NCBI RefSeq assembly: GCF_026559675.1
Contig: NZ_CP092891.1
Location: 3,596,001 to 3,660,000 of the forward strand
DNA: 64,000 bases
Origin: Microbacterium oxydans
Lineage (GTDB): Bacteria; Actinomycetota; Actinomycetes; Actinomycetales; Microbacteriaceae
Direction of reading: 5' to 3'
Below are positions 1 to 64,000 of the stretch, piece by piece. The notes beneath the pieces were generated by a model, which saw only the letters and a program-made list of their open reading frames with translations, was not told the DNA's origin and did no database searches. The translations under genes were made by a program, and so were the position numbers. How positions within the stretch are numbered: the first letter of the stretch is position 1; the number at the start of each line of letters is the position of its first letter.

Positions 1-916
1 GCCAGACGAAGTTCGACTGCGAGTCCGGCACGTCCCAGCCCTGCGCGCGGAGGCCGGCCACCAGGCGCCCGCGCCGCTCGACGATCACGGCGACGCGCTC
101 GAGCAGCTCGGCCTCGGCGTCGAGGCTCGCGATCGCGGCGTTCTCGGCGGCGGACGTGACGGACAGCGGGATGCCGGTGGTCCGGGCGGCGTCGAGGACC
201 TTCTCGTGCCCGATCGCGTAGCCGATCCGGAGGCCGGCGAGACCGTAGGCCTTCGAGAAGGTGCGCAGCACCACGACGTTCGGGTGCTGCTCGAACACGC
301 GCTCCGCGAGGCCGTCGACGGCGTCGGGCGCCGTCACGAACTCGGCGTACGCCTCGTCGAGGATGATCAGGACGTCGTTCGGGACGCGCTCGACGAAAGC
401 GGCGAACTCGGCGCTCGTGATGATCGGGCCGGTCGGGTTGTTCGGCGTGCACAGGATGATCGCGCGGGTGCGATCGGTGACGGCATCCGCCATCGCGTCG
501 AGGTCGTGACGGGAGTCGGCGGTGAGCGGCACCGGAACCCCGGTCGCACCGGCCACGAGGGGCAGGCTCGGGTAGGCCTCGAACGAGCGCCACGCGTAGA
601 TGACCTCGTCGCCCACGGATGCGGTCGCCAGGATCAGCTGGTGCAGGATCGCGACACTGCCGGAGGCGACGTGCACCTGGTCGGGCCCGACGCCGTAGCG
701 CGCACCGAGTCGCTCGCGCAGGCGCGCCGCGGTCGCGTCCGGGTACCGGTTCATCGGCGTCGTGCGCTGCAGCGCCTCGACCACCGACGGCAGCGGATCG
801 AACGGGTTCTCGTTGCTCGAGAGCTTGAACGCATCGGGACCGGCCTGCTTGCCCTGGCGGTACGGCGCGAGAGCGGCGATGGCGGGACGGATACGGGGCA
901 GGATCGGCTCGGTCAC
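1..916 (-). CDS. hisC: Histidinol-phosphate / aromatic aminotransferase, 3' end outside window
   Basis: PLP-dependent fold-type I aminotransferase of the HisC/Pat group, which transfers an amino group from glutamate to imidazole-acetol phosphate or an aromatic keto acid in the cytoplasm. The GTG start at 916 gives an N-terminus followed by the family signature [12 protein letters not shown]. The PLP-lysine motif [16 protein letters not shown] is visible near 230-290. About 305 of the usual 350-370 residues are inside the window; the C-terminus lies beyond the left edge. It is not next to other his genes here, so the Pat (phenylalanine aminotransferase) role is equally possible. Its 5' end faces the holin-like gene across about 120 bases. 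Confidence 0.85.
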
Positions 917-1035
917 GAGGTCGAGTCTACGAGAGTCGGTCGGAGCCGAAACAGGGCGGACAGGTCATCGCCGCGCACACCCCGAGGACACCGCGGGCTG
1001 ACACCCGCAGGCGTCCGTGGGACACTGGTCGGACT

Positions 1036-1440
1036 ATGCGCTTCATCATCCGCGTCGTCGTCAACGCCTTCGCCCTCTGGGTCGTCACGCTGATCCCTGC
1101 CCTGCAGGTCACGATCACCGCGTTCCCTCCCGGTGAGACCCTGCAGCTGGTCCTGACCCTGCTCGCGGTGGCCGCGATCTTCGCGCTGGTGAACACCATC
1201 ATCGGCACGGTCGTGAAGATCGTCGCCTTCCCGCTCTACATCATCACGTTCGGCCTGATCGGCTTCCTGATCAACGGCTTCCTGCTGTGGCTGACCGCGT
1301 GGATCACGAGCGGCTTCGGCTGGGGCCTCACCGTCGGCGACTTCTGGTGGGGCGTGCTCGCAGCGCTCATCATCTCGGTGATCAACGGCATCTTCGGCTT
1401 CATCCTGCGCCCGCAGAGCAAGAGCTCCCGCCGCGACTGA
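1036..1440 (+). CDS. Small four-helix membrane protein, phage holin family 4 type
   Basis: A 134-residue protein that is almost entirely hydrophobic, with four predicted membrane helices and short loops, ending in a basic tail (RPQSKSSRRD). The pattern and the sequence FGLIGFLINGFLLWL resemble the actinobacterial '4TM phage holin superfamily IV' (PF04020-like) proteins. These are chromosomal housekeeping proteins of unknown role rather than true holins. There are no phage genes nearby, which argues against a lysis function. The ATG at 1036 is the only good start. Confidence 0.75.
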   Translation: MRFIIRVVVNAFALWVVTLIPALQVTITAFPPGETLQLVLTLLAVAAIFALVNTIIGTVVKIVAFPLYIITFGLIGFLINGFLLWLTAWITSGFGWGLTVGDFWWGVLAALIISVINGIFGFILRPQSKSSRRD

Positions 1441-1448
1441 GTCGAGCG

Positions 1449-1850
1449 CTACTCGGTCGGACAGAGCCGAAGCGGGCTGACCTCCGCGAGGAACTCGAAG
1501 TCACGATCGCCGTGCAGCAGCGCCACGTCGCTGCGGATCGCCACGGCCGCGATCAGGCAGTCGGTCATGCTCCGGATCGGGTGCCCGTTGAGCGCGGACG
1601 CACGGTACAGGTCGGCGGCGTCCCGGAAGTCGCCCACCGGGTCGATCCCGATCAGCGGCAGCCCGTTCGTCAACACCTCCACCCTCGCCCGCTCCCGCGG
1701 CCTGGCGGCGCCCGCCAGGAGCTCCATGATCACCGGTTCCGTGATCGCGAGGTCTGCCCCCTCGGCGATCAGCCCGTTCAGCTGCTCGGCGGCCGGTGAG
1801 TCGGTCCCGCGGAGATAGGCGATCCAGACGGAGGTGTCGACGAGGATCAC
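1449..1850 (-). CDS. vapC: VapC-type PIN-domain ribonuclease toxin
   Basis: A 133-residue PIN-domain protein, probably an endoribonuclease toxin neutralised by the VapB encoded just before it. Residues expected to coordinate the catalytic metal are present: D5 in [10 protein letters not shown]43 in VIMELLAG, D97 in SMTDCLIA and D115/D117 in HGDRDF. The GTG start at 1850 overlaps the antitoxin stop in a GTGA quartet, so the two are translationally coupled. Length is normal for VapC. The target RNA cannot be read from the sequence; related toxins cut tRNA anticodon loops or rRNA. Confidence 0.9.
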
Positions 1851-2065
1851 TCGTCGCCCCAGGACGCCGGTGCGTCGTCGCGCATCGCGTCGAGATCGCC
1901 GCTCCAGCCCGTCCCCCGCAGGCCGAGGAGGAACTCCTTCGTCAGGGGCACTCCGACGAGGCGGCGGAGCGCGAGATCGACGGCCTCCTTCTTGGTGGAG
2001 AGGCTGTACCTGCGCATCACCTCACGCACCAGGTCTTCGTCGATGTCGATGTTCGTGCGCGCCAT
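1847..2065 (-). CDS. vapB: VapB-type antitoxin
   Basis: A 72-residue protein beginning [13 protein letters not shown], typical of the short VapB antitoxins of the DUF2191 type: an N-terminal ribbon-helix-helix-like DNA-binding half ([15 protein letters not shown]) and a C-terminal toxin-binding tail (SWGDE). The ATG at 2065 is preferred over an in-frame ATG 42 bases upstream because it gives the conserved N-terminus. It is co-transcribed with and overlaps vapC by 4 bases. It probably represses the pair by binding the promoter around 2066-2110. Confidence 0.88.
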
Positions 2066-2109
2066 ACACCGACCGTACACCTCGGATACACCCTCGGTCA
2101 GAGTCATGC

Positions 2110-3426
2110 TCAGCGCCTCCGCTCCGCGTGGTACTCGGTGCGTTCGATCTCGACCGCCTCGCCGAGTTCCTCCCAGTAGTCGTCGAGAGCCTCGGCGCGC
2201 GGGTCGTCCGAGGCATCCACCAGCTCGGCGGTCTCGATGTAGGTCTCGATGCCGTGCGCCTGCAGCGTCAGGTCCTGGAAACCGTCGTGCGGGTCACCGA
2301 CCCTGCTCGCGGTGAAGCTGTCGTCCGACCCGGTCCCCGCCGCCGAGCCGCCCACCGCCAACCCGGAGACGAGGTCGTCGGTGTGGCGGAGCTGGATCAG
2401 CGTCTGGTCGTCGCCGAGCGTCGACTCGGTGGGGCTCCCCGCGGTCAGCTGCATCGAGACGTCGTACTCGCTCTCCATCGCCAGGTGGGTGGCGATCATC
2501 CCGCTCTGGGAGTAGGCGACCACGTCGACCCGGTCGCCCGGTTCCGCCCCCGCGGCGTCCAGCGCCTCGAGCGTGGCCCGATACGAGGCCGAGGTGCGCC
2601 CCTGGTAGAGCTGCACGTTCGACTTCATGTCCCACGGCTCCGCCTGCCCCGCGTGCCAGGGCGAGGCGTTCTGCGTGCCCTTCAGGTAGGTCACGAAGCG
2701 CGTCGCACCGTCGGCCATCGTGTACTTCTCGACCGCCACCTGCGCACTCCCCGACGGCAGCCGACGGAAGGCGCCGGCGACGCTCGTGAGCGCGGACGGC
2801 CGCGACGTCTTCCCCGCGGTCACGCGCACCGGGTCGCCTCTCCCGGTCAGCGTCATGCCAGGCAGCACCTTCCCGAACCCCGTCGCACCCCCGACGATCG
2901 CTCCGGCCATGAACACCGGCGGGAGCAGGCCGCCCAGGTCGAACTGATCGCCCAGCCCCTCGAAGCGACGCCCTTCCCAACCGGACACCAGTCCGTCGGC
3001 GATGGCCCCGATCCGTTCGTCGCCCGCGAGCAGCCGCGCCAGCCGGATCCGGATCACGCCCGCCGCCACCGCATCCGTGAGGGCCAGCGCCTCGGCCCGC
3101 GCCCGCAGCTCGACCACCTCGAACGCCTCCGCCATCAGGAGCGTCCCCGCGCACGCCTCCTCCAGCTCACCACGCAGCGAGCCGAGCCGCTCCCCGCTGC
3201 GGCGCAGCGCCCCGCCGTCGACGTGCGAGAAGAGCTCCGGCTCCGACACGACGAGCGCGTGCGCGCGGTCCACGGCGGCGCGCGCCTCGTCGAGCTGGGC
3301 CGCCACCCCGCGCACCCGGGCGCCGACGTCGCGCAGCTGCTCGGTGTCGACCGCGATCGCCCCTCCGTGATCGATGCTGAGGCCGTCGGCGGACGCGGCG
3401 GCGCTCGCACCGACGACGCGGCTCAC
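2110..3426 (-). CDS. Alpha/beta-hydrolase-like protein with a helical WXG-like N-terminus
   Basis: A 438-residue protein I do not recognise by name. Residues from about 20 to 125 are alanine/glutamate-rich helices reminiscent of WXG100/ESX-type helical hairpins. The C-terminal half has a lipase-like strand-elbow [11 protein letters not shown] with a candidate nucleophile serine; the first glycine of G-x-S-x-G is replaced by alanine. It is followed by D/H-rich stretches ([16 protein letters not shown]) that could complete a triad. No signal peptide. The GTG at 3426 is chosen because it overlaps the upstream stop in GTGA, implying coupling to the 87-residue partner. A role in surface or type-VII-like processes is only a guess. 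Confidence 0.7.
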
Positions 3427-3686
3427 TCGCCCGCTCCCGCGTCGAGCTCCCACTGGCGCACCCGCAGCTCGCCGATCTCGGCACCCGCGTCGTCACGCAG
3501 CCGCCCGAGCAGCTCATGCAGGGCGCGGAGCCCCTCGGACTCCCAGTCGGTGTCGGCGGCGAGGGGCACAAGGGCGGATCCGGCGTGCTCCAGCGCCGAG
3601 AGGGCCGCGCCGATCTCCCCGCTGACCAGCATCCAGATCCAGAGCTCGTGAGAGGCGACGGCGGGGTCGTGTGCGAGGGAGAACAT
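3423..3686 (-). CDS. Small helical protein, partner of the hydrolase-like gene
   Basis: An 87-residue, probably all-helical, acidic protein without cysteines or a signal peptide; not recognised. It is the first gene of a two-gene unit and its stop overlaps the start of the hydrolase-like gene by 4 bases. Fixed coupling of a small helical protein with a larger protein carrying a WXG-like N-terminus suggests that they bind each other, perhaps as a WXG100-type pair. No W-x-G motif is actually visible. Confidence 0.6.
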   Translation of the reverse strand: MFSLAHDPAVASHELWIWMLVSGEIGAALSALEHAGSALVPLAADTDWESEGLRALHELLGRLRDDAGAEIGELRVRQWELDAGAGE

Positions 3687-3832
3687 GCCGTCAGCCTCTG
3701 CGATGTGCGGGGTCTCACGCGGCCCAGATCACGCGACCGGTGGAGAGTCTCACGGTGCTTCCGCGCGTGCAGAGGCGGTGCCCGTGGCTGTCCGCGCTGG
3801 GCAGGAGAGCCGCAGGCGGGCAGAATGTATCT

Positions 3833-4345
3833 GTGACATCCCCGGATCCCTTCCGCGTGATCTTCGTCTGCACGGGGAACATCTGCCGCTCTCCCATGGC
3901 CGAGATCGTGTTCCGCGACCTCGCCGAACGCCAGGGACTCGGCTCGCGCATCGTCTCGCGCAGCGCCGGCACGGGCGACTGGCACCTCGGCGAACGCGCC
4001 GATCACCGCACGATCGACTCCCTGGCCCGCCGCGGCTACGACGGCTCGCAGCACCGCGCCCGGCAGTTCACCGCCGCGACCTTCGCCGACAACGACCTCG
4101 TGGTCGCCCTCGACCGCACGCACGAGCGCATCCTGCGGGAGTGGGCGCACGACGAAGACGAGGAGGGGAAGGTCACGCTCCTGCTGGCCTTCGACCCGAA
4201 CGCCTCGACCCACGACGTGCCCGATCCCTACTACGCGGGCACGGACATGTTCGATTCCGTGCTCGGTATGATTGAGGCGGCGACTCGGGGCCTGTTCCGC
4301 CAGCTCGAACCCGCTCTGCGTCTCCCCCGCACGCCCCGCATCTGA
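3833..4345 (+). CDS. Low-molecular-weight protein-tyrosine-phosphatase family protein
   Basis: A 170-residue cytoplasmic phosphatase or arsenate-reductase-like protein. The P-loop VCTGNICRSP (C-x5-R) follows the first strand and the general-acid region DPYY sits near residue 126. It probably dephosphorylates protein tyrosines or small phosphoesters. The GTG at 3833 starts immediately before the conserved FRVIFVCTGN strand. A -10-like AGAATG lies several bases upstream with no clear Shine-Dalgarno, suggesting a leaderless message. It is followed after only 23 bases by purB, with which it may be co-transcribed. Confidence 0.85.
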   Translation: MTSPDPFRVIFVCTGNICRSPMAEIVFRDLAERQGLGSRIVSRSAGTGDWHLGERADHRTIDSLARRGYDGSQHRARQFTAATFADNDLVVALDRTHERILREWAHDEDEEGKVTLLLAFDPNASTHDVPDPYYAGTDMFDSVLGMIEAATRGLFRQLEPALRLPRTPRI

Positions 4346-4368
4346 GGGGCCCGATCAGGAGGACTCCC

Positions 4369-5751
4369 CTGACTTTCCAGCCCTCGCTCCCGCCGCAGCC
4401 CCTGAGCCCTCTCGACGGTCGCTACCGCGGCGCCGTCACCGGACTCGCCGACTTCCTGTCCGAGGCGGGCCTGAACCGGGCTCGCGTCGAGGTCGAGGTG
4501 GAGTGGCTGATCGCCCTCACCGACCGCTCGCTGTTCGAGACCTCCCCGCTGTCAGACGCCGACAAGGAGCGTCTGCGCGCGCTGTACCGCGACTTCGGCC
4601 AGGCCGAGATCGACTGGCTCGCCGAGAAGGAAGCCGTCACGCAGCACGACGTGAAGGCGATCGAGTACCTGGTGCGCGACCGGCTCTCGACCCTCGGGCT
4701 CGACGGCATCGCCGAGCTCACGCACTTCGCCGCCACGAGCGAGGACATCAACTCCGCCTCCTACGCCCTGACCGTGAAGCGCGCGGTCGAGGAGGTCTGG
4801 CTCCCGGCCCTCGACACCGTGATCGCGAAGCTGCGCGAGCTGGCGGTCGAGCATGCCGACGCCGCGATGCTGTCCCGCACGCACGGCCAGCCCGCCACGC
4901 CCTCGACCATGGGCAAGGAGCTCGCGGTCTTCGCCTGGCGCCTCGAGCGCGTGCGCGGCCAGATCGCCGCCTCCGACTACCTGGCGAAGTTCTCCGGCGC
5001 GACCGGCACCTGGTCGGCGCACCTCGCGGCCGACCCCGACGCCGACTGGCCGACCATCGCCCGCGAGTACATCGAGGGCCTGGGGCTCGGCTTCAACATC
5101 CTCACCACCCAGATCGAGTCGCACGACTGGCAGGTCGAGCTCTACGACCGCGTCCGTCACGCCGGCGGCATCCTGCACAACCTCGCCACCGACATCTGGA
5201 CCTACATCTCGCTCGGCTACTTCGCGCAGATCCCTGTCGCCGGGGCCACCGGGTCGTCGACGATGCCGCACAAGATCAATCCGATCCGCTTCGAGAACGC
5301 CGAGGCCAACCTCGAGATCTCGGGTGCCCTGCTCGCCTCGCTCGGCCAGACGCTGGTCACCAGCCGCCTGCAGCGCGACCTCACCGACTCCACCACGCAG
5401 CGCAACATCGGCGTCGCGTTCGGGCACTCGCTGCTCGCGCTCGACAACCTGTGCCGCGGCCTGAACGCGATCTCGCTGTCGCGCGACGTGCTGCTGGCCG
5501 ACCTCGACGTGAACTGGGAGGTGCTCGCCGAGGCCATCCAGACGGTCATCCGCGCCGAGGTCGTCGCCGGACGATCCACGATCACGGACCCGTACGCGCT
5601 GCTCAAGGAGCTGACGCGCGGTCACCGTGTGGGCGCGGCCGACCTCGCCGAGTTCGTGCAGGGTCTCGAGATCGGCGACGCCGCCAAGCAGCGTCTGCTC
5701 GCGCTCACCCCCGCGACCTACACGGGCATCGCGGAGCGCCTCGCCCGCTGA
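4369..5751 (+). CDS. purB: Adenylosuccinate lyase, apparent CTG start
   Basis: Adenylosuccinate lyase (460 residues) acts twice in purine synthesis, cleaving SAICAR and adenylosuccinate to release fumarate. The N-terminal signature LSPLDGRYRGAV and the fumarase/aspartase superfamily signature GSSTMPHKINPIRFEN (near 5245-5300) are intact, and length is normal. The conserved N-terminus lies upstream of the first GTG (4498). No ATG, GTG or TTG precedes it in frame before the preceding gene, but a perfect AGGAGG (4357-4362) sits six bases before CTG 4369, giving the start MTFQPSLPPQPLSPLDG. Translation from CTG is therefore inferred. Confidence 0.93.
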   Translation: MTFQPSLPPQPLSPLDGRYRGAVTGLADFLSEAGLNRARVEVEVEWLIALTDRSLFETSPLSDADKERLRALYRDFGQAEIDWLAEKEAVTQHDVKAIEYLVRDRLSTLGLDGIAELTHFAATSEDINSASYALTVKRAVEEVWLPALDTVIAKLRELAVEHADAAMLSRTHGQPATPSTMGKELAVFAWRLERVRGQIAASDYLAKFSGATGTWSAHLAADPDADWPTIAREYIEGLGLGFNILTTQIESHDWQVELYDRVRHAGGILHNLATDIWTYISLGYFAQIPVAGATGSSTMPHKINPIRFENAEANLEISGALLASLGQTLVTSRLQRDLTDSTTQRNIGVAFGHSLLALDNLCRGLNAISLSRDVLLADLDVNWEVLAEAIQTVIRAEVVAGRSTITDPYALLKELTRGHRVGAADLAEFVQGLEIGDAAKQRLLALTPATYTGIAERLAR

Positions 5752-5769
5752 CCCGGGTTCCGCCCCCGC

Positions 5770-5796
5770 TGCACTCCGGCACGATCGCCGAGTGCA
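5770..5796. terminator. Hairpin between convergent purB and MFS genes
   Basis: TGCACTC (5770-5776) pairs with GAGTGCA (5790-5796). An inner GGC/GCC pair extends the stem after a one-base bulge. It lies between two convergent stop codons and could end transcription from both sides. There is no T-tract, as is common in high-GC actinobacteria. Confidence 0.5.
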
Positions 5797-5803
5797 CGGG
5801 GGG

Positions 5804-7237
5804 CTAGGGCGCGGGCTCCCCGGAGTGCGCCTCCACGGTGTCCTTCGGCATGAAGGCGGCGGCCAGCAGGGTGAGCACGGCGGTCACGGCGACCGCGACG
5901 AACACCCAGACCGAGGCGTGGATGATCGTGTCGGGGTCGTCGGGCCCGGCGCCCTGCGCGATGACCGCGTTCGAGATCGCCCCGAACACCGCGACGCCCA
6001 CGGCGCTCCCCGCCGAGCGCGCGAACGCGTTCATGCCGGTCACGGCGCCCCGCTCGCCCCAGCCCACCGAGGACTGCGCGGCGATGAGGGTCGGCGCGGC
6101 GCTCCATCCGAGTCCGAAGCCGAGCACGAACGCGATCAGCGCCATCACGTAGGGGTTCGGCCACGACGACACCGAGGCCAGGACGATCGCGGCGACGCTG
6201 GCGATGCTCATGCCGATCAGCGTGGTGCGGCGGAATCCGATGCGCAGGTACAGGCGGCCGACGTTCGCCGCGGCGATGGGCCACCCGAGCGTGAGGGCGG
6301 CGACGGCCAGGCCCGAGAGCAGCGGAGCGATCCCGAGCGAGCCCTCGAGGTAGGCGGGGGCGAAGCTGGTGACCCCGATCATGAGCGCGCCCACCCCGAG
6401 CGACACGAGCGTGGTGGTGAGGATGAGCGGTCGGGCCGCGAGGCGGAGGTCGACGATCGGCTCCGCGGCACGGCGCTCGACGACGGCGAAGAGCGCGAGC
6501 GCCACGAGGCCGACCCCGAAGCACAGCGCGCTCTGGACCGAGACCCAGGCCCAGGCGTTCCCGCCCTCCAGCATCCCGAGGATCAGACCGGTCAGCCCGA
6601 CCGTGAGGAGCACGGCGCCCGCGTAGTCGATCCGATGCCGGTGCGTCTGCTTCTCCTCCGTGTACTTGCGCAGGAGCATCCACGCGGCGATCAGGCAGAG
6701 AGGGATGTTCACCCAGAAGATCCAGCGCCAGGCGTCGAGCTGCGCGAAGACGCCGCCGAGGGCGGGACCGACGACGGAGGAGATCGCCCACACGCTCGCG
6801 ATGTAGCCCTGCACCTTCGCGCGCTCCGCGACCGTGTAGATGTCGCCGACGATGGTCATCGCCATGGGGGCCACCGCGCCGGCGCCGAGGCCCTGGACGA
6901 TGCGGAAGGCGATCAGCGCGGGCATGCTCCACGCGAATCCGCAGAGCACCGACCCGAGCAGGAACAGGGCGATGCCGAGGAGGATGATCGGCTTGCGGCC
7001 CACGGTGTCGGCGAACCGCGAGTAGATGGGCACGCTCACGGCCTGCGCCAGGAGGTACACCGAGAACAGCCACGGGAACTGCTGGTAGCTGCCGAGGTCG
7101 CGGACGATGCTCGGAACCGCGGTGGCCAGGATGGTGGCGTCGATGGCGATGAGTCCGGTGGCGAGCATCAGCGCGCCGAGGATCGGCCCTCGCTTCGACC
7201 GGAGTCCGATGGAGGTGCGGTCGACGGAGGCAGTCAC
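5804..7237 (-). CDS. MFS drug exporter, DHA2 (EmrB/QacA) type
   Basis: A 477-residue integral membrane protein with about 14 hydrophobic segments, consistent with the 14-TM proton/drug antiporters. It contains the A-loop-like motif RFADTVGRKPIILLG (motif A, G-x-x-x-D-x-x-G-R-K/R variant) near residues 74-90 and the motif-C-like GLGAGAVAPMAMTIV. The start ATG at 7237 gives a short cytoplasmic N-terminus (SIGLRSKRGPILGAL). No linked regulator is adjacent. The substrate is unknown; hydrophobic cations or antibiotics are typical for the family. Confidence 0.88.
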   Translation of the reverse strand: MTASVDRTSIGLRSKRGPILGALMLATGLIAIDATILATAVPSIVRDLGSYQQFPWLFSVYLLAQAVSVPIYSRFADTVGRKPIILLGIALFLLGSVLCGFAWSMPALIAFRIVQGLGAGAVAPMAMTIVGDIYTVAERAKVQGYIASVWAISSVVGPALGGVFAQLDAWRWIFWVNIPLCLIAAWMLLRKYTEEKQTHRHRIDYAGAVLLTVGLTGLILGMLEGGNAWAWVSVQSALCFGVGLVALALFAVVERRAAEPIVDLRLAARPLILTTTLVSLGVGALMIGVTSFAPAYLEGSLGIAPLLSGLAVAALTLGWPIAAANVGRLYLRIGFRRTTLIGMSIASVAAIVLASVSSWPNPYVMALIAFVLGFGLGWSAAPTLIAAQSSVGWGERGAVTGMNAFARSAGSAVGVAVFGAISNAVIAQGAGPDDPDTIIHASVWVFVAVAVTAVLTLLAAAFMPKDTVEAHSGEPAP

Positions 7238-7313
7238 CTCAGGGACAAGCGGTTGCGCGTCGCCGATATTCCGGAAGCACCCGGAAGACCGCCGCGGTCG
7301 GCCCGCCCGTCGG

Positions 7314-7670
7314 TCACGAGGAGGAGGTGCGACCGGGCTCCTCGGAGTCGGGGGTCTCGCCCTCGGGCTCCGGGTCGTACAGCACCGGGCGATCGATGGT
7401 CTTGGTGACGTCGGCGGGGTCGACGGCGAGGATCAGCATCGCCAGGACCAGCAGCGTGACGATGAACGCCCCGCCTCCGACCACGAGCCCCAGGGCGACC
7501 GGGGTGAGCCCGTCGTAGGTGCCGTTCGCGATCGACGCGTTGACCCGCGCGGTGAAGGCACCGGTCGAGACGAGCGTGACGATCATGGCGAAGATGCCGC
7601 AGGCCAGGGCGATCCCCAGCAGGTGCAGGGGGCGCAGGATGTCCCGACGGGTGGGTTTCTCGTCGCTCAT
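7314..7670 (-). CDS. Small two-helix membrane protein, unknown function
   Basis: A 118-residue protein with two predicted membrane helices (about 14-42 and 56-83) and an acidic, serine-ending cytoplasmic tail (PEPEGETPDSEEPG). The ATG at 7670 overlaps the stop of the preceding gene in an ATGA quartet, so it is the second gene of a two-gene unit with the HdeD-like protein. I recognise it only as a type of small membrane protein common in Microbacteriaceae. Confidence 0.75.
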   Translation of the reverse strand: MSDEKPTRRDILRPLHLLGIALACGIFAMIVTLVSTGAFTARVNASIANGTYDGLTPVALGLVVGGGAFIVTLLVLAMLILAVDPADVTKTIDRPVLYDPEPEGETPDSEEPGRTSSS

Positions 7671-8320
7671 CGCTGCTCTCCTCCATGCTCCGCCGGTGCG
7701 GTGCCGTGATTCGATTCGGGGGCCGCGGTGGCGGCATCCACCCGCTTCGGCGTCAGCCCGGCGATGCCGAGGAACACCGCGACGATCGCGGCATAGCCGC
7801 CGAACATCCCGACGCCGAGGATGATGCCGGACAGCACGAAGGTGCCGGCCTTCTCGATCGTGTACTCCTGCAGGAAGCCGGCCGGGATCAGCAGCAGGAC
7901 GATGCCGAGCAGGATGCCCAGCGCGCCGACCGTGATCGCGTCGCGCGCCAGGGTGTCGCCGGTGCGGCGTGCGCGGATGCCGGCGAGGAGCTCGATGCCT
8001 CCGCTGACGATCGCCCACACCGAGACCACGAAGAAGAACAGGTCATCCGAGCGCCAGGCCGGGATGCCGCTCACCATGCCGGCGACGACGCCGAGCGCCG
8101 CGAGCAGCACGTAAGACCAGCGCGACCCCGCCGGAAGGACCAGCCAGGCGGCGAGTGCCTGCACGAGGGCGGTCACGAAGACGAAGCCGCTGAAGACGGC
8201 GAGGCCGACCGGTGCGGAGTGGTCCGACGAGAACGTGATCATCAGCGCGGCGACCGCGGCGAACAGGGCGCGCAGCAATTGCACGTGGCGCATGGTGAAT
8301 GCGCGAGCAGGGGCAGACAT
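7667..8320 (-). CDS. HdeD-like multi-helix membrane protein
   Basis: A 217-residue protein with six to seven hydrophobic segments in a repeated helix-pair pattern (RSDDLFFFVVSVWAIVSGGI), as in DUF308/HdeD-type proteins. The C-terminus is hydrophilic and ends GGEQR. It is coupled by a 4-base overlap to the downstream small membrane protein. HdeD relatives are linked to acid or envelope stress, but that is family knowledge and not demonstrated here. Confidence 0.75.
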   Translation of the reverse strand: MSAPARAFTMRHVQLLRALFAAVAALMITFSSDHSAPVGLAVFSGFVFVTALVQALAAWLVLPAGSRWSYVLLAALGVVAGMVSGIPAWRSDDLFFFVVSVWAIVSGGIELLAGIRARRTGDTLARDAITVGALGILLGIVLLLIPAGFLQEYTIEKAGTFVLSGIILGVGMFGGYAAIVAVFLGIAGLTPKRVDAATAAPESNHGTAPAEHGGEQR

Positions 8321-8405
8321 GACGGTCCAGAGTCCTCCGGGGTGTTCCTCCCAGTCTACGCGGGGGCGCGGAGCGGTATCGCCCGGCGGCGGGCGGAGGA
8401 GGGTT

Positions 8406-8452
8406 TCGTGAAGCCCGGCGGATCTCCCCAGATCGATTGCCGGGCTTCACGA
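8406..8452. repeat. Perfect 14-bp inverted repeat in divergent intergenic region
   Basis: TCGTGAAGCCCGGC (8406-8419) is exactly complementary to 8439-8452, with a 19-base loop. It lies in the 302-base gap (8321-8622) between the divergent HdeD-like and HTH genes. No gene is seen in that gap; otherwise it holds only the two promoter regions. It could be an operator, a structured 5' leader or a mobile-repeat remnant. Confidence 0.75.
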
Positions 8453-8622
8453 CATACGCAGCAAGGGGGCATCACTGCGTCAGGCCGGTCAGTCGCAGGA
8501 TCGGGCACCCTGCCCGCGACGACGGCCAAGTGACCCCACGTGCCCACCCGGTCCCCTGAGGTTTGCGCATGCGGTCGTAAGCTCACTTTAGGGCGGTTCG
8601 CTTCACATACCGGACGGGGGCT

Positions 8623-9555
8623 GTGATGAGTGACGAATATGACGAGCGCAGGTCCGGGTCCGACACTTTCGCCGGCGCGCTGCGTGACGCGGTGAACGCC
8701 AGGGATGTGACCCTGTCCTGGTTGCAGCAGCAGCTCTCCACCCGCGGCAACCGCGTGTCGATGGCGACGCTGAGCTACTGGCGCTCGGGCGCCCGACGCC
8801 CTGAGGGCGCCCAGTCGCTCGCGGCGCTGATCGACATCGAGGAGCTCCTCGGGCTCGAGGTCGGCGCGCTGCGACGCCACCTCGGCCCCACCAATCGGAC
8901 GGGCCCGCTCGGGCCGAACCGGTTCCCGATCGACGAGGAGGAGCTCGAGCGCGCGGTGATGCACGCCTTCCGCTCCCTCGGCGCGACGTACCCGGACACC
9001 TCGCGCGAGCTCACGACCCATTCCGTGACGGACGTCGGCCCCGACGGCAACGTCACCCGCAGCATCACCCGCAGCATCGTGCAGTCCACGGTCGGCACGA
9101 TCACGGCGATCCCGTTCCTCGAGATCACGCCCGGCGTCCGCACGCCCGCGCCCTTCCTGGACGCCGTGTCCGGAGGACGCGCCGCCGCGCACTACTCGCA
9201 TCCCGACGGCGAGGTGCACGGCATGCTGTTCGAGCTCGACGTGCCGCTGACCGCACCGGACACCGCGATGGTCGAGTGGTCGGTCGCGTACCCGCCGGAC
9301 TACCCGCCGACGCGCGACACCGGCCACGCGCTGGCGCAGAAGTGCCGCGAGCTGCTGGTGTGGACGCGCTTCCATCCGGATGCCCTCCCCGACTGGTGCG
9401 AGGAGGTCGTCGAGACGCCGGACGGGGTGACCGTCACCCCGGTGTCGCTCACCCGCGGCACTTCCGTGCATCAGGTGCGCCGCGCCTTCGGTCCCGGGAC
9501 GCTGGAGCTGCGCTGGGGCTACGGCCCGCGGGACTCCGCCGATCAGCCGGGCTGA
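8623..9555 (+). CDS. HTH protein with uncharacterised C-terminal domain (paralogue A)
   Basis: A 310-residue protein. Residues about 15-90 form a helix-turn-helix-like unit ending in a striking motif TLSYWRSGARRPE (48-60), followed by a linker and a roughly 200-residue C-terminal domain of unknown fold. That domain has conserved blocks LVWTRFHPDALPDWC and FGPGTLELRWGY. The same architecture and motifs recur in the protein at 16648-17529, so they are paralogues. Probably a DNA-binding regulator whose C-terminal domain senses a ligand or partner, but this is inference. The ATG or GTG near 8623 is the start; the 14-bp inverted repeat lies upstream. Its last 13 bases overlap the convergent sulfurtransferase gene. 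Confidence 0.75.
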   Translation: MMSDEYDERRSGSDTFAGALRDAVNARDVTLSWLQQQLSTRGNRVSMATLSYWRSGARRPEGAQSLAALIDIEELLGLEVGALRRHLGPTNRTGPLGPNRFPIDEEELERAVMHAFRSLGATYPDTSRELTTHSVTDVGPDGNVTRSITRSIVQSTVGTITAIPFLEITPGVRTPAPFLDAVSGGRAAAHYSHPDGEVHGMLFELDVPLTAPDTAMVEWSVAYPPDYPPTRDTGHALAQKCRELLVWTRFHPDALPDWCEEVVETPDGVTVTPVSLTRGTSVHQVRRAFGPGTLELRWGYGPRDSADQPG

Positions 9556-10382
9556 TCACCCGTCGCGACCGGACGACCGGGAGAGTTCGACCACTGGCTC
9601 CACGAGCCCGGGAACACCTTCGCCTCGATGCCGACCTCGTGCAGGATCAGTGCGGTGTGGGCGGCCGTCACACCCGAACCGCAGTACGCGGCGACGGGCG
9701 TGCCAGGGGTGACACCCACGTCGGCGAAGGTCTTGCGCACCGTCTCCGGGTCGAGGATCCGCCCCTCGGGGTCGAGGTGCAGCAGGGTCGGGAGGTTGCG
9801 GGCTCCGGGGATGTGGCCGGCCACCGGGTCGAGCGGTTCGGTCTCGCCGCGGTAGCGCTCGGGCGCACGCACGTCGAGCAGCACGCCGGACTCGGGGAAC
9901 GCGGCGGCCTCGTCGATCGACAGGGCATCGCGACCGATCTCCTCCAGCACGATGTCGCCCGGCTCCGGGCTCACGTCATCCGTCGCGACCTCGAGCCCCG
10001 CGGCCTGCCAGCCCCGGATGCCGCCGGCGAGGACGCGCACGTCGACACCGGCCTGGCGCAGCAGCCACCAGGCGCGGGCAGCGGAGATGCCCTTGGAGTC
10101 GTCGTACGCCACGACCGTGTCGCCGTCGCGGAGGCCCCAGCGGCGGGCGGCCGCCTGGAGCTTCTCGGTCGAGGGGAGCGGATGCCGCCCCTCCGACGGG
10201 TCGCCGTGCGTGGACAGCTCGCCGTCGAGCGAAACGAACACCGCGCCGGGGATGTGCCCGGTGAGGTAGTCGCCGTGTCCGGCCTCCGGACGATCCAGGC
10301 GCCAGCGCACGTCGAGCACGCGCACCGGCGCACCCTGGGTCAGGAGGTCGTTCAGCTCGGCCGCACTCACGAAGTCGCTCAT
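9543..10382 (-). CDS. sseA: Thiosulfate / 3-mercaptopyruvate sulfurtransferase, tandem rhodanese
   Basis: A 279-residue protein made of two rhodanese domains. The N-terminal domain (about 5-130) lacks the catalytic cysteine. The C-terminal domain carries C234 in AAYCGSGVTAAH; the CGSG(V)T loop is the form seen in mercaptopyruvate sulfurtransferases. It transfers sulfane sulfur to cyanide or thiols in the cytoplasm. Starts at ATG 10382. Transcribed alone; its 3' end overlaps the convergent HTH gene by 13 bases. Confidence 0.9.
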   Translation of the reverse strand: MSDFVSAAELNDLLTQGAPVRVLDVRWRLDRPEAGHGDYLTGHIPGAVFVSLDGELSTHGDPSEGRHPLPSTEKLQAAARRWGLRDGDTVVAYDDSKGISAARAWWLLRQAGVDVRVLAGGIRGWQAAGLEVATDDVSPEPGDIVLEEIGRDALSIDEAAAFPESGVLLDVRAPERYRGETEPLDPVAGHIPGARNLPTLLHLDPEGRILDPETVRKTFADVGVTPGTPVAAYCGSGVTAAHTALILHEVGIEAKVFPGSWSQWSNSPGRPVATGDQPG

Positions 10383-10477
10383 GCTGCGAGGCTACCGAGT
10401 CGATCGCGGCATCCGGCGCCTCGCCGTCTTCCCGCGTCACGTTAGGCTCGACCCGGCAACGTCGAGAAAGGGCCGCG

Positions 10478-11389
10478 ATGCCCTCACGTCTCCGCTGGAT
10501 GCGCTTCCGCCCGCAGGAGGCCGCGCTCATCGCGATCACCGCGGTGTGGGGCGGCACGTTCCTGCTCGTGCACTGGGCGATGGAGCACTCCGGGCCGTGG
10601 TTCTTCGTCGGGGTGCGGTTCCTCGTGGCAGGGCTGATCAGCATGGTGATCTTCCGCCGCGTCCTGCGCGGCATCCGCTGGCGCGACATCGGCGCCGGAG
10701 CTGCGATCGGCGTGATGATCTACCTCGGCTACGGCCTCCAGACGCTCGGTCTGCAGACGATCGACAGCAGCACCTCCGCCTTCATCACCGCGATGTACGT
10801 GCCCCTGGTGCCGTTCGCGCAGTGGGCGGTGTTCCGCAAGCGCCCGCCCGTCATGGCCTTCGTGGGCGCGGGGCTCGCCTTCCTCGGACTCCTGCTCATC
10901 GCCGGCCCCGACGCCTTCTCCCTGACGCTCGGCGCGGGCGAGATCGCCACCATGATCAGCACGCTTCCCATCGCGGCCGAGATCATCCTGATCAGCCTGT
11001 TCGCGGGGAAGATCGACCTCGGCCGCATCACGGTCGTGCAGCTGCTGACCGCCGGCGTGCTCGGCATCCTCACCATGCCCGTCGCCGGCGAGGGCGTCCC
11101 CGAGTTCTCCTGGATCTGGGTCGGCTGCGCGGTCGGGCTGGGCGCGGCGAGCTGCCTGATCCAGCTGACGATGAACTGGGCGCAGAAGTCGGTCTCCCCC
11201 ACGCGCGCGACCATCATCTACGCGGGCGAGCCGGTGTGGGCCGGGGTGATCGGACGCATCGCCGGCGAGCGCCTGCCGCTGACGGCGCTGATCGGCGGGG
11301 CGCTCGTCGTGCTCGGCATCCTGGCCAGCGAGCTGAAGCTCGTGCGGCGGCGGACACGGGACGCGACGGGCCCGGACGTCAGACCGTGA
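10478..11389 (+). CDS. DMT-family (EamA) transporter
   Basis: A 303-residue membrane protein with about ten helices in two EamA repeats. The first repeat begins ALIAITAVWGGTFLLVHWA, and the second has the characteristic APTRATIIYAGEPVWAG-like segment. These proteins export amino acids or other small metabolites; the substrate cannot be told. An AGAAAGG-type ribosome site precedes ATG 10478. The gene is monocistronic, and its last 11 bases overlap the convergent alcohol dehydrogenase gene. Confidence 0.88.
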   Translation: MPSRLRWMRFRPQEAALIAITAVWGGTFLLVHWAMEHSGPWFFVGVRFLVAGLISMVIFRRVLRGIRWRDIGAGAAIGVMIYLGYGLQTLGLQTIDSSTSAFITAMYVPLVPFAQWAVFRKRPPVMAFVGAGLAFLGLLLIAGPDAFSLTLGAGEIATMISTLPIAAEIILISLFAGKIDLGRITVVQLLTAGVLGILTMPVAGEGVPEFSWIWVGCAVGLGAASCLIQLTMNWAQKSVSPTRATIIYAGEPVWAGVIGRIAGERLPLTALIGGALVVLGILASELKLVRRRTRDATGPDVRP

Positions 11390-12398
11390 GCAGGACCTTC
11401 GTGGCGCGGCGCTCGTCCATGGCCCGGTAGCCCTCGGCGGCCTCCTCCAGCGGGAGGGTGAGGTCGAAGACCTTGCCGGGGTCGATCTTCCGATCCCAGA
11501 TGAGCTGGATCAGCTCCGGGAGGAAGCGGCGCACCGGGGCGGGCCCGCCGTGCAGATGCACGCCGGAGAAGAACAGCTCCTCACCGGGCAGTGCGACATC
11601 GTGCGAGACGCCGACGAAGCCGACATGGCCGCCCGCACGGGTCGAGCGGATCGCCTGCATCATCGATTCCTGCGTGCCGACCGCCTCGATCACCGAGTGG
11701 GCGCCGAGGCCGTTCGTCAGCTCCTTGATCCGCGCCACTCCCGCATCCCCGCGCTCCTCGACGATGTCGGTGGCGCCGAACTCGCGGGCCAGCGCCTGCC
11801 GGTCGGCGTGCCGGCTCATCGCGATGATGCGCTCGGCGCCGAGCTCCCGGGCCGCCAGGATGCCGAGCAGACCCACGGCCCCGTCGCCGACGACCGCGAC
11901 GGTCTTGCCCGGTCCGACCTCGGCGGCGACCGCTGCGAACCATCCCGTGCCGAGGACGTCGGAGGCGGCGAGCAGCGAGGGGATCAGGTCCGCATCGGGC
12001 TGCCCGGGCGTGACGACCAGGGTGCCGTCGGCGTGCGGGATGAGCGAGTACTCCGCCTGCGTCCCGTAGCGGCCCATCGGCACGACGTGCACGCAGCGGG
12101 ACTGGTAGCCGGCCCGGCAGATCTCGCACGTGTTGTCGGACGCCATGAACGAGCCGACGACGAAGTCGCCGACCTTCAGCGTCTGCACCTCGGCGCCGAT
12201 CTCCTCGACCACGCCGACGTATTCGTGGCCCATCGGGGCGTGATCGACCTCGTTCGCGCCGCGGTACGGCCACAGGTCCGACCCGCAGATGCACGTCGCG
12301 GCGATGCGGATGACGGCATCCGTCGGCCGGGTGATGGTGGGCTTCTCGCGCTCCTCGACCCTGACGTCGCCGGGGGCGTACATGACTACTCCGCGCAT
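11379..12398 (-). CDS. Zinc-dependent alcohol dehydrogenase family protein
   Basis: A 339-residue medium-chain dehydrogenase that oxidises or reduces an alcohol/aldehyde with NAD(P). Catalytic zinc ligands are visible as C38 (CICGSD) and H58-E59 (GHEYVG). The structural-zinc lobe is shortened to NTCEICRAGYQSRC. The Rossmann motif GDGAVGLLG follows. The ATG at 12398 gives MRGVVMYAPGDV, the family N-terminus; a longer in-frame opening upstream is not supported. Substrate unknown; threonine- or polyol-dehydrogenase-like enzymes look similar. Confidence 0.9.
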   Translation of the reverse strand: MRGVVMYAPGDVRVEEREKPTITRPTDAVIRIAATCICGSDLWPYRGANEVDHAPMGHEYVGVVEEIGAEVQTLKVGDFVVGSFMASDNTCEICRAGYQSRCVHVVPMGRYGTQAEYSLIPHADGTLVVTPGQPDADLIPSLLAASDVLGTGWFAAVAAEVGPGKTVAVVGDGAVGLLGILAARELGAERIIAMSRHADRQALAREFGATDIVEERGDAGVARIKELTNGLGAHSVIEAVGTQESMMQAIRSTRAGGHVGFVGVSHDVALPGEELFFSGVHLHGGPAPVRRFLPELIQLIWDRKIDPGKVFDLTLPLEEAAEGYRAMDERRATKVLLTV

Positions 12399-12526
12399 TC
12401 CTGATGCTCCTTCTGTCGTGTACGTCCAGTCCACACCGATTCCGCGACGGATGGGAGGTACTGAGGGAACCCCTTCGAGATCGGCCCATCCGGGAATACT
12501 CGGCGGGATCGCGCGTTGCACCCGGC

Positions 12527-13186
12527 ATGATTGAAACTTCAACCGTCGCTCCGGTCGCCACGGAGCGCACCCGCGTCCGCGTGCCGCTGCGCTTCGGCGA
12601 CGGCTTCTCCACCACCGCGGACGTCGTCACCTTCGACGGCCTCGTCGACGGCCGCGAGCACCTGCTCCTCGGACTCGGCGACTGGCGCGCTGCGCTCGAA
12701 CGCGCGACCGACGGCGGAGACGCGCCGCTGGTGCGCCCGCACAGCGAGTGCCTCACCGGAGACGTCTTCGGCTCGGAGCGCTGCGACTGCGGCCCCCAGC
12801 TGCGCGAGGCCGTCGAGCGCATCGCCGACGAGGGCGGATTCCTGCTCTACCTGCGCCAGGAGGGTCGCGGCATCGGCCTGTACGCCAAGCTCGACGCCTA
12901 CGCCCTGCAGGACGCGGGGCTCGACACCTACGAGGCGAACGTCGCCCTGGGCCACGGGGAGGACGAGCGCGACTACACCGTCGCCGCCCAGATGCTGAAC
13001 GCGGTCGGCGTGGACGGCATCCGCCTGCTGAGCAACAACCCCGACAAGGCCGTGCAGCTCGAGGCACTCGGCATCCGCGTCACGGAGCGGGTCCGCACCG
13101 AGGTGCACCTGTCGGAGTCGAACTCCCGCTACCTGCAGGCCAAGCGGGACCACACCGCGCACACGCTCGACCTGTCGGCGGCGTGA
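12527..13186 (+). CDS. ribA: GTP cyclohydrolase II
   Basis: Catalyses the first step of riboflavin synthesis, converting GTP to the diaminopyrimidine phosphate, formate and pyrophosphate. The 219-residue stand-alone enzyme has the zinc site C75-x10-C86-x-C88 (SERCDCGPQ), the motif RQEGRGIGL and the tail region RLLSNNPDK. There is no fused RibB domain. The ATG at 12527 is selected because the protein aligns from there. It is followed 41 bases later by a MarR regulator. Isolation from other rib genes suggests a second, dedicated copy, possibly for a flavin- or deazaflavin-related pathway. Confidence 0.92.
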   Translation: MIETSTVAPVATERTRVRVPLRFGDGFSTTADVVTFDGLVDGREHLLLGLGDWRAALERATDGGDAPLVRPHSECLTGDVFGSERCDCGPQLREAVERIADEGGFLLYLRQEGRGIGLYAKLDAYALQDAGLDTYEANVALGHGEDERDYTVAAQMLNAVGVDGIRLLSNNPDKAVQLEALGIRVTERVRTEVHLSESNSRYLQAKRDHTAHTLDLSAA

Positions 13187-13227
13187 CACCCGGACTGACA
13201 CCCGGCCTGACGCTCCAGGAGGACATC

Positions 13228-13701
13228 ATGACGGCGGAGCAGCAGCATCCGCGTCGACTCGACGACACCGAGATGGAGACGTGGCTCCCCGTCATCCGGT
13301 TCGTCCAGCTGCTGCCCCAGGTGCTCGACCGCACCCTGAAGGAGGAGGTCGGGCTCAACCACGCGCGCTACGCGATCCTCGTCACGCTGGCCGGGCAGGG
13401 CGAGGGCGTCGTCACCATGACTGAGCTCGCCCGCATCGCCGGGCTCAGCCGCTCCCGCCTCAGCCACGCACTCGACTCCCTCGAGGAGCGCGGCTGGGTC
13501 GAGCGCACATCGTGCAGCACCGACAAGCGCACCCTCTCCGCCGCGCTCACCCCCGAGGGCCGGGAGATGCTGCGGACGGCGGCGCCCGTGCACGTCGAGC
13601 AGGTGCGCGAGCTGGTGCTCGACCCGCTCACCCCCGAGGAGCGCGCGCAGCTGAGCGGCATCCTCGGCAAGCTGCTGCCCGGGGTGACCGCGGCCCTGTA
13701 G
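13228..13701 (+). CDS. MarR-family transcriptional regulator
   Basis: A 157-residue winged-helix regulator with a dimerisation helix at each end and the DNA-recognition region MTELARIAGLSRSRLSHALDSLEERGWVER, which is typical of MarR (quoted from two adjoining motifs). The wing contains STDKRTLSAALTPEG. A strong AGGAGG (13216-13221) sits just ahead of ATG 13228. It is downstream of ribA on the same strand and may be co-transcribed with it. The effector is unknown. Confidence 0.88.
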   Translation: MTAEQQHPRRLDDTEMETWLPVIRFVQLLPQVLDRTLKEEVGLNHARYAILVTLAGQGEGVVTMTELARIAGLSRSRLSHALDSLEERGWVERTSCSTDKRTLSAALTPEGREMLRTAAPVHVEQVRELVLDPLTPEERAQLSGILGKLLPGVTAAL

Positions 13702-13709
13702 GCGATCGG

Positions 13710-13758
13710 CTCACGCCTCGGGTCCTGCTCACGCCTCGGGCCCTGCTCACGCCTCGGG
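13710..13758. repeat. Three direct repeats, 18-bp period
   Basis: CTCACGCCTCGGG occurs at 13710, 13728 and 13746 with a five-base spacer, a period of 18. The third copy includes the stop codon of the convergent aldo/keto reductase gene. It could be slippage-derived duplication of the gene's 3' end. Confidence 0.85.
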
Positions 13759-14625
13759 GATGGGGCGGCCGAACGCCTCGAGAGTCACGTCCTCGGGCGC
13801 GGGGCCCCGGCGCACGCCGGTGTCGAGCGCGTCGATCGACGACAGCTCCGCGTCCGTGAGCTCGAAGTCGAACACGTCGAAGTTCTCGGCGATGCGGGCC
13901 GGACGCACCGACTTCGGCAGCGCGGAGCGGCCCTGCTGCAGGTGCCAGCGCAGCATCACCTGGGCGGGGGTCCTGCCGTGCGCGGCGCCGATCGCCCGGA
14001 GCGTCTCGTCCTCGAACGCGGAGGCGCCGTCGGGGCGGTACGCGGTGATCCCGCCGATGGGCGACCAGGCCTGGGTGACCGTGCCGACGGCGGCATCCGC
14101 CTCCTGCACCGCGCGCTGCGAGAAGTAGGGGTGCGCCTCGATCTGATTGACCGCCGGGATGATGCTCGTCTCCGCGGCGAGGCGGTCCAGGTGCTCGACC
14201 ATGAAGTTGCTCACACCGATGGCGGCGACCCTCCCGTCGGCGAGCAGCCTCTCGAGCGCCCGGTACGCGCCCACCGTGAGGTCGAACCGCGTCGGAAGGG
14301 CCTGGTGCAGGATCAGCAGGTCGAGCTGGTCGACGCCCAGCTTGCCGGTCGACTTCTCGAAGGCGTGCAGGGTCTCGTCGTACCCGTAGTCGCTGATCCA
14401 GACCTTCGTCTCGAGGAAGACCTCGTCGCGCGGGATGCCGACGCGGCGGAGTGCCTCGCCCACCTCGCGCTCGTTGCCGTAGGCCGCCGCGGTGTCGATG
14501 AGGCGGTAGCCGGTCTCGAGCGCGGTGGCGACGGCATCCACCGTCTCCTCCGGAGCCGCCTGGTACACGCCGAACCCGAGGGCCGGCATCGTGACGCCGT
14601 TGTTGAGGATGAGTTCCTTGGTCAT
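13747..14625 (-). CDS. Aldo/keto reductase (AKR5-like)
   Basis: A 292-residue (beta/alpha)8 NADPH-dependent reductase. The N-terminus ELILNNGVTMPALGFGVYQ and the tetrad residues are present: D and Y in LIDTAAAYGNE, K in LETKVWISD and H in LLILHQALP. It likely reduces 2,5-diketogluconate-like or other aldehydes. Divergent from the XRE regulator at 14756, which likely controls it from the shared 130-base intergenic region. Confidence 0.92.
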   Translation of the reverse strand: MTKELILNNGVTMPALGFGVYQAAPEETVDAVATALETGYRLIDTAAAYGNEREVGEALRRVGIPRDEVFLETKVWISDYGYDETLHAFEKSTGKLGVDQLDLLILHQALPTRFDLTVGAYRALERLLADGRVAAIGVSNFMVEHLDRLAAETSIIPAVNQIEAHPYFSQRAVQEADAAVGTVTQAWSPIGGITAYRPDGASAFEDETLRAIGAAHGRTPAQVMLRWHLQQGRSALPKSVRPARIAENFDVFDFELTDAELSSIDALDTGVRRGPAPEDVTLEAFGRPIPEA

Positions 14626-14755
14626 GTCTCCAGTGTGCGCCCGCTCGACGGCAGGAGGGAGGGCCTGGCGTCACCCCCTTCCGCCACCGGAGAGCTCGAC
14701 GACGGGTACTGGCAGTACCTCCCTCGCGACCCGCGGACGGCGTAGCGTCGGTGTC

Positions 14756-15667
14756 ATGGACACCCGCAGCGAGGTGCGCGAGTTCCTCTCCACGAGGCGC
14801 GCACGCATCACCCCCGACCAGGCGGGCCTGCCCGTGTTCGGCGGCAACCGCCGGGTGCCGGGACTCCGCCGCGAGGAGGTCTCGCTGCTCGCGGGCGTCA
14901 GCGTCGACTACTACACGCGCCTCGAACGCGGCGACCTGTCCGGAGCCTCCGACAGCGTGCTCGATGCGCTCGCCCGCGCGCTCCAGCTGGACGACGCCGA
15001 GACCGCGCACCTGTTCGACCTCGCCCGCACCGCCAACGCCTCCCCCCTGGCGCGCACGCCGCGGAAGAAGGCCGAGGTGCTGCGCCCCAGCATCCTGCGC
15101 CTGCTCGACGCGATGACCGAGGCGCCGGCGCTGCTGCGCAACAACTACTTCGACTACCTCGCCGGGAACGCCCTGGGCCGCGCGCTCTACGCCCCGCTGT
15201 TCGCCGAGCCCGCACCGAACAGCGCCCGCTTCGCGTTCCTGAACCCGGCGGCGCACGACTTCTACCCGGAGTGGGAGCGCAACACCCAGGAGCTCGTCGC
15301 GGCGATGCGCGGAGAGGCCGGGCGCAATCCGTTCGACCGGCGGCTCACCGATCTGGTCGGCGAGCTGTCGACGCGCAGCGAGCGCTTCCGCACGCTGTGG
15401 GCGGCACACAACGTCCGCTATCACCGCTCGGGCGTCAAGCGTCTCAACCATCCGGTGATCGGCGAGATCGAGCTGACCTACGAGGCGTTCGAGCTCCCCG
15501 CCGATCCCGGGCTGCACCTCTCGACCTACACGGCGGAGCCGGGGACGGCCTCGGCCGACAAGCTCAGGATGCTCGCCAGCTGGGCGGCGACGGATGTGGC
15601 GGCACCCGCCGCCGCGAACACTCCCGAGCCTACGCCGGAGCACAACGCCGGCCGACCCGACTTCTGA
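14756..15667 (+). CDS. XRE regulator with MmyB-like ligand-binding domain
   Basis: A 303-residue regulator. Residues about 5-75 are a Cro/CI-type HTH including GLRREEVSLLAGVSVDYYTRLE (shown here in two overlapping pieces: GLRREEVSLLAG and VSVDYYTRLERG). Residues about 95-270 form the PAS-like MmyB domain found in many actinobacteria, with the conserved NPAAHDFYPEW. ATG 14756 is preceded seven bases upstream by a TAGCGT -10 box and no ribosome site, consistent with a leaderless message. It is divergent from the aldo/keto reductase, its probable target. Confidence 0.9.
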   Translation: MDTRSEVREFLSTRRARITPDQAGLPVFGGNRRVPGLRREEVSLLAGVSVDYYTRLERGDLSGASDSVLDALARALQLDDAETAHLFDLARTANASPLARTPRKKAEVLRPSILRLLDAMTEAPALLRNNYFDYLAGNALGRALYAPLFAEPAPNSARFAFLNPAAHDFYPEWERNTQELVAAMRGEAGRNPFDRRLTDLVGELSTRSERFRTLWAAHNVRYHRSGVKRLNHPVIGEIELTYEAFELPADPGLHLSTYTAEPGTASADKLRMLASWAATDVAAPAAANTPEPTPEHNAGRPDF

Positions 15668-15726
15668 ACGCCCGACGCGGCCGGAAGGGCCCGTGAGCCC
15701 GCACGATTCCGCCGGTTCGGCGCTGC

Positions 15727-16500
15727 TCAGCGGGCGCGGACGGTGAGGCTCTGCATCGAGACGCCGAAGGGACCGGACGCGTCGTTCAGGACGGTGTGGG
15801 TGAGTCCGATCCCGGATGCCCCGAAGGTCACCGTCGTGTCGAGGCCGATCCAGCCGGCGTCCGGCGTGCGGAACAGATGCGCGGTGAGATCGACGTTCGG
15901 ATAGAACGCGTCCCCGACCGGCACGCGCGGCGTCAGCCCGTTCGCGAGGTCGATCATGCCGAGCGCCCGCGCGGTCGTGCTCACGGTCTCGCCCTCCAGC
16001 AGCGGATGGTGCGGCATGATCCACGCCGATGCGCGACCGGGCTCCTCCTGCCGATGCCGGAAGTCGCCGGAGCGGACGAACGCTCCGGGCCAGATGGCAC
16101 CCGCCTCCCACGCGGCGTGGGCGTCGAGCGGCGGCATCACCGGCAGCGCCCCGCCGGCGATCGCGGCCGTGTCCGTCGTCTGCATCAGCCAGGCGCGGAG
16201 GATCACGGCGGGCCGCTCGTCGTGGCTCAGCGTGGCCTCGACGAGCTCGATCGTCCGCCCCGGACGGATGACCCGGATCTCGACGTCGACCACGTCGATG
16301 GGCAGCACGCCGAGGATGTCGTACGAGACCCGCCCCAGCGTCAGCGCATCGTCACGGCGCGCGTCGCGATCGACCTCCACGAGGTGCGCGAGCAGTCCGA
16401 TCGTGGGGGCGATGTGCTGCTCGGCGGTGTTCCAGGCGCCCTGCACGGCAGCCGTGGCACGGAACTCGGTCGCGGAGAGCCTCTCGAAGTACGCGGTCAC
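15727..16500 (-). CDS. TesB-like acyl-CoA thioesterase family protein
   Basis: A 257-residue protein consistent with two hot-dog folds. The first has FRATAAVQGAWNTAEQHIAPTI and the second ANGLTPRVPVGDAFYPNVDLTAHLF; the second contains the D/N-rich strand typical of thioesterase-like proteins of the PF13622 type (both motifs abbreviated from contiguous sequence). It probably hydrolyses a CoA thioester. The GTG start at 16500 gives VTAYFERLSATEF; a longer opening to 16590 has a cysteine-rich, non-homologous leader and is rejected. Divergent from the second HTH paralogue. Confidence 0.8.
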   Translation of the reverse strand: MTAYFERLSATEFRATAAVQGAWNTAEQHIAPTIGLLAHLVEVDRDARRDDALTLGRVSYDILGVLPIDVVDVEIRVIRPGRTIELVEATLSHDERPAVILRAWLMQTTDTAAIAGGALPVMPPLDAHAAWEAGAIWPGAFVRSGDFRHRQEEPGRASAWIMPHHPLLEGETVSTTARALGMIDLANGLTPRVPVGDAFYPNVDLTAHLFRTPDAGWIGLDTTVTFGASGIGLTHTVLNDASGPFGVSMQSLTVRAR

Positions 16501-16647
16501 CCTCGGATCGTAACGCGGCACGGCATGTCGCCTCCCGACGGTTGGCCTGGCGGAGCCGCAGGGATAGCATGTGTCTCCCGCGGAGGGCACCGGCGCTCAC
16601 TGCCCCGATGACCTGGAGGAGCCATCGACCACGACGACCTCCCGCAC

Positions 16648-17529
16648 GTGCAGGGCGGTGCGGACAGCGGCGGATCGGGGAGCGAGATCGCCGACTTCGC
16701 GTCGACGCTGCGACGGGCCGTGAAGCGGCGCGGACACTCCCTGCGGATGCTCCGCGGACGGCTGCGGGATCGGGGATACGAGCTCAGCGTCGCCACGCTC
16801 TCCATGTGGCAGTCCGGTGCGCGGCGTCCGGAGAAGGACACGTCGTTCGACGCCATCCGCGAGCTGGAGCACCTGCTGCTGCTGGACCCCGGGACCCTCA
16901 CCGACACGCTGGGCCCCTCCCGTCGCATCCCGCCGAGCCTGCATCGGACATACGCCTCGCTGACCGATCTGCCGAACAGTCCGTTCACGACCGAGCCGAC
17001 GCCCGAGCTGCTGGAGCGGTCGGGATCGCTCCTCATCGACATCGACGCCGGGAGCAGGATCACGCGCACGGTGAACCGCACGCTCTGGCAGGCGCATCGA
17101 GACGGCGCACGCCGCGCGACCGTCTTCTACGGACTGAACCCGGCCGACTCCGCGCCGCCCGAGATCCGCGGCATCCTCGGCTGCGACCTCGTCGACGCAC
17201 GGATCGACCTCGACCAGCAGCTCGTCCGGGCCACTCTCCAGCTGAGCGCGCCGCTCCGCAAGGGCGAGTTGGCGCTCACCGAGCGGGAGTCGATCGCGCC
17301 GGAGGGCTCGGTGCCGGAGAAGGGATTCACGGTCGTGGCCCCGCGCCGTCAGGCCGAGATCCTGGTGCATCTGCGCTTCGACCCGCAGCGTCTGCCGCGG
17401 CGATGCCGGGTGCTCGTCGAATCCGGCGACACCTCGCGCACCCACGCGGTGACGCTCAACGGCGCGGGGGTCACGCATGCGGAGTTCGCCTTCGGCCCCG
17501 GCACGGTCACGCTGATGTGGGAGTGGTGA
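16648..17529 (+). CDS. HTH protein with uncharacterised C-terminal domain (paralogue B)
   Basis: A 293-residue paralogue of the protein at 8623-9555. The N-terminal HTH has ATLSMWQSGARRPE (49-62), then a helical LTDTLGP block. The C-terminal domain carries ILVHLRFDPQRLPRRC and ends FGPGTVTLMWEW, each matching a block of paralogue A. The first canonical start is GTG 16648, but a strong GGAGGA (16615-16620) lies 27 bases away and instead sits three bases before an in-frame ATC (16624). The true N-terminus may be eight residues longer. Likely a DNA-binding regulator; targets unknown. Confidence 0.72.
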   Translation: MQGGADSGGSGSEIADFASTLRRAVKRRGHSLRMLRGRLRDRGYELSVATLSMWQSGARRPEKDTSFDAIRELEHLLLLDPGTLTDTLGPSRRIPPSLHRTYASLTDLPNSPFTTEPTPELLERSGSLLIDIDAGSRITRTVNRTLWQAHRDGARRATVFYGLNPADSAPPEIRGILGCDLVDARIDLDQQLVRATLQLSAPLRKGELALTERESIAPEGSVPEKGFTVVAPRRQAEILVHLRFDPQRLPRRCRVLVESGDTSRTHAVTLNGAGVTHAEFAFGPGTVTLMWEW

Positions 17530-17737
17530 CGGCGCCGACGCGATGCGGCACGGAGGAGCGGGGAGCGAAACGTCCCTCCTCTGCCTCGCCCCTCGCCCTT
17601 CCCCTGCGCGCCAGCCCCAGTCGGGCGTGTGCCGGTCGCAGCCCCAACCGCCACCGGCGCGCAGAAACGTACCAGCAGTCCGTTCACGCACCTGTTCCCG
17701 CCGCGTGAACGGCGACGGGCGGAGGGTGTCGCGCACG

Positions 17738-17758
17738 GGTTCTGCTCTGAGCAGAACC
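17738..17758. promoter_or_regulatory. 21-bp palindrome, candidate PopR operator
   Basis: GGTTCTGCTC and its exact complement flank a single central T. The core TCTGCT-CTG-AGCAGA matches the half-site arrangement reported for Streptomyces PopR (TCTGCC-N3-GGCAGA). It ends 26 bases before a TATCGT -10 box (17785-17790) and 37 bases before the popR-like ATG, a position suited to activation. The 266-base gap 17530-17795 holds no gene that I can support. Confidence 0.7.
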
Positions 17759-17795
17759 GCTCGAACCCTGTGAAGGCCGCGGATTATCGTGAGGC

Positions 17796-18149
17796 ATGGC
17801 CGACATCGTCCCGTTCCCGCGCTCCCCTCGTCCCGCCCGTCCGCAGCCCGGCGACCCCGAGCCGCTGTGGCGTCAGCTGCTCGGCGACCAGCTGCGTCGC
17901 CGACGCCACGACCGCGAGGAGACGCTGAGCGAGACGGCCGAGAAGGCCGGCGTCTCGCCCCAGTACCTCTCCGAGGTCGAACGCGGGCTGAAGGAGCCGT
18001 CCAGCGAGATGATCGCCGCGATCGCCGGCGCCCTCGACACGAGCCTCATCGAGCTGACGAGCGCCGTGGCCGACGAGCTGCGGTCGGTGCCGGTGTCCGC
18101 CGTGGTGTCGGTGTCCGCCGCGCGCGGCACCTTCGCCCTCGCCGCCTGA
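17796..18149 (+). CDS. popR: PopR/ClgR-like XRE activator of clpP genes
   Basis: A 117-residue regulator with one Cro/CI HTH (about 28-85). The recognition region VSPQYLSEVERGLKEPSS is the form seen in ClgR/PopR, the actinobacterial activators of clp genes. The C-terminus is ...TFALAA, the same last four residues as the ssrA degradation tag. PopR of Streptomyces is known to be degraded by ClpP dependent on C-terminal alanines. It lies convergent to and 18 bases from a two-gene clpP operon, and a matching palindrome precedes it. Message probably leaderless (TATCGT five bases before ATG). Confidence 0.82.
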   Translation: MADIVPFPRSPRPARPQPGDPEPLWRQLLGDQLRRRRHDREETLSETAEKAGVSPQYLSEVERGLKEPSSEMIAAIAGALDTSLIELTSAVADELRSVPVSAVVSVSAARGTFALAA

Positions 18150-18167
18150 GCTGCCCGCACTCGATCG

Positions 18168-18761
18168 TCACGCGGCCCGCGGCCCCAGCACGGTGTCGAT
18201 CAGCCCGTAGCCGAGGGCGGCCGTGGCGGTGAACACCCGGTCGCGGTCGGTGTCGGCGCGGAGCTCGGCGACCGTCCGGCCGCTGTGCCGGGCGAGGATC
18301 TCCTCCATGTCGGAGCGCACCCGCACCACCTCGTCGGCCGCGAGGATCAGGTCCGGGATCGCACCGCGCGACTGGCCGGCCGGCTGATGCAGCACGATGC
18401 GGGCGTGCGCGAGCGCGGCCCGCTCCCCGGGAGCACCGGCGGCGACGAGCAGGGCCGCGGGGCCGATGGCCTGGCCGACGCACGTCGTCGCGATGCGCGG
18501 ACGGATGTGCTGCATCGTGTCGTAGATCGCGAGCGCCGCGCCCGGATCGCCGCCCTCGCTGTTGATGTAGAACTGGACGCCCGACTCGGGGCTGTCCGCG
18601 TCGAGGTGCAGCAGCTGCGCGATGAGAGCGTTCGCGACGCCCGCGTCGATGCCGGTGCCGAGGTAGATGACCCGCTCCGCGAGCAGGTGCGAGTAGACGT
18701 CCATGATGCGCTCGCCTCGGGGATGCTGCGCGATGACGTTCGGGATCGTGTAGCCGCTCAT
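18168..18761 (-). CDS. clpP: ClpP-like subunit lacking the catalytic serine
   Basis: A 197-residue ClpP-fold protein and second gene of the operon. The oxyanion region (YINSEGGDPG), H125 (IVLHQPAG) and an aspartate of DTDRDRVF are present. The nucleophile motif G-Q-A-A-S-M-G-A reads GQAIGPAA, so Ser is replaced by Gly at residue 100. It cannot act as a serine protease and probably forms mixed rings with its partner, like ClpR of cyanobacteria and plastids. The ATG at 18761 overlaps the partner's stop by 4 bases, favouring equal synthesis. It corresponds by context to one member of the Streptomyces ClpP3/ClpP4 pair. Confidence 0.9.
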   Translation of the reverse strand: MSGYTIPNVIAQHPRGERIMDVYSHLLAERVIYLGTGIDAGVANALIAQLLHLDADSPESGVQFYINSEGGDPGAALAIYDTMQHIRPRIATTCVGQAIGPAALLVAAGAPGERAALAHARIVLHQPAGQSRGAIPDLILAADEVVRVRSDMEEILARHSGRTVAELRADTDRDRVFTATAALGYGLIDTVLGPRAA

Positions 18762-19375
18762 GCGTCCGCCCCCAGCCCGACGCGCGCGCGTCGTCGCGGC
18801 ATCACCTCGGCGATCGAGGCCACGATCCCGTCGATGAACCCGTACTCCTGGGCCTCTCCCGCGGTGTACCACCGGTCGTGCAGCGAGTCCTCGAAGATGC
18901 GCGCGATGGGCTGACCGGTGTCGTCGGAGATGAGTCCGAGCACGGTGTCGCGCATGTGCCGCAGGTCGTCGGCCTGCGTCTCGAGCTCGCCCGCAGAACC
19001 GCCGATGCCCGCGGACCCCTGATGCATGAGGATCCGCGCGTGCGGCAGCGCCCGCCGCTTGCCCGGGGTGCCGGCCGAGAGCAGGAACTGCCCCGCACTG
19101 CAGGCGAGCCCGAGCGCCAGGGTCGCGACGTCGTTGGGGATGAGCCGCATGATGTCGCGGATCGCGAGCATCGACGGCACCGAGCCGCCCGGCGAGTGGA
19201 TCCAGAGGGCGATGTCGGCGGTCGGATCCTCGGCCGAGAGCGCGAGCAGCTGCGTCATCAGCAGCGTGCCGTTGTCGTCGTCGAGAGCGCCGTCGAGCAC
19301 GAGCACCCGCTCGTGGAACAGCGCGCGCCGGGCCTCGGGGCCGAACTGCGGGATGGAGGGGTTGTCTTCGCTCAT
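18758..19375 (-). CDS. clpP: ClpP-like protease subunit with intact catalytic triad
   Basis: A 205-residue Clp protease proteolytic subunit. S93 in GLACSAGQFLLSAG, H118 in RILMHQGSAG and D167 in SLHDRWYTAGEA form the expected triad, and the oxyanion/handle strand IHSPGGSV is present. First gene of the operon. It starts at ATG 19375; an in-frame extension upstream only translates tandem repeats and is rejected. As the sole active subunit it would supply proteolysis for a hetero-ring with the serine-less partner, working with a Clp ATPase encoded elsewhere. The upstream 189-base region holds two tandem repeat arrays. Confidence 0.92.
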   Translation of the reverse strand: MSEDNPSIPQFGPEARRALFHERVLVLDGALDDDNGTLLMTQLLALSAEDPTADIALWIHSPGGSVPSMLAIRDIMRLIPNDVATLALGLACSAGQFLLSAGTPGKRRALPHARILMHQGSAGIGGSAGELETQADDLRHMRDTVLGLISDDTGQPIARIFEDSLHDRWYTAGEAQEYGFIDGIVASIAEVMPRRRARVGLGADA

Positions 19376-19414
19376 GTCCCCAGCATCCGCCGCCGGGTCC
19401 GACGCCGGGGTGGA

Positions 19415-19459
19415 TTCTGCCCTGAGCGGCTCTGCTCTGAGCGGTGCTGCTCTGAGCGG
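19415..19459. repeat. Three tandem 15-bp repeats in clpP upstream region
   Basis: Units at 19415 (TTCTGCCCTGAGCGG), 19430 (CTCTGCTCTGAGCGG) and 19445 (TGCTGCTCTGAGCGG) repeat every 15 bases. The shared TCTGCtCTGAGC core equals most of the palindrome before the PopR-like gene, so these are candidate regulator sites 40-84 bases upstream of the clpP start. Confidence 0.75.
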
Positions 19460-19461
19460 TG

Positions 19462-19496
19462 CTGTCCGACGACACTGTCCGACCACGCTGTCCGAC
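19462..19496. repeat. Three 13-bp-spaced copies of CTGTCCGAC
   Basis: CTGTCCGAC begins at 19462, 19475 and 19488, spaced 13 bases apart and directly abutting the 15-bp array. It is unrelated to the TCTGC core. Function unknown. Confidence 0.75.
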
Positions 19497-19564
19497 CACG
19501 CCGTGCCGAAGCGGATGCCGGTGGGGCGGCATCCGCTTCGAGGTGGGACGGGGATGGGGTGGGG

Positions 19565-20998
19565 TCAGGCGGCGAGCGCCAGGGACCGGCGGTGCGTGAT
19601 GCGGTGACCGACCCAGAAGCCGATCGCGATCAGCCCTGCCAGCGCGATGCCGAGGATCCAGGGCAGCATCGACGGTGCGGCGCCGGCGGTCGCGGTCGCG
19701 AGCGTGCCCGAGCCGTCGGCGATGAGGCCGTTGCCCGTCGCGAGGTCGGCGGCGCCGGCTTCGAGCTTGTCGCCACCCGCAGCGAGGTCGCCCGAGCCTG
19801 CCGCCAGGGTGTCCGCACCGTCGGAGAGCTTTCCGATTCCGGCGTTGAGGTCCTCGGCACCGGACTGCAGCGTGCCCACCCCGGTGGCGAGCGTGCTCGC
19901 GCCGTCGTTCAGCCGGCTGGCCCCCGCATCGAGCTTTGCCGTGCCGGCGTACAGGGAGGACGCTCCGGTGGACAGCGTCTGCAGACCGGAGGCGAGCTTG
20001 GTCGCACCGGCCGTGAGCTGCGAGGTGCCCGACTGCAGGGCGATCGACCCGGCGACGAGCGCAGGAGCCCCCTGCGGGGAGACGAGCGCCACGGTGCCCG
20101 GCCACTTCTTCGCCGGGTCGCCGTTGACGATGGCGCCGACCCCGGCGGTGACGCGGGCCGATCCATCGGCGGCGGCGACGAGTCCCTGGGCGAGGGCGGG
20201 AGCGGCGGCCGCCGGCGCGGCCAGGGCGTCGACCTCCTTGTCGACCCCCGCGGCGAGCGCCGCGAGACCCTGCAGCCTCGGGTTCTGCGGGTCGGCGGCG
20301 AGCATCCCGGCGAGGGCGTCGGCGAGCTGCTGCGAGTGTCCGGGGGCCGTGGCCGCGAGGCCCTCGAGCGCCGCCTTCGAGTCGGGGTGCGCGAGCTGCT
20401 GCACCTTCGCGTCCACCTTCGCGTGCAGGGCCTCGGAGAGCGTGGTCGCGCCGTCGAGGACGCCGTTCGAATACCGGTGCGCCCCGTCGACACCGGCCGC
20501 GAGCCGGGCGGTGCCGTCGGCCAGGGTCTGCGCCCCGGCATCCGCCTTCGCCAGCTTCGCCGCGAGCTCCTGCGCTCCGTCGAGGGCGGACTGCGCACCG
20601 CCGCTGACCCGGCCCGCCCCGTCCACGGCGCTGGCCGCACCGGCGGCCAGGGTGCCGGCCCCTTCGGCGAGGTCCGTCGCGCCGGCGGCCGCCTTCGTGG
20701 CGCCGTCGCTCAGCTTCTGCGAACCCGTTTCCGCGGTGGCCGCGCCGGCAGAGAGCTCGTCGCTGCCGTCGGCGAGCCGATCGGCACCGGAGGACAGATC
20801 AGCGGCACCGGCGGCGAGATCGGCAGAACCGTCCTTCGCGGACGTGGTGCCGACCGCGAGTTCGGAGGCGCCGGCGGCGATCCTGCTGGTCGTCGCGAAG
20901 AACAGGATCACCATCGCGGCCAGCAACAGGCTGAGCACGATCACCGCGATGCGCATGCCGGTTCCGTGGGTGTGAGCGTGGGGCTTCGTACTCGTCAT
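19565..20998 (-). CDS. YhgE/Pip-like membrane protein with heptad L-x-x-G repeats
   Basis: A 477-residue protein with one N-terminal membrane helix (about 16-37), a very long extracytoplasmic segment and one C-terminal helix (about 442-465) followed by a basic tail. The middle is built of seven- or fourteen-residue repeats of the type L-x-x-G-A-x-x (for example TLAAGAASAVDGAG), characteristic of the 'X-X-X-Leu-X-X-Gly heptad repeat' proteins. These resemble the repeat region of YhgE/Pip and the ESX toxin-export protein EsaA. Probably forms a long helical stalk at the cell surface. Possibly co-transcribed towards the clpP operon, which follows after 189 bases. Confidence 0.8.
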   Translation of the reverse strand: MTSTKPHAHTHGTGMRIAVIVLSLLLAAMVILFFATTSRIAAGASELAVGTTSAKDGSADLAAGAADLSSGADRLADGSDELSAGAATAETGSQKLSDGATKAAAGATDLAEGAGTLAAGAASAVDGAGRVSGGAQSALDGAQELAAKLAKADAGAQTLADGTARLAAGVDGAHRYSNGVLDGATTLSEALHAKVDAKVQQLAHPDSKAALEGLAATAPGHSQQLADALAGMLAADPQNPRLQGLAALAAGVDKEVDALAAPAAAAPALAQGLVAAADGSARVTAGVGAIVNGDPAKKWPGTVALVSPQGAPALVAGSIALQSGTSQLTAGATKLASGLQTLSTGASSLYAGTAKLDAGASRLNDGASTLATGVGTLQSGAEDLNAGIGKLSDGADTLAAGSGDLAAGGDKLEAGAADLATGNGLIADGSGTLATATAGAAPSMLPWILGIALAGLIAIGFWVGHRITHRRSLALAA

Positions 20999-21211
20999 CG
21001 AGAACTCCCGAGGTCAGTGGCGTCGTTGCCACCGGCGACTGTATGGGTGCGGTCGATCGCGACCCTCGGATTTGCCGTTCGAAACCAAGTCTCATGCCAC
21101 CTGGGACTCAGTTTCTTGTGGTGAGTGCACAAAGCCGCGCCCGCGCGCCTGTGCCCTCCCCGAAAACCGGCCGTAACATCGCGGACTCACGGTCCGCCTA
21201 CCCTCGTGCTC

Positions 21212-21685
21212 ATGGTGAAGCAGAAGACGCCGGCCTGGCAGTGGTCGGAGGACGGGCTCAACTTCCGGACGCGCAAGTGGGTGCGGCCGGAGGATCTCAA
21301 CGCGAACGGATCACTGTTCGGCGGGAGCCTGCTGAAGTGGATCGACGAGGAGGCGGCGATCTACGCGATCGTGCAGCTGGGCAACTACCGCGCGGTGACC
21401 AAGCACATCTCCGAGATCAACTTCGAGGCCTCGGCCGTGCAGGGCGACCTGATCGAGATCGGCCTGCAGGCCACGCATTTCGGCACGACCTCGCTCACCA
21501 TGCGCGCCGTGGCCCGCAACATGATCACGCGCAAGCGCATCCTGACGATCGACAAGATCGTCTTCGTGAGCCTCGACGAGGACGGCGTCCCCACGCCGCA
21601 CGGCTACCGCGAGATCACCTACGACCGCGATCGCATGCCCACCGAGCGCATCGCCACCGGCACGATCCGGCTGCCCTCGATCTGA
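21212..21685 (+). CDS. Acyl-CoA thioesterase, single hot-dog domain
   Basis: A 157-residue cytosolic thioesterase that releases CoA from fatty acyl-CoA. The YciA/BFIT-type signature is visible: RPEDLNANGSLFGGSLLKWID (given in short: DLNANGSLFGG and KWIDEEAA), with N and D/E in the expected catalytic places. ATG 21212 follows GTGCTC; a longer opening from 21125 adds a proline-rich leader without similarity and is rejected. Its 3' two-thirds (21311-21685) is also covered on the other strand by the extended frame of the convergent PLP gene. Confidence 0.88.
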   Translation: MVKQKTPAWQWSEDGLNFRTRKWVRPEDLNANGSLFGGSLLKWIDEEAAIYAIVQLGNYRAVTKHISEINFEASAVQGDLIEIGLQATHFGTTSLTMRAVARNMITRKRILTIDKIVFVSLDEDGVPTPHGYREITYDRDRMPTERIATGTIRLPSI

Positions 21686-22966
21686 CGCACGTCCGCCGAA
21701 CCGCCGAGCCACCTCCTCAGGCGCGAACCGCCCCCGGTGTGTCGCGCGGGAGGGGGTGACCCGGTCGGAGAGGGGCGGCTCGACGTCGAGGGCCGTGACC
21801 CCCGCGAACGCCTGGGCGAGGTCGGCGATCAGATCGTCCACGTCCTCGAGCCCGATCGACAGACGCAGCACATCGGCGGCGGGGCGCGCCTCCGGCGGGA
21901 CCGGGCGGTGCGTGAGCGCGGCCGGATGCTGGATCAGCGAGTCGACGCCGCCGAGCGAGACCGCGTGCGTGAACAGGCGCGTCGCCGAGGTGATCGCGGA
22001 TGCCGCGGCGAATCCGCCCCGCATCCGCATCGCGATCATCGCCCCCGTCCCGCGCATCTGCCGTTCGAGGATGCCGCGCGGATCCCCGTCGAGCCCCGGA
22101 TAGAAGACCTCGGCGACCTCGGGGCGGTCGATCAGCCACTGCACCACCCGTCGCGCGCTCTCCTGCTGGTGCCGCACCCGCACCGGCAGGGTCGTGAGTC
22201 CGCGGTGCAGCAGGTACGCCCCGAGCGGATGAAGCAGCCCCCCGGTCACCGCCCGCACGCGGCGCAGCGCCTCCGCGGTCTCTTCGCTGCAGGCGACGAC
22301 TCCGGCGATCACATCACCGTGGCCGCCGAGGTACTTGGTGGCGCTGTGCAGCGACATCGCGGCGCCCAGGTCGATCGGGTCCTGCAGCACCGGGGTCGCG
22401 AACGTGTTGTCGACGACGACCGGCACCGCCCCGGCTTGGCGCACCACGTCGGCGATGTCGGCGATGTCGAGCGTGGGGTTCGCCGGGGTCTCCACGACGA
22501 CGAGTCCGGTGTCGGGCCGCACGGATGCCGCCACCTCGTCGGGGTGGCAGTACGTGGTCTCGACGCCGAGCAGCCCGGAGCCGAGCAGGTGATCGGTGCC
22601 GCCGTAGAGCGGACGCACCGCGACGACGTGACGGGCCCCGGTCGCACCGGTGTGCGCGAGGATCACGGCCGTCATCGCGGCCATGCCGGAGGCAAACGCG
22701 ACCGCGGCCTCCGCGTGCTCGAGCTCGGCGAGCGCCTCCTCGAAGCGGGCGACCGTGGGGTTCCACAGCCGGGCGTAGACCATGCTGCCGTCGGCCGGTG
22801 GGCGGCCGCCCGTCGCCATCGCCTCGTACGAGTCGCCTCCGCGCTCGATATCGGGGAGCGGGTTCGTCGTGGACAGGTCGATCGGCAGCGCGTGGACCCC
22901 GAGACCCTCGAGATCGGAGCGCCCGCTGTGGACGGCGACGGTGTCAGGATGCAGCGGTGCAGTCAT
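21311..22966 (-). CDS. Trans-sulfuration PLP enzyme with abnormal C-terminal read-on
   Basis: Residues 1-389 are a complete cystathionine gamma-synthase/methionine gamma-lyase-type enzyme. PLP lysine K211 lies in SLHSATKYLGGHGD, the N-terminal ATG is at 22966, and the usual C-terminal motif LSIGLEDVDDLIADL is present. The family normally stops there at about 380-400 residues. Here the frame stays open for another 160 residues, of which the last 125 are antisense to the thioesterase gene and look non-natural (His/Asp/Arg-rich). The true stop has probably been lost by an indel between about 21717 and 21800. The gene is divergent from an Lrp regulator that probably controls it. Confidence 0.85.
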   Translation of the reverse strand: MTAPLHPDTVAVHSGRSDLEGLGVHALPIDLSTTNPLPDIERGGDSYEAMATGGRPPADGSMVYARLWNPTVARFEEALAELEHAEAAVAFASGMAAMTAVILAHTGATGARHVVAVRPLYGGTDHLLGSGLLGVETTYCHPDEVAASVRPDTGLVVVETPANPTLDIADIADVVRQAGAVPVVVDNTFATPVLQDPIDLGAAMSLHSATKYLGGHGDVIAGVVACSEETAEALRRVRAVTGGLLHPLGAYLLHRGLTTLPVRVRHQQESARRVVQWLIDRPEVAEVFYPGLDGDPRGILERQMRGTGAMIAMRMRGGFAAASAITSATRLFTHAVSLGGVDSLIQHPAALTHRPVPPEARPAADVLRLSIGLEDVDDLIADLAQAFAGVTALDVEPPLSDRVTPSRATHRGRFAPEEVARRFGGRASDRGQPDRAGGDALGGHAIAVVGDLAVAVRRGDAVLVEAHEDDLVDRQDALARDHVAGHGAHGERGRAEMRGLQADLDQVALHGRGLEVDLGDVLGHRAVVAQLHDRVDRRLLVDPLQQAPAEQ

Positions 22967-23078
22967 GCTTCCACGTTGCCGGAATCACGAGGAATCCGCA
23001 GGAAGTCGACAGGATCCGCCATGATTCCGAGGGAGAACGCTATTCTGTGCAGAACCTGACGGGCAAGGAGGCCTGACG

Positions 23079-23546
23079 TTGGCGAAAGCACAACTCGACG
23101 AGATCGATCTCGACCTGCTCGCGATCCTCAGCCGCGATGCCGAGACGACCAACAAGGCGCTGGCGCATCGACTCGGACTCGCCGAGTCGACCTGTGCCCA
23201 CCGGGTGCGGGCATTGCGTGAGCGCGGCGTGATCCGCGACACCCGCATCCGCATCGACGGGGCGGCGCTCGGCTTCCCGCTGCAGGCGATCATCAAGGTG
23301 CGCCTCGCGAACCACACCGGCGACAAGGTGACGGCGCTCTTCGACGCTCTGGCCGCCATCCCGCGGGTGCTGCAGGTGTTCCACGTCGCCGGCGTCGACG
23401 ACTTCCTCGTGCACGTGGCGGTGCAGGACGCGACGGCGCTCCGCGACATCGTGCTCGAGCACATCACGGTCCATCCGGTCGTGCGTGGCACCGAGACCCA
23501 GCTGGTGTTCGAGCTGCGCGACGGACCGGGAGTCCTCGCCCGCTAG
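23079..23546 (+). CDS. Lrp/AsnC-family transcriptional regulator
   Basis: A 155-residue leucine-responsive-type regulator with an N-terminal HTH (KALAHRLGLAESTCAHRVRA) and a C-terminal RAM ligand-binding domain. It starts at TTG 23079 behind a strong AAGGAGG (23065-23071). Divergent from the trans-sulfuration enzyme with 112 bases between them, so it probably senses an amino acid such as methionine or cysteine and controls that gene; this assignment is inferred from position only. Confidence 0.9.
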   Translation: MAKAQLDEIDLDLLAILSRDAETTNKALAHRLGLAESTCAHRVRALRERGVIRDTRIRIDGAALGFPLQAIIKVRLANHTGDKVTALFDALAAIPRVLQVFHVAGVDDFLVHVAVQDATALRDIVLEHITVHPVVRGTETQLVFELRDGPGVLAR

Positions 23547-23564
23547 CACTCGGTCCCGCTCACC

Positions 23565-24122
23565 TCACCGGGCGGCGGCCACCACCTCGACGAGCTCTTC
23601 GGCCACGGCATCGAAGCGGTCGATGGCCCCTTCGGCGCGCGCCACGATCACGGCACCCTCGCTCGCGGCGATCAGCAGGGACGCGAGCGACGCTGCTCTC
23701 GCCGACGGGACGCCACCCGTCGCGAGGAGATCCGTCAGTATCCCCTGCCACTCGCGGAACACGGCGGCGGCCTTCTCCACGAGCGGCTCCGCGTCGGCGG
23801 CGACGGTCACCGCGACGACCGCACAGCCGGCGGAGAAGTCGGAGGCCGACAGCACATCGCGCCAGAGCTGCACGAACGCACGTGCCACGTCGGGGGCGCT
23901 CTCCCCCCGATGGCGCTCCAGCTCATCCATCGCCCGCGCCTGAGCGAGGGCGAGCGCCTCAGCCACCAGCTGATCCTTGCCCTCGGGGAAGTGATGGTAG
24001 ATGGATCCGCGCGGTGCACCGGAGGCGGCGAGCACCTCGGAGAACGACGCGCCCTGCAGCCCGCGCTTGGCCAGCAGCAGCGCCGCCGTGCGCACCATCT
24101 TCTCGCGCGTCTCCGTGACCAT
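23565..24122 (-). CDS. TetR-family repressor
   Basis: A 185-residue regulator. HTH residues about 8-55 include FSEVLAASGAPRGSIYHHFP, and the C-terminal domain resembles the LmrA/YxaF (TetR_C) type with ADFSAGCAVVAV-like helices. ATG 24122 is chosen because an earlier in-frame ATG (24155) lies inside the palindromic operator. Divergent from the tautomerase-like gene. Two near-identical palindromes in the gap are its likely sites, giving autorepression and control of the neighbour. Confidence 0.9.
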   Translation of the reverse strand: MVTETREKMVRTAALLLAKRGLQGASFSEVLAASGAPRGSIYHHFPEGKDQLVAEALALAQARAMDELERHRGESAPDVARAFVQLWRDVLSASDFSAGCAVVAVTVAADAEPLVEKAAAVFREWQGILTDLLATGGVPSARAASLASLLIAASEGAVIVARAEGAIDRFDAVAEELVEVVAAAR

Positions 24123-24140
24123 CTCACCCTCCGCATTGAC

Positions 24141-24184
24141 TATGACGACAGTCATATCCTACAGTTCTATGACGGTCGTCATAG
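24141..24184. promoter_or_regulatory. Two TetR operator palindromes
   Basis: TATGACGACAGTCATA (24141-24156) and CTATGACGGTCGTCATAG (24167-24184) share TATGAC-N4-GTCATA. Their centres are 27 bases apart, and they lie between the TetR gene and the divergent tautomerase gene. The repeated consensus strongly suggests binding by the adjacent TetR protein. Confidence 0.85.
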
Positions 24185-24220
24185 TGACGCCCGATTTACA
24201 CATACCGGAAGGGGCTCACC

Positions 24221-24664
24221 ATGCCCATGATCGACATCTACGCCACCGCAGGCACGTTCGCCGATGCGCCCGCCCTCGCCCGGGAAGCGGCCACGATCGT
24301 GAAGGAGGTCGAGCAGGTGCCCGACATCCCGATGTTCCGTTCCAACACCGCCGCCTTCGTCCACGAACTGCCCCCGGGGAACCTCTCCGACGTCGACGGC
24401 TCCTCGCACCATGTCCGGGTGCAGGTGCTCACGAATGCCGGCGCACTCGACCGCGAGAAGCAGATCGCCGTCGTGCGCCGATTGACCGATCTCGTCGCAC
24501 GGGCTGCGGGTGACGAGGAACTCGCCCTGCGCACCTGGGTCACCCTCGGCGAAGCGACTCCCGGCGGATGGGGGCTCTGGGGCCACGCCCACACCAACGA
24601 CGAGATCGTCACCGCCGCCCGCTCCGAGATCGCCACCCTGCAGGGAGGAACACCCGCGTCTTGA
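24221..24664 (+). CDS. Tautomerase-superfamily protein
   Basis: A 147-residue protein beginning MPMIDIYATAGTF, which places a proline after the initiator as in 4-oxalocrotonate-tautomerase relatives, where Pro is the catalytic base; here an internal order M-P-M is seen. The WGLWGHAHTNDEI segment near the C-terminus is seen in related NAD(P)H-linked cluster proteins. Probably isomerises a small keto/enol compound. Expression is likely released when the divergent TetR repressor binds its inducer. Confidence 0.7.
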   Translation: MPMIDIYATAGTFADAPALAREAATIVKEVEQVPDIPMFRSNTAAFVHELPPGNLSDVDGSSHHVRVQVLTNAGALDREKQIAVVRRLTDLVARAAGDEELALRTWVTLGEATPGGWGLWGHAHTNDEIVTAARSEIATLQGGTPAS

Positions 24665-24727
24665 GCACCCGCGGCGGTGACGTGCGCGAGGATGGAACGC
24701 ACGTCAGCAAGGGAGCACAGGAGCACC

Positions 24728-26437
24728 ATGAGCCGCATCGCCACCGCCGCCACCCACACCATCCGCGAGATGCGGGACTTCCTCTTCGCGAACGCGACCG
24801 ACTACGCCGCCGCCCGCGCGGGCTTCGCCTGGCCCGAGGTCGACGAGTTCAACTTCGCGCTCGAGTGGTTCGACGTCGTCGCCGCGGAGACGCCCGACCG
24901 ACCGGCGGTCCAGATCGTCGAGGCCGACCTGAGCCTGCGCACCTGGACCTACGGCGAGCTCTCGACGCGCTCCGACCAGGTCGCCGCCTGGCTCACCGGC
25001 CTCGGCGTCCGTCGCGGCGACCACGTGATCGTGATGCTGAACAACACGATCGAGCTGTGGGAGGTGATGCTGGCGATCACCAAGATCGGCGCCGTGTCGA
25101 TTCCCACCTCGACCCTGCTCTCCGCGTCCGACCTCGCGTACCGCATCGACCACGGACGAGCCAGCGCGGTCATCACCCTCGGCAGCCTCGCCGACCGCCT
25201 CGACGGCGTCGACGCCGGCATCCTCCGCATCGGCGTGGGTGACGACGCCCCGACCGACTGGGTGCGGTTCGCGGACTCGACCGCGGCCCCGGCCACCTTC
25301 GATCCCGACGGCCCGACGCCCGCCTCCGACACCGCGCTGCTGTATTTCACCTCGGGCACCACGAACCGGCCGAAGCTCGTGCAGCACACGCACGTGTCGT
25401 ACCCGATCGGGCACCTGTCGACCATGTGGTGGCTCGGGGTGCGGCCCGACGACGTGCACCTCAACATCTCCTCCCCCGGCTGGGCGAAGCACGCGTGGTC
25501 GAGCTTCTACTCGCCGTTCCTCGCCGAGGCCACGGTGTTCGTCTACAACTACGCCCGCTTCGACGCGAACACTCTCATGCAGGTCATGGACACGCACCAC
25601 GTCTCGACCTTCTGCGCCCCGCCGACGGTGTGGCGGATGCTGATCCAGGCCGATCTGGCCCGCCTCACGCACCCGCCGCGCGAGCTGGTCGGCGCGGGCG
25701 AGCCCCTAAACCCGGAGGTGATCGACCGCGTGCGCGACGCCTGGGGAGGGACCATCCGCGACGGCTTCGGCCAGACGGAGATGACCGCGTGCATCGGCAA
25801 CTCCCCCGGTCAGACCGTCAAGGTCGGGTCGATGGGGCGTCCGCTGCCCGGCTACCCCGTGGTGCTGCTCGATCCGGTCAGCGGAGAGGTCGTGGAGGGC
25901 GAGGGAGAGATCGCGCTCGACCTGGCCCAGCCGCCGCTCGGACTCATGGCCGGGTACTACGACGACCCCGAGAAGACCGCGGAGTCACGGACCGGCGGCT
26001 ACCACCACACGGGCGACATCGCCGTGCGCGACGACGACGGCTACCTCACCTATGTCGGACGCTCCGACGACGTGTTCAAGGCCTCCGACTACAAGATCTC
26101 GCCGTTCGAGCTCGAGTCGGTGCTGCTCGAGCACGACCTCGTGATCGAGGCCGCCGTGATCCCCAGCCCCGACCCGACGCGTCTGGCCGTGCCGAAGGCC
26201 TACGTCTGCCTGACGCCCGACGCCACCGCCGCGGAGGCCGACGCCGCCCGAGCGATCTTCGCGTACGCACACGAGCGGCTGTCGTCGCACCTGTGGGTGC
26301 GCATCATCGAGTTCGTGCCGGAGCTGCCCAAGACGATCTCCGGGAAGATCCGGCGCGTCGAGCTCCGCGCGCGCGAGGCCGCACGGGTGGAGTCCGGCGA
26401 CGACGCCGGACAGCACCGCGACCGCGACTACCGCTGA
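24728..26437 (+). CDS. AMP-dependent acyl-CoA synthetase (medium-chain/aryl type)
   Basis: A 569-residue adenylate-forming enzyme that activates a carboxylic acid to its CoA thioester via acyl-AMP. The P-loop LLYFTSGTTNRPKLV is near residue 210, the A5 motif DGFGQTE near 350, the hinge YVGRSDDVFKASDYKISPFE (A8) near 455, and the catalytic lysine is in LPKTISGKIRRVE near 540. Motif SPGWAKHAWSS resembles ACSM/benzoate-CoA-ligase types. ATG 24728 follows GGAGCACC. No substrate is evident. The C-terminus ends with an Asp/Arg-rich tail. Confidence 0.9.
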   Translation: MSRIATAATHTIREMRDFLFANATDYAAARAGFAWPEVDEFNFALEWFDVVAAETPDRPAVQIVEADLSLRTWTYGELSTRSDQVAAWLTGLGVRRGDHVIVMLNNTIELWEVMLAITKIGAVSIPTSTLLSASDLAYRIDHGRASAVITLGSLADRLDGVDAGILRIGVGDDAPTDWVRFADSTAAPATFDPDGPTPASDTALLYFTSGTTNRPKLVQHTHVSYPIGHLSTMWWLGVRPDDVHLNISSPGWAKHAWSSFYSPFLAEATVFVYNYARFDANTLMQVMDTHHVSTFCAPPTVWRMLIQADLARLTHPPRELVGAGEPLNPEVIDRVRDAWGGTIRDGFGQTEMTACIGNSPGQTVKVGSMGRPLPGYPVVLLDPVSGEVVEGEGEIALDLAQPPLGLMAGYYDDPEKTAESRTGGYHHTGDIAVRDDDGYLTYVGRSDDVFKASDYKISPFELESVLLEHDLVIEAAVIPSPDPTRLAVPKAYVCLTPDATAAEADAARAIFAYAHERLSSHLWVRIIEFVPELPKTISGKIRRVELRAREAARVESGDDAGQHRDRDYR

Positions 26438-26455
26438 GCGCTCAGGAGACGACGC

Positions 26456-26872
26456 TCAGGAGACGACCGGGATCGACGACGTCACCGCGGCCTTGGTCGC
26501 GAGCGTCGGCTTGGCGACGGGCTCGGCCTTCGAGGCGGGCACCGCCTTCGGCAGCGCCTCGTCGACCTCGCGGTCCGGTCGCCCGAAGCCGGACGCGTTC
26601 ACGATCCCGCGCACGACGCCGCCGATCACCAGCATCGCGACGAGCGCGGCACCGGACACGATCAACGGCATCCACTGACTCGCGAACGAGGCGGTGAAGC
26701 TCATCAGCGCGCACACGATCCAGAGACCGACCGCCCCTCCGGTGAGCCCCGCCTTCGCGCGGACGATCGCCACCCCGGCGACGATCGCGCAGAGCGCGGC
26801 GAGCGCCGCGCCCACGTAACCGATCGGCACCAGAATCGCAGCCAGATCGCTGGCCATTCTCATTGTCGTCAT
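26456..26872 (-). CDS. Small membrane protein with Lys/Pro/Ala tail
   Basis: A 138-residue protein with three or four membrane helices (about 10-35, 41-60, 66-88) and a long cytoplasmic tail made of repeated Ala-Lys-Pro-rich segments (KAVPASKAEPVAKPTL). Not recognised. It is convergent with the acyl-CoA synthetase, with 18 bases between stops. Start may be at ATG 26872 or at an ATG 12-15 bases further in. Confidence 0.65.
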   Translation of the reverse strand: MTTMRMASDLAAILVPIGYVGAALAALCAIVAGVAIVRAKAGLTGGAVGLWIVCALMSFTASFASQWMPLIVSGAALVAMLVIGGVVRGIVNASGFGRPDREVDEALPKAVPASKAEPVAKPTLATKAAVTSSIPVVS

Positions 26873-27009
26873 GACGACCCCCCGTCAGCGGAAACTCCGC
26901 TACCTCGACACTAGAAGTGTGTCCCGGAAAGGCCATCCGTCTCAAGTCCGATCCGCATCATCCTGCAGACGGATATCCGGCCGGGCCGAGAAGGCGCCGG
27001 CGGAGGGTG

Positions 27010-28482
27010 TCAGCGACGGTTCAGCCACCGCAGCCGGCGGGTGCGCACGACGCGCACCGGCTGGGTGACGACGGCGTCGACGACCATCGAGCCGTCGGTC
27101 GGTCCGACGATCGCGATGGCCGAGGTCTCCGTCGCCTCCGCCGGATCGATGGGCAGGCGTCCGAGCGCCCGGTGGGCGCGGACGTACGCGGGCACGAGGA
27201 GCACGATCGCGCCGATCCAGGCGAGCGGGTTGCTCAGCGCGACACCGTCGAAGCCGATCCACGCGCCGAGCACGATGGCCGCACCGACTCGCATGACGAG
27301 TTCGATCACCCCGGTCACGGTCGGCACGAGCGTGTGACCGAGTCCCTGCAGGGCACCGCGCAGCACGAACAGCATGCCGAGCGCCCAGTAGCCGCAGCCG
27401 TTGATGATGAGCATCCGATGGGCACTGTCGACCACGCCGTCCGCCCCCTCGCCGATGAACAGGCGCACCATCGGGGCGCCGAACGCGATCAGCAGGGCGC
27501 CGAGCACGACGCCGGCGCCGACCGACATCCACGTCGCCTCGACCACACCGCGGCGGATGCGGTCGGGACGACGGCCGCCGTGGTTCTGCGCCGCGTACAT
27601 CGACACCGCGAGCCCGAGGGAGGAGAGGAGGGCGACCGCGAGGCTGTCCACACGCGAGGCCGTCGTGTAAGCGGCGACCGCGTCGGCGCCGATCGTGTTC
27701 AACGCGACCTGCACCGTGAGCGTGCCGATCGCGATGATCGAGGCCTGGAACCCCATCGGGAGTCCGAGGCGCAGGTGCTCGGCGATGTCGTCGCGCGTGA
27801 TGCGCCAGTCGGCGCGACGCAGGTGCAGCATCGGCAGGCGGCGGCGCACGAACTCGAGGCACAGCGCCACCGAGACCGCCTGTGCGACGACCGTGGCGAG
27901 CGCGGCACCGCCCACGCCCCATTCGAGCGGGCCGACCATCAGCACGACGAGGCCGACGTTCAGCGCGCAGGAGACGGTGAGGAACACCAGCGGCGTCTTG
28001 GAGTCGCCGATCGCGCGGATGATCGCGGAGAGGTAGTTGAAGAACATCGTCGCGCTCGCACCGAGGAAGCTGATCTGCGTGAAGATCGTTGCCTCGGGCA
28101 TCAGCTCCGCCGGCGTCTGCAGCAGCGCCAGGATCGGGCCGGCGAGGAGCGGGGCGGCGACGGTCAGGATCACACTCGTGATGGCGCTCAGGAACACGCC
28201 GGTGGCGACCGAGCGGCGCACCGCCGCGTCATCCCTCGCCCCGAACGCCTGGGCGATCGGGATCGCGAATCCGCTGGTCAGACCCCAGGCGAACCCGAGC
28301 AGCAGGAACAGCAGGCTTCCGGTCGCGCCGACGGCCGCGAGGGAGGTGACGCCGAGGTGCCGGCCGACGACGATCGCGTCCGCGAACTGGTACAGCTGTT
28401 GCACCACGTTGCCGAGGAGGAGAGGGATCGAGAAGGCAAGGATGACGCGCCACGGACGGCCCGTGGTGAGGGAGGTGGCCAT
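27010..28482 (-). CDS. MATE-family efflux transporter
   Basis: A 490-residue protein with twelve predicted helices in two MatE repeats (first begins ILAFSIPLLLGNVVQQLYQF, which is the classic MATE N-terminus). These sodium- or proton-driven antiporters expel drugs and metabolites. The start ATG 28482 is the only suitable one. The C-terminal 35 residues form an arginine-rich tail ending RLRWLNRR. Divergent from cycA. Confidence 0.93.
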   Translation of the reverse strand: MATSLTTGRPWRVILAFSIPLLLGNVVQQLYQFADAIVVGRHLGVTSLAAVGATGSLLFLLLGFAWGLTSGFAIPIAQAFGARDDAAVRRSVATGVFLSAITSVILTVAAPLLAGPILALLQTPAELMPEATIFTQISFLGASATMFFNYLSAIIRAIGDSKTPLVFLTVSCALNVGLVVLMVGPLEWGVGGAALATVVAQAVSVALCLEFVRRRLPMLHLRRADWRITRDDIAEHLRLGLPMGFQASIIAIGTLTVQVALNTIGADAVAAYTTASRVDSLAVALLSSLGLAVSMYAAQNHGGRRPDRIRRGVVEATWMSVGAGVVLGALLIAFGAPMVRLFIGEGADGVVDSAHRMLIINGCGYWALGMLFVLRGALQGLGHTLVPTVTGVIELVMRVGAAIVLGAWIGFDGVALSNPLAWIGAIVLLVPAYVRAHRALGRLPIDPAEATETSAIAIVGPTDGSMVVDAVVTQPVRVVRTRRLRWLNRR

Positions 28483-28689
28483 GAGGGAGCGGCTCGCAGA
28501 ACTGGGGAAACGGATCGGGGCCGCACAAGCCTATCGAATCGATTCGGCGGAGCACATCCCCCCGTTCTCTCTCCGAGGCCATACCGGGTCGGTTTCGGAG
28601 GTCGGCGGCATCGTGAACTACTCTGCATCAGCATGCCGCCCGCCTCGCGGGCCGGCGGCGGAGTCGATGACGACCGGAGGAGCGAGAGA

Positions 28690-30165
28690 GTGACGAAGCA
28701 GTATGCAGGGGGACACGAACAGGCACCGGATGCGGGGGCACCCGGGGACGAGCAGCATCTGCGGCGAGCGCTGAGCAACCGCCACATCCAGCTGCTCGCG
28801 ATCGGCGGCGCGATCGGCACCGGCCTGTTCATGGGAAGCGGCAAGACGATCTCGGTCGCCGGGCCGTCCGTGATCTTCGTGTACATGATCATCGGGTTCA
28901 TGCTGTTCTTCGTCATGCGGGCGATGGGCGAGCTGCTGCTGTCGAACCTCAAGTACAAGTCGTTCAGCGACTTCGCGAGCGACCTGCTCGGGCCGTGGGC
29001 GGGGTTCTTCACCGGCTGGACCTACTGGTTCTGCTGGGTGGTCACCGGTGTCGCGGATGTGATCGCCATCGCGGGATACACGGATGCGCTCATCCCCGGT
29101 GTCCCCCTGTGGATCCCGGGCGTGCTCGTGATCGTCATCCTGCTCGCCCTGAACCTCCCCACCGTCGCCGCGTTCGGCGAGATGGAGTTCTGGTTCGCGC
29201 TGATCAAGATCGTCGCGATCGTGGCGCTCATCATCACCGGTCTCGTGATGATCTTCACCGGGTTCCAGCACGATGCGGGCACCGCGAGCTTCTCGAACCT
29301 GTGGGACCACGGCGGCATGTTCCCGCACGGGTTCATGGGCTTCGTGGCCGGCTTCCAGATCGCGGTGTTCGCGTTCGTCGGGATCGAGCTCGTCGGCACG
29401 GCCGCGGCCGAGACCAAGGACCCGAAGCGCAACCTGCCCAAGGCCATCAATGCGATCCCGATCCGCGTGCTGCTGTTCTACGTGGGCGCGCTCATCGTGC
29501 TGATGGCGGTCACCCCGTGGACCGAGTACGTCGCCGGCGAGAGCCCCTTCATCGCGATGTTCGCCCTGGCCGGACTCGGCATCGCCGCGACCGTGGTGAA
29601 CCTCGTCGTGCTGACCTCGGCGATGTCGAGCGCGAACTCCGGCATCTACTCGACCTCGCGCATGGTGTTCGGCCTCGCGCAGGACGGCGACGCCCCGCGG
29701 ATCTTCGCCCGCCTCTCCCGCCGCCGGGTGCCGCAGAACGCCCTGTTCCTGTCATGCATCCTGCTGCTGTCCGGCGTCGTGCTGCTCTACGCCGGCAAGG
29801 ACATCGGCACCGCCTTCGACATGGTGACCACGGTCTCGGCCCTGTGCTTCATGTTCGTGTGGACGATCTTCCTGTGCAGCTACCTCGTCTACCGACGCAC
29901 CCGCAAGGACAAGGTCGCGGCCTCCACGTTCCGGATGCCGGGAGGCGTGTTCATGGTCTACGTGGTGCTCGCGTTCTTCGTGTTCATCCTGTGGGCGCTC
30001 ACGACCCAGCCCGACACCCTGACCGCGCTGCTGGTCACGCCGATCTGGTTCGCGGTACTGATCGTGGCGTGGCTGTTCGTGCGGCGGTCGCCGAACCACC
30101 TGGCACGGCACGAGGCGCACATCGCCCACCTGCGCGACGACTCGGTGGAGGCGGACTCGGACTGA
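28690..30165 (+). CDS. cycA: D-serine/D-alanine/glycine permease
   Basis: A 491-residue amino-acid permease of the AAT family with twelve helices. Its sequence matches E. coli CycA closely in memory, including SNRHIQLLAIGGAIGTGLFM and the run FMLFFVMRAMGELLLSNL. It imports D-alanine, D-serine and glycine with protons. The GTG start at 28690 lies behind GGAGGAGCGAG. A much longer frame opens upstream antisense to the MATE gene, but it lacks coding character. The gene ends next to a REP-like palindrome. Confidence 0.93.
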   Translation: MTKQYAGGHEQAPDAGAPGDEQHLRRALSNRHIQLLAIGGAIGTGLFMGSGKTISVAGPSVIFVYMIIGFMLFFVMRAMGELLLSNLKYKSFSDFASDLLGPWAGFFTGWTYWFCWVVTGVADVIAIAGYTDALIPGVPLWIPGVLVIVILLALNLPTVAAFGEMEFWFALIKIVAIVALIITGLVMIFTGFQHDAGTASFSNLWDHGGMFPHGFMGFVAGFQIAVFAFVGIELVGTAAAETKDPKRNLPKAINAIPIRVLLFYVGALIVLMAVTPWTEYVAGESPFIAMFALAGLGIAATVVNLVVLTSAMSSANSGIYSTSRMVFGLAQDGDAPRIFARLSRRRVPQNALFLSCILLLSGVVLLYAGKDIGTAFDMVTTVSALCFMFVWTIFLCSYLVYRRTRKDKVAASTFRMPGGVFMVYVVLAFFVFILWALTTQPDTLTALLVTPIWFAVLIVAWLFVRRSPNHLARHEAHIAHLRDDSVEADSD

Positions 30166-30180
30166 GGCCGCGGTCGGGGC

Positions 30181-30246
30181 GTTTCGTCTCGCTGCGCTCG
30201 CTCAACGACCGGTCGTCGAGCGGGGAGCAGAGTGGCGGGACGAAAC
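30181..30246. repeat. REP-like imperfect palindrome
   Basis: The ends GTTTCGTC (30181) and GACGAAAC (30239-30246) and the centre CAACGACC/GGTCGTCG (30203-30218) are complementary, with partly paired GAGCGnnGCAGnG tracts between. It sits between convergent genes and includes the last codons of the DUF2871 gene. Similar GTTGAGCGAGCGnAGCGAGACGAAAC elements are common intergenic repeats in Microbacteriaceae (recollection, not a search). Confidence 0.6.
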
Positions 30247-30663
30247 GTCCGCCGTCGAGGCCGCCAGGCGCGTGCGGAGGGCGAGGAACAGCAGCACCAT
30301 GCCGGCGCTGAGCAGGATGTGGCCGAGGCCCGCGATGCCGGCGATCATGCTCGACGACTCCTCGCCGAGCACGGTGAGGGAGCCGTGCCACACCAGCATC
30401 GCCGAGGTCAGCACGAGACCGGCGTTGTAGATCCAGAAGAACCAGCCGAACAGGCGGCTCTCGGAGAGCGCGAAGACCTTCTCCAGGAGCAGGACGATCA
30501 GCAGGACGACGAAGCCCAGCACCAGCAGGTGCGTGTGCACGAGGCCGAGCTGGGTCGACTCCCCCTCGGGGAAGTCATTGATCTTGGTGAACTCCCGGTA
30601 GAAGAGTCCGGAGGCGACGCCGACGATCATGTAGGCGAACGCGGCGTAGAACAGGCGGCGCAT
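30202..30663 (-). CDS. DUF2871 family membrane protein
   Basis: A 153-residue protein with four membrane helices, beginning RRLFYAAFAYMIVGVASGLF and containing the conserved HTHLLVLGF. These features define the DUF2871 proteins, whose function is unknown; the fold resembles the cytochrome-oxidase-subunit-I-like helical pairs. The final 13 residues (SSRHSAPRSTTGR) are encoded by the REP-like palindrome, so the C-terminus has probably been altered by the repeat. Confidence 0.85.
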   Translation of the reverse strand: MRRLFYAAFAYMIVGVASGLFYREFTKINDFPEGESTQLGLVHTHLLVLGFVVLLIVLLLEKVFALSESRLFGWFFWIYNAGLVLTSAMLVWHGSLTVLGEESSSMIAGIAGLGHILLSAGMVLLFLALRTRLAASTADVSSRHSAPRSTTGR

Positions 30664-30786
30664 CGGGTTCCTTTCGGTCTGATTCCAGCCTCGGCGGAGC
30701 CGCCGATCCGGGGATCCATCGAACGGTTGAGAAGCCGAGGCGGTCGCCTCTTGTGCCTCCGATGGGGCATGTGATGACCTGGCAGC

Positions 30787-31395
30787 ATGGACTTCTTCCC
30801 GCCTGACCCGGAGACCCCCGAGCCCGACGTGAGCATGTCGGTGCGTCAACCGCGCTGGCAGGCTGCGGATGACGAGCTGCCCGTGCTGCTCCCCGTCTCC
30901 GAGACCCTGGCGGTCACCGACCATCTCGCGTTGGGCCTGTTCGGGATCGCCGTCTACAGCGACGGCGTGGAGTTCCACCTGGAGGGACGCCTCCGGCGGA
31001 ACGACATGCCTCCGCGGGAGTGGAGCGAGCTGTGCACGGACTTCGTCGGACACGGTGGGATGGGCGGCCTGCCCGATCCGGGCGGACGACTCCGTTTCGG
31101 CCTCGTCCTCGGCGACGGCGAGAAAGTCCTCGACGAGGGATTCCCGTACTTCGGTCACGGTGACCTGCCGTCCGATTCCGAGGTGCACTCCCTGTCGCGC
31201 AACAGCAACGGCGCGGGCGGAGATGACCGCCGCTTCACGTCGAGCGACCGCCTGTGGCTCTGGCCGCTCCCTCCGGAGGGGCCGATCGAGTTCGTGCTGC
31301 AGTGGCCGGCGCTCGGCGTCGAGGAGCGGAGGATCGTGCTCGACGGCACCGCGATGCGCGAGCTCGCCACCCGCGTGCAGCGGTTCTGGAGCTGA
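30787..31395 (+). CDS. Conserved hypothetical protein, actinobacterial
   Basis: A 202-residue soluble protein that I do not recognise by family. It has a Pro/Glu-rich start (FFPPDPETPEPD), a beta-rich body with repeated aromatic strands (LFGIAVYSDGVEFHLEG), a glycine-rich turn (GHGGMGGLPDPGG) and a C-terminal helix MRELATRVQRFW. No cysteine pairs or signal peptide. It stands alone between DUF2871 and the two-component system. Confidence 0.65.
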   Translation: MDFFPPDPETPEPDVSMSVRQPRWQAADDELPVLLPVSETLAVTDHLALGLFGIAVYSDGVEFHLEGRLRRNDMPPREWSELCTDFVGHGGMGGLPDPGGRLRFGLVLGDGEKVLDEGFPYFGHGDLPSDSEVHSLSRNSNGAGGDDRRFTSSDRLWLWPLPPEGPIEFVLQWPALGVEERRIVLDGTAMRELATRVQRFWS

Positions 31396-31419
31396 ACGCG
31401 ACGACTCGCGGGTGAGGGC

Positions 31420-32039
31420 TCAGAGGAGTCCGGTGTCGCGGGCGATCGCGATGGCGCGGGCCCGACTGTCGGCGCCGAGCTTCTCGAACACGTGCACCAG
31501 GTGCGTCTTCACGGTGGCCTCGGTCACGAACAGGGTCTTCGCGATCTCGCGGTTCGACGCGCCCGTGTCGAGCAGTCGCAGCACGTCGAGCTCGCGGTCG
31601 GTGAGACGCACCCGCGGCGCGCGCATCACCTGCACGACCCGCTCGCTGAGCTCGGGGGTGAGGACGAGTCCGCCCGAGGCCGCCTGCCGGATCGCGCGCA
31701 CGATCTCGTCGGGGGCGACGTCTTTGAGCAGGTAGCCGGCCGCTCCCGCCTCGATCGCTCCGAGGATCTCGGCGTCGCGGTCGAACGTCGTGAGGATCAG
31801 CACCGCAGGGGCCGGCTGCTGCGCGCGCAGCGCCGCGGTCGTCTGCACCCCGTCCATGCCCTCGCCGAGCCGCAGGTCGCAGAGCACCACGTCGGGGTGC
31901 AGGTGCCGGGCGAGCGCCACGGCCTCCTCCCCCGACGCCGCCTCCCCGACCACCTCGACGTCATCGCGGCGGTCGAACAGCGAGCGCACGCCGGCGCGGA
32001 CGATGGGGTGATCGTCGACGAGCAGCACGCGCACCGGGG

Positions 32040-32043
<4 letters not shown>
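31420..32043 (-). CDS. NarL/FixJ-type response regulator
   Basis: A 207-residue regulator. The receiver domain has acidic pocket D10-D11 and phospho-acceptor D56 in VVLCDLRLG, plus a K in YLLKDVAPDE. The LuxR-type HTH (about 140-200) contains LTDRELDVLRLLDTGASNRE. It is phosphorylated by the kinase encoded immediately upstream, whose stop overlaps its start by 4 bases. Target genes are unknown. Confidence 0.93.
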
Positions 32044-34467
<2,424 letters not shown>

Positions 34468-34497
34468 GCCGCCCGCGGCCTCGGTATCGTGAGGCGG

Positions 34498-35151
34498 GTG
34501 ACCTCCGCCCGCAGCTACCCCGCGACCATCGCGGCCGCGGTGGACCACGAGACGGTCATCCGGAAGTCGCGGTTCCTCACCCGCATCCAGCCCGTCTCCT
34601 CGGTCGAGGAGGCCGAGGCGGTCATCGCCGGCATCCGCAAGCGGGCGTGGGACGCCAACCACAACTGCACCGCGATGGTGACCGGGCTGCTCGGCGACCA
34701 GGCCCGCTCGTCGGATGACGGGGAGCCGTCCGGCACCGCGGGGATCCCGATGCTCGAGGTGCTGCGACGCCGGGAGCTGACCGACGTGGTCGCGGTGGTG
34801 ACGCGCTACTTCGGCGGGGTGAAGCTCGGAGCGGGCGGACTCGTGCGCGCGTACTCCTCCGCGGTGTCGGAGGCGCTCGACCGGGCCGCGCTCGTGCACC
34901 GCGCCGCCCTCCGGCAGGTGACGCTCGAGGTGCCGCACGCCGAGGCCGGCCGCTACGACAACCTGCTCCGCGACTGGGCGGGGCATCACGGTGCGACACT
35001 CGGCGAGCCGACGTACGCGGCCGCGGCCACGCTCGAGCTGTGGACGCCGGAGGCCGAGATCCCCCGGCTCACGGCCGACCTCGCCGCGGCATCCGGTGGC
35101 GCGGTCGTCCCCGTGCTCGGCGTCGAGCGCATCGTCGACGTCCCCGCCTGA
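34498..35151 (+). CDS. YigZ/IMPACT-family protein
   Basis: A 217-residue protein. The N-terminal UPF0029 domain has IRKSRFLTRIQPVSS, DANHNCTAMV, SDDGEPSGTAGIPML and VVTRYFGGVKLGAGGL, all hallmark blocks of the family; the C-terminal ferredoxin-like domain is also present. Related proteins touch translation control or are peptidase inhibitors, but the role in bacteria is unsettled. GTG 34498 is chosen over GTG 34489: TATCGT (34485-34490) forms a -10 box seven bases before 34498, and the message would be leaderless. Confidence 0.9.
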   Translation: MTSARSYPATIAAAVDHETVIRKSRFLTRIQPVSSVEEAEAVIAGIRKRAWDANHNCTAMVTGLLGDQARSSDDGEPSGTAGIPMLEVLRRRELTDVVAVVTRYFGGVKLGAGGLVRAYSSAVSEALDRAALVHRAALRQVTLEVPHAEAGRYDNLLRDWAGHHGATLGEPTYAAAATLELWTPEAEIPRLTADLAAASGGAVVPVLGVERIVDVPA

Positions 35152-35222
35152 GCCCTCGGAGGATCGGCGAACGCACAACGACCGCCCGATATCCTGGATG
35201 CCGCGATCGCGGAAGGAGAGCG

Positions 35223-36143
35223 ATGTTCGACAGCCCGCTCTCGGCCTCGGCCTACGAGATCCTCGGAGTCGACCCGTCCGTCGATGACGTCGAGCTGCGC
35301 CGCGCCTACCGTCTGCGCCTGCGCCAGACCCATCCGGACACCGGCGGCGACGCCGCGATCTTCATCCAGGTGCAGCGGGCGTGGGAGCTGATCGGCACCG
35401 TCGAGGGCCGCGCCGCCTACGATCGCCGCACCGGTGTGAGTCACGACGCCGGCGACGAGTGGAGTGGATGGCGACCGCCCGCGACGCGCACCGACACGCG
35501 TCCGCGCGCCCGCTCCTACGGGCACCCCGGTGGCTGGCGCCGCGAGCGCTACCTCACGCTCATCCGCGAATGGGCGGGCCGGGGCGTCGAGGTCCCCGAC
35601 CCCTACGACCCCGCGCTCGTGCGGTCGGCACCTCGCGATCTGCGGCGGCTCCTCGCCGATGCCCTGGCCGAGGAGGCCACTGCGCGCACGGTGTCCGACC
35701 TCGGCATGGGCTTCACGGTGTGGCACGACGTCGCCGTGGGGGCCGACCCCGACGACAAGCTCGATCACGTGATCCTGGGCCCGTCCGGCCTGTACGGCGT
35801 GATGTCGGAGGACTTCGGCGGGGTGGTCGGCTTCCGCCGCGGCGAGATCACCGGCCCGAGCCTGGGAACCCGGGCGCCGGTGACCGCCGCCCTCGGTCGG
35901 ATGCGCGCGGTCGCGAAGGCCGCCCGCGTGCGATTCGGCGGCGCGATCATCGTGCTGCCCGACGACGACCTGTCCCAGGCCGTCACACCGCTCGGGACGA
36001 GCCGGGGCGTGCCGGTGGTCGTGGTGCGCCGCAGCGCCCTCGCGATGGTGCTCCGCCAGGGCGTGCCTCAGGCGCGGGCGATCGGCGGCAACGAACTGTT
36101 CGACGTGCGCACCCGTCTGCAGCAGACCGTCCGCTTCGTCTGA
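35223..36143 (+). CDS. DnaJ-domain protein with NERD-like C-terminus
   Basis: A 306-residue fusion. Residues 8-70 are a J domain with the invariant HPD at 37-39 (QTHPDTGG), which stimulates Hsp70 ATPase. The middle is an Arg/Pro-rich linker. The C-terminal part (about 150-300) has VGADPDDKLDHVILGPSGLY and VRFGGAIIVLPDDD, resembling the nuclease-related NERD domain (conserved D-H-V-x-x-G-x-x-G). No Zn-finger region of true DnaJ is present. GGAGAGCG precedes ATG 35223. Function unknown; a link between chaperone action and nucleic acid is suggested only by the domain order. Confidence 0.8.
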   Translation: MFDSPLSASAYEILGVDPSVDDVELRRAYRLRLRQTHPDTGGDAAIFIQVQRAWELIGTVEGRAAYDRRTGVSHDAGDEWSGWRPPATRTDTRPRARSYGHPGGWRRERYLTLIREWAGRGVEVPDPYDPALVRSAPRDLRRLLADALAEEATARTVSDLGMGFTVWHDVAVGADPDDKLDHVILGPSGLYGVMSEDFGGVVGFRRGEITGPSLGTRAPVTAALGRMRAVAKAARVRFGGAIIVLPDDDLSQAVTPLGTSRGVPVVVVRRSALAMVLRQGVPQARAIGGNELFDVRTRLQQTVRFV

Positions 36144-36183
36144 GCCCCCGCTTCCCCCTGCCCGACCGCAGGCGGCCTCACCG

Positions 36184-36239
36184 TTGACACCGTGAATCAA
36201 ACCGGTTTACACTCGTGTTCATACTCATCAAACCGGTTC
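36184..36239 (+). promoter_or_regulatory. Promoter with two LacI-type operators
   Basis: TTGACA (36184-36189) and TACACT (36208-36213), 18 bases apart, form a good promoter. AAACCGGTTT (36199-36208) lies between them and a second copy AAACCGGTTC sits at 36230-36239, 31 bases downstream. Both have TCA/CA-type extensions. They match LacI-family operators with a central CG, so the regulator just downstream likely represses itself and the sugar operon. Confidence 0.85.
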
Positions 36240-36281
36240 ACGCCGCGCATGTCGTGCCGCCCGGTCCCCCGAGGAGGTGGC

Positions 36282-37271
36282 ATGAGCCGCACGACGATCG
36301 CCGATGTCGCTCGCGAAGCAGGCGTCACGAAGGCCACGGTCTCGCACGCCCTCAGCGGCAACCGCCCGATCTCCGAGGAGACGAAGGCGAAGGTCCTCGC
36401 CGCGGCCGAGAAGCTGAACTGGGCACCGAGCCAGAGCGCGCGGGCCCTCGCCACCCGGCGCGCCAACGCGGTCGCCGTCGTGCTGGCGCGTGACCCCGAG
36501 GTCATCGCGAACGACTCGTTCTTCCCCGCCTTCATCGCCGGCGTCGAATCGGTGCTCGCCGAGACCGAGACGGCACTCCTGCTCCAGGTCGTCTCCGGCC
36601 GAGACGCCGAGGAGCGCGCCTACCGCACCCTCACCCACGGCCGAGCCGACGGAGCTCTCCTGCTCGACCTGCGCACCGACGACTGGCGCGTCCCGTTCCT
36701 CGACGACCTCGGCCTGCCCACCGTCCTGGTCGGCACCTACGACCAGCCGACGGGATTCTCCTGCGTCCGCACCGACGACGCCGCCCCGGTCCGTGAGATC
36801 ATCGCGCACCTCCGCGCCGCCGGGCACGAGCGCATCGCCCATGTCTCCGGACCTCTCGCCTACGTCCACTCCAAGGCGCGCGCGGCGGCGTATGTCGAGG
36901 CGATCGGCGGCGACGAGCTGCTCCGCGAGGGCGACTTCACCGCTGCCAGCGGGCGCACGCGCACCGCCGAGCTCCTCGCCCTCCCGGAGCGGCCGACCGC
37001 GATCCTCTACTCGAACGACACCATGGCGATCGCCGGTCTCTCCTACGCGCGCTCCCAGGGCCTCGCGATCCCGCAGGACCTCGCGATCTCCGGGTTCGAC
37101 GACGACCACCTCTCCGCCCACCTGTCCCCGGCGCTCACCAGCGTCTCATCCGACCCCGCGGCCCGAGGCCGCGCCGCCGCCCGCCTCCTGCGGGCAGACA
37201 TCCTCGGAGCGCAGCCGCGCACCGAGATCGTCGACTGCAACGTCGTGCACTTCCGCGACAGCACCAGCTAG
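36282..37271 (+). CDS. LacI-family transcriptional regulator of sugar operon
   Basis: A 329-residue repressor. The HTH (4-24) reads TIADVAREAGVTKATVSHAL, followed by the hinge helix PSQSARALATRRANAV, and the periplasmic-binding-protein-like effector domain ends ISGFDDDHLSAHLSPALTSV. GAGGAGG precedes ATG 36282. It is the first gene of an operon with a sugar ABC importer and glycosidases. The effector is likely an oligosaccharide or breakdown product, possibly a mannoside in view of the GH130-type enzyme. Confidence 0.93.
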   Translation: MSRTTIADVAREAGVTKATVSHALSGNRPISEETKAKVLAAAEKLNWAPSQSARALATRRANAVAVVLARDPEVIANDSFFPAFIAGVESVLAETETALLLQVVSGRDAEERAYRTLTHGRADGALLLDLRTDDWRVPFLDDLGLPTVLVGTYDQPTGFSCVRTDDAAPVREIIAHLRAAGHERIAHVSGPLAYVHSKARAAAYVEAIGGDELLREGDFTAASGRTRTAELLALPERPTAILYSNDTMAIAGLSYARSQGLAIPQDLAISGFDDDHLSAHLSPALTSVSSDPAARGRAAARLLRADILGAQPRTEIVDCNVVHFRDSTS

Positions 37272-37323
37272 TCGGCATCGCCATCCCCACCGGGTCATCA
37301 CCCGCCGTGTCAAGGAGGACACC

Positions 37324-38592
37324 ATGAAGAAGCTCCCCGCACTCGCCCTGATCGGCGCCTTCGCACTCGTCGCCACCGGATGCTCGTCCGGCGGCGGAGG
37401 CGGAGGAGAGGGCGCCGCCGAAGGCACCGGCCCGATCACGATCTGGCTCTCCAACAACGAGCAGGAGGTGGCCTGGGGCAAGGCCGTCGTCGAGGCCTGG
37501 AACGCCGATCACCCCGACGAGAAGGTCAAGGCGCAGGAGATCCCCGCCGGCTCCTCTTCAGAGGAGGCGATCACCGCCGCCATCACCGCCGGCACCGCCC
37601 CCTGCCTCGTCTACAACGTGGCGCCCGCCGCGGTCTCCGGCTGGGTCAAGCAGGGAGGACTCGTCGACCTCAGCAAGATCGACGGTGGCAGCGACTACAT
37701 CACGAAGCGCGGCGGCGAGATCGACTCCTATCAGAGCGACGGCAGCTTCTACCAGCTCCCGTGGAAGTCGAACCCCGTCATGGTCATGTACAACAAGGCG
37801 CTCTTCCAGGCCGCGGGCATCGATCCCGAGGACCCGCAGATGAACACGTACGACGCGTTCCTCGAGGGGTCGCGCAAGATCGTCGCCTCCGGAGTGCAGA
37901 GTGCCATCTGGCCGGCGCCGACCAGCGAGTTCTATCAGCCGTGGTTCGACTTCTACCCGCTCTACCTGGCCGAGACCGACGGCACGATGCTCGTCGAGGA
38001 CGGCGAGGCCACGTTCGACTCGGATGCCGGACGCACCGTCTCCGAGTTCTGGAAGACCTTCTACGACGAGAAGCTCTCGCCGAACGAGGCGTCGACCGAC
38101 GACGCGATGTCCGCCGGCACCACCGCGATGCAGCTCGCCGGCCCCTGGGCGATCCCGTCCTACGCCGACACGGTCGACGTGGGCTTCATGCCGGTGCCGA
38201 CCAGCGACGGCCGCGAGAACCCGACGACCTTCGCCGACTCCAAGAGCGTGTCGATGTTCACGGCCTGCAAGAACCAGGGCACGGCGTGGGAGTTCCTGAA
38301 GTTCTCCACCAGCGAGGACAGCGACGGGCAGCTCCTGGAGGCCACCGGGCAGATGCCGATGCGCACCGGGCTCACCGACACCTACGCCGACTACTTCGCG
38401 GCCAACCCGAACTACGTGGCGTTCGCCGAGCAGGCCGAGAAGACGGCCGACGTGCCCAGCATCCCGAACTCGGTGGAGGCCTGGCAGGCGTTCCGCGACG
38501 AGTACTCCTCCGCCGTGATCTTCGACAAGGAGTCGATCGACGACTTCCTCGGGAACGCGGCGACGAAGATCGACAAGCTCGTCGCCGAGTGA
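37324..38592 (+). CDS. ABC sugar-binding lipoprotein
   Basis: A 422-residue extracellular solute-binding protein (family 1). The signal peptide ends in lipobox VATGC with the lipidated cysteine at residue 20, followed by a serine/glycine spacer. The body has the TIWLSNNEQEVAWGKAVVEA start and NPVMVMYNKALF region usual for sugar-binding proteins. It delivers the substrate to the two permeases encoded next. No ATPase gene is in the cluster; such importers commonly share an MsmK-type ATPase. An AAGGAGGACACC site precedes ATG 37324. Confidence 0.93.
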   Translation: MKKLPALALIGAFALVATGCSSGGGGGGEGAAEGTGPITIWLSNNEQEVAWGKAVVEAWNADHPDEKVKAQEIPAGSSSEEAITAAITAGTAPCLVYNVAPAAVSGWVKQGGLVDLSKIDGGSDYITKRGGEIDSYQSDGSFYQLPWKSNPVMVMYNKALFQAAGIDPEDPQMNTYDAFLEGSRKIVASGVQSAIWPAPTSEFYQPWFDFYPLYLAETDGTMLVEDGEATFDSDAGRTVSEFWKTFYDEKLSPNEASTDDAMSAGTTAMQLAGPWAIPSYADTVDVGFMPVPTSDGRENPTTFADSKSVSMFTACKNQGTAWEFLKFSTSEDSDGQLLEATGQMPMRTGLTDTYADYFAANPNYVAFAEQAEKTADVPSIPNSVEAWQAFRDEYSSAVIFDKESIDDFLGNAATKIDKLVAE

Positions 38593-38596
38593 CACC

Positions 38597-39493
38597 GTGA
38601 CCGACCAGAAGCGGTTGCGCACCCGATGGCTGGGTGCGCAACCGATCGGCGGACTGTTCGCGCTGCCGTACTTCGTGTTCGTGATCGCGATCTTCGCGTA
38701 TCCGCTCGCGTTCGCGGTGTACATCGCCTTCCACGCCTACTTCTTCACCGCTCCCGGCACCGAGGTCGACCGCCCCTTCGTGGGCTTCGACAACTTCGCC
38801 ACGGTCCTCACCGACCCGCGGGTGCTCGGCTCGTTCCGCAACACCCTGATCTTCCTGGTCATCAACGTGCCCCTGACGGCGGTGCTCTCGCTCGTGCTGG
38901 CGGCGGCGCTCAACACCGGCATCCGCTGGGTGGCGGCGTATCGCGTCGCCTTCTACGTGCCGTACCTCACGGCGAGCGTCTCGCTCGTCGGCGTGTGGAT
39001 GCTGCTGTTCTCGGGCAACGGGCTGATCAACACCATCCTCGGCCCGCTCGCCCCCGATCCGTCCTGGCTCGTGAACAGCGGGCTCGCGATGCCGATGATC
39101 GCGTTCTACGTGACCTGGAAGCAGCTCGGGTTCTACATCCTGCTGTACCTGGCGGCGCTGCAGAACGTGCCGAAGGAGCTGTACGAATCGGCGGAGACCG
39201 ACGGGGCCGGGGTGCTCTCGCGCTTCCGTCACGTCACCGTCCCCGGCGTGCGCAGCGCCACCACCCTCGTGCTGATCCTGTCGATCATCACCGGAGCCAA
39301 CCTCTTCACCGAGCCCTACCTGCTCACCAACGGCGGCGGGCCCGACGGCGCATCGACCACACCGGTGCTCCTCATCTACCAGCTGGGCATCCAGCAGCAG
39401 AACCCCGACACCGCAGCGGCCATCGGCATGATCCTCGTGATCCTCGTCGGGATGCTGTCGCTGGCGGCCAACCGCGCGACCAGGGAGCGATGA
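38597..39493 (+). CDS. Sugar ABC transporter permease (MalF-like)
   Basis: A 298-residue membrane protein with six helices. The EAA loop that docks the ATPase is LYESAETDGAGVLSRFRHVTVPG near residues 195-217 (key residues E-S-A-x-x-D-G-A). The GTG start lies four bases after the binding-protein stop. Pairs with the next gene to form the translocation channel. Confidence 0.93.
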   Translation: MTDQKRLRTRWLGAQPIGGLFALPYFVFVIAIFAYPLAFAVYIAFHAYFFTAPGTEVDRPFVGFDNFATVLTDPRVLGSFRNTLIFLVINVPLTAVLSLVLAAALNTGIRWVAAYRVAFYVPYLTASVSLVGVWMLLFSGNGLINTILGPLAPDPSWLVNSGLAMPMIAFYVTWKQLGFYILLYLAALQNVPKELYESAETDGAGVLSRFRHVTVPGVRSATTLVLILSIITGANLFTEPYLLTNGGGPDGASTTPVLLIYQLGIQQQNPDTAAAIGMILVILVGMLSLAANRATRER

Positions 39494-40332
39494 TGCGAAA
39501 GAAGCGTTCACTGCCCCGCGTCCTGAGCATCATCCTGCTCACGATCGCGGCCATCGGCTTCGCCTTCCCGTTCTACTTCATGATCGTGGGGGCGTTCCAG
39601 GAGAATCCGACGAACTCCCCCAGCGAGCTGTTCCCGACGAGCGGCTGGACCGTCGACAACTTCATCGCGATCGACTCGCGCATCGATCTGGTCGGCTCAC
39701 TGCTGAACTCGCTGATCTTCACCGCGGGGGTGCTCCTCGGCACCGTCGTGTTCGGCCTGCTCGCCGGCTACGCGATCGCACGCCTCGACTTCCGGGGCCG
39801 CGGCGTGATCTGGGTGCTGATGCTGCTCGTGCAGATGGTGCCGTTCCAGCTGCTGATGATCCCGCTCTACGTGCAGATCACCCGCAGCTACGGCCTCGGC
39901 GACTCGTACCTGGGCATGATCCTGCCGTTCCTCATCAACACCACGGCGGTGTTCATCTTCGTGCAGTTCTTCAAGGCGCTGCCGGTGGAGATCTTCGAGG
40001 CGGCGCGCATCGACGGCGCCGGCGAGATCCGTCTGCTGACCTCGGTCGCGATCCCGCTGATCCGTCCCGTCCTGGTGACGGTCGTCCTCGTCACGTTCAT
40101 CGGCCCCTGGAACGAGTTCCTCTGGCCCTTCCTCATCACGAAGGATGCGAGCCTGCAGCCGCTGGCGGTGTCCCTCGCGAACTACATCTCCAACGTGGCG
40201 CAGTCCACGGCCAACCCGAACGGTGCGATCCTCGCCGGCGCCACGGCGCTCGCGTTCCCCGTCGTGATCCTGTTCGTCGTCTTCCAGCGGTTCTTCCGCG
40301 CCACCGACCTCGGTGCAGCCGTCAAAGGCTGA
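39490..40332 (+). CDS. Sugar ABC transporter permease (MalG-like)
   Basis: A 280-residue permease with six helices and the EAA motif IFEAARIDGAGEIRLL. The start ATG overlaps the preceding stop (ATGA); a second ATG directly follows, so either could serve. It completes the heterodimeric channel for the substrate of the binding lipoprotein. Confidence 0.93.
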   Translation: MMRKKRSLPRVLSIILLTIAAIGFAFPFYFMIVGAFQENPTNSPSELFPTSGWTVDNFIAIDSRIDLVGSLLNSLIFTAGVLLGTVVFGLLAGYAIARLDFRGRGVIWVLMLLVQMVPFQLLMIPLYVQITRSYGLGDSYLGMILPFLINTTAVFIFVQFFKALPVEIFEAARIDGAGEIRLLTSVAIPLIRPVLVTVVLVTFIGPWNEFLWPFLITKDASLQPLAVSLANYISNVAQSTANPNGAILAGATALAFPVVILFVVFQRFFRATDLGAAVKG

Positions 40333-40347
40333 CCAGAAAGGGACCCC

Positions 40348-41349
40348 ATGTTCACCGGAGCCTCCTTCCCCCTCGGACCGTTCACGCCGTACGACGGCAA
40401 TCCCATCCTGCGCCCGCGCGGCGACAGCTGGGAGTCGGCCAACCTTTACAACCCGGCCGCGCTCGTCGACGGCGACGAGGTCGTGCTGCTCTACCGCGCA
40501 CACGCCGACGACATCATCTCCCACATCGGCATCGCCCGCTCCCGGGACGGCGTCACCTTCACCCGCGAGGATGCGCCGATCCTCTCGCCGTCGGAGGACT
40601 ACGAGCGGTACGGCTGCGAGGACCCGCGCATCGCGCTGATCGAGGGCACCTACTACCTCACCTACACGGGCTGGGACCGGCGCAGCGCGCAGCTCTGCCT
40701 GGCGACCTCGACCGACCTGCGCACGTGGACCAAGCACGGGCCGCTGTTCGACGACTTCGACACCTTCAAGACAATGGACCCCCGTGGATTCAACTGGTCG
40801 AAGGCCGGCGTCATCGTGCCGCAGCGGATGCACGGGAAGTGGTGGATGTACTTCGGTGAGGGCGCGATCTACTGGGCGACCAGCGATGACCTCATCCACT
40901 GGACACCGGGCACCCCCGACACCGAGCCGATGTACTCGCCGACGCCCGGCACCTGGGACGAGGCCCTCGTCGAGATCGGCACCTCGCCCGTGGTGACCGA
41001 CAACGGACTGCTGCTCTTCCTCACGAACGGTGCGACCCGCATCGTGCACGAGGACGGCTCGGTCGACGTCGACTACCGCTGCGGGCAGATCGCCATCGAT
41101 CCGGATGAGCCGACGACGGTCATCGCCCGCCTGCAGGAGCCGTGGCTGCGCCCGCAGACCTTCGAGGACATGCACGGGCTGGTCTCGAACGTGACCTTCG
41201 TGGAGGGACTCGTGAAGTTCCAGGAGAAGTGGTTCGCGTACTACGGGCAGTCCGACACGACGCTGGCCGTGGCGATCCACGATCCCGCCGAGCCGTGGGG
41301 TCGCGCGCTGCGCGACGGCGCCGATTCCCGCGTGGATGCCGGGGAGTGA
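40348..41349 (+). CDS. GH130-type mannoside phosphorylase / glycosidase
   Basis: A 333-residue five-bladed beta-propeller enzyme lacking a signal peptide, hence cytoplasmic. The GH130 hallmarks GNPILRP, LYNPAALVDGDEVVLLYRA (shortened here to YNPAALVDG) and YGCEDPRI are present. Members cleave or phosphorolyse beta-mannosides such as Man-GlcNAc, Man-Glc or beta-1,2-mannan fragments. Placed after the importer, it likely processes the imported oligosaccharide. Starts at ATG 40348, with AAAGGGACCCC before it. Confidence 0.88.
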   Translation: MFTGASFPLGPFTPYDGNPILRPRGDSWESANLYNPAALVDGDEVVLLYRAHADDIISHIGIARSRDGVTFTREDAPILSPSEDYERYGCEDPRIALIEGTYYLTYTGWDRRSAQLCLATSTDLRTWTKHGPLFDDFDTFKTMDPRGFNWSKAGVIVPQRMHGKWWMYFGEGAIYWATSDDLIHWTPGTPDTEPMYSPTPGTWDEALVEIGTSPVVTDNGLLLFLTNGATRIVHEDGSVDVDYRCGQIAIDPDEPTTVIARLQEPWLRPQTFEDMHGLVSNVTFVEGLVKFQEKWFAYYGQSDTTLAVAIHDPAEPWGRALRDGADSRVDAGE

Positions 41350-41353
41350 CGCC

Positions 41354-43408
41354 ATGGACGCCTCTCGGCGCACGTTCCTGACCTTCGCGGCAGCCGCCTC
41401 CGCCCTGGCGCTCGTCCCGGTGGATGCGGCCGTCGGTGCGACGACCCCGACCACCGGCGCCGGTGTCGCCACCGGGACCGGGTCGCACCCGCTCGAGGCC
41501 GATCGGCGCGGTCGGCTGACGAACCTCGCCCATCTGCGTTTCCTCCTCGCCGAGGTGCCGGTCGCGGCGAGCGCGGCGCACACGACGTTCGGCATCGACT
41601 CGCAGCCGACCGTGCGCGCGCCCTGGACCTACGCCGACACCGACGGTGCGGGCGGATATCGTCCGGTCGGCGGGGGCACCCGCGATGCCGTCACCGGCTA
41701 CTGGTCGCAGGGCGCCTACAACGCCGACGACATCGCCCGCGCGGCGATCGTGTTCCTCCGCGACTGGAGGGCGACGGGCGATACCCGGAGCCGCGACGAG
41801 GCGCGGGATGTGCTCCGCTCGCTGGCCTTCCTGCAGACGACCTCCGGCCCGAACGCCGGGCGCGTGGTGCTGTGGCAGCAGGAGGACGGCACCCTGACCC
41901 CCAGCGCGATCCCGGTCGAGCTGCCCGACCCCTCGGACTCGGCCGAGTCGTACTGGCTCGCCCGGTCGGTCTGGGCGTTCGGCGAGGGCCATGCGGCCTT
42001 CCGTCGGGCGGACCCGGCGTTCGCGGCGTTCCTCCTCGACCGGCTGCACCTGTGCCTGGATGCGCTCGGGCGGGAATCGCTCTCGCGCGCCGGGCAGTGG
42101 GTGCGCAGCGACGGGCGGCGGCTCCCCGCCTGGCTCATCGCGGGCGGTGCGGATGCCACGGCAGAGGCCATGCTCGGCCTCGCCGCGGCCACCGAGGCGG
42201 GCGACTCCCGCAGCCGCAAGGCCCTGCTGACGTACGGGGAGGGTGTGGCCGCGATGGCCACCGACCCGGCGCGGGGCTGGCCGTTCGGGGCGGTGCTGCC
42301 GTGGACGGGTTCGCTCGGGTTCTGGCACGCGTGGGGTGCCGCCGCACCGGAGGCTCTCGCCCGCGCCGGGGCCCTGCTCCGGCGCCGGGACTGGTCCTCC
42401 GCCGCACTCGCGGATGCCGGACGCTTCACGCCGCAGGTGCTCGCCGCGGGCGGGCCGCACAACGCGTGGGCGCCGCTTCCAGCCGAGGCGCAGATCGCCT
42501 ACGGCGCGCACGGTCGCGTGGCCGGGGCGCTGCAGGCCGCGGCCGTGGGCGGGGTCGGACTCCGCGCGGTCGCCGGCCTCGCCGCCGGCTGGTTCTTCGG
42601 CGCGAACACGGCGGGGGTGCCGGTGTACGACCCCGCGACGGGTGTGACGTTCGACGGGGTCGAGACCGACGGACGGGTGAACCGCAACTCCGGCGCCGAG
42701 TCGACGATCCACGGCCTGCTCACGATGCAGCTGCTCGACGCGAATCGGGACGTGGCGGAGCTCGCGACGTCGATCACGGGGCTGCGGGCGCACTCGGGCC
42801 TGCGGGTGATCGACGCCGAGACGGCACGGCTCTCTCCCGGCTGCGTCGTGGAGCGTCCCGAGGGCGGCGCCTGGACGGGCGAGGGCAACCTCTCGGGCGG
42901 GGCGTATGTGCGCATCCCTCGCGGCGAGTGGGTCGAGTTCGACGTGACGGAGGCGGGTGGCATCCTGCACGGGCTCGTGTGGCGGCAGGCTGCCGCTGCC
43001 GGCGAGGCGGAGTGGGAGGTGCGCCGCGGGCGTCGCCGGGTGTGGCGCACGCGCACGCCCGCGGGCGGGGCCGGCGACCGCGGGCTCACCGAGGCCGACG
43101 GGATGCTCGTGCCGCAGCTCCTCGGCGGCGATCTGCCGGAGACCGCGGTGACGGTGCGCTGCACGAGTCGCGGCGACGTGCGCCTGGATGCGCTGGTGAT
43201 CCAGCCGCGGGTCGTGAGCGCCGTGTACGCGACGACCTCGGGAGCCGCCGTGCTCTATGCGAACGGCGCACGGAAGGACCAGCGGGTCGCTCCGCTCGCA
43301 CCCGGCGAGGGGCGAGCTTACGAGGCGGACGGCTCTCCGGACGGCCGGGCGACCCAGGGCGGTCGGGTTCGCGTGCGCGGAACGGGCTTCACGATCACCC
43401 GCGGCTGA
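41354..43408 (+). CDS. Tat-exported alpha-helical-barrel glycosidase-like protein
   Basis: A 684-residue exported protein. The twin-arginine signal SRRTFLTFAAAA (RR at 5-6) and hydrophobic core end near ALA/VGA at about residue 29. Residues about 50-480 are alpha-helical with repeated W/H/D-rich turns (ESYWLARSVWAFGEG, GGPHNAWAPL), resembling an (alpha/alpha)6 six-hairpin glycosidase. Residues about 500-684 form a beta-rich carbohydrate-binding-like domain. I cannot assign a GH family. Four bases after the GH130 stop, so it is in the same operon and likely acts outside on the polysaccharide that the importer serves. Confidence 0.75.
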   Translation: MDASRRTFLTFAAAASALALVPVDAAVGATTPTTGAGVATGTGSHPLEADRRGRLTNLAHLRFLLAEVPVAASAAHTTFGIDSQPTVRAPWTYADTDGAGGYRPVGGGTRDAVTGYWSQGAYNADDIARAAIVFLRDWRATGDTRSRDEARDVLRSLAFLQTTSGPNAGRVVLWQQEDGTLTPSAIPVELPDPSDSAESYWLARSVWAFGEGHAAFRRADPAFAAFLLDRLHLCLDALGRESLSRAGQWVRSDGRRLPAWLIAGGADATAEAMLGLAAATEAGDSRSRKALLTYGEGVAAMATDPARGWPFGAVLPWTGSLGFWHAWGAAAPEALARAGALLRRRDWSSAALADAGRFTPQVLAAGGPHNAWAPLPAEAQIAYGAHGRVAGALQAAAVGGVGLRAVAGLAAGWFFGANTAGVPVYDPATGVTFDGVETDGRVNRNSGAESTIHGLLTMQLLDANRDVAELATSITGLRAHSGLRVIDAETARLSPGCVVERPEGGAWTGEGNLSGGAYVRIPRGEWVEFDVTEAGGILHGLVWRQAAAAGEAEWEVRRGRRRVWRTRTPAGGAGDRGLTEADGMLVPQLLGGDLPETAVTVRCTSRGDVRLDALVIQPRVVSAVYATTSGAAVLYANGARKDQRVAPLAPGEGRAYEADGSPDGRATQGGRVRVRGTGFTITRG

Positions 43409-43471
43409 GGCCCGCCGAACTCGATCGCCGTCGGGGTATCCGATGCCGCGCCGACGGAGTAGCGTGCCCGC

Positions 43472-44437
43472 ATGGCGATCGCGACGGAGACGATGGACTG
43501 GCTGCTCGACGGGGATCCCGCGCTGCGCTGGCAGGTCGAGCGCGATCTGCTGCGGGAGCCCGAGGAGGTGTGGCAGGCGACGCGGGCACGGGTCGCCTCC
43601 GAGGGCTTCGGCGCCGCGCTCCTCGCCCGGCAGGACGATGACGGTCAGTGGGCCGGAGGCGCCTTCTTCCCGGCAGGGTTCTTCGGCAGTGCGGAGGCGG
43701 AGGAGCCGGGGCAGCCGTGGACGGCCACGACCTGGTCGCTGAACGATCTGCGCGAATGGGGCGTGGACGCCGCGGTGCTCGGCGACACCGCGGAGCGCCT
43801 GGCGCAGAACAGTCGATGGGAGTACGACGACCTGCCCTACTGGGGCGGCGAGGTCGACGTGTGCATCAACGCCTACACGCTGGCGAACGGCGCCTGGCTG
43901 GGTGCCGACGTCTCCGCGCTCGCCCGCTGGTTCCCCGCCCACCGGCTGGAGGACGGCGGATGGAACTGCGAGGCGGAGGAGGGCGACTCGGTGCGGTCGT
44001 CCTTCCACTCCACGCTCAACGCCCTGCGCGGGATGCTCGCCTACGAGCGACTCACCGGCGACACGTCGTTGCGGGAGGCACGGCACTCGGGCGAGGAGTA
44101 CCTGCTGCGGCGACGGCTGCTGTACCGCGAGTCGACCGGAGAGCAGGTCGGTCCCTTCGTCGGGCGCTTCGTGTATCCGAACCGCCATCGGTACAGCGCG
44201 ATGACGGCCCTGGACCACTTCCGCGAGGCGTCGCTCGTCGAGGGCCGTGCCCCCGACGAGCGGATCGCGGATGCCGTCGAGCTGGTGCGTGCCGCGCGAC
44301 GGCCCGACGGCTCGTGGACGCAGGGCGCTCCGCTCGCCGGTCGCACCTGGTTCCCGGTCGATGCCGGGGAGGGCCATCCCTCCCGCTGGCTCACGCTGAT
44401 CGGCACGCGCGTCCTCGACTGGGCCGGCGGCGCCTGA
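43472..44437 (+). CDS. Squalene-cyclase/prenyltransferase-fold hypothetical protein
   Basis: A 321-residue soluble protein rich in alternating helices, with repeated GG-W/QW-like turns (LEDGGWNCEAEEGDS, RRPDGSWTQG) that recall the alpha/alpha toroid of squalene cyclases and prenyltransferases. The catalytic D-x-D-D motif of cyclases is absent. TAGCGT (43460-43465) six bases before ATG 43472 suggests its own leaderless promoter rather than membership of the preceding operon. Function unknown. Confidence 0.75.
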   Translation: MAIATETMDWLLDGDPALRWQVERDLLREPEEVWQATRARVASEGFGAALLARQDDDGQWAGGAFFPAGFFGSAEAEEPGQPWTATTWSLNDLREWGVDAAVLGDTAERLAQNSRWEYDDLPYWGGEVDVCINAYTLANGAWLGADVSALARWFPAHRLEDGGWNCEAEEGDSVRSSFHSTLNALRGMLAYERLTGDTSLREARHSGEEYLLRRRLLYRESTGEQVGPFVGRFVYPNRHRYSAMTALDHFREASLVEGRAPDERIADAVELVRAARRPDGSWTQGAPLAGRTWFPVDAGEGHPSRWLTLIGTRVLDWAGGA

Positions 44438-44459
44438 ACCGAGAGCCCCTCGACGGGAG

Positions 44460-44484
44460 CAGCATCCCGACATGCTGTTCTTTT
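44460..44484 (+). terminator. Rho-independent-type terminator within the repeat
   Basis: CAGCAT (44460-44465) pairs with ATGCTG (44472-44477) around a six-base loop, followed by TTCTTTT. It follows the stop of the cyclase-fold gene by 20 bases and would end that transcript. An identical copy lies at 47213-47237. Confidence 0.65.
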
Positions 44485-44510
44485 GAGTTATTCAAATGAC
44501 GGGGTACACT
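44482..44510 (+). promoter_or_regulatory. Duplicated Fur-box promoter driving the inserted gene
   Basis: Palindrome TTTGAGTTATTCAAA (44482-44496) overlaps a TTGAGT -35 (44483-44488). A TACACT -10 (44505-44510) follows after 16 bases, and the ATG is six bases on. Identical to the promoter of the Fur-family gene, so transcription of the inserted TPR gene should respond to the same regulator. Confidence 0.75.
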
Positions 44511-44516
44511 CGAGGC

Positions 44517-44564
44517 ATGGAGACAGAACTCGACTCGGCGCTTCGCTCGGTCACGCGCGGCTAG
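44517..44564 (+). pseudogene. Truncated 5' end of Fur-family gene (15 codons)
   Basis: ATG and nine further codons identical to the Fur-family gene at 47270, then five foreign codons and TAG: METELDSALR followed by SVTRG. It marks the left junction of the inserted unit and would act as a short upstream reading frame ahead of the TPR gene. Confidence 0.85.
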
Positions 44565-44597
44565 GCAGCGGGAGTTGCTAGAACCAGTCGAGTTCGA

Positions 44598-47141
44598 ATG
44601 CTCCTTGCGGCAACTGTGCTCTGGTCTGGTTTGATGATCATCATGGACAGCATCGTGGCCGCATTGGCGTCGGGGCTTTCCGCGACCGTCTTTTTGATCG
44701 GGTTTAGCTCGATCAGGTTACGATCGGAGCGCGACCGGGCGCTGAACCGATCAGATGCGGTGTTCGCGGATTTAGCGAAGGCGGCGCATTCGGGTTCGGC
44801 GATTAGCGACGCCGAGGTCGCCGCTGCGGCGGACGGCCTGAAGGAAGCAGAAACGCGCGACCCGATCGGCCGATGGACACTGTTCACGACGATCGGCATC
44901 GGCCTCACGATGGCCGCGGTTGCGATCACGGCAGGAGCGCGATCGGGGCTCGCTTTCAATCCGAACCCGTTCGCGTGGTCCGCGGAAGCTGCGAGTCTCT
45001 CCTTTCTCGTCGTAGCGAACGCGACGATAGTAGCTCTGGGCGTTGCCGACTATCTCTGGGTCGTCAGAGATCTTGATCGACGACTGAAGGGCAGCCCGGT
45101 GGCCAAAGCAACCCATGCAATCGACCGGCTCCGGCAAAGAGACTGGGAAGTGGCCGTATCACTAGCTGAGGAGCTACGGGCTCAGCTCCCTTCGTGGCCC
45201 TGGGTACGTGCTTTTCTCGCGCATGCCCTCGCCTCAGCCGGCAAACGGGACCGGGCACTGACTGAGATTGAAACGGCTCGAAGACTCGAACCGTCAAATT
45301 CATGGTGGAACTTGGCGCATGTCGAGTTGCTACTCGAAGAAGATCAGTTCTCAGATGCTTTGGATCTCATCAGCACAGTCGAGGCGTCCGTAGTTGGACA
45401 GGCCGCGGTCGTAAGCCTTCGCGGCGCAGCGCTATACGGCCTGGGACAACGCGAAGAGGCAATCACGGAGTTCAACTCGGCCATTCGGCTCGATCCACGG
45501 GACGCCGAACACCGCTACCGCCGTGGTCGCGCAATCATGGATGTGTCACGCCACACGACGCTCGGCGAACCAACGGCAGCTCTGGCCGAGATCATCCTCG
45601 ATGACGGCGAACGCGTAGCTGTGCGCGCAGTAATGCGCGCCGGTCACAAGCGGCTGAGAGCACGAGACGCGCTGAGGGCTGTGGAAGACTTCACGTTCGC
45701 GCTCGCTCAGCGCGAAGACGCCGACACATACTTATGGCGAGGTACTGCACGCTACCAAGCGAACCAGATAGAGCTCGCTGAAGAGGACTTCCAGCAGGCA
45801 ACGGCGCTCGGCGCCAAGGCAGACTCAGTTCATCGGCGTCGCGCTGCCGGCTTAGCGGCATCCGGGATGGTATCCGCCGCCGAAGAGGAGCTTGGTCGAG
45901 CAATCAACACCAGAGCAGAGCCTCGCGACTACTTCCAGCGGGGCATGATTCGCCTCCAGCTGCGTGACTTCGATGGAGCTCTCCAAGACCTCGAACACGT
46001 TCTCTTGTTAGAGCCTGATGATCTGGACGCAGCGGCTCATCGCGCCGAAGCCCTGGCCTTCCTGAAGCGGAGCGACGAATCGCAGACCGCATTCGAAGCT
46101 GCCGTGGCATCAGGATTGCATCTCGCCCACACTTACGAGGTGTGGCTACAGTCATTGCTGTCGTCTGACCAGGCCTCCGCCGCTGAAGCAGTAGTCGAAC
46201 GGGCGCTCGGCGAAGAGCTGGATGATAATTCAAGGACACGAATCCTCACCATCGCTGGATCGATCTATGCGCGGCTACGCCTCTTCAACCGAGCATTGGA
46301 GGCGTTCGAAAACGCCGATACGCTGAGCCCCGGTTCGCCGAACGTGGCGTATCGGCGCGCAGTATGCCACCTCGATATGGGCGAGCCGGATGTTGCTCTC
46401 GAACTACTCGACCGGGCAGTTGCTGAGCCCTGGAGCATGCGGTTCGCTGCGTACGCGACAAGGTCGTCCTTGCATCGATCACAAGGTCGTTTCCCTGCGG
46501 CATTTGCTGACATCGAATCTGCCCTAAGTTTGCAGCCAGGGCACGCGCGTCTTCTCGTCACTCGAGGATGCCTTTCGATGGGCGTAGGCAAGATGGCCGA
46601 AGCGCTCACGGACTTGAACCATGCTCTCGAGTTAGAGCCCGACAGCAAGTCTGCGCTGTCCCATCGCCTCCCCGCTCGAATCGCTACTGGAGACATCGCA
46701 GGCGCAAAAGAAGACCTTGAACGCCTCGAAGCTCTCAAACCAAGCGATCGAAGAATTCTGATCGCGCGAGACGAGTATTGGAGCGCCGTAGCGGACTGGC
46801 CGCAGGTTGTAGCGGTGCGTCGCCAGCTTCTTGATCTAGCCCCTGAGAACTCAGACGCGGCTTGGAGCCTCGCCGCAGCCTACGTCAACTCGGATCAGCC
46901 AGCCGAGGCCGAAGCACTCTTTGGAATCCTCATGTCGAAGGACAGTGAAGACATGCGAGCGGCTCTCAGCCATGCTGTAGCGATCAGCATGCAAGGTCGC
47001 GCGGAGGAAGCTCAACGACGCTTCGCGAGCATCAGTCACACCCACGGATCGGCAGCAGCGCACTGGATGACGTCTTCACTCAGGCCCGACTTACTGCCTC
47101 GATACGACCAAGTCATGGCTGACTGGGCTTCAGCCACCTAG
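44598..47141 (+). CDS. Membrane-anchored TPR-repeat protein, cargo of the insertion
   Basis: An 847-residue protein. The N-terminal 160 residues hold four predicted membrane helices (about 2-18, 20-40, 93-114, 129-156). The rest is a chain of roughly 15-18 TPR units, for example ALFGLGQ-type turns such as GLGQREEAITEFNSAIRLDP, ALQDLEHVLLLEPDD and ALTDLNHALELEPDS. The TPR solenoid would lie in the cytoplasm and bind protein partners. No enzymatic motif is seen. Codon use differs from neighbours, with TTA at 45732 and 46632. ATG 44598 is the first start; ATG 44634 or 44643 would shorten the first helix. Transcribed from the duplicated Fur-box promoter. Stops at 47141, only 67 bases before the right repeat. 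Confidence 0.88.
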   Translation: MLLAATVLWSGLMIIMDSIVAALASGLSATVFLIGFSSIRLRSERDRALNRSDAVFADLAKAAHSGSAISDAEVAAAADGLKEAETRDPIGRWTLFTTIGIGLTMAAVAITAGARSGLAFNPNPFAWSAEAASLSFLVVANATIVALGVADYLWVVRDLDRRLKGSPVAKATHAIDRLRQRDWEVAVSLAEELRAQLPSWPWVRAFLAHALASAGKRDRALTEIETARRLEPSNSWWNLAHVELLLEEDQFSDALDLISTVEASVVGQAAVVSLRGAALYGLGQREEAITEFNSAIRLDPRDAEHRYRRGRAIMDVSRHTTLGEPTAALAEIILDDGERVAVRAVMRAGHKRLRARDALRAVEDFTFALAQREDADTYLWRGTARYQANQIELAEEDFQQATALGAKADSVHRRRAAGLAASGMVSAAEEELGRAINTRAEPRDYFQRGMIRLQLRDFDGALQDLEHVLLLEPDDLDAAAHRAEALAFLKRSDESQTAFEAAVASGLHLAHTYEVWLQSLLSSDQASAAEAVVERALGEELDDNSRTRILTIAGSIYARLRLFNRALEAFENADTLSPGSPNVAYRRAVCHLDMGEPDVALELLDRAVAEPWSMRFAAYATRSSLHRSQGRFPAAFADIESALSLQPGHARLLVTRGCLSMGVGKMAEALTDLNHALELEPDSKSALSHRLPARIATGDIAGAKEDLERLEALKPSDRRILIARDEYWSAVADWPQVVAVRRQLLDLAPENSDAAWSLAAAYVNSDQPAEAEALFGILMSKDSEDMRAALSHAVAISMQGRAEEAQRRFASISHTHGSAAAHWMTSSLRPDLLPRYDQVMADWASAT

Positions 47142-47208
47142 CGTCCGCGTTCATCGGCGCTCCCATACACTCGCCATCCATGTCGTCGAACTCCGCGGAT
47201 CCATTCTT

Positions 47209-47299
47209 GGAGCAGCATCCCGACATGCTGTTCTTTTGAGTTATTCAAATGACGGGGTACACTCGAGGCATGGAGACAGAACTCGACTCGGCGCTTCGC
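47209..47299. repeat. 91-bp direct repeat, right copy
   Basis: Exact copy of 44456-44546 joined to the intact Fur-family gene, supplying its terminator, operator, promoter and first ten codons. Confidence 0.97.
47235..47263 (+). promoter_or_regulatory. Fur-box promoter of the Fur-family/catalase operon
   Basis: TTTGAGTTATTCAAA (47235-47249) covers the -35 region and TACACT (47258-47263) is the -10, six bases before ATG 47270. Position is suited to autorepression by the Fur-family protein and co-regulation of katA. Confidence 0.78.
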
Positions 47300-47692
47300 G
47301 ATGCCGGGCTTCGGGCGACCGCGGGCCGCGTCGCCGTTCTCGAGGCACTGGACTCCATGGCCCACACGGATGCGGAGCGGATCTACCGCGCCGTGTCCGA
47401 CGTGCTTCCGACCACGTCGATCCAGTCGGTGCACAACATCCTCGCGGACCTGACGACGGCGGGTCTCATCCGCCGGATCGAACCGGCAGGTTCCGCGGCG
47501 CTCTACGAGCGACGTATCCACGACAACCACCACCACGTCGTCTGCACCTCCTGCGGTGCCGTCGGCGATGTGGACTGCGTCGTGGGCGAAGCTCCGTGTC
47601 TCACCCCGTCCTCGACGGGGGGATTCACCGTCCAGACAGCCGAAGTCACCTTCTGGGGCCTGTGCCCCAGTTGCCAGAACGCCGCGCAATAG
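47270..47692 (+). CDS. Fur/PerR-family regulator next to catalase
   Basis: A 140-residue metal-dependent repressor. The N-terminal winged helix (about 10-80) and the metal-binding HDNHHHVVCTSCG near residues 82-94 are typical; a second C-x-x-C (GLCPSCQ) is near the C-terminus and would hold structural zinc. Linkage with katA and the histidine/aspartate set suggest a peroxide-sensing PerR/FurA role rather than iron uptake control. The message appears leaderless. The first ten codons lie inside the direct repeat. Confidence 0.92.
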   Translation: METELDSALRDAGLRATAGRVAVLEALDSMAHTDAERIYRAVSDVLPTTSIQSVHNILADLTTAGLIRRIEPAGSAALYERRIHDNHHHVVCTSCGAVGDVDCVVGEAPCLTPSSTGGFTVQTAEVTFWGLCPSCQNAAQ

Positions 47693-47758
47693 CCGACCGC
47701 TGATCGCCCATCCACGGATGGGGGTATTCGTCGCGCCCGCGCGGAGAAGGAGAACACC

Positions 47759-49210
47759 ATGACGAAACCTGCCACCACCACGCAGGCCGGAGCCCCGATC
47801 GCGAGTGACACCCACTCGCTGACGGTCGGCGCCGACGGCCCCACGGTCCTGCACGACCACCACCTCGTCGAGAAGATCGCCGCGTTCAACCGCGAGCGCG
47901 TGCCGGAGCGCAACCCGCACGCGAAGGGCGGCGGTGCGTTCGGCGAGTTCGTCGTCACGGAAGACGTCTCGGCGTACACCCGGGCGGCGGTCTTCCAGCA
48001 GGGCGCGAAGAGCGAGGCGCTCATCCGCTTCTCCTCGGTCGCCGGCGAGCAGGGCTCCCCCGACACCTGGCGCGACGTGCGCGGCTTCTCGCTGCGGCTG
48101 TACTCGGAGGAGGGCAACCTCGACATCGTCGGCAACAACACCCCGACCTTCTTCCTGCGCGACGCGATCAAGTTCCCCGACTTCATCCACTCGCAGAAGC
48201 GCCTGGGCGACTCGGGACTCCGCGACCCCGACATGCAGTGGGACTTCTGGACGCTCTCCCCGGAGACCGCGCACCAGGTGACCTATCTCATGGGCGACCG
48301 CGGGCTCCCGCGCAGCTGGCGCCACATGAACGGCTACGGCTCGCACACCTTCTCCTGGGTGAACGCGGAGGGCGAGCTCTTCTGGATGCGCTACCACTTC
48401 GTGTCGCACCAGGGCGTCGAGGCCATGGGCGCCGAGGAGGCGCAGCAGCTCGCCGGGTCCGACGCCGACTACTACCGGCGCGACCTGTTCGATGCGATCC
48501 AGCGGGGCGAGCACCCCTCGTGGGACCTGTACGTGCAGATCATGCCCTACGACGAGGCGAAGTCGTACCGGTTCAACCCGTTCGACCTCACCAAGACGAT
48601 CTCGCTCAAGGACTACCCGCGCATCAAGGTCGGCACGCTGACCCTGAACCGGAACCCGGAGAACTTCTTCGCCCAGATCGAGCAGGCCGGCTTCTCGCCG
48701 GGGAACCAGGTGCCCGGCACCGGCATCTCGCCGGACAAGATGCTGATGGGTCGCATCTTCGCGTACCCGGATGCGCAGCGTCACCGCATCGGGGCCAACT
48801 ACAACCAGCTGCCGGTGAACCAGCCGCACGCCGCCGAGGCGCGCAACTACCAGCACGAGGGGGCGATGCGGTACCAGTACAACGGGGCGGCGCACCGCAC
48901 CTACCAGCCGAACTCGTTCGGTGCGGCCGGCGGCCCCGAGGCCGACCCGTCGAAGGGGATCGAGGCGAACTGGGAGGCCGATGGCGAGCTCGTCCGCTCG
49001 GCGGCCACGCTGCACGCCGAGGACGACGACTTCGGGCAGCCGGGCACGCTCTACCGCGAGGTCTTCGACGACGAGCAGCGCGCCCGGTTCATCGAGACGC
49101 TCATCGGGCAGGGGCGTTCGATCACGGTCGATGAGATCCGCGAGCGCTTCTTCCAGTACTGGACGAACGTGGACGCCACGCTCGGAGCGGCCCTGCGCAC
49201 CCAGGTGTGA
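47759..49210 (+). CDS. katA: Monofunctional haem catalase
   Basis: A 483-residue small-subunit catalase that splits hydrogen peroxide to water and oxygen. The distal histidine H54 is in [14 protein letters not shown], the asparagine in the [11 protein letters not shown] region is present, and the proximal haem ligand Y336 is in [13 protein letters not shown]. No C-terminal flavodoxin-like domain, as expected for this clade. GGAGAAGGAGAA precedes ATG 47759. It is separated from the Fur-family gene by 66 bases and likely co-transcribed. Confidence 0.96.
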
Positions 49211-49243
49211 TCCCTGATCGGCCGGGCTTCCTCGTCCGGCCGA

Positions 49244-49708
49244 TCACGCGGACGCGCTGACATCTCCTGCGACGCGGCGTGCGGTGGCCGAGGTCCCGCG
49301 CGTCGCGTCGTACTGCGTGCGCGACTCCTCGATCGCGGGGTGGTTCGCGAGGGCCCAGTCGCCGATGGTCTTGGCGATCGGGATGAGGGTGCCGCCGAGG
49401 TCGGTGAGCTCGTACTCCACGCGCGGCGGGACCTCCGCGTAGGCGGTGCGACTGATCAGTCCGTCGCGTTCGAGCTGGCGGAGGGTGAGCGTCAGCATCC
49501 GCTGCGAGATGCCGGGGATGTGTCGGAGCAGCTCGCTGAAGCGGAGCCGGTCGTGCCGCAGCGTGGCGATGACCAGGAGCGACCACTTGTCGCCGACGCG
49601 ATCGAGCACCTCGCGGATCGCGCGGCCCGCGCTCTCGTCGAGCTCGCAGGAGCTCTCGTATCCGGGGAATCCGGCGAGCGCGGTCTCGTCGATGTGCGTC
49701 AGTGACAT
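49244..49708 (-). CDS. HxlR-family transcriptional regulator
   Basis: A 154-residue winged-helix protein of the HxlR/MarR-like type. The family cysteine is in YESSCELDES, the HTH is in LRFSELLRHIPGISQRMLTL, and the wing contains VEYELTDLGG. ATG 49708 is chosen because AAAAGG lies seven to twelve bases upstream; ATGs 49732 and 49738 are alternatives. Divergent from a DoxX gene. HxlR proteins often sense reactive electrophiles or quinones through the conserved cysteine, a known pattern for HxlR-DoxX pairs. Confidence 0.9.
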   Translation of the reverse strand: MSLTHIDETALAGFPGYESSCELDESAGRAIREVLDRVGDKWSLLVIATLRHDRLRFSELLRHIPGISQRMLTLTLRQLERDGLISRTAYAEVPPRVEYELTDLGGTLIPIAKTIGDWALANHPAIEESRTQYDATRGTSATARRVAGDVSASA

Positions 49709-49750
49709 CGGTGTGCCTTTTGCAGCGGTCATCCGCATCCTCCATTCTTG

Positions 49751-49765
49751 GTTACTGATCGTAAC
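49751..49765. promoter_or_regulatory. HxlR operator candidate
   Basis: GTTACTGATCGTAAC, a GTTAC-N5-GTAAC inverted repeat, lies midway between the divergent HxlR and DoxX genes. It fits the short symmetric sites bound by HxlR-type regulators. Confidence 0.75.
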
Positions 49766-49788
49766 AAAGACACAGAACGGAACCTCGG

Positions 49789-50154
49789 ATGCTCATCGCA
49801 CTCTGGATCGTCAACGGGCTGCTCGCCCTCGCCATGCTCGGCGGCGGCTTCATGAAGCTCGTCACCCCGAAGGCGACGCTCGCCGAACGCGGGATGGCCT
49901 GGACGGAGGACTTCTCCGCCGGGACGATCAAAGCCATCGCGGCGCTCGAGGTGATCGGCGCGTTCGGGCTCATCCTGCCGCTGGCCACCGGCATCGCCCC
50001 GATCCTCGCCGCGCTCGCCGGCACCGGGATCGCGATCATCATGATCGGCGCGGTCGTCGTGCACCTGCGCCGCAAGGAGTCCGCCGCGCCGGCGCTCGTC
50101 CTGGCGGTGCTGGGCGTCGCGAGCGCGGTGCTCGGCTTCCTCGTCGTGCTCTGA
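49789..50154 (+). CDS. DoxX-family membrane protein
   Basis: A 121-residue protein with four membrane helices, including IVNGLLALAMLGGGFMKLV and ALEVIGAFGLILPL, which are characteristic of DoxX-like proteins (the E and G residues of helix three are conserved). Such proteins support redox or thiol stress response in mycobacteria. ATG 49789 follows the operator by 23 bases. Expected to be induced when the adjacent HxlR regulator is inactivated. Confidence 0.88.
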   Translation: MLIALWIVNGLLALAMLGGGFMKLVTPKATLAERGMAWTEDFSAGTIKAIAALEVIGAFGLILPLATGIAPILAALAGTGIAIIMIGAVVVHLRRKESAAPALVLAVLGVASAVLGFLVVL

Positions 50155-50187
50155 CCCTCGGACCGGGAACAGGGCCAAGATGGAAGG

Positions 50188-50988
50188 GTGGCCGTCCCCC
50201 TCTCCGACCTGACCAGCATGCCCGACCCGCAGCACGTGTACGCCGGCGACGGCACGCGGCTGGCGACCTACACCTGGGGTGAGCTCGACGCCCCGGTCGT
50301 GGTGACCGTGCACGGGTTCGCATCGAACGCGCGGGACAACTGGGTCCTGACCGGGTGGGTGCGCGAGCTCATCGCCGCCGGGTACCGGGTGCTCGCCCTC
50401 GACCAGCGCGGTCACGGACTCAGCGAGAAGCCGCACGAGGCCGGCGGCTACGGCATCCGCACGCTGGTGACCGATGTCGAGACCGTCATGGACACCTATC
50501 TCGTGGACGATGCGTCCTACGTGGGCTACTCCCTCGGGGCGCGCGTGGGCTGGGAGGTGGTCCGCGAGCTGCCGCATCGCATCGGCCGCGCGGTGCTCGG
50601 GGGCGTGCCGGACGGCATCCCGCTCGCTCGCCTCGACCTCGATCAGGTGCGCGCCTACATCGCCGACGGCACGCCGGTCGAGGACCGCACGACGCAGAAC
50701 TACATCGCGCTGACCGAGCGGGTGCCGGGGAACGACCTGCGGGCGCTGGTCGCGCTGGCGGAGGGCATGCGGTCCTCGGGCATGATCGACCCCGACCCGA
50801 CGGATGCGCCGACGCGGCCGATCCTGTTCGCCACCGGATCGAAGGACGCGATCATCGAGGGGTCGCGGGCCCTGGCGTCGGCGGCTCCGGACGGGCACTT
50901 TTTCGAGATCCCGAACCGGAACCACTTCAACGCTCCGGGTTCGCGCGACTTCAAGGAAGCCGCGCTGTCGTTCCTCGCCGAGGGGTGA
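50188..50988 (+). CDS. Alpha/beta-fold hydrolase
   Basis: A 266-residue cytosolic hydrolase. Oxyanion motif VTVHGFASN, the LDQRGHGLSEKP strand-turn, nucleophile S115 in YVGYSLGARVGW, a late aspartate in FATGSKDAII and catalytic His in NRNHFNAPG complete a triad. Resembles epoxide-hydrolase/esterase-type proteins; substrate unknown. The GTG at 50188 lies about 30 bases after the DoxX stop with AAGATG upstream, so the transcript may be leaderless or continue from DoxX. Confidence 0.88.
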   Translation: MAVPLSDLTSMPDPQHVYAGDGTRLATYTWGELDAPVVVTVHGFASNARDNWVLTGWVRELIAAGYRVLALDQRGHGLSEKPHEAGGYGIRTLVTDVETVMDTYLVDDASYVGYSLGARVGWEVVRELPHRIGRAVLGGVPDGIPLARLDLDQVRAYIADGTPVEDRTTQNYIALTERVPGNDLRALVALAEGMRSSGMIDPDPTDAPTRPILFATGSKDAIIEGSRALASAAPDGHFFEIPNRNHFNAPGSRDFKEAALSFLAEG

Positions 50989-51015
50989 CCCCGGCGAGGA
51001 GTCGCCGGTCGCGCC

Positions 51016-51561
51016 CTAGACCGCGGAGCTCTCCGCACGCTTGGGCAGCACCCATCCCGCGCGCGGGAAGTGGCAGGTGTAGCCGTTCGGGTACTTGATC
51101 AGGTAGTCCTGGTGCTCCTCCTCGGCCTGCCAGAACGGGCCCTCGGGCTCGATCGTGGTGACGGCCTTGGCGGGCCACAGGCCGGAGGCGTCGACGTCGG
51201 CGATCGTCTCGCGCGCGACGGTCTCCTGCTCGGGGCTGAGCGGGAAGATCGCCGAGCGGTAGCTCGAGCCGATGTCGTTGCCCTGACGGTCCTTGGTGGA
51301 CGGGTCGTGGATCTGGAAGAAGAACGCGAGGATGTCGCGGTACGTCGTCTTGGTCGGGTCGAACACGATCTCCACGGCCTCGGCGTGGCCGGGGTGGTTG
51401 CGGTAGGTCGCGTGGTCGTTCGATCCACCCGTGTAGCCGACCCGGGTGTCGAGCACGCCGGGCTGGCGGCGGATCAGGTCTTCCATGCCCCAGAAGCAGC
51501 CGCCTGCGAGGACGGCCGTCTCGGTCCCGGGCGTGCGGGTGATGGTTCCGGTGTCGGTCAT
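51016..51561 (-). CDS. msrA: Peptide methionine sulfoxide reductase A
   Basis: Reduces the S-epimer of methionine sulfoxide in proteins. The 181-residue enzyme has catalytic C22 in [11 protein letters not shown], and the conserved VGYTGG and PGHAEAVE motifs. The ATG at 51561 overlaps the msrB stop (ATGA), so the two reductases are made together and cover both epimers. Confidence 0.95.
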
Positions 51562-52034
51562 GACTGCTCCTCAGAAGAATCGGTGGTGGGGTTGGCGAAG
51601 AGGGGACTGTAGCGACCGTACCCCTCCTGTTCGAGACTTTCCGCAGGGATGAAGCGGAGGGCCGCGGAGTTCATGCAGTAGCGCAGTCCGCCCGCGTCGC
51701 GAGGACCGTCGTCGAAGACGTGCCCGAGGTGGCTGTCCGCACCGGCGGAGCGCGCTTCGGTGCGCTTCATCCACAGCGAGCGGTCGGTACGGGTGGTCAC
51801 GGCATCCGCCTCGATGGGCTTGGTGAAGCTGGGCCAGCCGGTGCCGCTGTCGAACTTGTCGGTCGACGAGAACAGCGGTTCGCCCGAGACGACGTCGACG
51901 TAGATGCCGTCGTCGTGGTTGTTCCAATAGGCGTTGCGGAAGGGCGGCTCGGTGGCGTCCTGCTGGGTCACCTCGTACTGCAGATGGGTGAGGTCGCTGA
52001 CGGCCTCGGGGGTCTTGGCGTAGTCGTTCGACAT
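51558..52034 (-). CDS. msrB: Peptide methionine sulfoxide reductase B
   Basis: Reduces the R-epimer of methionine sulfoxide. Catalytic C120 lies in [12 protein letters not shown]; other family blocks are [20 protein letters not shown] (shortened: [10 protein letters not shown]), and [10 protein letters not shown]. The zinc-binding C-x-x-C pairs are absent, and the usual resolving cysteine (DSGCGWPSF) is Thr. So this is a non-zinc MsrB probably regenerated directly by thioredoxin. First gene of the msrBA unit. Confidence 0.95.
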
Positions 52035-52190
52035 GATCTGACTCCTTGTCCGACGTCGCTGGCTGCGGCGTCATAGAGGAGAACCGTCGAGCGGCCCGTT
52101 TTGGTCCCGCCGCGCTGGGAGCGGGCTGTGAGTTTCGGCGGTGTCGATAGAGTTGCCTCCGCACTGCACACCTGCCGAGGGGAAACACCC

Positions 52191-53108
52191 ATGTCCGTTG
52201 GACTTCTCGCCGTCGTCGACGACATCCTGAGCGCCGCGATGAAGGCCTCGGCGAAGGCGGCCGGCGTCGTGATCGACGACGCCGCGGTCACCCCGCAGTA
52301 CGTGCAGGGCCTCACGCCTGCCAGGGAGTTGCCCGTCGTCGGCAAGATCGCCCTGGGGTCGCTGGCGAACAAGTTCCTGATCATCATCCCGGTGGCGCTG
52401 CTGCTGACCGCGTTCGCGCCGTGGGTGCTGCCGTACCTGCTGATCCTGGGCGGGGCCTACCTGTGCTTCGAGGGTGCGGAGAAGGTACTGGAGTGGTTCG
52501 GCGTGCAGCACGGTCACGCCGATGAGGGTGCGCGCGACGAGAGGAAGCTCGTGCTCGGCGCGGTGCGCACCGACCTGATCCTCTCGACCGAGATCATGCT
52601 CATCTCGCTCGCGAGTCTCGAGAAGGGGCTCGACATCTGGGCGACCCTGGCGATCCTCGCCGTGATCGCACTCCTGATGACGGGTGTCGTGTACGGCGCC
52701 GTGGCGCTGCTGGTGAAGATCGACGACATCGGTCTGAAGATGGCGAAGAACCCGGTGCAGCGCGTGCGACACACCGGCACCAGGATCGTGCGGTCGATGC
52801 CGGCCGTGTTCCGCTTCATCAGCATCCTCGGCACCGTGGCGATGCTCTGGGTCGGAGGCCATCTCGTACTGGTGAACCTCGGCGAGGTCGGCTGGCACTT
52901 CCCCGTCGACGTGCTGCACGGGATCGAGCATGCGCTCGAGCCGCTCGGCGGATTCGTGGTCTGGGTGGTCGAGACGATCGTGTCGGCGATCGCCGGGCTC
53001 GCGCTGGGGCTGCTGATCGTCGGGATCATCCTGGGCATCGCGCGGCTGTTCGGCAAGACCCCGAGCTTCCACGAGGGCGAGGAATCCCCCGCCGACGTGC
53101 ACGTCTGA
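52191..53108 (+). CDS. DUF808 (YedI) family membrane protein
   Basis: A 305-residue protein with six to seven helices beginning SVGLLAVVDDILSAAMKASAKAAG, the DUF808 N-terminus. ATG 52191 follows GAGGGGAAACACCC. Function unknown across the family. The stop codon lies within a hexanucleotide microsatellite that continues into the intergenic region. Confidence 0.9.
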   Translation: MSVGLLAVVDDILSAAMKASAKAAGVVIDDAAVTPQYVQGLTPARELPVVGKIALGSLANKFLIIIPVALLLTAFAPWVLPYLLILGGAYLCFEGAEKVLEWFGVQHGHADEGARDERKLVLGAVRTDLILSTEIMLISLASLEKGLDIWATLAILAVIALLMTGVVYGAVALLVKIDDIGLKMAKNPVQRVRHTGTRIVRSMPAVFRFISILGTVAMLWVGGHLVLVNLGEVGWHFPVDVLHGIEHALEPLGGFVVWVVETIVSAIAGLALGLLIVGIILGIARLFGKTPSFHEGEESPADVHV

Positions 53109-53133
53109 GGCTGAGGCTGAGGCTGAGGCTGAG
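53105..53133. repeat. Hexanucleotide microsatellite
   Basis: CTGAGG is repeated four full times plus five bases, starting at the DUF808 stop codon (TGA at 53106-53108). Copy-number change by slippage would not alter the protein because the first unit already supplies the stop. Confidence 0.9.
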
Positions 53134-53213
53134 CCGGCGTCTCGCAGCGATCCGCCGTCGCTGTCCGCCGCACGGGGGATGCGGTCTGTCGTCCACTCCG
53201 GTTTGATCGGAGC

Positions 53214-53453
53214 ATGAGCCCTGATCACGCCACTCAACTGCGCCGGACCCGGCGCCTGATCTCCGCCGTCGCCATCGCGGGGATCGGTGCGGCCGTGATC
53301 TGGTTCGTCTTCGCCGCCGTCGGCGAGTCCGGTGGCCAGCTCACCGCCGCCAGCGCCACGGCCGCGGGGTTGGGCGCCGCCTGGTCGGCGGGGTTCGCCG
53401 CCATCACGTCCCGGCTGAAATCCATCGAGCCCGCCTCGACCTCGGCGGGCTGA
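53214..53453 (+). CDS. Small single-helix membrane protein, unknown
   Basis: A 79-residue protein with an Arg-rich start (LRRTRRLISAVAI), one or two hydrophobic helices (about 14-34, 42-62) and a short tail. It has normal high-GC codon bias but no recognised family. ATG 53214 has no clear ribosome site. The 211 bases after it (53454-53664) hold no gene I can support. Confidence 0.5.
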   Translation: MSPDHATQLRRTRRLISAVAIAGIGAAVIWFVFAAVGESGGQLTAASATAAGLGAAWSAGFAAITSRLKSIEPASTSAG

Positions 53454-53664
53454 GTCCACCGGACGAGCGTGCGCGACGGACGGCGCGCTCATGCCGCGAT
53501 GTCGTAGCGCGCCCTGCCCCCGAGCCTGGGCCTGCGGTGCGGACAGGTTCGCATATCGCCACGTCGGCACCGCGTGCACTCCTCGTGCGCTCGAAGCCCC
53601 GGCATCCTGCTAGCGTCGGCGATGCGCACCCGAAGCGCAGAAGCAGAAGAGAGACCGCCCGCCG

Positions 53665-54192
53665 ATGACAGCCGTGCGAATCCGAGACGCCGAGACCGCC
53701 GATCTCGACACGATCACCGCGATCCACAACCACGCCGTGGTGCATACCACCGCGATCTGGAACGAGGAGGCGGTGGACCTCGCCGACCGCGCCGCGTGGC
53801 TCGCCGACCGCGCCGCCCGGGGCTACCCGGTGATCGTCGCGGTCGACGACTCCGGGGTGCTGGGCTACGCGTCGTACGCGCAGTGGCGCCCGCACAGCGG
53901 CTACCGCCTCACGGTCGAGCACTCCGTCTACGTCCTCGACGGCCAGCACGGCCGCGGCATCGGTACCACGCTGATGGCCGCGCTCATCGAGCACGCCCGC
54001 ACCGCCGGGATGCACGTGATGATCGCCGGCATCGAGAGCGGGAACACCGCCTCGATCGCCCTGCACGAGCGGCTGGGCTTCACCGAGGTGGGACGGATGC
54101 CGCAGGTCGGGGCGAAGTTCGGGCGCTGGCTCGACCTCAGCATGCTCCAGCTCGTGCTCGACGAGCGCGCCGAACCCGACGCGGGGTCCTGA
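53665..54192 (+). CDS. GNAT-family N-acetyltransferase (PAT-like)
   Basis: A 175-residue acetyltransferase that transfers acetyl from acetyl-CoA to an amine. The core has VRIRDAETADLDTITAIHNH, the substrate-strand region LTVEHSVYV and the CoA loop GRGIGTTLMAALIEHAR. The sequence is of the phosphinothricin-acetyltransferase/methionine-sulfoximine type (SIALHERLGFTEVGRMPQVG, quoted as HERLGFTEVG). ATG 53665 follows GAAGAGAGACCGCCCGCCG. The next gene starts two bases after its stop. Confidence 0.9.
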   Translation: MTAVRIRDAETADLDTITAIHNHAVVHTTAIWNEEAVDLADRAAWLADRAARGYPVIVAVDDSGVLGYASYAQWRPHSGYRLTVEHSVYVLDGQHGRGIGTTLMAALIEHARTAGMHVMIAGIESGNTASIALHERLGFTEVGRMPQVGAKFGRWLDLSMLQLVLDERAEPDAGS

Positions 54193-54194
54193 CC

Positions 54195-54908
54195 ATGGAC
54201 CCGCTGCAGTGGCTCGTCGACGCCTTCAACTCGCAGTGGATGCTGCCGGGCGGACAGACGCTCCTGGTCCGCGAGGTCGTCGGCAACGCGTTCGGACTCG
54301 CGAGCGCACTCGGCGGCATGCGCCGCAAGGTGTGGGCGTGGCCGGTCGGCATCGTCGGCAACCTGCTGCTGCTCACGGTCTTCCTGGGCTCGGCGCTCAG
54401 CCCCGACCCGTCGCTGCCGCACCTGCTCGGTCAGGCCGGACGCCAGATCATGTTCATCGCGGTCGCGATCTACGGGTGGGTGCGCTGGCGCAACCTCGAC
54501 GGCGGACGCGTGGTGCCGCGCTGGGCGCCGACGAGCGCACGCATCGGCATGGTCCTGGTGATGATCGTCGGGACCGTCGCCCTGACGCCGCTGTTCCGCC
54601 TGCTCGGATCGTGGGAGCCGGTATGGGCCGATACCTGGACGTTCGTCGGCTCGCTGCTCGCGACCTACGGCATGGCCAAGGGCTGGACCGAGTTCTGGCT
54701 GATCTGGATCGCCGTCGACGTGGTCGGCGTGCCTCTGCTGTTCGGCTCCGGCTATTACGCGACCGGCCTCATGTACGTGTTCTACGGCGTCTTCACCGCG
54801 GTCGGGTTCGTGATCTGGTGGCGGGCGCAGCGGATGGCCGCGCATCCGATCGAGATCATCCCGCCGGACCCGAGCCCGCGCCGGCCGGACGAGGAAGAGC
54901 TCGCCTGA
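54195..54908 (+). CDS. pnuC: Nicotinamide-riboside/mononucleotide transporter
   Basis: A 237-residue seven-helix facilitator of the PnuC family that takes up nicotinamide riboside for NAD synthesis. Visible blocks are EVVGNAFGLASALGGMRRKVWAWPVGIVGN (key: W-x-W-P-x-G-I-x-G-N), YGWVRWRN and the W-I-x-V-D substrate helix WIAVDVVG. Spacing of two bases after the GNAT stop suggests co-transcription. No NrtR/NadR partner is in the window. Confidence 0.92.
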   Translation: MDPLQWLVDAFNSQWMLPGGQTLLVREVVGNAFGLASALGGMRRKVWAWPVGIVGNLLLLTVFLGSALSPDPSLPHLLGQAGRQIMFIAVAIYGWVRWRNLDGGRVVPRWAPTSARIGMVLVMIVGTVALTPLFRLLGSWEPVWADTWTFVGSLLATYGMAKGWTEFWLIWIAVDVVGVPLLFGSGYYATGLMYVFYGVFTAVGFVIWWRAQRMAAHPIEIIPPDPSPRRPDEEELA

Positions 54909-54978
54909 GCGCTCCGAATGTGTCCGCCCATGTCGGCGGCCCTGGATTCGCCCGCGCGCATCGCCTTTCATGGGTCGC

Positions 54979-56361
54979 ATGACCCGCGAGATCCGCTTCA
55001 ACGCCTTCGACATGAACTGCGTCGCCCACCAGTCGTCCGGCCTGTGGCGGCACCCCGACGACCGGTCACGCCAGTACAACACCATCTCCTACTGGACGGA
55101 TCTCGCGAAGCTGCTGGAGAGCGCGACCTTCGACGGCATCTTCATCGCCGACGTGCTCGGCACCTATGACGTCTACGGCGGCACCAACGAGGCCGCGATC
55201 CGCAACGGCGCCCAGGTCCCGGTGAACGATCCGATCCTCCTGGTGAGCGCGATGGCCGCGGTCACCGAGCACCTGGGCTTCGGCATCACGGCCGGCACCG
55301 CGTTCGAGCACCCCTATCCGTTCGCCCGCCGACTGAGCACGCTCGACCACCTCACCCAGGGCCGGATCGGATGGAACGTCGTGACCGGCTACCTGCCCAG
55401 CGCCGCGCGCAACATGGGCCAGGAGGACCAGCTCGCGCACGACGACCGCTACGACCACGCCGACGAGTACGTCGAAGTGCTCTACAAGCTCTGGGAGGGC
55501 TCGTGGGAGGACGACGCGGTGGTCGAGGACCGCGAGCGCGGCATCTTCACCGACCCGGGCAAGGTGCATCCGATCGGACACGAGGGCAAGCACTTCAGCG
55601 TGCCCGGCATCCACATCTCCGAGCCGTCACCGCAGCGCACGCCGGTGATCTACCAGGCCGGCGCGAGTCCGCGCGGAGTGAAGTTCGCCGCCGAGAACGC
55701 CGAGGCCATCTTCGTCGCCGCCCCCTCGAAGGAGGTGCTCGCCGGCACCGTCAAGCGCATCCGCGACGCCCTCGAGGCGGCGGGCCGCGACCGGTACGAC
55801 GCCCGTATCTACACGCTGCTCACCGTGATCACCGCCGCCACCAGCGAGGAGGCGACGGCGAAGCACGCCGAGTACCTCTCCTACGCGAGCCCCGAGGGCG
55901 CGCTCACGTTCATGTCGGGCTGGATGGGCGTCGACCTGTCGCAGTACGCCGAGGACGAGCCGGTCGGGAACGTCGAGTCCAACGCGATCCAGTCGGTGCT
56001 CCAGCACCTCAAGGAGGAGGCGGATCTCGGCCGCGAGTGGACCGTCGGCGACTTCGGCCGCCACAACGCGATCGGCGGCCTCGGCCCCACGATCGTCGGA
56101 TCGGGCGTCGAGATCGCCGACGAGCTGCAGTCGTGGGTCGCGGAGACCGACATCGACGGCTTCAACCTCGCCTACGCGGTCACGCCCGGCACCTGGCAGG
56201 ACGTGATCGAGCACGTGATCCCGGTGCTGCGCGAGCGCGGCGCCTACCCGGAGGAGTACACGCCGGGCACGCTCCGCCACAAGCTCCACGGCCGCGGCGA
56301 CCGTGTGCAGGACACGCACCGCGCCGCGCAGTACCGCGTCGGCGCCTTCGCTCGCGCGTGA
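54979..56361 (+). CDS. LLM-class flavin-dependent monooxygenase (NtaA/SnaA/DszA type)
   Basis: A 460-residue FMNH2-dependent monooxygenase. Family blocks are FDGIFIADVLG, TLDHLTQGRIGWNVVTGY, YDHADEYVEV and QAGASPRGVKFAA. Such enzymes oxygenate sulfides, chelators or pristinamycin precursors and rely on a separate flavin reductase, not present nearby. ATG 54979 gives TREIRFNAFDMN; ATG 54970 is three codons earlier and possible. Substrate not inferable. Confidence 0.92.
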   Translation: MTREIRFNAFDMNCVAHQSSGLWRHPDDRSRQYNTISYWTDLAKLLESATFDGIFIADVLGTYDVYGGTNEAAIRNGAQVPVNDPILLVSAMAAVTEHLGFGITAGTAFEHPYPFARRLSTLDHLTQGRIGWNVVTGYLPSAARNMGQEDQLAHDDRYDHADEYVEVLYKLWEGSWEDDAVVEDRERGIFTDPGKVHPIGHEGKHFSVPGIHISEPSPQRTPVIYQAGASPRGVKFAAENAEAIFVAAPSKEVLAGTVKRIRDALEAAGRDRYDARIYTLLTVITAATSEEATAKHAEYLSYASPEGALTFMSGWMGVDLSQYAEDEPVGNVESNAIQSVLQHLKEEADLGREWTVGDFGRHNAIGGLGPTIVGSGVEIADELQSWVAETDIDGFNLAYAVTPGTWQDVIEHVIPVLRERGAYPEEYTPGTLRHKLHGRGDRVQDTHRAAQYRVGAFARA

Positions 56362-56373
56362 GCGCGCAGGGCG

Positions 56374-56550
56374 TCAGTCGTCGCTGCGGCTGAACAGTCC
56401 GCGCAGCACGAGGAACACGACCACGGCGACGACCGCCACGATCCCGAGCTTGAAGATGAACGCGAGGACCGAGAACAGCGCGCTCACGATCCACCACGCG
56501 ATCACGACGGCGAGGATGACGCCGAGGATGGTCCAGATGTTCTTGGTCAT
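56374..56550 (-). CDS. Small two-helix membrane protein (58 residues)
   Basis: Translates as MTKNIWTILGVILAVVIAWW followed by a second hydrophobic helix and the tail LFSRSDD. It resembles the short 'DUF/hydrophobic' proteins common in actinobacteria. It has high-GC codon use, a GGAGG just upstream (complement of CCTCC at 56552-56556) and sits between the monooxygenase and the DUF4406 gene. Confidence 0.7.
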   Translation of the reverse strand: MTKNIWTILGVILAVVIAWWIVSALFSVLAFIFKLGIVAVVAVVVFLVLRGLFSRSDD

Positions 56551-56559
56551 GCCTCCAGC

Positions 56560-56925
56560 CTACGGAGTCGCGGCTGAGGGGATCTCCTCGAGCGACCGGT
56601 AGACCGCCAATCCGAGCTCGTGCGCGATCTCGACGTCCTTGTCGGCGCCCGCCGATTCCCCGGGCAGGCGCAGCACGGCATCGCAGTGCTGCAGCAGCCG
56701 GCGCGCGGTCTCGTACATGACATCGCCGTCTGCGGCGGTGGCCTCGTCGAGGGTGCGCAGGATCGGCAGCGCGACCCATTCACCGATCATCGGGATGTGT
56801 CCGAGGCGGAAGATCGGCCCCGAGGCCTCCTCCAGGCGCGCCAGATTGCGGGCGATGAGGGCGGGGTCGCCGTTCGTGCCGGAACGATAAGGGCCGGCGA
56901 TCAGGATCAGGAGTGGCTTCGTCAT
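56560..56925 (-). CDS. DUF4406-like nucleoside deoxyribosyltransferase-fold protein
   Basis: A 121-residue protein with an N-terminal strand-turn LILIAGPYRSGT, the Rossmann-like start seen in DUF4406/nucleoside 2-deoxyribosyltransferase-fold proteins, and CDAVLRLPGESAGADKDVEI, in which the D-A-V-L-x-L-P-G turn is typical. Possibly hydrolyses a nucleotide derivative. Divergent from the DeoR regulator at 56980, which may control it from a 54-base gap. Confidence 0.75.
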   Translation of the reverse strand: MTKPLLILIAGPYRSGTNGDPALIARNLARLEEASGPIFRLGHIPMIGEWVALPILRTLDEATAADGDVMYETARRLLQHCDAVLRLPGESAGADKDVEIAHELGLAVYRSLEEIPSAATP

Positions 56926-56979
56926 GGGGATGACTGTAGTCTGAAACATGCAAGATCGTGCAACTTCGTGAGGAAACAT

Positions 56980-57735
56980 ATGCTGGCCGCGCAACGCAAA
57001 GCCCACCTTCTCGAGCTCCTCGACCGTGACGGCCGGGTGGTCGCGAAGGCCGTCGCCGACGACCTCGGCGTCTCGGAGGATGCGATCCGACGCGACCTCC
57101 GCGAGCTCGCCGAAGACGGCCGGCTGCTGCGCGTCTACGGCGGCGCCCTGCCGCTCCCCGCCCCCGATCGACCCGTGAGCGAGCGGCAGGAGGTCGCGAC
57201 CGAGAGCAAGGAGCGGGTCGCGCGACGAGCGGTCGCCGGCATCCGCCCCGGATCGACGATCGTCCTGGATGCGGGCACCACCACCCTCGCGATGGCGAAG
57301 CTGCTCCCCTCCGGCACCGACCTCACGGTGATCACACCGAGCCCGGCGGTCGCCCTCGCCGTCGCCGAGCACTCCGACGCCCGCGTGATCATGATCGGAG
57401 GCGAGCTCACCCGACACTCGATGGTGGTGGGAGGGGGCCTGGCCCTCGAGGCGATCCAGCACCTCGCCGCGGACACGTTCTTCCTGGGCGCGACCGGCAT
57501 CGACCCCGCACACGGCCTCACCACCGGCGAGCTCGACGACGCGGTCACGAAGCGCGCGATCGCCGCGCGGTGCACCGAGACGGTCGTGCTCGCGAGTGCG
57601 GACAAGGTCGGCGCCGTGTCGCGCTACCCCGTCCTGCCGTTCGACGCGATCGCCGCGATCATCACCGATCCGCTCGACACGAATCCGCTCGTCGCGGCGG
57701 TCGAGGCGGAGATCGACGCGCGGGGTCAGCGGTAG
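56980..57735 (+). CDS. DeoR-family transcriptional regulator
   Basis: A 251-residue repressor with an N-terminal winged HTH (VADDLGVSEDAIRRDLRELA) and a C-terminal sugar-phosphate-sensing DeoRC domain (LDAGTTTLAMAKLL, FLGATGID, ADKVG). GTGAGGA precedes ATG 56980. The 54-base gap to the divergent DUF4406 gene contains TGCA-N6-TGCA, a possible site. The effector is probably a phosphorylated sugar. Its end overlaps the convergent namZ gene by 10 bases. Confidence 0.92.
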   Translation: MLAAQRKAHLLELLDRDGRVVAKAVADDLGVSEDAIRRDLRELAEDGRLLRVYGGALPLPAPDRPVSERQEVATESKERVARRAVAGIRPGSTIVLDAGTTTLAMAKLLPSGTDLTVITPSPAVALAVAEHSDARVIMIGGELTRHSMVVGGGLALEAIQHLAADTFFLGATGIDPAHGLTTGELDDAVTKRAIAARCTETVVLASADKVGAVSRYPVLPFDAIAAIITDPLDTNPLVAAVEAEIDARGQR

Positions 57736-58898
57736 AGCAGGTCCTCCGCCACAGCATCCCGCCACCCTGGGACCGCGAAGCGCTCCGGATCGTCCCACTC
57801 GCCGGCGACGATCTGCGTGAACGCCCCCTCGACCCCGAAGAGCTTCTCGAGCGGGGACCAATCGGACTCCCCCGGCATCGGCACCAGCGAACGCTCCACG
57901 AGCGCCCCGGGATGGACCTCTTCGATGAGGGACAGCAGACGCGCACCGGTGTGCACGGGTCGCAGCGCCTCGGCATCCGTGACATGCAGGATCACCCCCT
58001 CGCACGCCTCGCCGGCGTGGTCGCGCACCAGCGGCGTGAAGCCGTAGGGGACGGCGGCGATGCCGGGCAACCCGGCGGCGGCGATGGCGGCGGCATAGCG
58101 CTCCCCGTCGATGAAGGGCGCGGCGATGACGCGGAACGGCACGGCCGTGCTCCGCCCCTCCGACACGTTCACGCCCTCCGCCAGACAGGTGCCCGGGTAC
58201 AGCAGCGCCGTCGTGGGGCTGGGGAGGTTCGGCGACGGCGGCATCCACGTGCCCTCGCCGCCCCCGATCGGCGCAGCGCGGGACCACCCGTCGACCTCGA
58301 CCACGTCCAGCTCGACATCGATCCCGCGCGTGCGCACCCAGTGCCGCGACAGCTCGCCGATCGTGAGTCCGTGCCGGATCGGCATGCTCCACCGCCCCAC
58401 GAGGGACTGCGCCCGCTCGTCGAGCAGCGGACCCTCCGCGCGATCGAGCCGACCGCCGATCGGGTTCGGACGGTCGAGCACGACCACCGCCACCCCGGCA
58501 TCGGCGCACGCCTCCAGCACGTGACTCATGGTCCAGATGTACGTGTAGAACCGCGCGCCGACGTCGGGCAGATCGATGAGTATCACATCGAGATCGGCGA
58601 GGTCGGCGGCGGCGGGACGGACCGCGTCGCCGTACAGGCTGCGCACCTCGACCCCCGTGAGCGGATCGAGGAGATCGCCGACCAGCTCACCCTCCCTCGC
58701 GCGACCGCTGAGCCCGTGCTCCGGCGCGAACAGCCTCGTGAACCGCCAACCGCTCGCGGCCAGCGGCTGTCGTCCGCGCAGCAGGTCGGAGGTCAGCGCG
58801 AGGTCGTTCGTGACCAGACCGAGTCGGCTCGCGGTGAGGCGCGCGAGGAGATCGGGGCGGATGTCGCGGCGGATCAGGCGGTCGATGCCGAGGTGCAT
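57726..58898 (-). CDS. namZ: Exo-beta-N-acetylmuramidase NamZ-like (DUF1343, GH171)
   Basis: A 390-residue protein with the DUF1343 blocks LFAPEHGLSGRAREGE, DLPDVGARFYTYIWTM, LDRPNPIGG and LYPGTCLAEGVNVSEGRST. NamZ removes terminal MurNAc from peptidoglycan chains in Bacillus subtilis. No signal peptide is seen, so it would act in the cytoplasm on imported muropeptides unless exported otherwise. It follows the RpiR-type regulator by five bases in the same operon. The divergent ABC importer and serine hydrolase fit a muropeptide-scavenging function. Confidence 0.92.
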   Translation of the reverse strand: MHLGIDRLIRRDIRPDLLARLTASRLGLVTNDLALTSDLLRGRQPLAASGWRFTRLFAPEHGLSGRAREGELVGDLLDPLTGVEVRSLYGDAVRPAAADLADLDVILIDLPDVGARFYTYIWTMSHVLEACADAGVAVVVLDRPNPIGGRLDRAEGPLLDERAQSLVGRWSMPIRHGLTIGELSRHWVRTRGIDVELDVVEVDGWSRAAPIGGGEGTWMPPSPNLPSPTTALLYPGTCLAEGVNVSEGRSTAVPFRVIAAPFIDGERYAAAIAAAGLPGIAAVPYGFTPLVRDHAGEACEGVILHVTDAEALRPVHTGARLLSLIEEVHPGALVERSLVPMPGESDWSPLEKLFGVEGAFTQIVAGEWDDPERFAVPGWRDAVAEDLLYR

Positions 58899-58903
58899 GA
58901 GGA

Positions 58904-59770
58904 TCAGTCGATTCTGTGATCGGTGACAGCGTTGTAGGTGCGCTGAAGGTTGTCGGAGATGGTGTCGTAGTCGGCCTGGGCGATGCGGGTGAACAGGAAG
59001 TCGAGCACGGCGAGCTGCGCGATGCGACTGGCCATGGCACCGGATCGGAACGTCGACTCCGAGACGGCCGTGACCAGGACGAGGGTGCTGACCCGCGCGA
59101 GCGGCGACCGCGGATTGTTGGTGATGGCGATGGTGGTGGCCCCGGCGCGCGCGGCGACCTCGGCGGACTGCACGATCTCGAGCGTGCGCCCGGAGTGCGA
59201 GATCGCGATCGCGACGTCGCGCTCGTCGAGGAGCGCCGCACCGGTGAGCGCGAGGTGGAGGTCGGTGCGCGCCTGCGCCACGAGACCCGCGCGATGCAGC
59301 TTCTGCTCCAGATCCTGAGCCGCCAGACCGCTCGCCGCCGCGCCGTAGATGTCGATGCGGCGGGCGGCGCGCACGGCACCGACGCAGCGTTCGAGCTCGT
59401 CGATGTCGATCTGGCTCGCCGTGCGCTCGATGGCGGACGCCTCCGCGAACGCGATCTTCCGCACGGTGGTGAGCGCGTCGTCGTGCCGGCTCACGTCGCT
59501 CTCCGAGACGTTGAACCGCTCGCGGTCGGAAGCACGGCGATCCAGTTCGGTCGCGAGCGCCAGCCGGAGCTCGGGGTACCCCGAGAAGCCCAGGCTCTGC
59601 GTGAAGCGCACGATGCTCGCGATCGAGGTGTCGCAGGCCGCGGCGAGCTGCGTGATCGACGACTCGACCGCGCTCTGGGGATCGTCGAGCACGTGCTGGG
59701 CGATCCGCCGCTCGGTGGGCGTGAGCGCGGAAAGACGCTGATGGATCGCGGTCATCGCACTGGTGGACAC
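58904..59770 (-). CDS. RpiR/MurR-family regulator
   Basis: A 288-residue regulator. The N-terminal HTH_6 domain (ALTPTERRIAQHVLDDP, CDTSIASIVRFTQSLGFSGY shown in part as SIASIVRFTQSLG) is followed by a SIS domain (RIDIYGAAASGLAAQD, AIAISHSGRTLEI) that binds a phosphosugar. By context it is MurR-like and would sense MurNAc-6-phosphate or a related compound. GTG 59770 is the best start; ATG 59755 is also possible. The 150-base gap to the divergent importer contains GGAATTTTCC (59806-59815) and TTGTAACAA (59832-59840), possible operators. Confidence 0.9.
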   Translation of the reverse strand: MSTSAMTAIHQRLSALTPTERRIAQHVLDDPQSAVESSITQLAAACDTSIASIVRFTQSLGFSGYPELRLALATELDRRASDRERFNVSESDVSRHDDALTTVRKIAFAEASAIERTASQIDIDELERCVGAVRAARRIDIYGAAASGLAAQDLEQKLHRAGLVAQARTDLHLALTGAALLDERDVAIAISHSGRTLEIVQSAEVAARAGATTIAITNNPRSPLARVSTLVLVTAVSESTFRSGAMASRIAQLAVLDFLFTRIAQADYDTISDNLQRTYNAVTDHRID

Positions 59771-59920
59771 GCGAACAGGATCGCAGACCCGAGGTCGGAA
59801 TGGAAGGAATTTTCCGCTAGGGCTTGAAATCTTGTAACAAATTGCCCAAAGTGGGCGGGAGGCTTTCACAGCAGAGACGCCCGGTCTGTCAGACGGCTCT
59901 CATAACCCGAGAGGAACCCC

Positions 59921-61204
59921 ATGCGACACCGCACCACACGACTTGCCCTCCCCGCAGGTCTTCTCGTCACAGGCCTTGCTCTGGCCGGCTGCGCGCCTGC
60001 CGCATCCAGCGGCGACGGCGCCGGAGACATCACCCTCACCGTCTGGTCCTGGCAGGCGTCGTCCTCGCCGAAGTGGGAAGCGGTCTTCGACAAGTACGAG
60101 GAGTCGCACCCCGGGGTGACCGTCCAGTTCGAGGGCTTCCAGCCCACCGAGTACAACCAGATCCTGGCGACCGGTCTCGAGGGCAGCGACGGCCCCGACA
60201 TCGCCATGCTCCGCGCCTACGGCGGCATCCAGCCCGCGATCCAGTCCGAGCAGATCGTCCCGATCGATGACATCGTCGACGGCCTCGACCAGTTCGACCC
60301 CACCGTGCTCCGCGCGGCCCAGGGCAAGGACGACGGCAAGACCTACGGCGTGCCCTTCGCGTACCAGACCATGCAGATGTTCTACAACAAGACGATGTTC
60401 GACGAGATGGGCCTCGAGGAGCCCACCGACTGGGACGAGTTCATCGAGCTGCAGGAGACCCTGCTCGAGGAGGGCGTCACCCCGATGGCGCTCGGCGCCC
60501 GCGAGGACTGGGTGCTGCCGATGTTCCACGACATCGTGGGCTCGGCGAACTACGGCGGCGCCGACTTCGAGGAGAAGGTGCTCAGCGGCGAGGTCGACTT
60601 CACCGACCCGGCGTACGTCTCGTCGCTCCAGATCGTCAAGGACATGCAGAAGTATCTCGACAAGAACGTCAACGCCATCGCGGTCGCCGACGCCGTGCTG
60701 CAGTTCACCTCCGGACAGGCCGCGCAGTGGCCCGGTGGATCCTTCGACCTGCCGACGTTCCAGAACTCGGCTCCGGACACCGAGTGGGGCGTCTACGAGG
60801 TGCCGCCGGCCCCGGGCAGCGCGCTCGACCACGCGGTCACCCCCGGCTACGCGGACGGCAGCTTCGGCATCAACGCCTCGAGCGACCAGCAGGAGGCCGC
60901 GACCGAGCTGCTGAACTGGATGACGACGGCCGAGTTCGGCCAGCTCGTCGCCGACGAGGTCGACCAGTTCTCGGCACTGCCGGGCGTGAAGTACTCCGAC
61001 CCGCTGATGCAGGAGATGAACGAGCAGTACACCGCCAACCCGGCGCCGTACCTGCTGCTCGTCGACTTCCGCTACGGCGACCCGACCGGGACGGCCGTGC
61101 TCGGCCCGGACATCCAGGCGATGTTCCTCGGCGACAAGACGCCGGAGCAGCTCGGTGCCGACCTGCAGTCCGGCATCTCCACCTGGTTCACCCCCGCATC
61201 CTGA
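59921..61204 (+). CDS. ABC sugar-binding lipoprotein of the muropeptide locus
   Basis: A 427-residue family-1 binding protein. Lipobox LALAGC places the lipidated Cys at residue 24. The body has TLTVWSWQASSSPKWEAVFDK and a C-terminal WPGGSFDLPTF region usual for disaccharide binders. Divergent from MurR/NamZ, so it probably binds a MurNAc-containing sugar or amino-sugar disaccharide. Good GAGAGGAACCCC site before ATG 59921. ATPase not encoded here. Confidence 0.92.
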   Translation: MRHRTTRLALPAGLLVTGLALAGCAPAASSGDGAGDITLTVWSWQASSSPKWEAVFDKYEESHPGVTVQFEGFQPTEYNQILATGLEGSDGPDIAMLRAYGGIQPAIQSEQIVPIDDIVDGLDQFDPTVLRAAQGKDDGKTYGVPFAYQTMQMFYNKTMFDEMGLEEPTDWDEFIELQETLLEEGVTPMALGAREDWVLPMFHDIVGSANYGGADFEEKVLSGEVDFTDPAYVSSLQIVKDMQKYLDKNVNAIAVADAVLQFTSGQAAQWPGGSFDLPTFQNSAPDTEWGVYEVPPAPGSALDHAVTPGYADGSFGINASSDQQEAATELLNWMTTAEFGQLVADEVDQFSALPGVKYSDPLMQEMNEQYTANPAPYLLLVDFRYGDPTGTAVLGPDIQAMFLGDKTPEQLGADLQSGISTWFTPAS

Positions 61205-61261
61205 CCCGACCGTGGTGGGGGCGCCGGTCCGGCGCCCCCACCACGCAGTGAAAGAGGCATC

Positions 61262-62218
61262 ATGGCCCTGACCCTCCCCCTCCGCCGGGAGAAGACGCGG
61301 CGCACGCGCACGGGGATCGCGCTGTCGACTCCGACGGCGACGCTGTTCGTCCTCCCCGCCGCGGTGCTGTTCGCCGTGCTCATCCTCTATCCGATGCTCG
61401 CCGCGCTCAGCTACTCGTTCTTCGACTGGCAGGGAACCAAGCAGGGCGGTTTCGCCGGCGTCGCCAACTACATCACCCTCCTCACCAAGGAGCCCTACGC
61501 CTCGCAGCTCTGGAACGCCTTCGGGCACAACCTGCTGCTGTTCGCCGGTGCCCTGGTCTTCCAGAACTCCCTCGGCCTCGGCATCGCGACCCTGCTGCAC
61601 CGCCGCAAGCGCACGAAGCGCTTCTTCCAGACGATCTTCGCGCTGCCCTACCTCGTGAGCCCGATGGTCATCGGCTACCTCTGGTCGCTCATGCTGTCGC
61701 CGCTGTTCGGTCCGGTCAACGCGATCCTGCGCGGCGTCGGGCTCGAGAGCCTCGCGCTCCCCTGGCTCGGCGATCCGCAGCTCGCGATCTGGGTGATCGT
61801 GCTCGTGAGCGCCTGGCAGTGGATCGGCTTCCCGATCCTGCTCTACGGCGCGGCCCTCGGCGGCATCCCCGAGGAGATCGAGGAGGCGGCCGCCCTCGAC
61901 GGCGCCACCGCCGGCAAGCGATTCCGGTACATCACCCTCCCGATGCTCACGCCGACCATCGGCATCATCACCGTGCTCACGTTCATCGGCAGCATGGAGG
62001 CGATGGCCATCCCGTTCGCCCTCGCCGGCTCCAACGGGGCACCGGCCGGATCCACCGACGTCATGATGCTGCTCTTCTACCGCACCGCCTTCGAGTCGGG
62101 GAATCCGAACTCGATCGGCGTCTCCTCCGCGCTCGCGACCGTCCTGTTCATCTTCATCATGGTGATCTCGGTCTTCATCACCTCCACGATGCGTCGCGCC
62201 GAACGAAAGCTGTTCTGA
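61262..62218 (+). CDS. Sugar ABC transporter permease (MalF-like)
   Basis: A 318-residue six-helix permease. The EAA docking loop is IEEAAALDGATAGKRFRYIT near residue 205-225. AAAGAGGCATC precedes ATG 61262, 57 bases after the binding protein. Its stop codon overlaps the next start (TGATG). Confidence 0.93.
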   Translation: MALTLPLRREKTRRTRTGIALSTPTATLFVLPAAVLFAVLILYPMLAALSYSFFDWQGTKQGGFAGVANYITLLTKEPYASQLWNAFGHNLLLFAGALVFQNSLGLGIATLLHRRKRTKRFFQTIFALPYLVSPMVIGYLWSLMLSPLFGPVNAILRGVGLESLALPWLGDPQLAIWVIVLVSAWQWIGFPILLYGAALGGIPEEIEEAAALDGATAGKRFRYITLPMLTPTIGIITVLTFIGSMEAMAIPFALAGSNGAPAGSTDVMMLLFYRTAFESGNPNSIGVSSALATVLFIFIMVISVFITSTMRRAERKLF

Positions 62219-63138
62219 TGAGCACCGCCACCGAAACCCGCACCGAGCCGACCACCGAGGCGATCGTCTCGGGCCGTCACCCCTCCTCGCCGCGGCGCCG
62301 CACGAGCCGCACCTCGGACACCCCGTTCATCGGGCGCCTGTTCGCGAACATCTTCCTGTGGGGGTACGCGCTGGTCGCGATCGGCCCGCTGCTGCTCATG
62401 GTCAACAACTCGCTGCGCACCCAACAGCAGATCGCGACCGAGCCGCTCGGCCTCCCGGTGCCGCCCACGTTCACGAGCTTCCAGAGTGCGTGGATCACGG
62501 CATCCTTCGACACCTACTTCGTCAACTCGATCACCGTGACGGTCGGCTCCGTCATCGTCACGACCGTCGTGTCGGTGCTCGCGGCCTACGCGTTCGCGCG
62601 TGCCAGGGCGAAGTTCTTCCGCGGCGTCGAGGCGGTCTTCCTCTCCGGGCTCATGCTCCCGGTGCACCTGGCGATCCTGCCGCTGTTCTACCTCCTCGAC
62701 TCGCTGAAGATGACGAGCAACATCTTCAGCCTGATCCTGGTCTACGGCGCGCTGGGGATCCCGTTCACGACGTTCGTCCTGACCGTGTTCTTCCGCGCTC
62801 TGCCGATCGAGCTGGAGGAGGCCGCGCGCATCGACGGCGCCGGGCCGTTCCGCACGTTCATCCAGATCCTGCTGCCGCTCGTGCGACCCGCGCTCGCGAC
62901 CGTGATCGTGTTCCGCTTCGTGCCGGTGTGGAACGACTTCTTCTACCCGTTGATCCTGCTGCGGGACCGCAACTCGTACACGCTGCCCGTCGGCCTCACC
63001 CGCTTCTTCGGCGAGTACTCCACCGACTGGCCGCAGCTGTTCGCCGGCCTCACGATCGCGACGATCCCGCTGGTCGTCCTGTTCCTGCTGGCGACCAAGC
63101 AGATCATCAACGGCCTCACCTCCGGCATGAGCAAGTGA
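62218..63138 (+). CDS. Sugar ABC transporter permease (MalG-like)
   Basis: A 306-residue permease with six helices after a 35-residue cytoplasmic Thr/Arg-rich leader. EAA motif LEEAARIDGAGPFRTFIQI is near residues 197-215. The ATG overlaps the previous TGA by one base, so translation is coupled. With the previous gene it forms the channel of the importer. Confidence 0.93.
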   Translation: MSTATETRTEPTTEAIVSGRHPSSPRRRTSRTSDTPFIGRLFANIFLWGYALVAIGPLLLMVNNSLRTQQQIATEPLGLPVPPTFTSFQSAWITASFDTYFVNSITVTVGSVIVTTVVSVLAAYAFARARAKFFRGVEAVFLSGLMLPVHLAILPLFYLLDSLKMTSNIFSLILVYGALGIPFTTFVLTVFFRALPIELEEAARIDGAGPFRTFIQILLPLVRPALATVIVFRFVPVWNDFFYPLILLRDRNSYTLPVGLTRFFGEYSTDWPQLFAGLTIATIPLVVLFLLATKQIINGLTSGMSK

Positions 63139-63145
63139 GTCGGAC

Positions 63146-64000
63146 GTGGTGAACGGGGCACCGGGCTCGGCGTGGGCCTCGCTGCGGAGCACGCAGCGAG
63201 CGGATGCCGGGGAGCTGACGCTGCTCGGCACCCCGGCGGACGACGACCCGACCCCGCTGAACGCCGCGCACCTGTTCGACCTGGCGTCGCTCACCAAGAT
63301 CTTCACGACGGTGGCCGCGCTGCGTCTGGTGGACGCGGGGATGCTCGACCTCGATGCGCCGGTGTCGAGCATCCTCCGCGTCGGCACCGGCGACGGGTCC
63401 GCGCGCATCACGCTCCGCCACCTCCTCACGCACACGTCCGGGCTCCCGGCCGAGGGCGGTGCCTGGCGGACGGGGCTCGCGGGCGAAGAGCTGCGCGCGG
63501 CGGTGCTGCGCAGCGGACTGCGTGCCGAGCCCGGGGAGACGCACCTCTACTCGGACGTCGGATTCATCTCCGTCGGCGAGCTGCTCGAGCGCGTCTCGGG
63601 GCGGCCGCTCGCGGCCCTCGTCGCGGATGCCGCGGAGGCGATCGGCGCTGCGACCCTCACCTGGGAGCCGCCCGTCGACCGCGCCGTGGCCACCGAGGTG
63701 CAGCCGCATCGCGGCCTCGTCCGCGGAGAGGTGCACGACGAGCTGGCGCATGCACTGGGGCACCCCTCCGGTCACGCCGGGCTCTTCGGGACGGTGCACG
63801 ACGTCGCCGCCCTCGCGCGCACGATCCGCGACGATGGCGAGGGTGCTGCCGGACGCGTGCTCACGGCCGACAGCGCACGGCTGCTCCGCACGCCGGTCGT
63901 CACGGCCGCCGCGGGGTATGACCAGGCGATCGGTCTGCGGGTGCGCGATTCGGCCTGGATGGGGGAGGCGGACGCCGCCGGACACACCGGCTTCACAGGT
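63146..64000 (+). CDS. Serine hydrolase (class C beta-lactamase/YbbE-like), 3' end outside window
   Basis: The frame runs without stop from GTG 63146 (or GTG 63149) to the right edge, 284-285 codons. Penicillin-recognising-fold motifs are S-x-x-K as LASLTKIF (near residue 50) and YSD in ETHLYSDVGF (the Y-x-N position), with LLTHTSGLP in between. Resembles YbbE-type esterases/beta-lactamase-related proteins that accompany murQ-namZ clusters in Bacillus. No signal peptide is visible, so it may act in the cytoplasm on imported muropeptides. It starts seven bases after the permease stop, within the operon. Confidence 0.88.
   Translation, partial: MVNGAPGSAWASLRSTQRADAGELTLLGTPADDDPTPLNAAHLFDLASLTKIFTTVAALRLVDAGMLDLDAPVSSILRVGTGDGSARITLRHLLTHTSGLPAEGGAWRTGLAGEELRAAVLRSGLRAEPGETHLYSDVGFISVGELLERVSGRPLAALVADAAEAIGAATLTWEPPVDRAVATEVQPHRGLVRGEVHDELAHALGHPSGHAGLFGTVHDVAALARTIRDDGEGAAGRVLTADSARLLRTPVVTAAAGYDQAIGLRVRDSAWMGEADAAGHTGFTG

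Follow-up and report, generated by a model that had tools for sequence, protein, structure and literature searches.

Insertion of a foreign TPR gene at the fur gene of Microbacterium oxydans with probable duplication of a 91-bp control region

How did a single gene come to lie between two identical copies of the start of a Fur-family regulator gene? In the window, by which we mean the whole 64,000-nucleotide stretch of M. oxydans DNA that was analysed, positions 44456–44546 and 47209–47299 form a direct repeat on the forward strand at a spacing of 2,753 bp, and a repeat search confirmed the perfect match that the sequence-only reading had reported, with 91 of 91 bases identical. It was the sole direct-repeat family in 43000–50000 (exact seed of 12, minimum 20 nt); elsewhere in the window one other direct pair of at least 30 nt was found (46 nt at 72% identity), and the genome, a single contig of 3,782,954 bp, contained exactly two matches to the 91-bp repeat and no third. 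For background, 20 stretches of 20 kb, spread over the same genome, were sampled (together 400 kb, around 11%; one of them, L097, contains 3,411 N). They yielded two exact direct pairs when a length of at least 40 bp and a spacing of at least 500 bp were required, one of 716 bp (L095) and one of 59 bp at a spacing of 510 bp (L107), both within open frames that read as repetitive proteins and neither enclosing a distinct insert. An exact match of 91 bp is far beyond chance, and its identity, the two genome copies and the background sample together rule out a chance or low-complexity origin. Of the repetitive stretches themselves, L095 8457–10006 consists of the exact 716-bp direct repeat with 118 bp between copies, in one long repetitive coding region, and L107 13840–14663 has eight exact direct pairs of 40–113 bp clustered in another.

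The DNA between the copies (44547–47208, 2,662 bp, forward strand) is foreign in composition, in keeping with the initial impression of an acquired cargo: its GC content is around 60% vs 65–80% in the surroundings, and GC3 of its gene is 0.63 vs 0.82–0.96 in six neighbouring genes. This gene (44643–47141) encodes a TPR protein of 832 amino acids, counted from the ATG that aligns with its relatives (the listed open reading frame starts at 44598), with N-terminal hydrophobic segments (within residues 1–24, 79–99 and 114–141) and many TPRs. It is preceded by a 96-bp leader (44547–44642) and followed by a 67-bp trailer (47142–47208) that forms the 3′ end of the insert, where the predicted RNA fold was not superior to that of shuffled sequences (z = −0.50) and thus offered no sign of a structure or terminator. 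The description as a one-gene insertion held, as the TPR frame was the sole insert open reading frame of at least 90 amino acids with a Pfam match, five further frames of at least 90 amino acids wholly inside the insert having none. Likewise, neither the open reading frame list nor Pfam pointed to an integrase or transposase in the insert, as the sequence-only reading had stated, or to a gene for replication or mobility. The insert ends (44547–44700 and 47060–47208) are single in their own genome, short weak matches aside.

Relatives with an empty site define the event. The segment 47150–47330 was searched against 295 genomes of the genus, its own included, with the two best candidates scored per genome. 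A strong match (E ≤ 1e-8) to the 5′ end of fur was found in 50 of the 294 other genomes, none of which had a second match, so the idea that other cargo might lie between the same repeats in relatives gained no example. The best 29 of these 50 loci (L006–L034; about 1.5 kb each side, 2.8–3.1 kb each) were compared with the window, and in 29 of 29 both window copies mapped to one single place and the insert was absent. In two genomes, G211 and G060 (L006/L007 in one comparison, L048/L049 in a second), the left flank continued unbroken from 43445 and 43433 through the 91 bp into fur-katA at around 91% identity; the homologue there of the left-flank gene (43472–44437, forward strand, without a Pfam or NCBIfam match) abuts the single-copy site. 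The event therefore added the 2,662-bp insert (44547–47208) and a further copy of the 91-bp target. Close relatives that had the TPR gene without any repeat would have pointed to a local duplication around a pre-existing gene; this is ruled out, since none of the 29 has the gene at the site.

No match to the left-flank gene was present in 25 of the 29 loci, which marks the region immediately 5′ of the fur promoter as a variable junction, with a breakpoint at the upstream edge of fur. Two other arrangements were seen here. G127 has window homology as far as 41313 that meets the fur promoter almost directly, and G023 has window-homologous DNA around 750 bp from that promoter; at this place both genomes lack the two genes of 41336–44437.

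The duplicated unit has the make-up of a control region. It starts with a terminator-like hairpin, which the scan lists in the right copy only and at one site vs 1.7 in shuffled sequences, thus without evidence of function. The palindrome TTTGA-N5-TCAAA that follows was kept in six of six aligned relatives and is a probable Fur operator. After it comes a promoter-like stretch, TTGAGT-16-TACACT, which was conserved less well among the same six; a strict promoter scan called no promoters, this stretch included. The fur ATG (44517 in the left copy) stands six bases past the stretch, a near-leaderless start. As first described, the left copy (44456–44546) ends ten codons into fur, and its frame then runs through five insert codons (SVTRG*) to a stop in the leader, giving a frame of 15 codons before the TPR gene; the leader had no promoter-like match in the strict scan. 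The right copy (47209–47299) runs on, also as described, into an intact fur gene (47270–47692, forward strand; Pfam FUR, with PerR models as the best NCBIfam matches, all under their cut-offs), to which it gives operator, promoter-like stretch and start. A catalase gene (47759–49210, forward strand; Pfam Catalase) lies downstream, and genes at 51016–52034 of the window, which by eye we take to encode the methionine sulfoxide reductases MsrA and MsrB, would make this an oxidative-stress neighbourhood.

By analogy with the mycobacterial fur-catalase system described next, we infer that the left copy should fire into the 15-codon frame and then the TPR gene, and the right copy into fur-katA. With operator, promoter-like stretch and start all inside the duplicated unit, fur-katA retains its control region and a second one falls to the TPR gene, and this retained control together with a Fur-type promoter for the newcomer is probably the reason that the insertion was tolerated. 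In Mycobacterium smegmatis, according to the available part of one report, furA1-katG1 has a leaderless mRNA and a FurA site that overlaps the promoter (PMC12713383). The locus studied here resembles that system in its Fur-type operator over a promoter (the operator being predicted here), its leaderless start and its fur-catalase pair, and differs from it in belonging to another bacterial family, in its catalase (KatG there, Pfam Catalase here) and in having the control unit duplicated around an insert.

The bases of the two copies bear on their origin. Had an element from another species supplied the second copy, foreign bases would be expected in it. The two copies are identical to each other, and their alignment with six close relatives shows differences at 5, 6, 10, 9, 9 and 14 columns; at 5% divergence identity over 91 bp would arise by chance with a probability of around 0.9%. 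Copies that are identical to each other yet 5–14 columns away from relatives indicate a duplication made from own-lineage sequence, and, with the repeat single in the relatives compared, the 91 bp is most simply read as host target sequence duplicated on insertion. A conspecific donor of the 91 bp may likewise explain the identical copies, as may gene conversion after a foreign import. Of the proposal that an element integrates at, and regenerates, a target that it carries, the insertion at the 5′ end of fur and the regeneration of an intact gene stood; that an element carries and re-targets the site was not supported, as no second strong match was found in the 50 genomes and the repeat has the properties of duplicated host sequence.

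The reading that we favour, at about even odds (roughly 0.5), is capture of a linear foreign fragment where the ends of a staggered break were filled in and joined to it, so duplicating the own-lineage 91-bp target. Paired nicks spaced around 91 bp, or a fork collapse of equivalent effect, would produce the stagger, the filling-in of which would create the second target copy; Ku/LigD end joining, a step that we infer, would then link the filled ends to the foreign linear DNA. Since operator, promoter-like stretch and start would all be copied, fur-katA control would be kept and the TPR gene would come under a Fur-type promoter. Such a capture fits the 91/91 identity of two copies only, the single copy in 29 of 29 relatives (two with a contiguous left flank), the own-lineage bases in both copies, and a cargo of GC3 0.63 with almost no TPR relative in the genus. 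It also fits the lack of a terminal inverted repeat in the 60 end bases of the insert, where the best match was 8 bp with a score reached by 325 of 1,000 shuffles. The genome has a Ku gene, over its cut-off, around 110 bp from a LigD-like gene; the LigD polymerase domain, in the portion of the source available to us, fills nucleotide gaps (PMC8656161).

Several points weigh against capture by end joining. No diagnostic mark of end joining is visible at this site, 91 nt is a long stagger, and the insert is a rather neat fit to one gene, although a random fragment need not be. Two pieces of the LigD-like open reading frame match separately without reaching the whole-model cut-off, and one of them contains a single TGA; three further partial LigD matches lie elsewhere in the genome. 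The two TPR relatives with readable loci lack long flanking repeats, and a conspecific donor with the 91 bp, or gene conversion after foreign import, fits the copies as well.

The main rival is Campbell-type entry, in which a circle carrying the TPR gene and a same-species 91-bp piece of the fur promoter would have integrated by a single crossover into the chromosome. It would yield exactly two direct copies around the cargo, and a conspecific donor piece would make them identical, but it needs a prior, unexplained capture of the 91 bp by the circle. The plasmid and phage records searched gave no DNA match to 44440–47320, and with no replication or mobility gene recognised in the insert either, we consider this route unlikely. 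A phage or plasmid element is rejected on similar grounds, there being no such DNA match and no match to the TPR protein among phage proteins or viral contigs; plasmid records gave only partial matches to the protein, below 60% identity, in 35 and 39 records.

One-sided homologous entry is a known route of foreign DNA in transformable bacteria. Here a conspecific or closely related donor would have supplied a linear fragment, with fur promoter sequence at its end, that recombined at fur on the right and was joined illegitimately on the left, which suits one homologous and one illegitimate junction. It needs, however, a donor with the TPR gene directly upstream of fur; none of the 29 fur loci has one, and a search of the 294 other genus genomes (up to three candidates scored in each) gave one weak TPR match only, in G039 (28% identity over residues 14–133, E = 6.7e-4). 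We therefore judge this import improbable, more so than entry of a circle.

Integrase elements integrate in and regenerate a gene end, and the locus resembles them in its flanking direct repeats and restored gene. Both features would follow from site-specific integration in which an integrase acting in trans used the 91 bp as its attachment site, the insert being a cis-mobilisable remnant. Unlike such elements, the insert has no recognised integrase, no site re-use was seen (no second strong copy in the 50 strong-match genomes, with the two best candidates scored in each), and the repeat, with own-lineage bases in both copies, has the character of duplicated host DNA, so that we rate this origin as quite doubtful.

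Transposition in the manner of IS1549 and IS1634 seems less probable again. Elements of this kind are bounded by terminal inverted repeats and code for a transposase, neither of which was found here. The long, variable target duplication is the point of likeness: IS1549 and IS1634 make direct repeats of 8–514 bp, according to the accessible part of PMC2266710. A search with the IS1634-family transposase model (NF033559) gave no match in the M. oxydans genome at E ≤ 0.01, the same search in control genomes giving matches in 6 of 14, one of them over the cut-off; on this result and the missing inverted repeats in the 60 end bases, an IS1634-type origin is rejected. An assembly artefact is the least credible account, given a single-contig genome of 99.96% completeness, the ease with which long reads would span a 2.75-kb unit whose 91-bp repeats enclose unique cargo, and the record of the same TPR protein on three contigs, possibly from one genome held in several databases.

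The sequence-only reading had suggested an undescribed kind of mobile cassette, which is too strong: the available excerpts of three papers (PMC3031569, PMC1643837 and PMC3874152) describe insertion with long target duplication, in print since 2000 under a name that they cite from Nobusato et al. 2000 (Gene 259:99). In these excerpts the target duplications are of the order of 100 bp (PMC3874152), long and variable (PMC3031569), and in Helicobacter pylori the insertions are frequently tied to restriction-modification genes (PMC1643837). The present locus shares with the cases in those excerpts direct repeats of around 100 bp around a cargo, a single copy at the empty site and the lack of a transposase of its own. 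It differs from them in its cargo, which is a single TPR gene in an actinobacterium where those cases carry restriction-modification genes, chiefly in H. pylori, and in that the duplicated segment is a whole operator-promoter-start unit. We take restriction-modification cargo, absent here and replaced by a TPR protein, as typical of the kind and not as part of its definition. The insertion at fur is thus a clean case of a known, if rarely described, kind, to which it adds the duplication of a complete control region. No actinobacterial or single-TPR case was met in the excerpts of this literature, which is no claim that none exists, and no established mechanism was met in them. Where the literature was searched for insertions by end joining that leave duplications on either side, the matches listed were all genome-editing papers. 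In Arabidopsis, the accessible part of one paper describes moved genes with long flanking repeats of host sequence (PMC2869330).

The case extends insertion with long target duplication beyond the restriction-modification genes of those excerpts and into an actinobacterium that has end-joining genes, with empty sites for comparison, and opens a link between end joining and gene capture to testing. Copying of the whole operator-promoter can render such an insertion harmless, since the target operon keeps its control region, and the TPR newcomer may be wired into a peroxide/metal-response regulon.

Relatives of the TPR protein are few. The closest (P0002, 72% identity) is on a 2.7-kb contig, followed by proteins of Agromyces badenianii (P0003, 44%) and Curtobacterium flaccumfaciens (P0004, 43%); among 398 genomes of the family, two more from other genera (G561 and G663) were found at E ≤ 1e-15. 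At order level, 396 genomes added no relative at E ≤ 1e-60, a protein search with a six-row alignment (22 proteins at E ≤ 1e-20) gave no full-length relative beyond P0002–P0004, and searches of contig collections by protein and by alignment gave none; because the genome searches scored two or three candidates per genome, distant relatives could escape them. A defence gene was considered and rejected as the identity of the TPR gene, PADLOC having no match for the protein studied here (P0001); nor did it match P0003 or the G561 relative, and P0004 and the G663 relative matched a generic TPR model.

In G561 and G663 the TPR gene lies directly downstream of genes that we take, from their proteins by eye, to be nrdI-nrdE-nrdF. 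This position in two genera (L046 and L047) suggests a shared hotspot or a functional link. In 23 other nrdF loci compared (4 for G561 and 19 for G663; 22 more nrdF-bearing genomes of the second genus lay outside the comparison), shared sequence stops within a few bases of the nrdF stop codon, making the position downstream of nrdF also a variable junction, and no TPR match followed nrdF within the stretch examined. Neither nrdF-linked relative has long direct repeats around the TPR gene, two weak pairs that straddle it in L046 (20–24 nt at 79–85% identity) being taken as chance, and the long duplication is therefore a property of this one insertion. It is a long shot that the TPR gene is a minimal self-contained mobile unit that moves bare, makes target duplications of around 100 bp by an unknown enzyme route, and so gains a host stress promoter while sparing the host gene; if it were one, its patchy presence, after nrdF in two genera and at fur here, would reflect such jumps.

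Another gene piece is duplicated at the variable junction downstream of nrdF, in G521. There, a partial nrdF copy without the gene end lies downstream of the intact nrdF (L080, 5936–6245 and 7306–7616; 90–93% identical), and between the two stands a gene that, by eye, we presume to be TetR-like.
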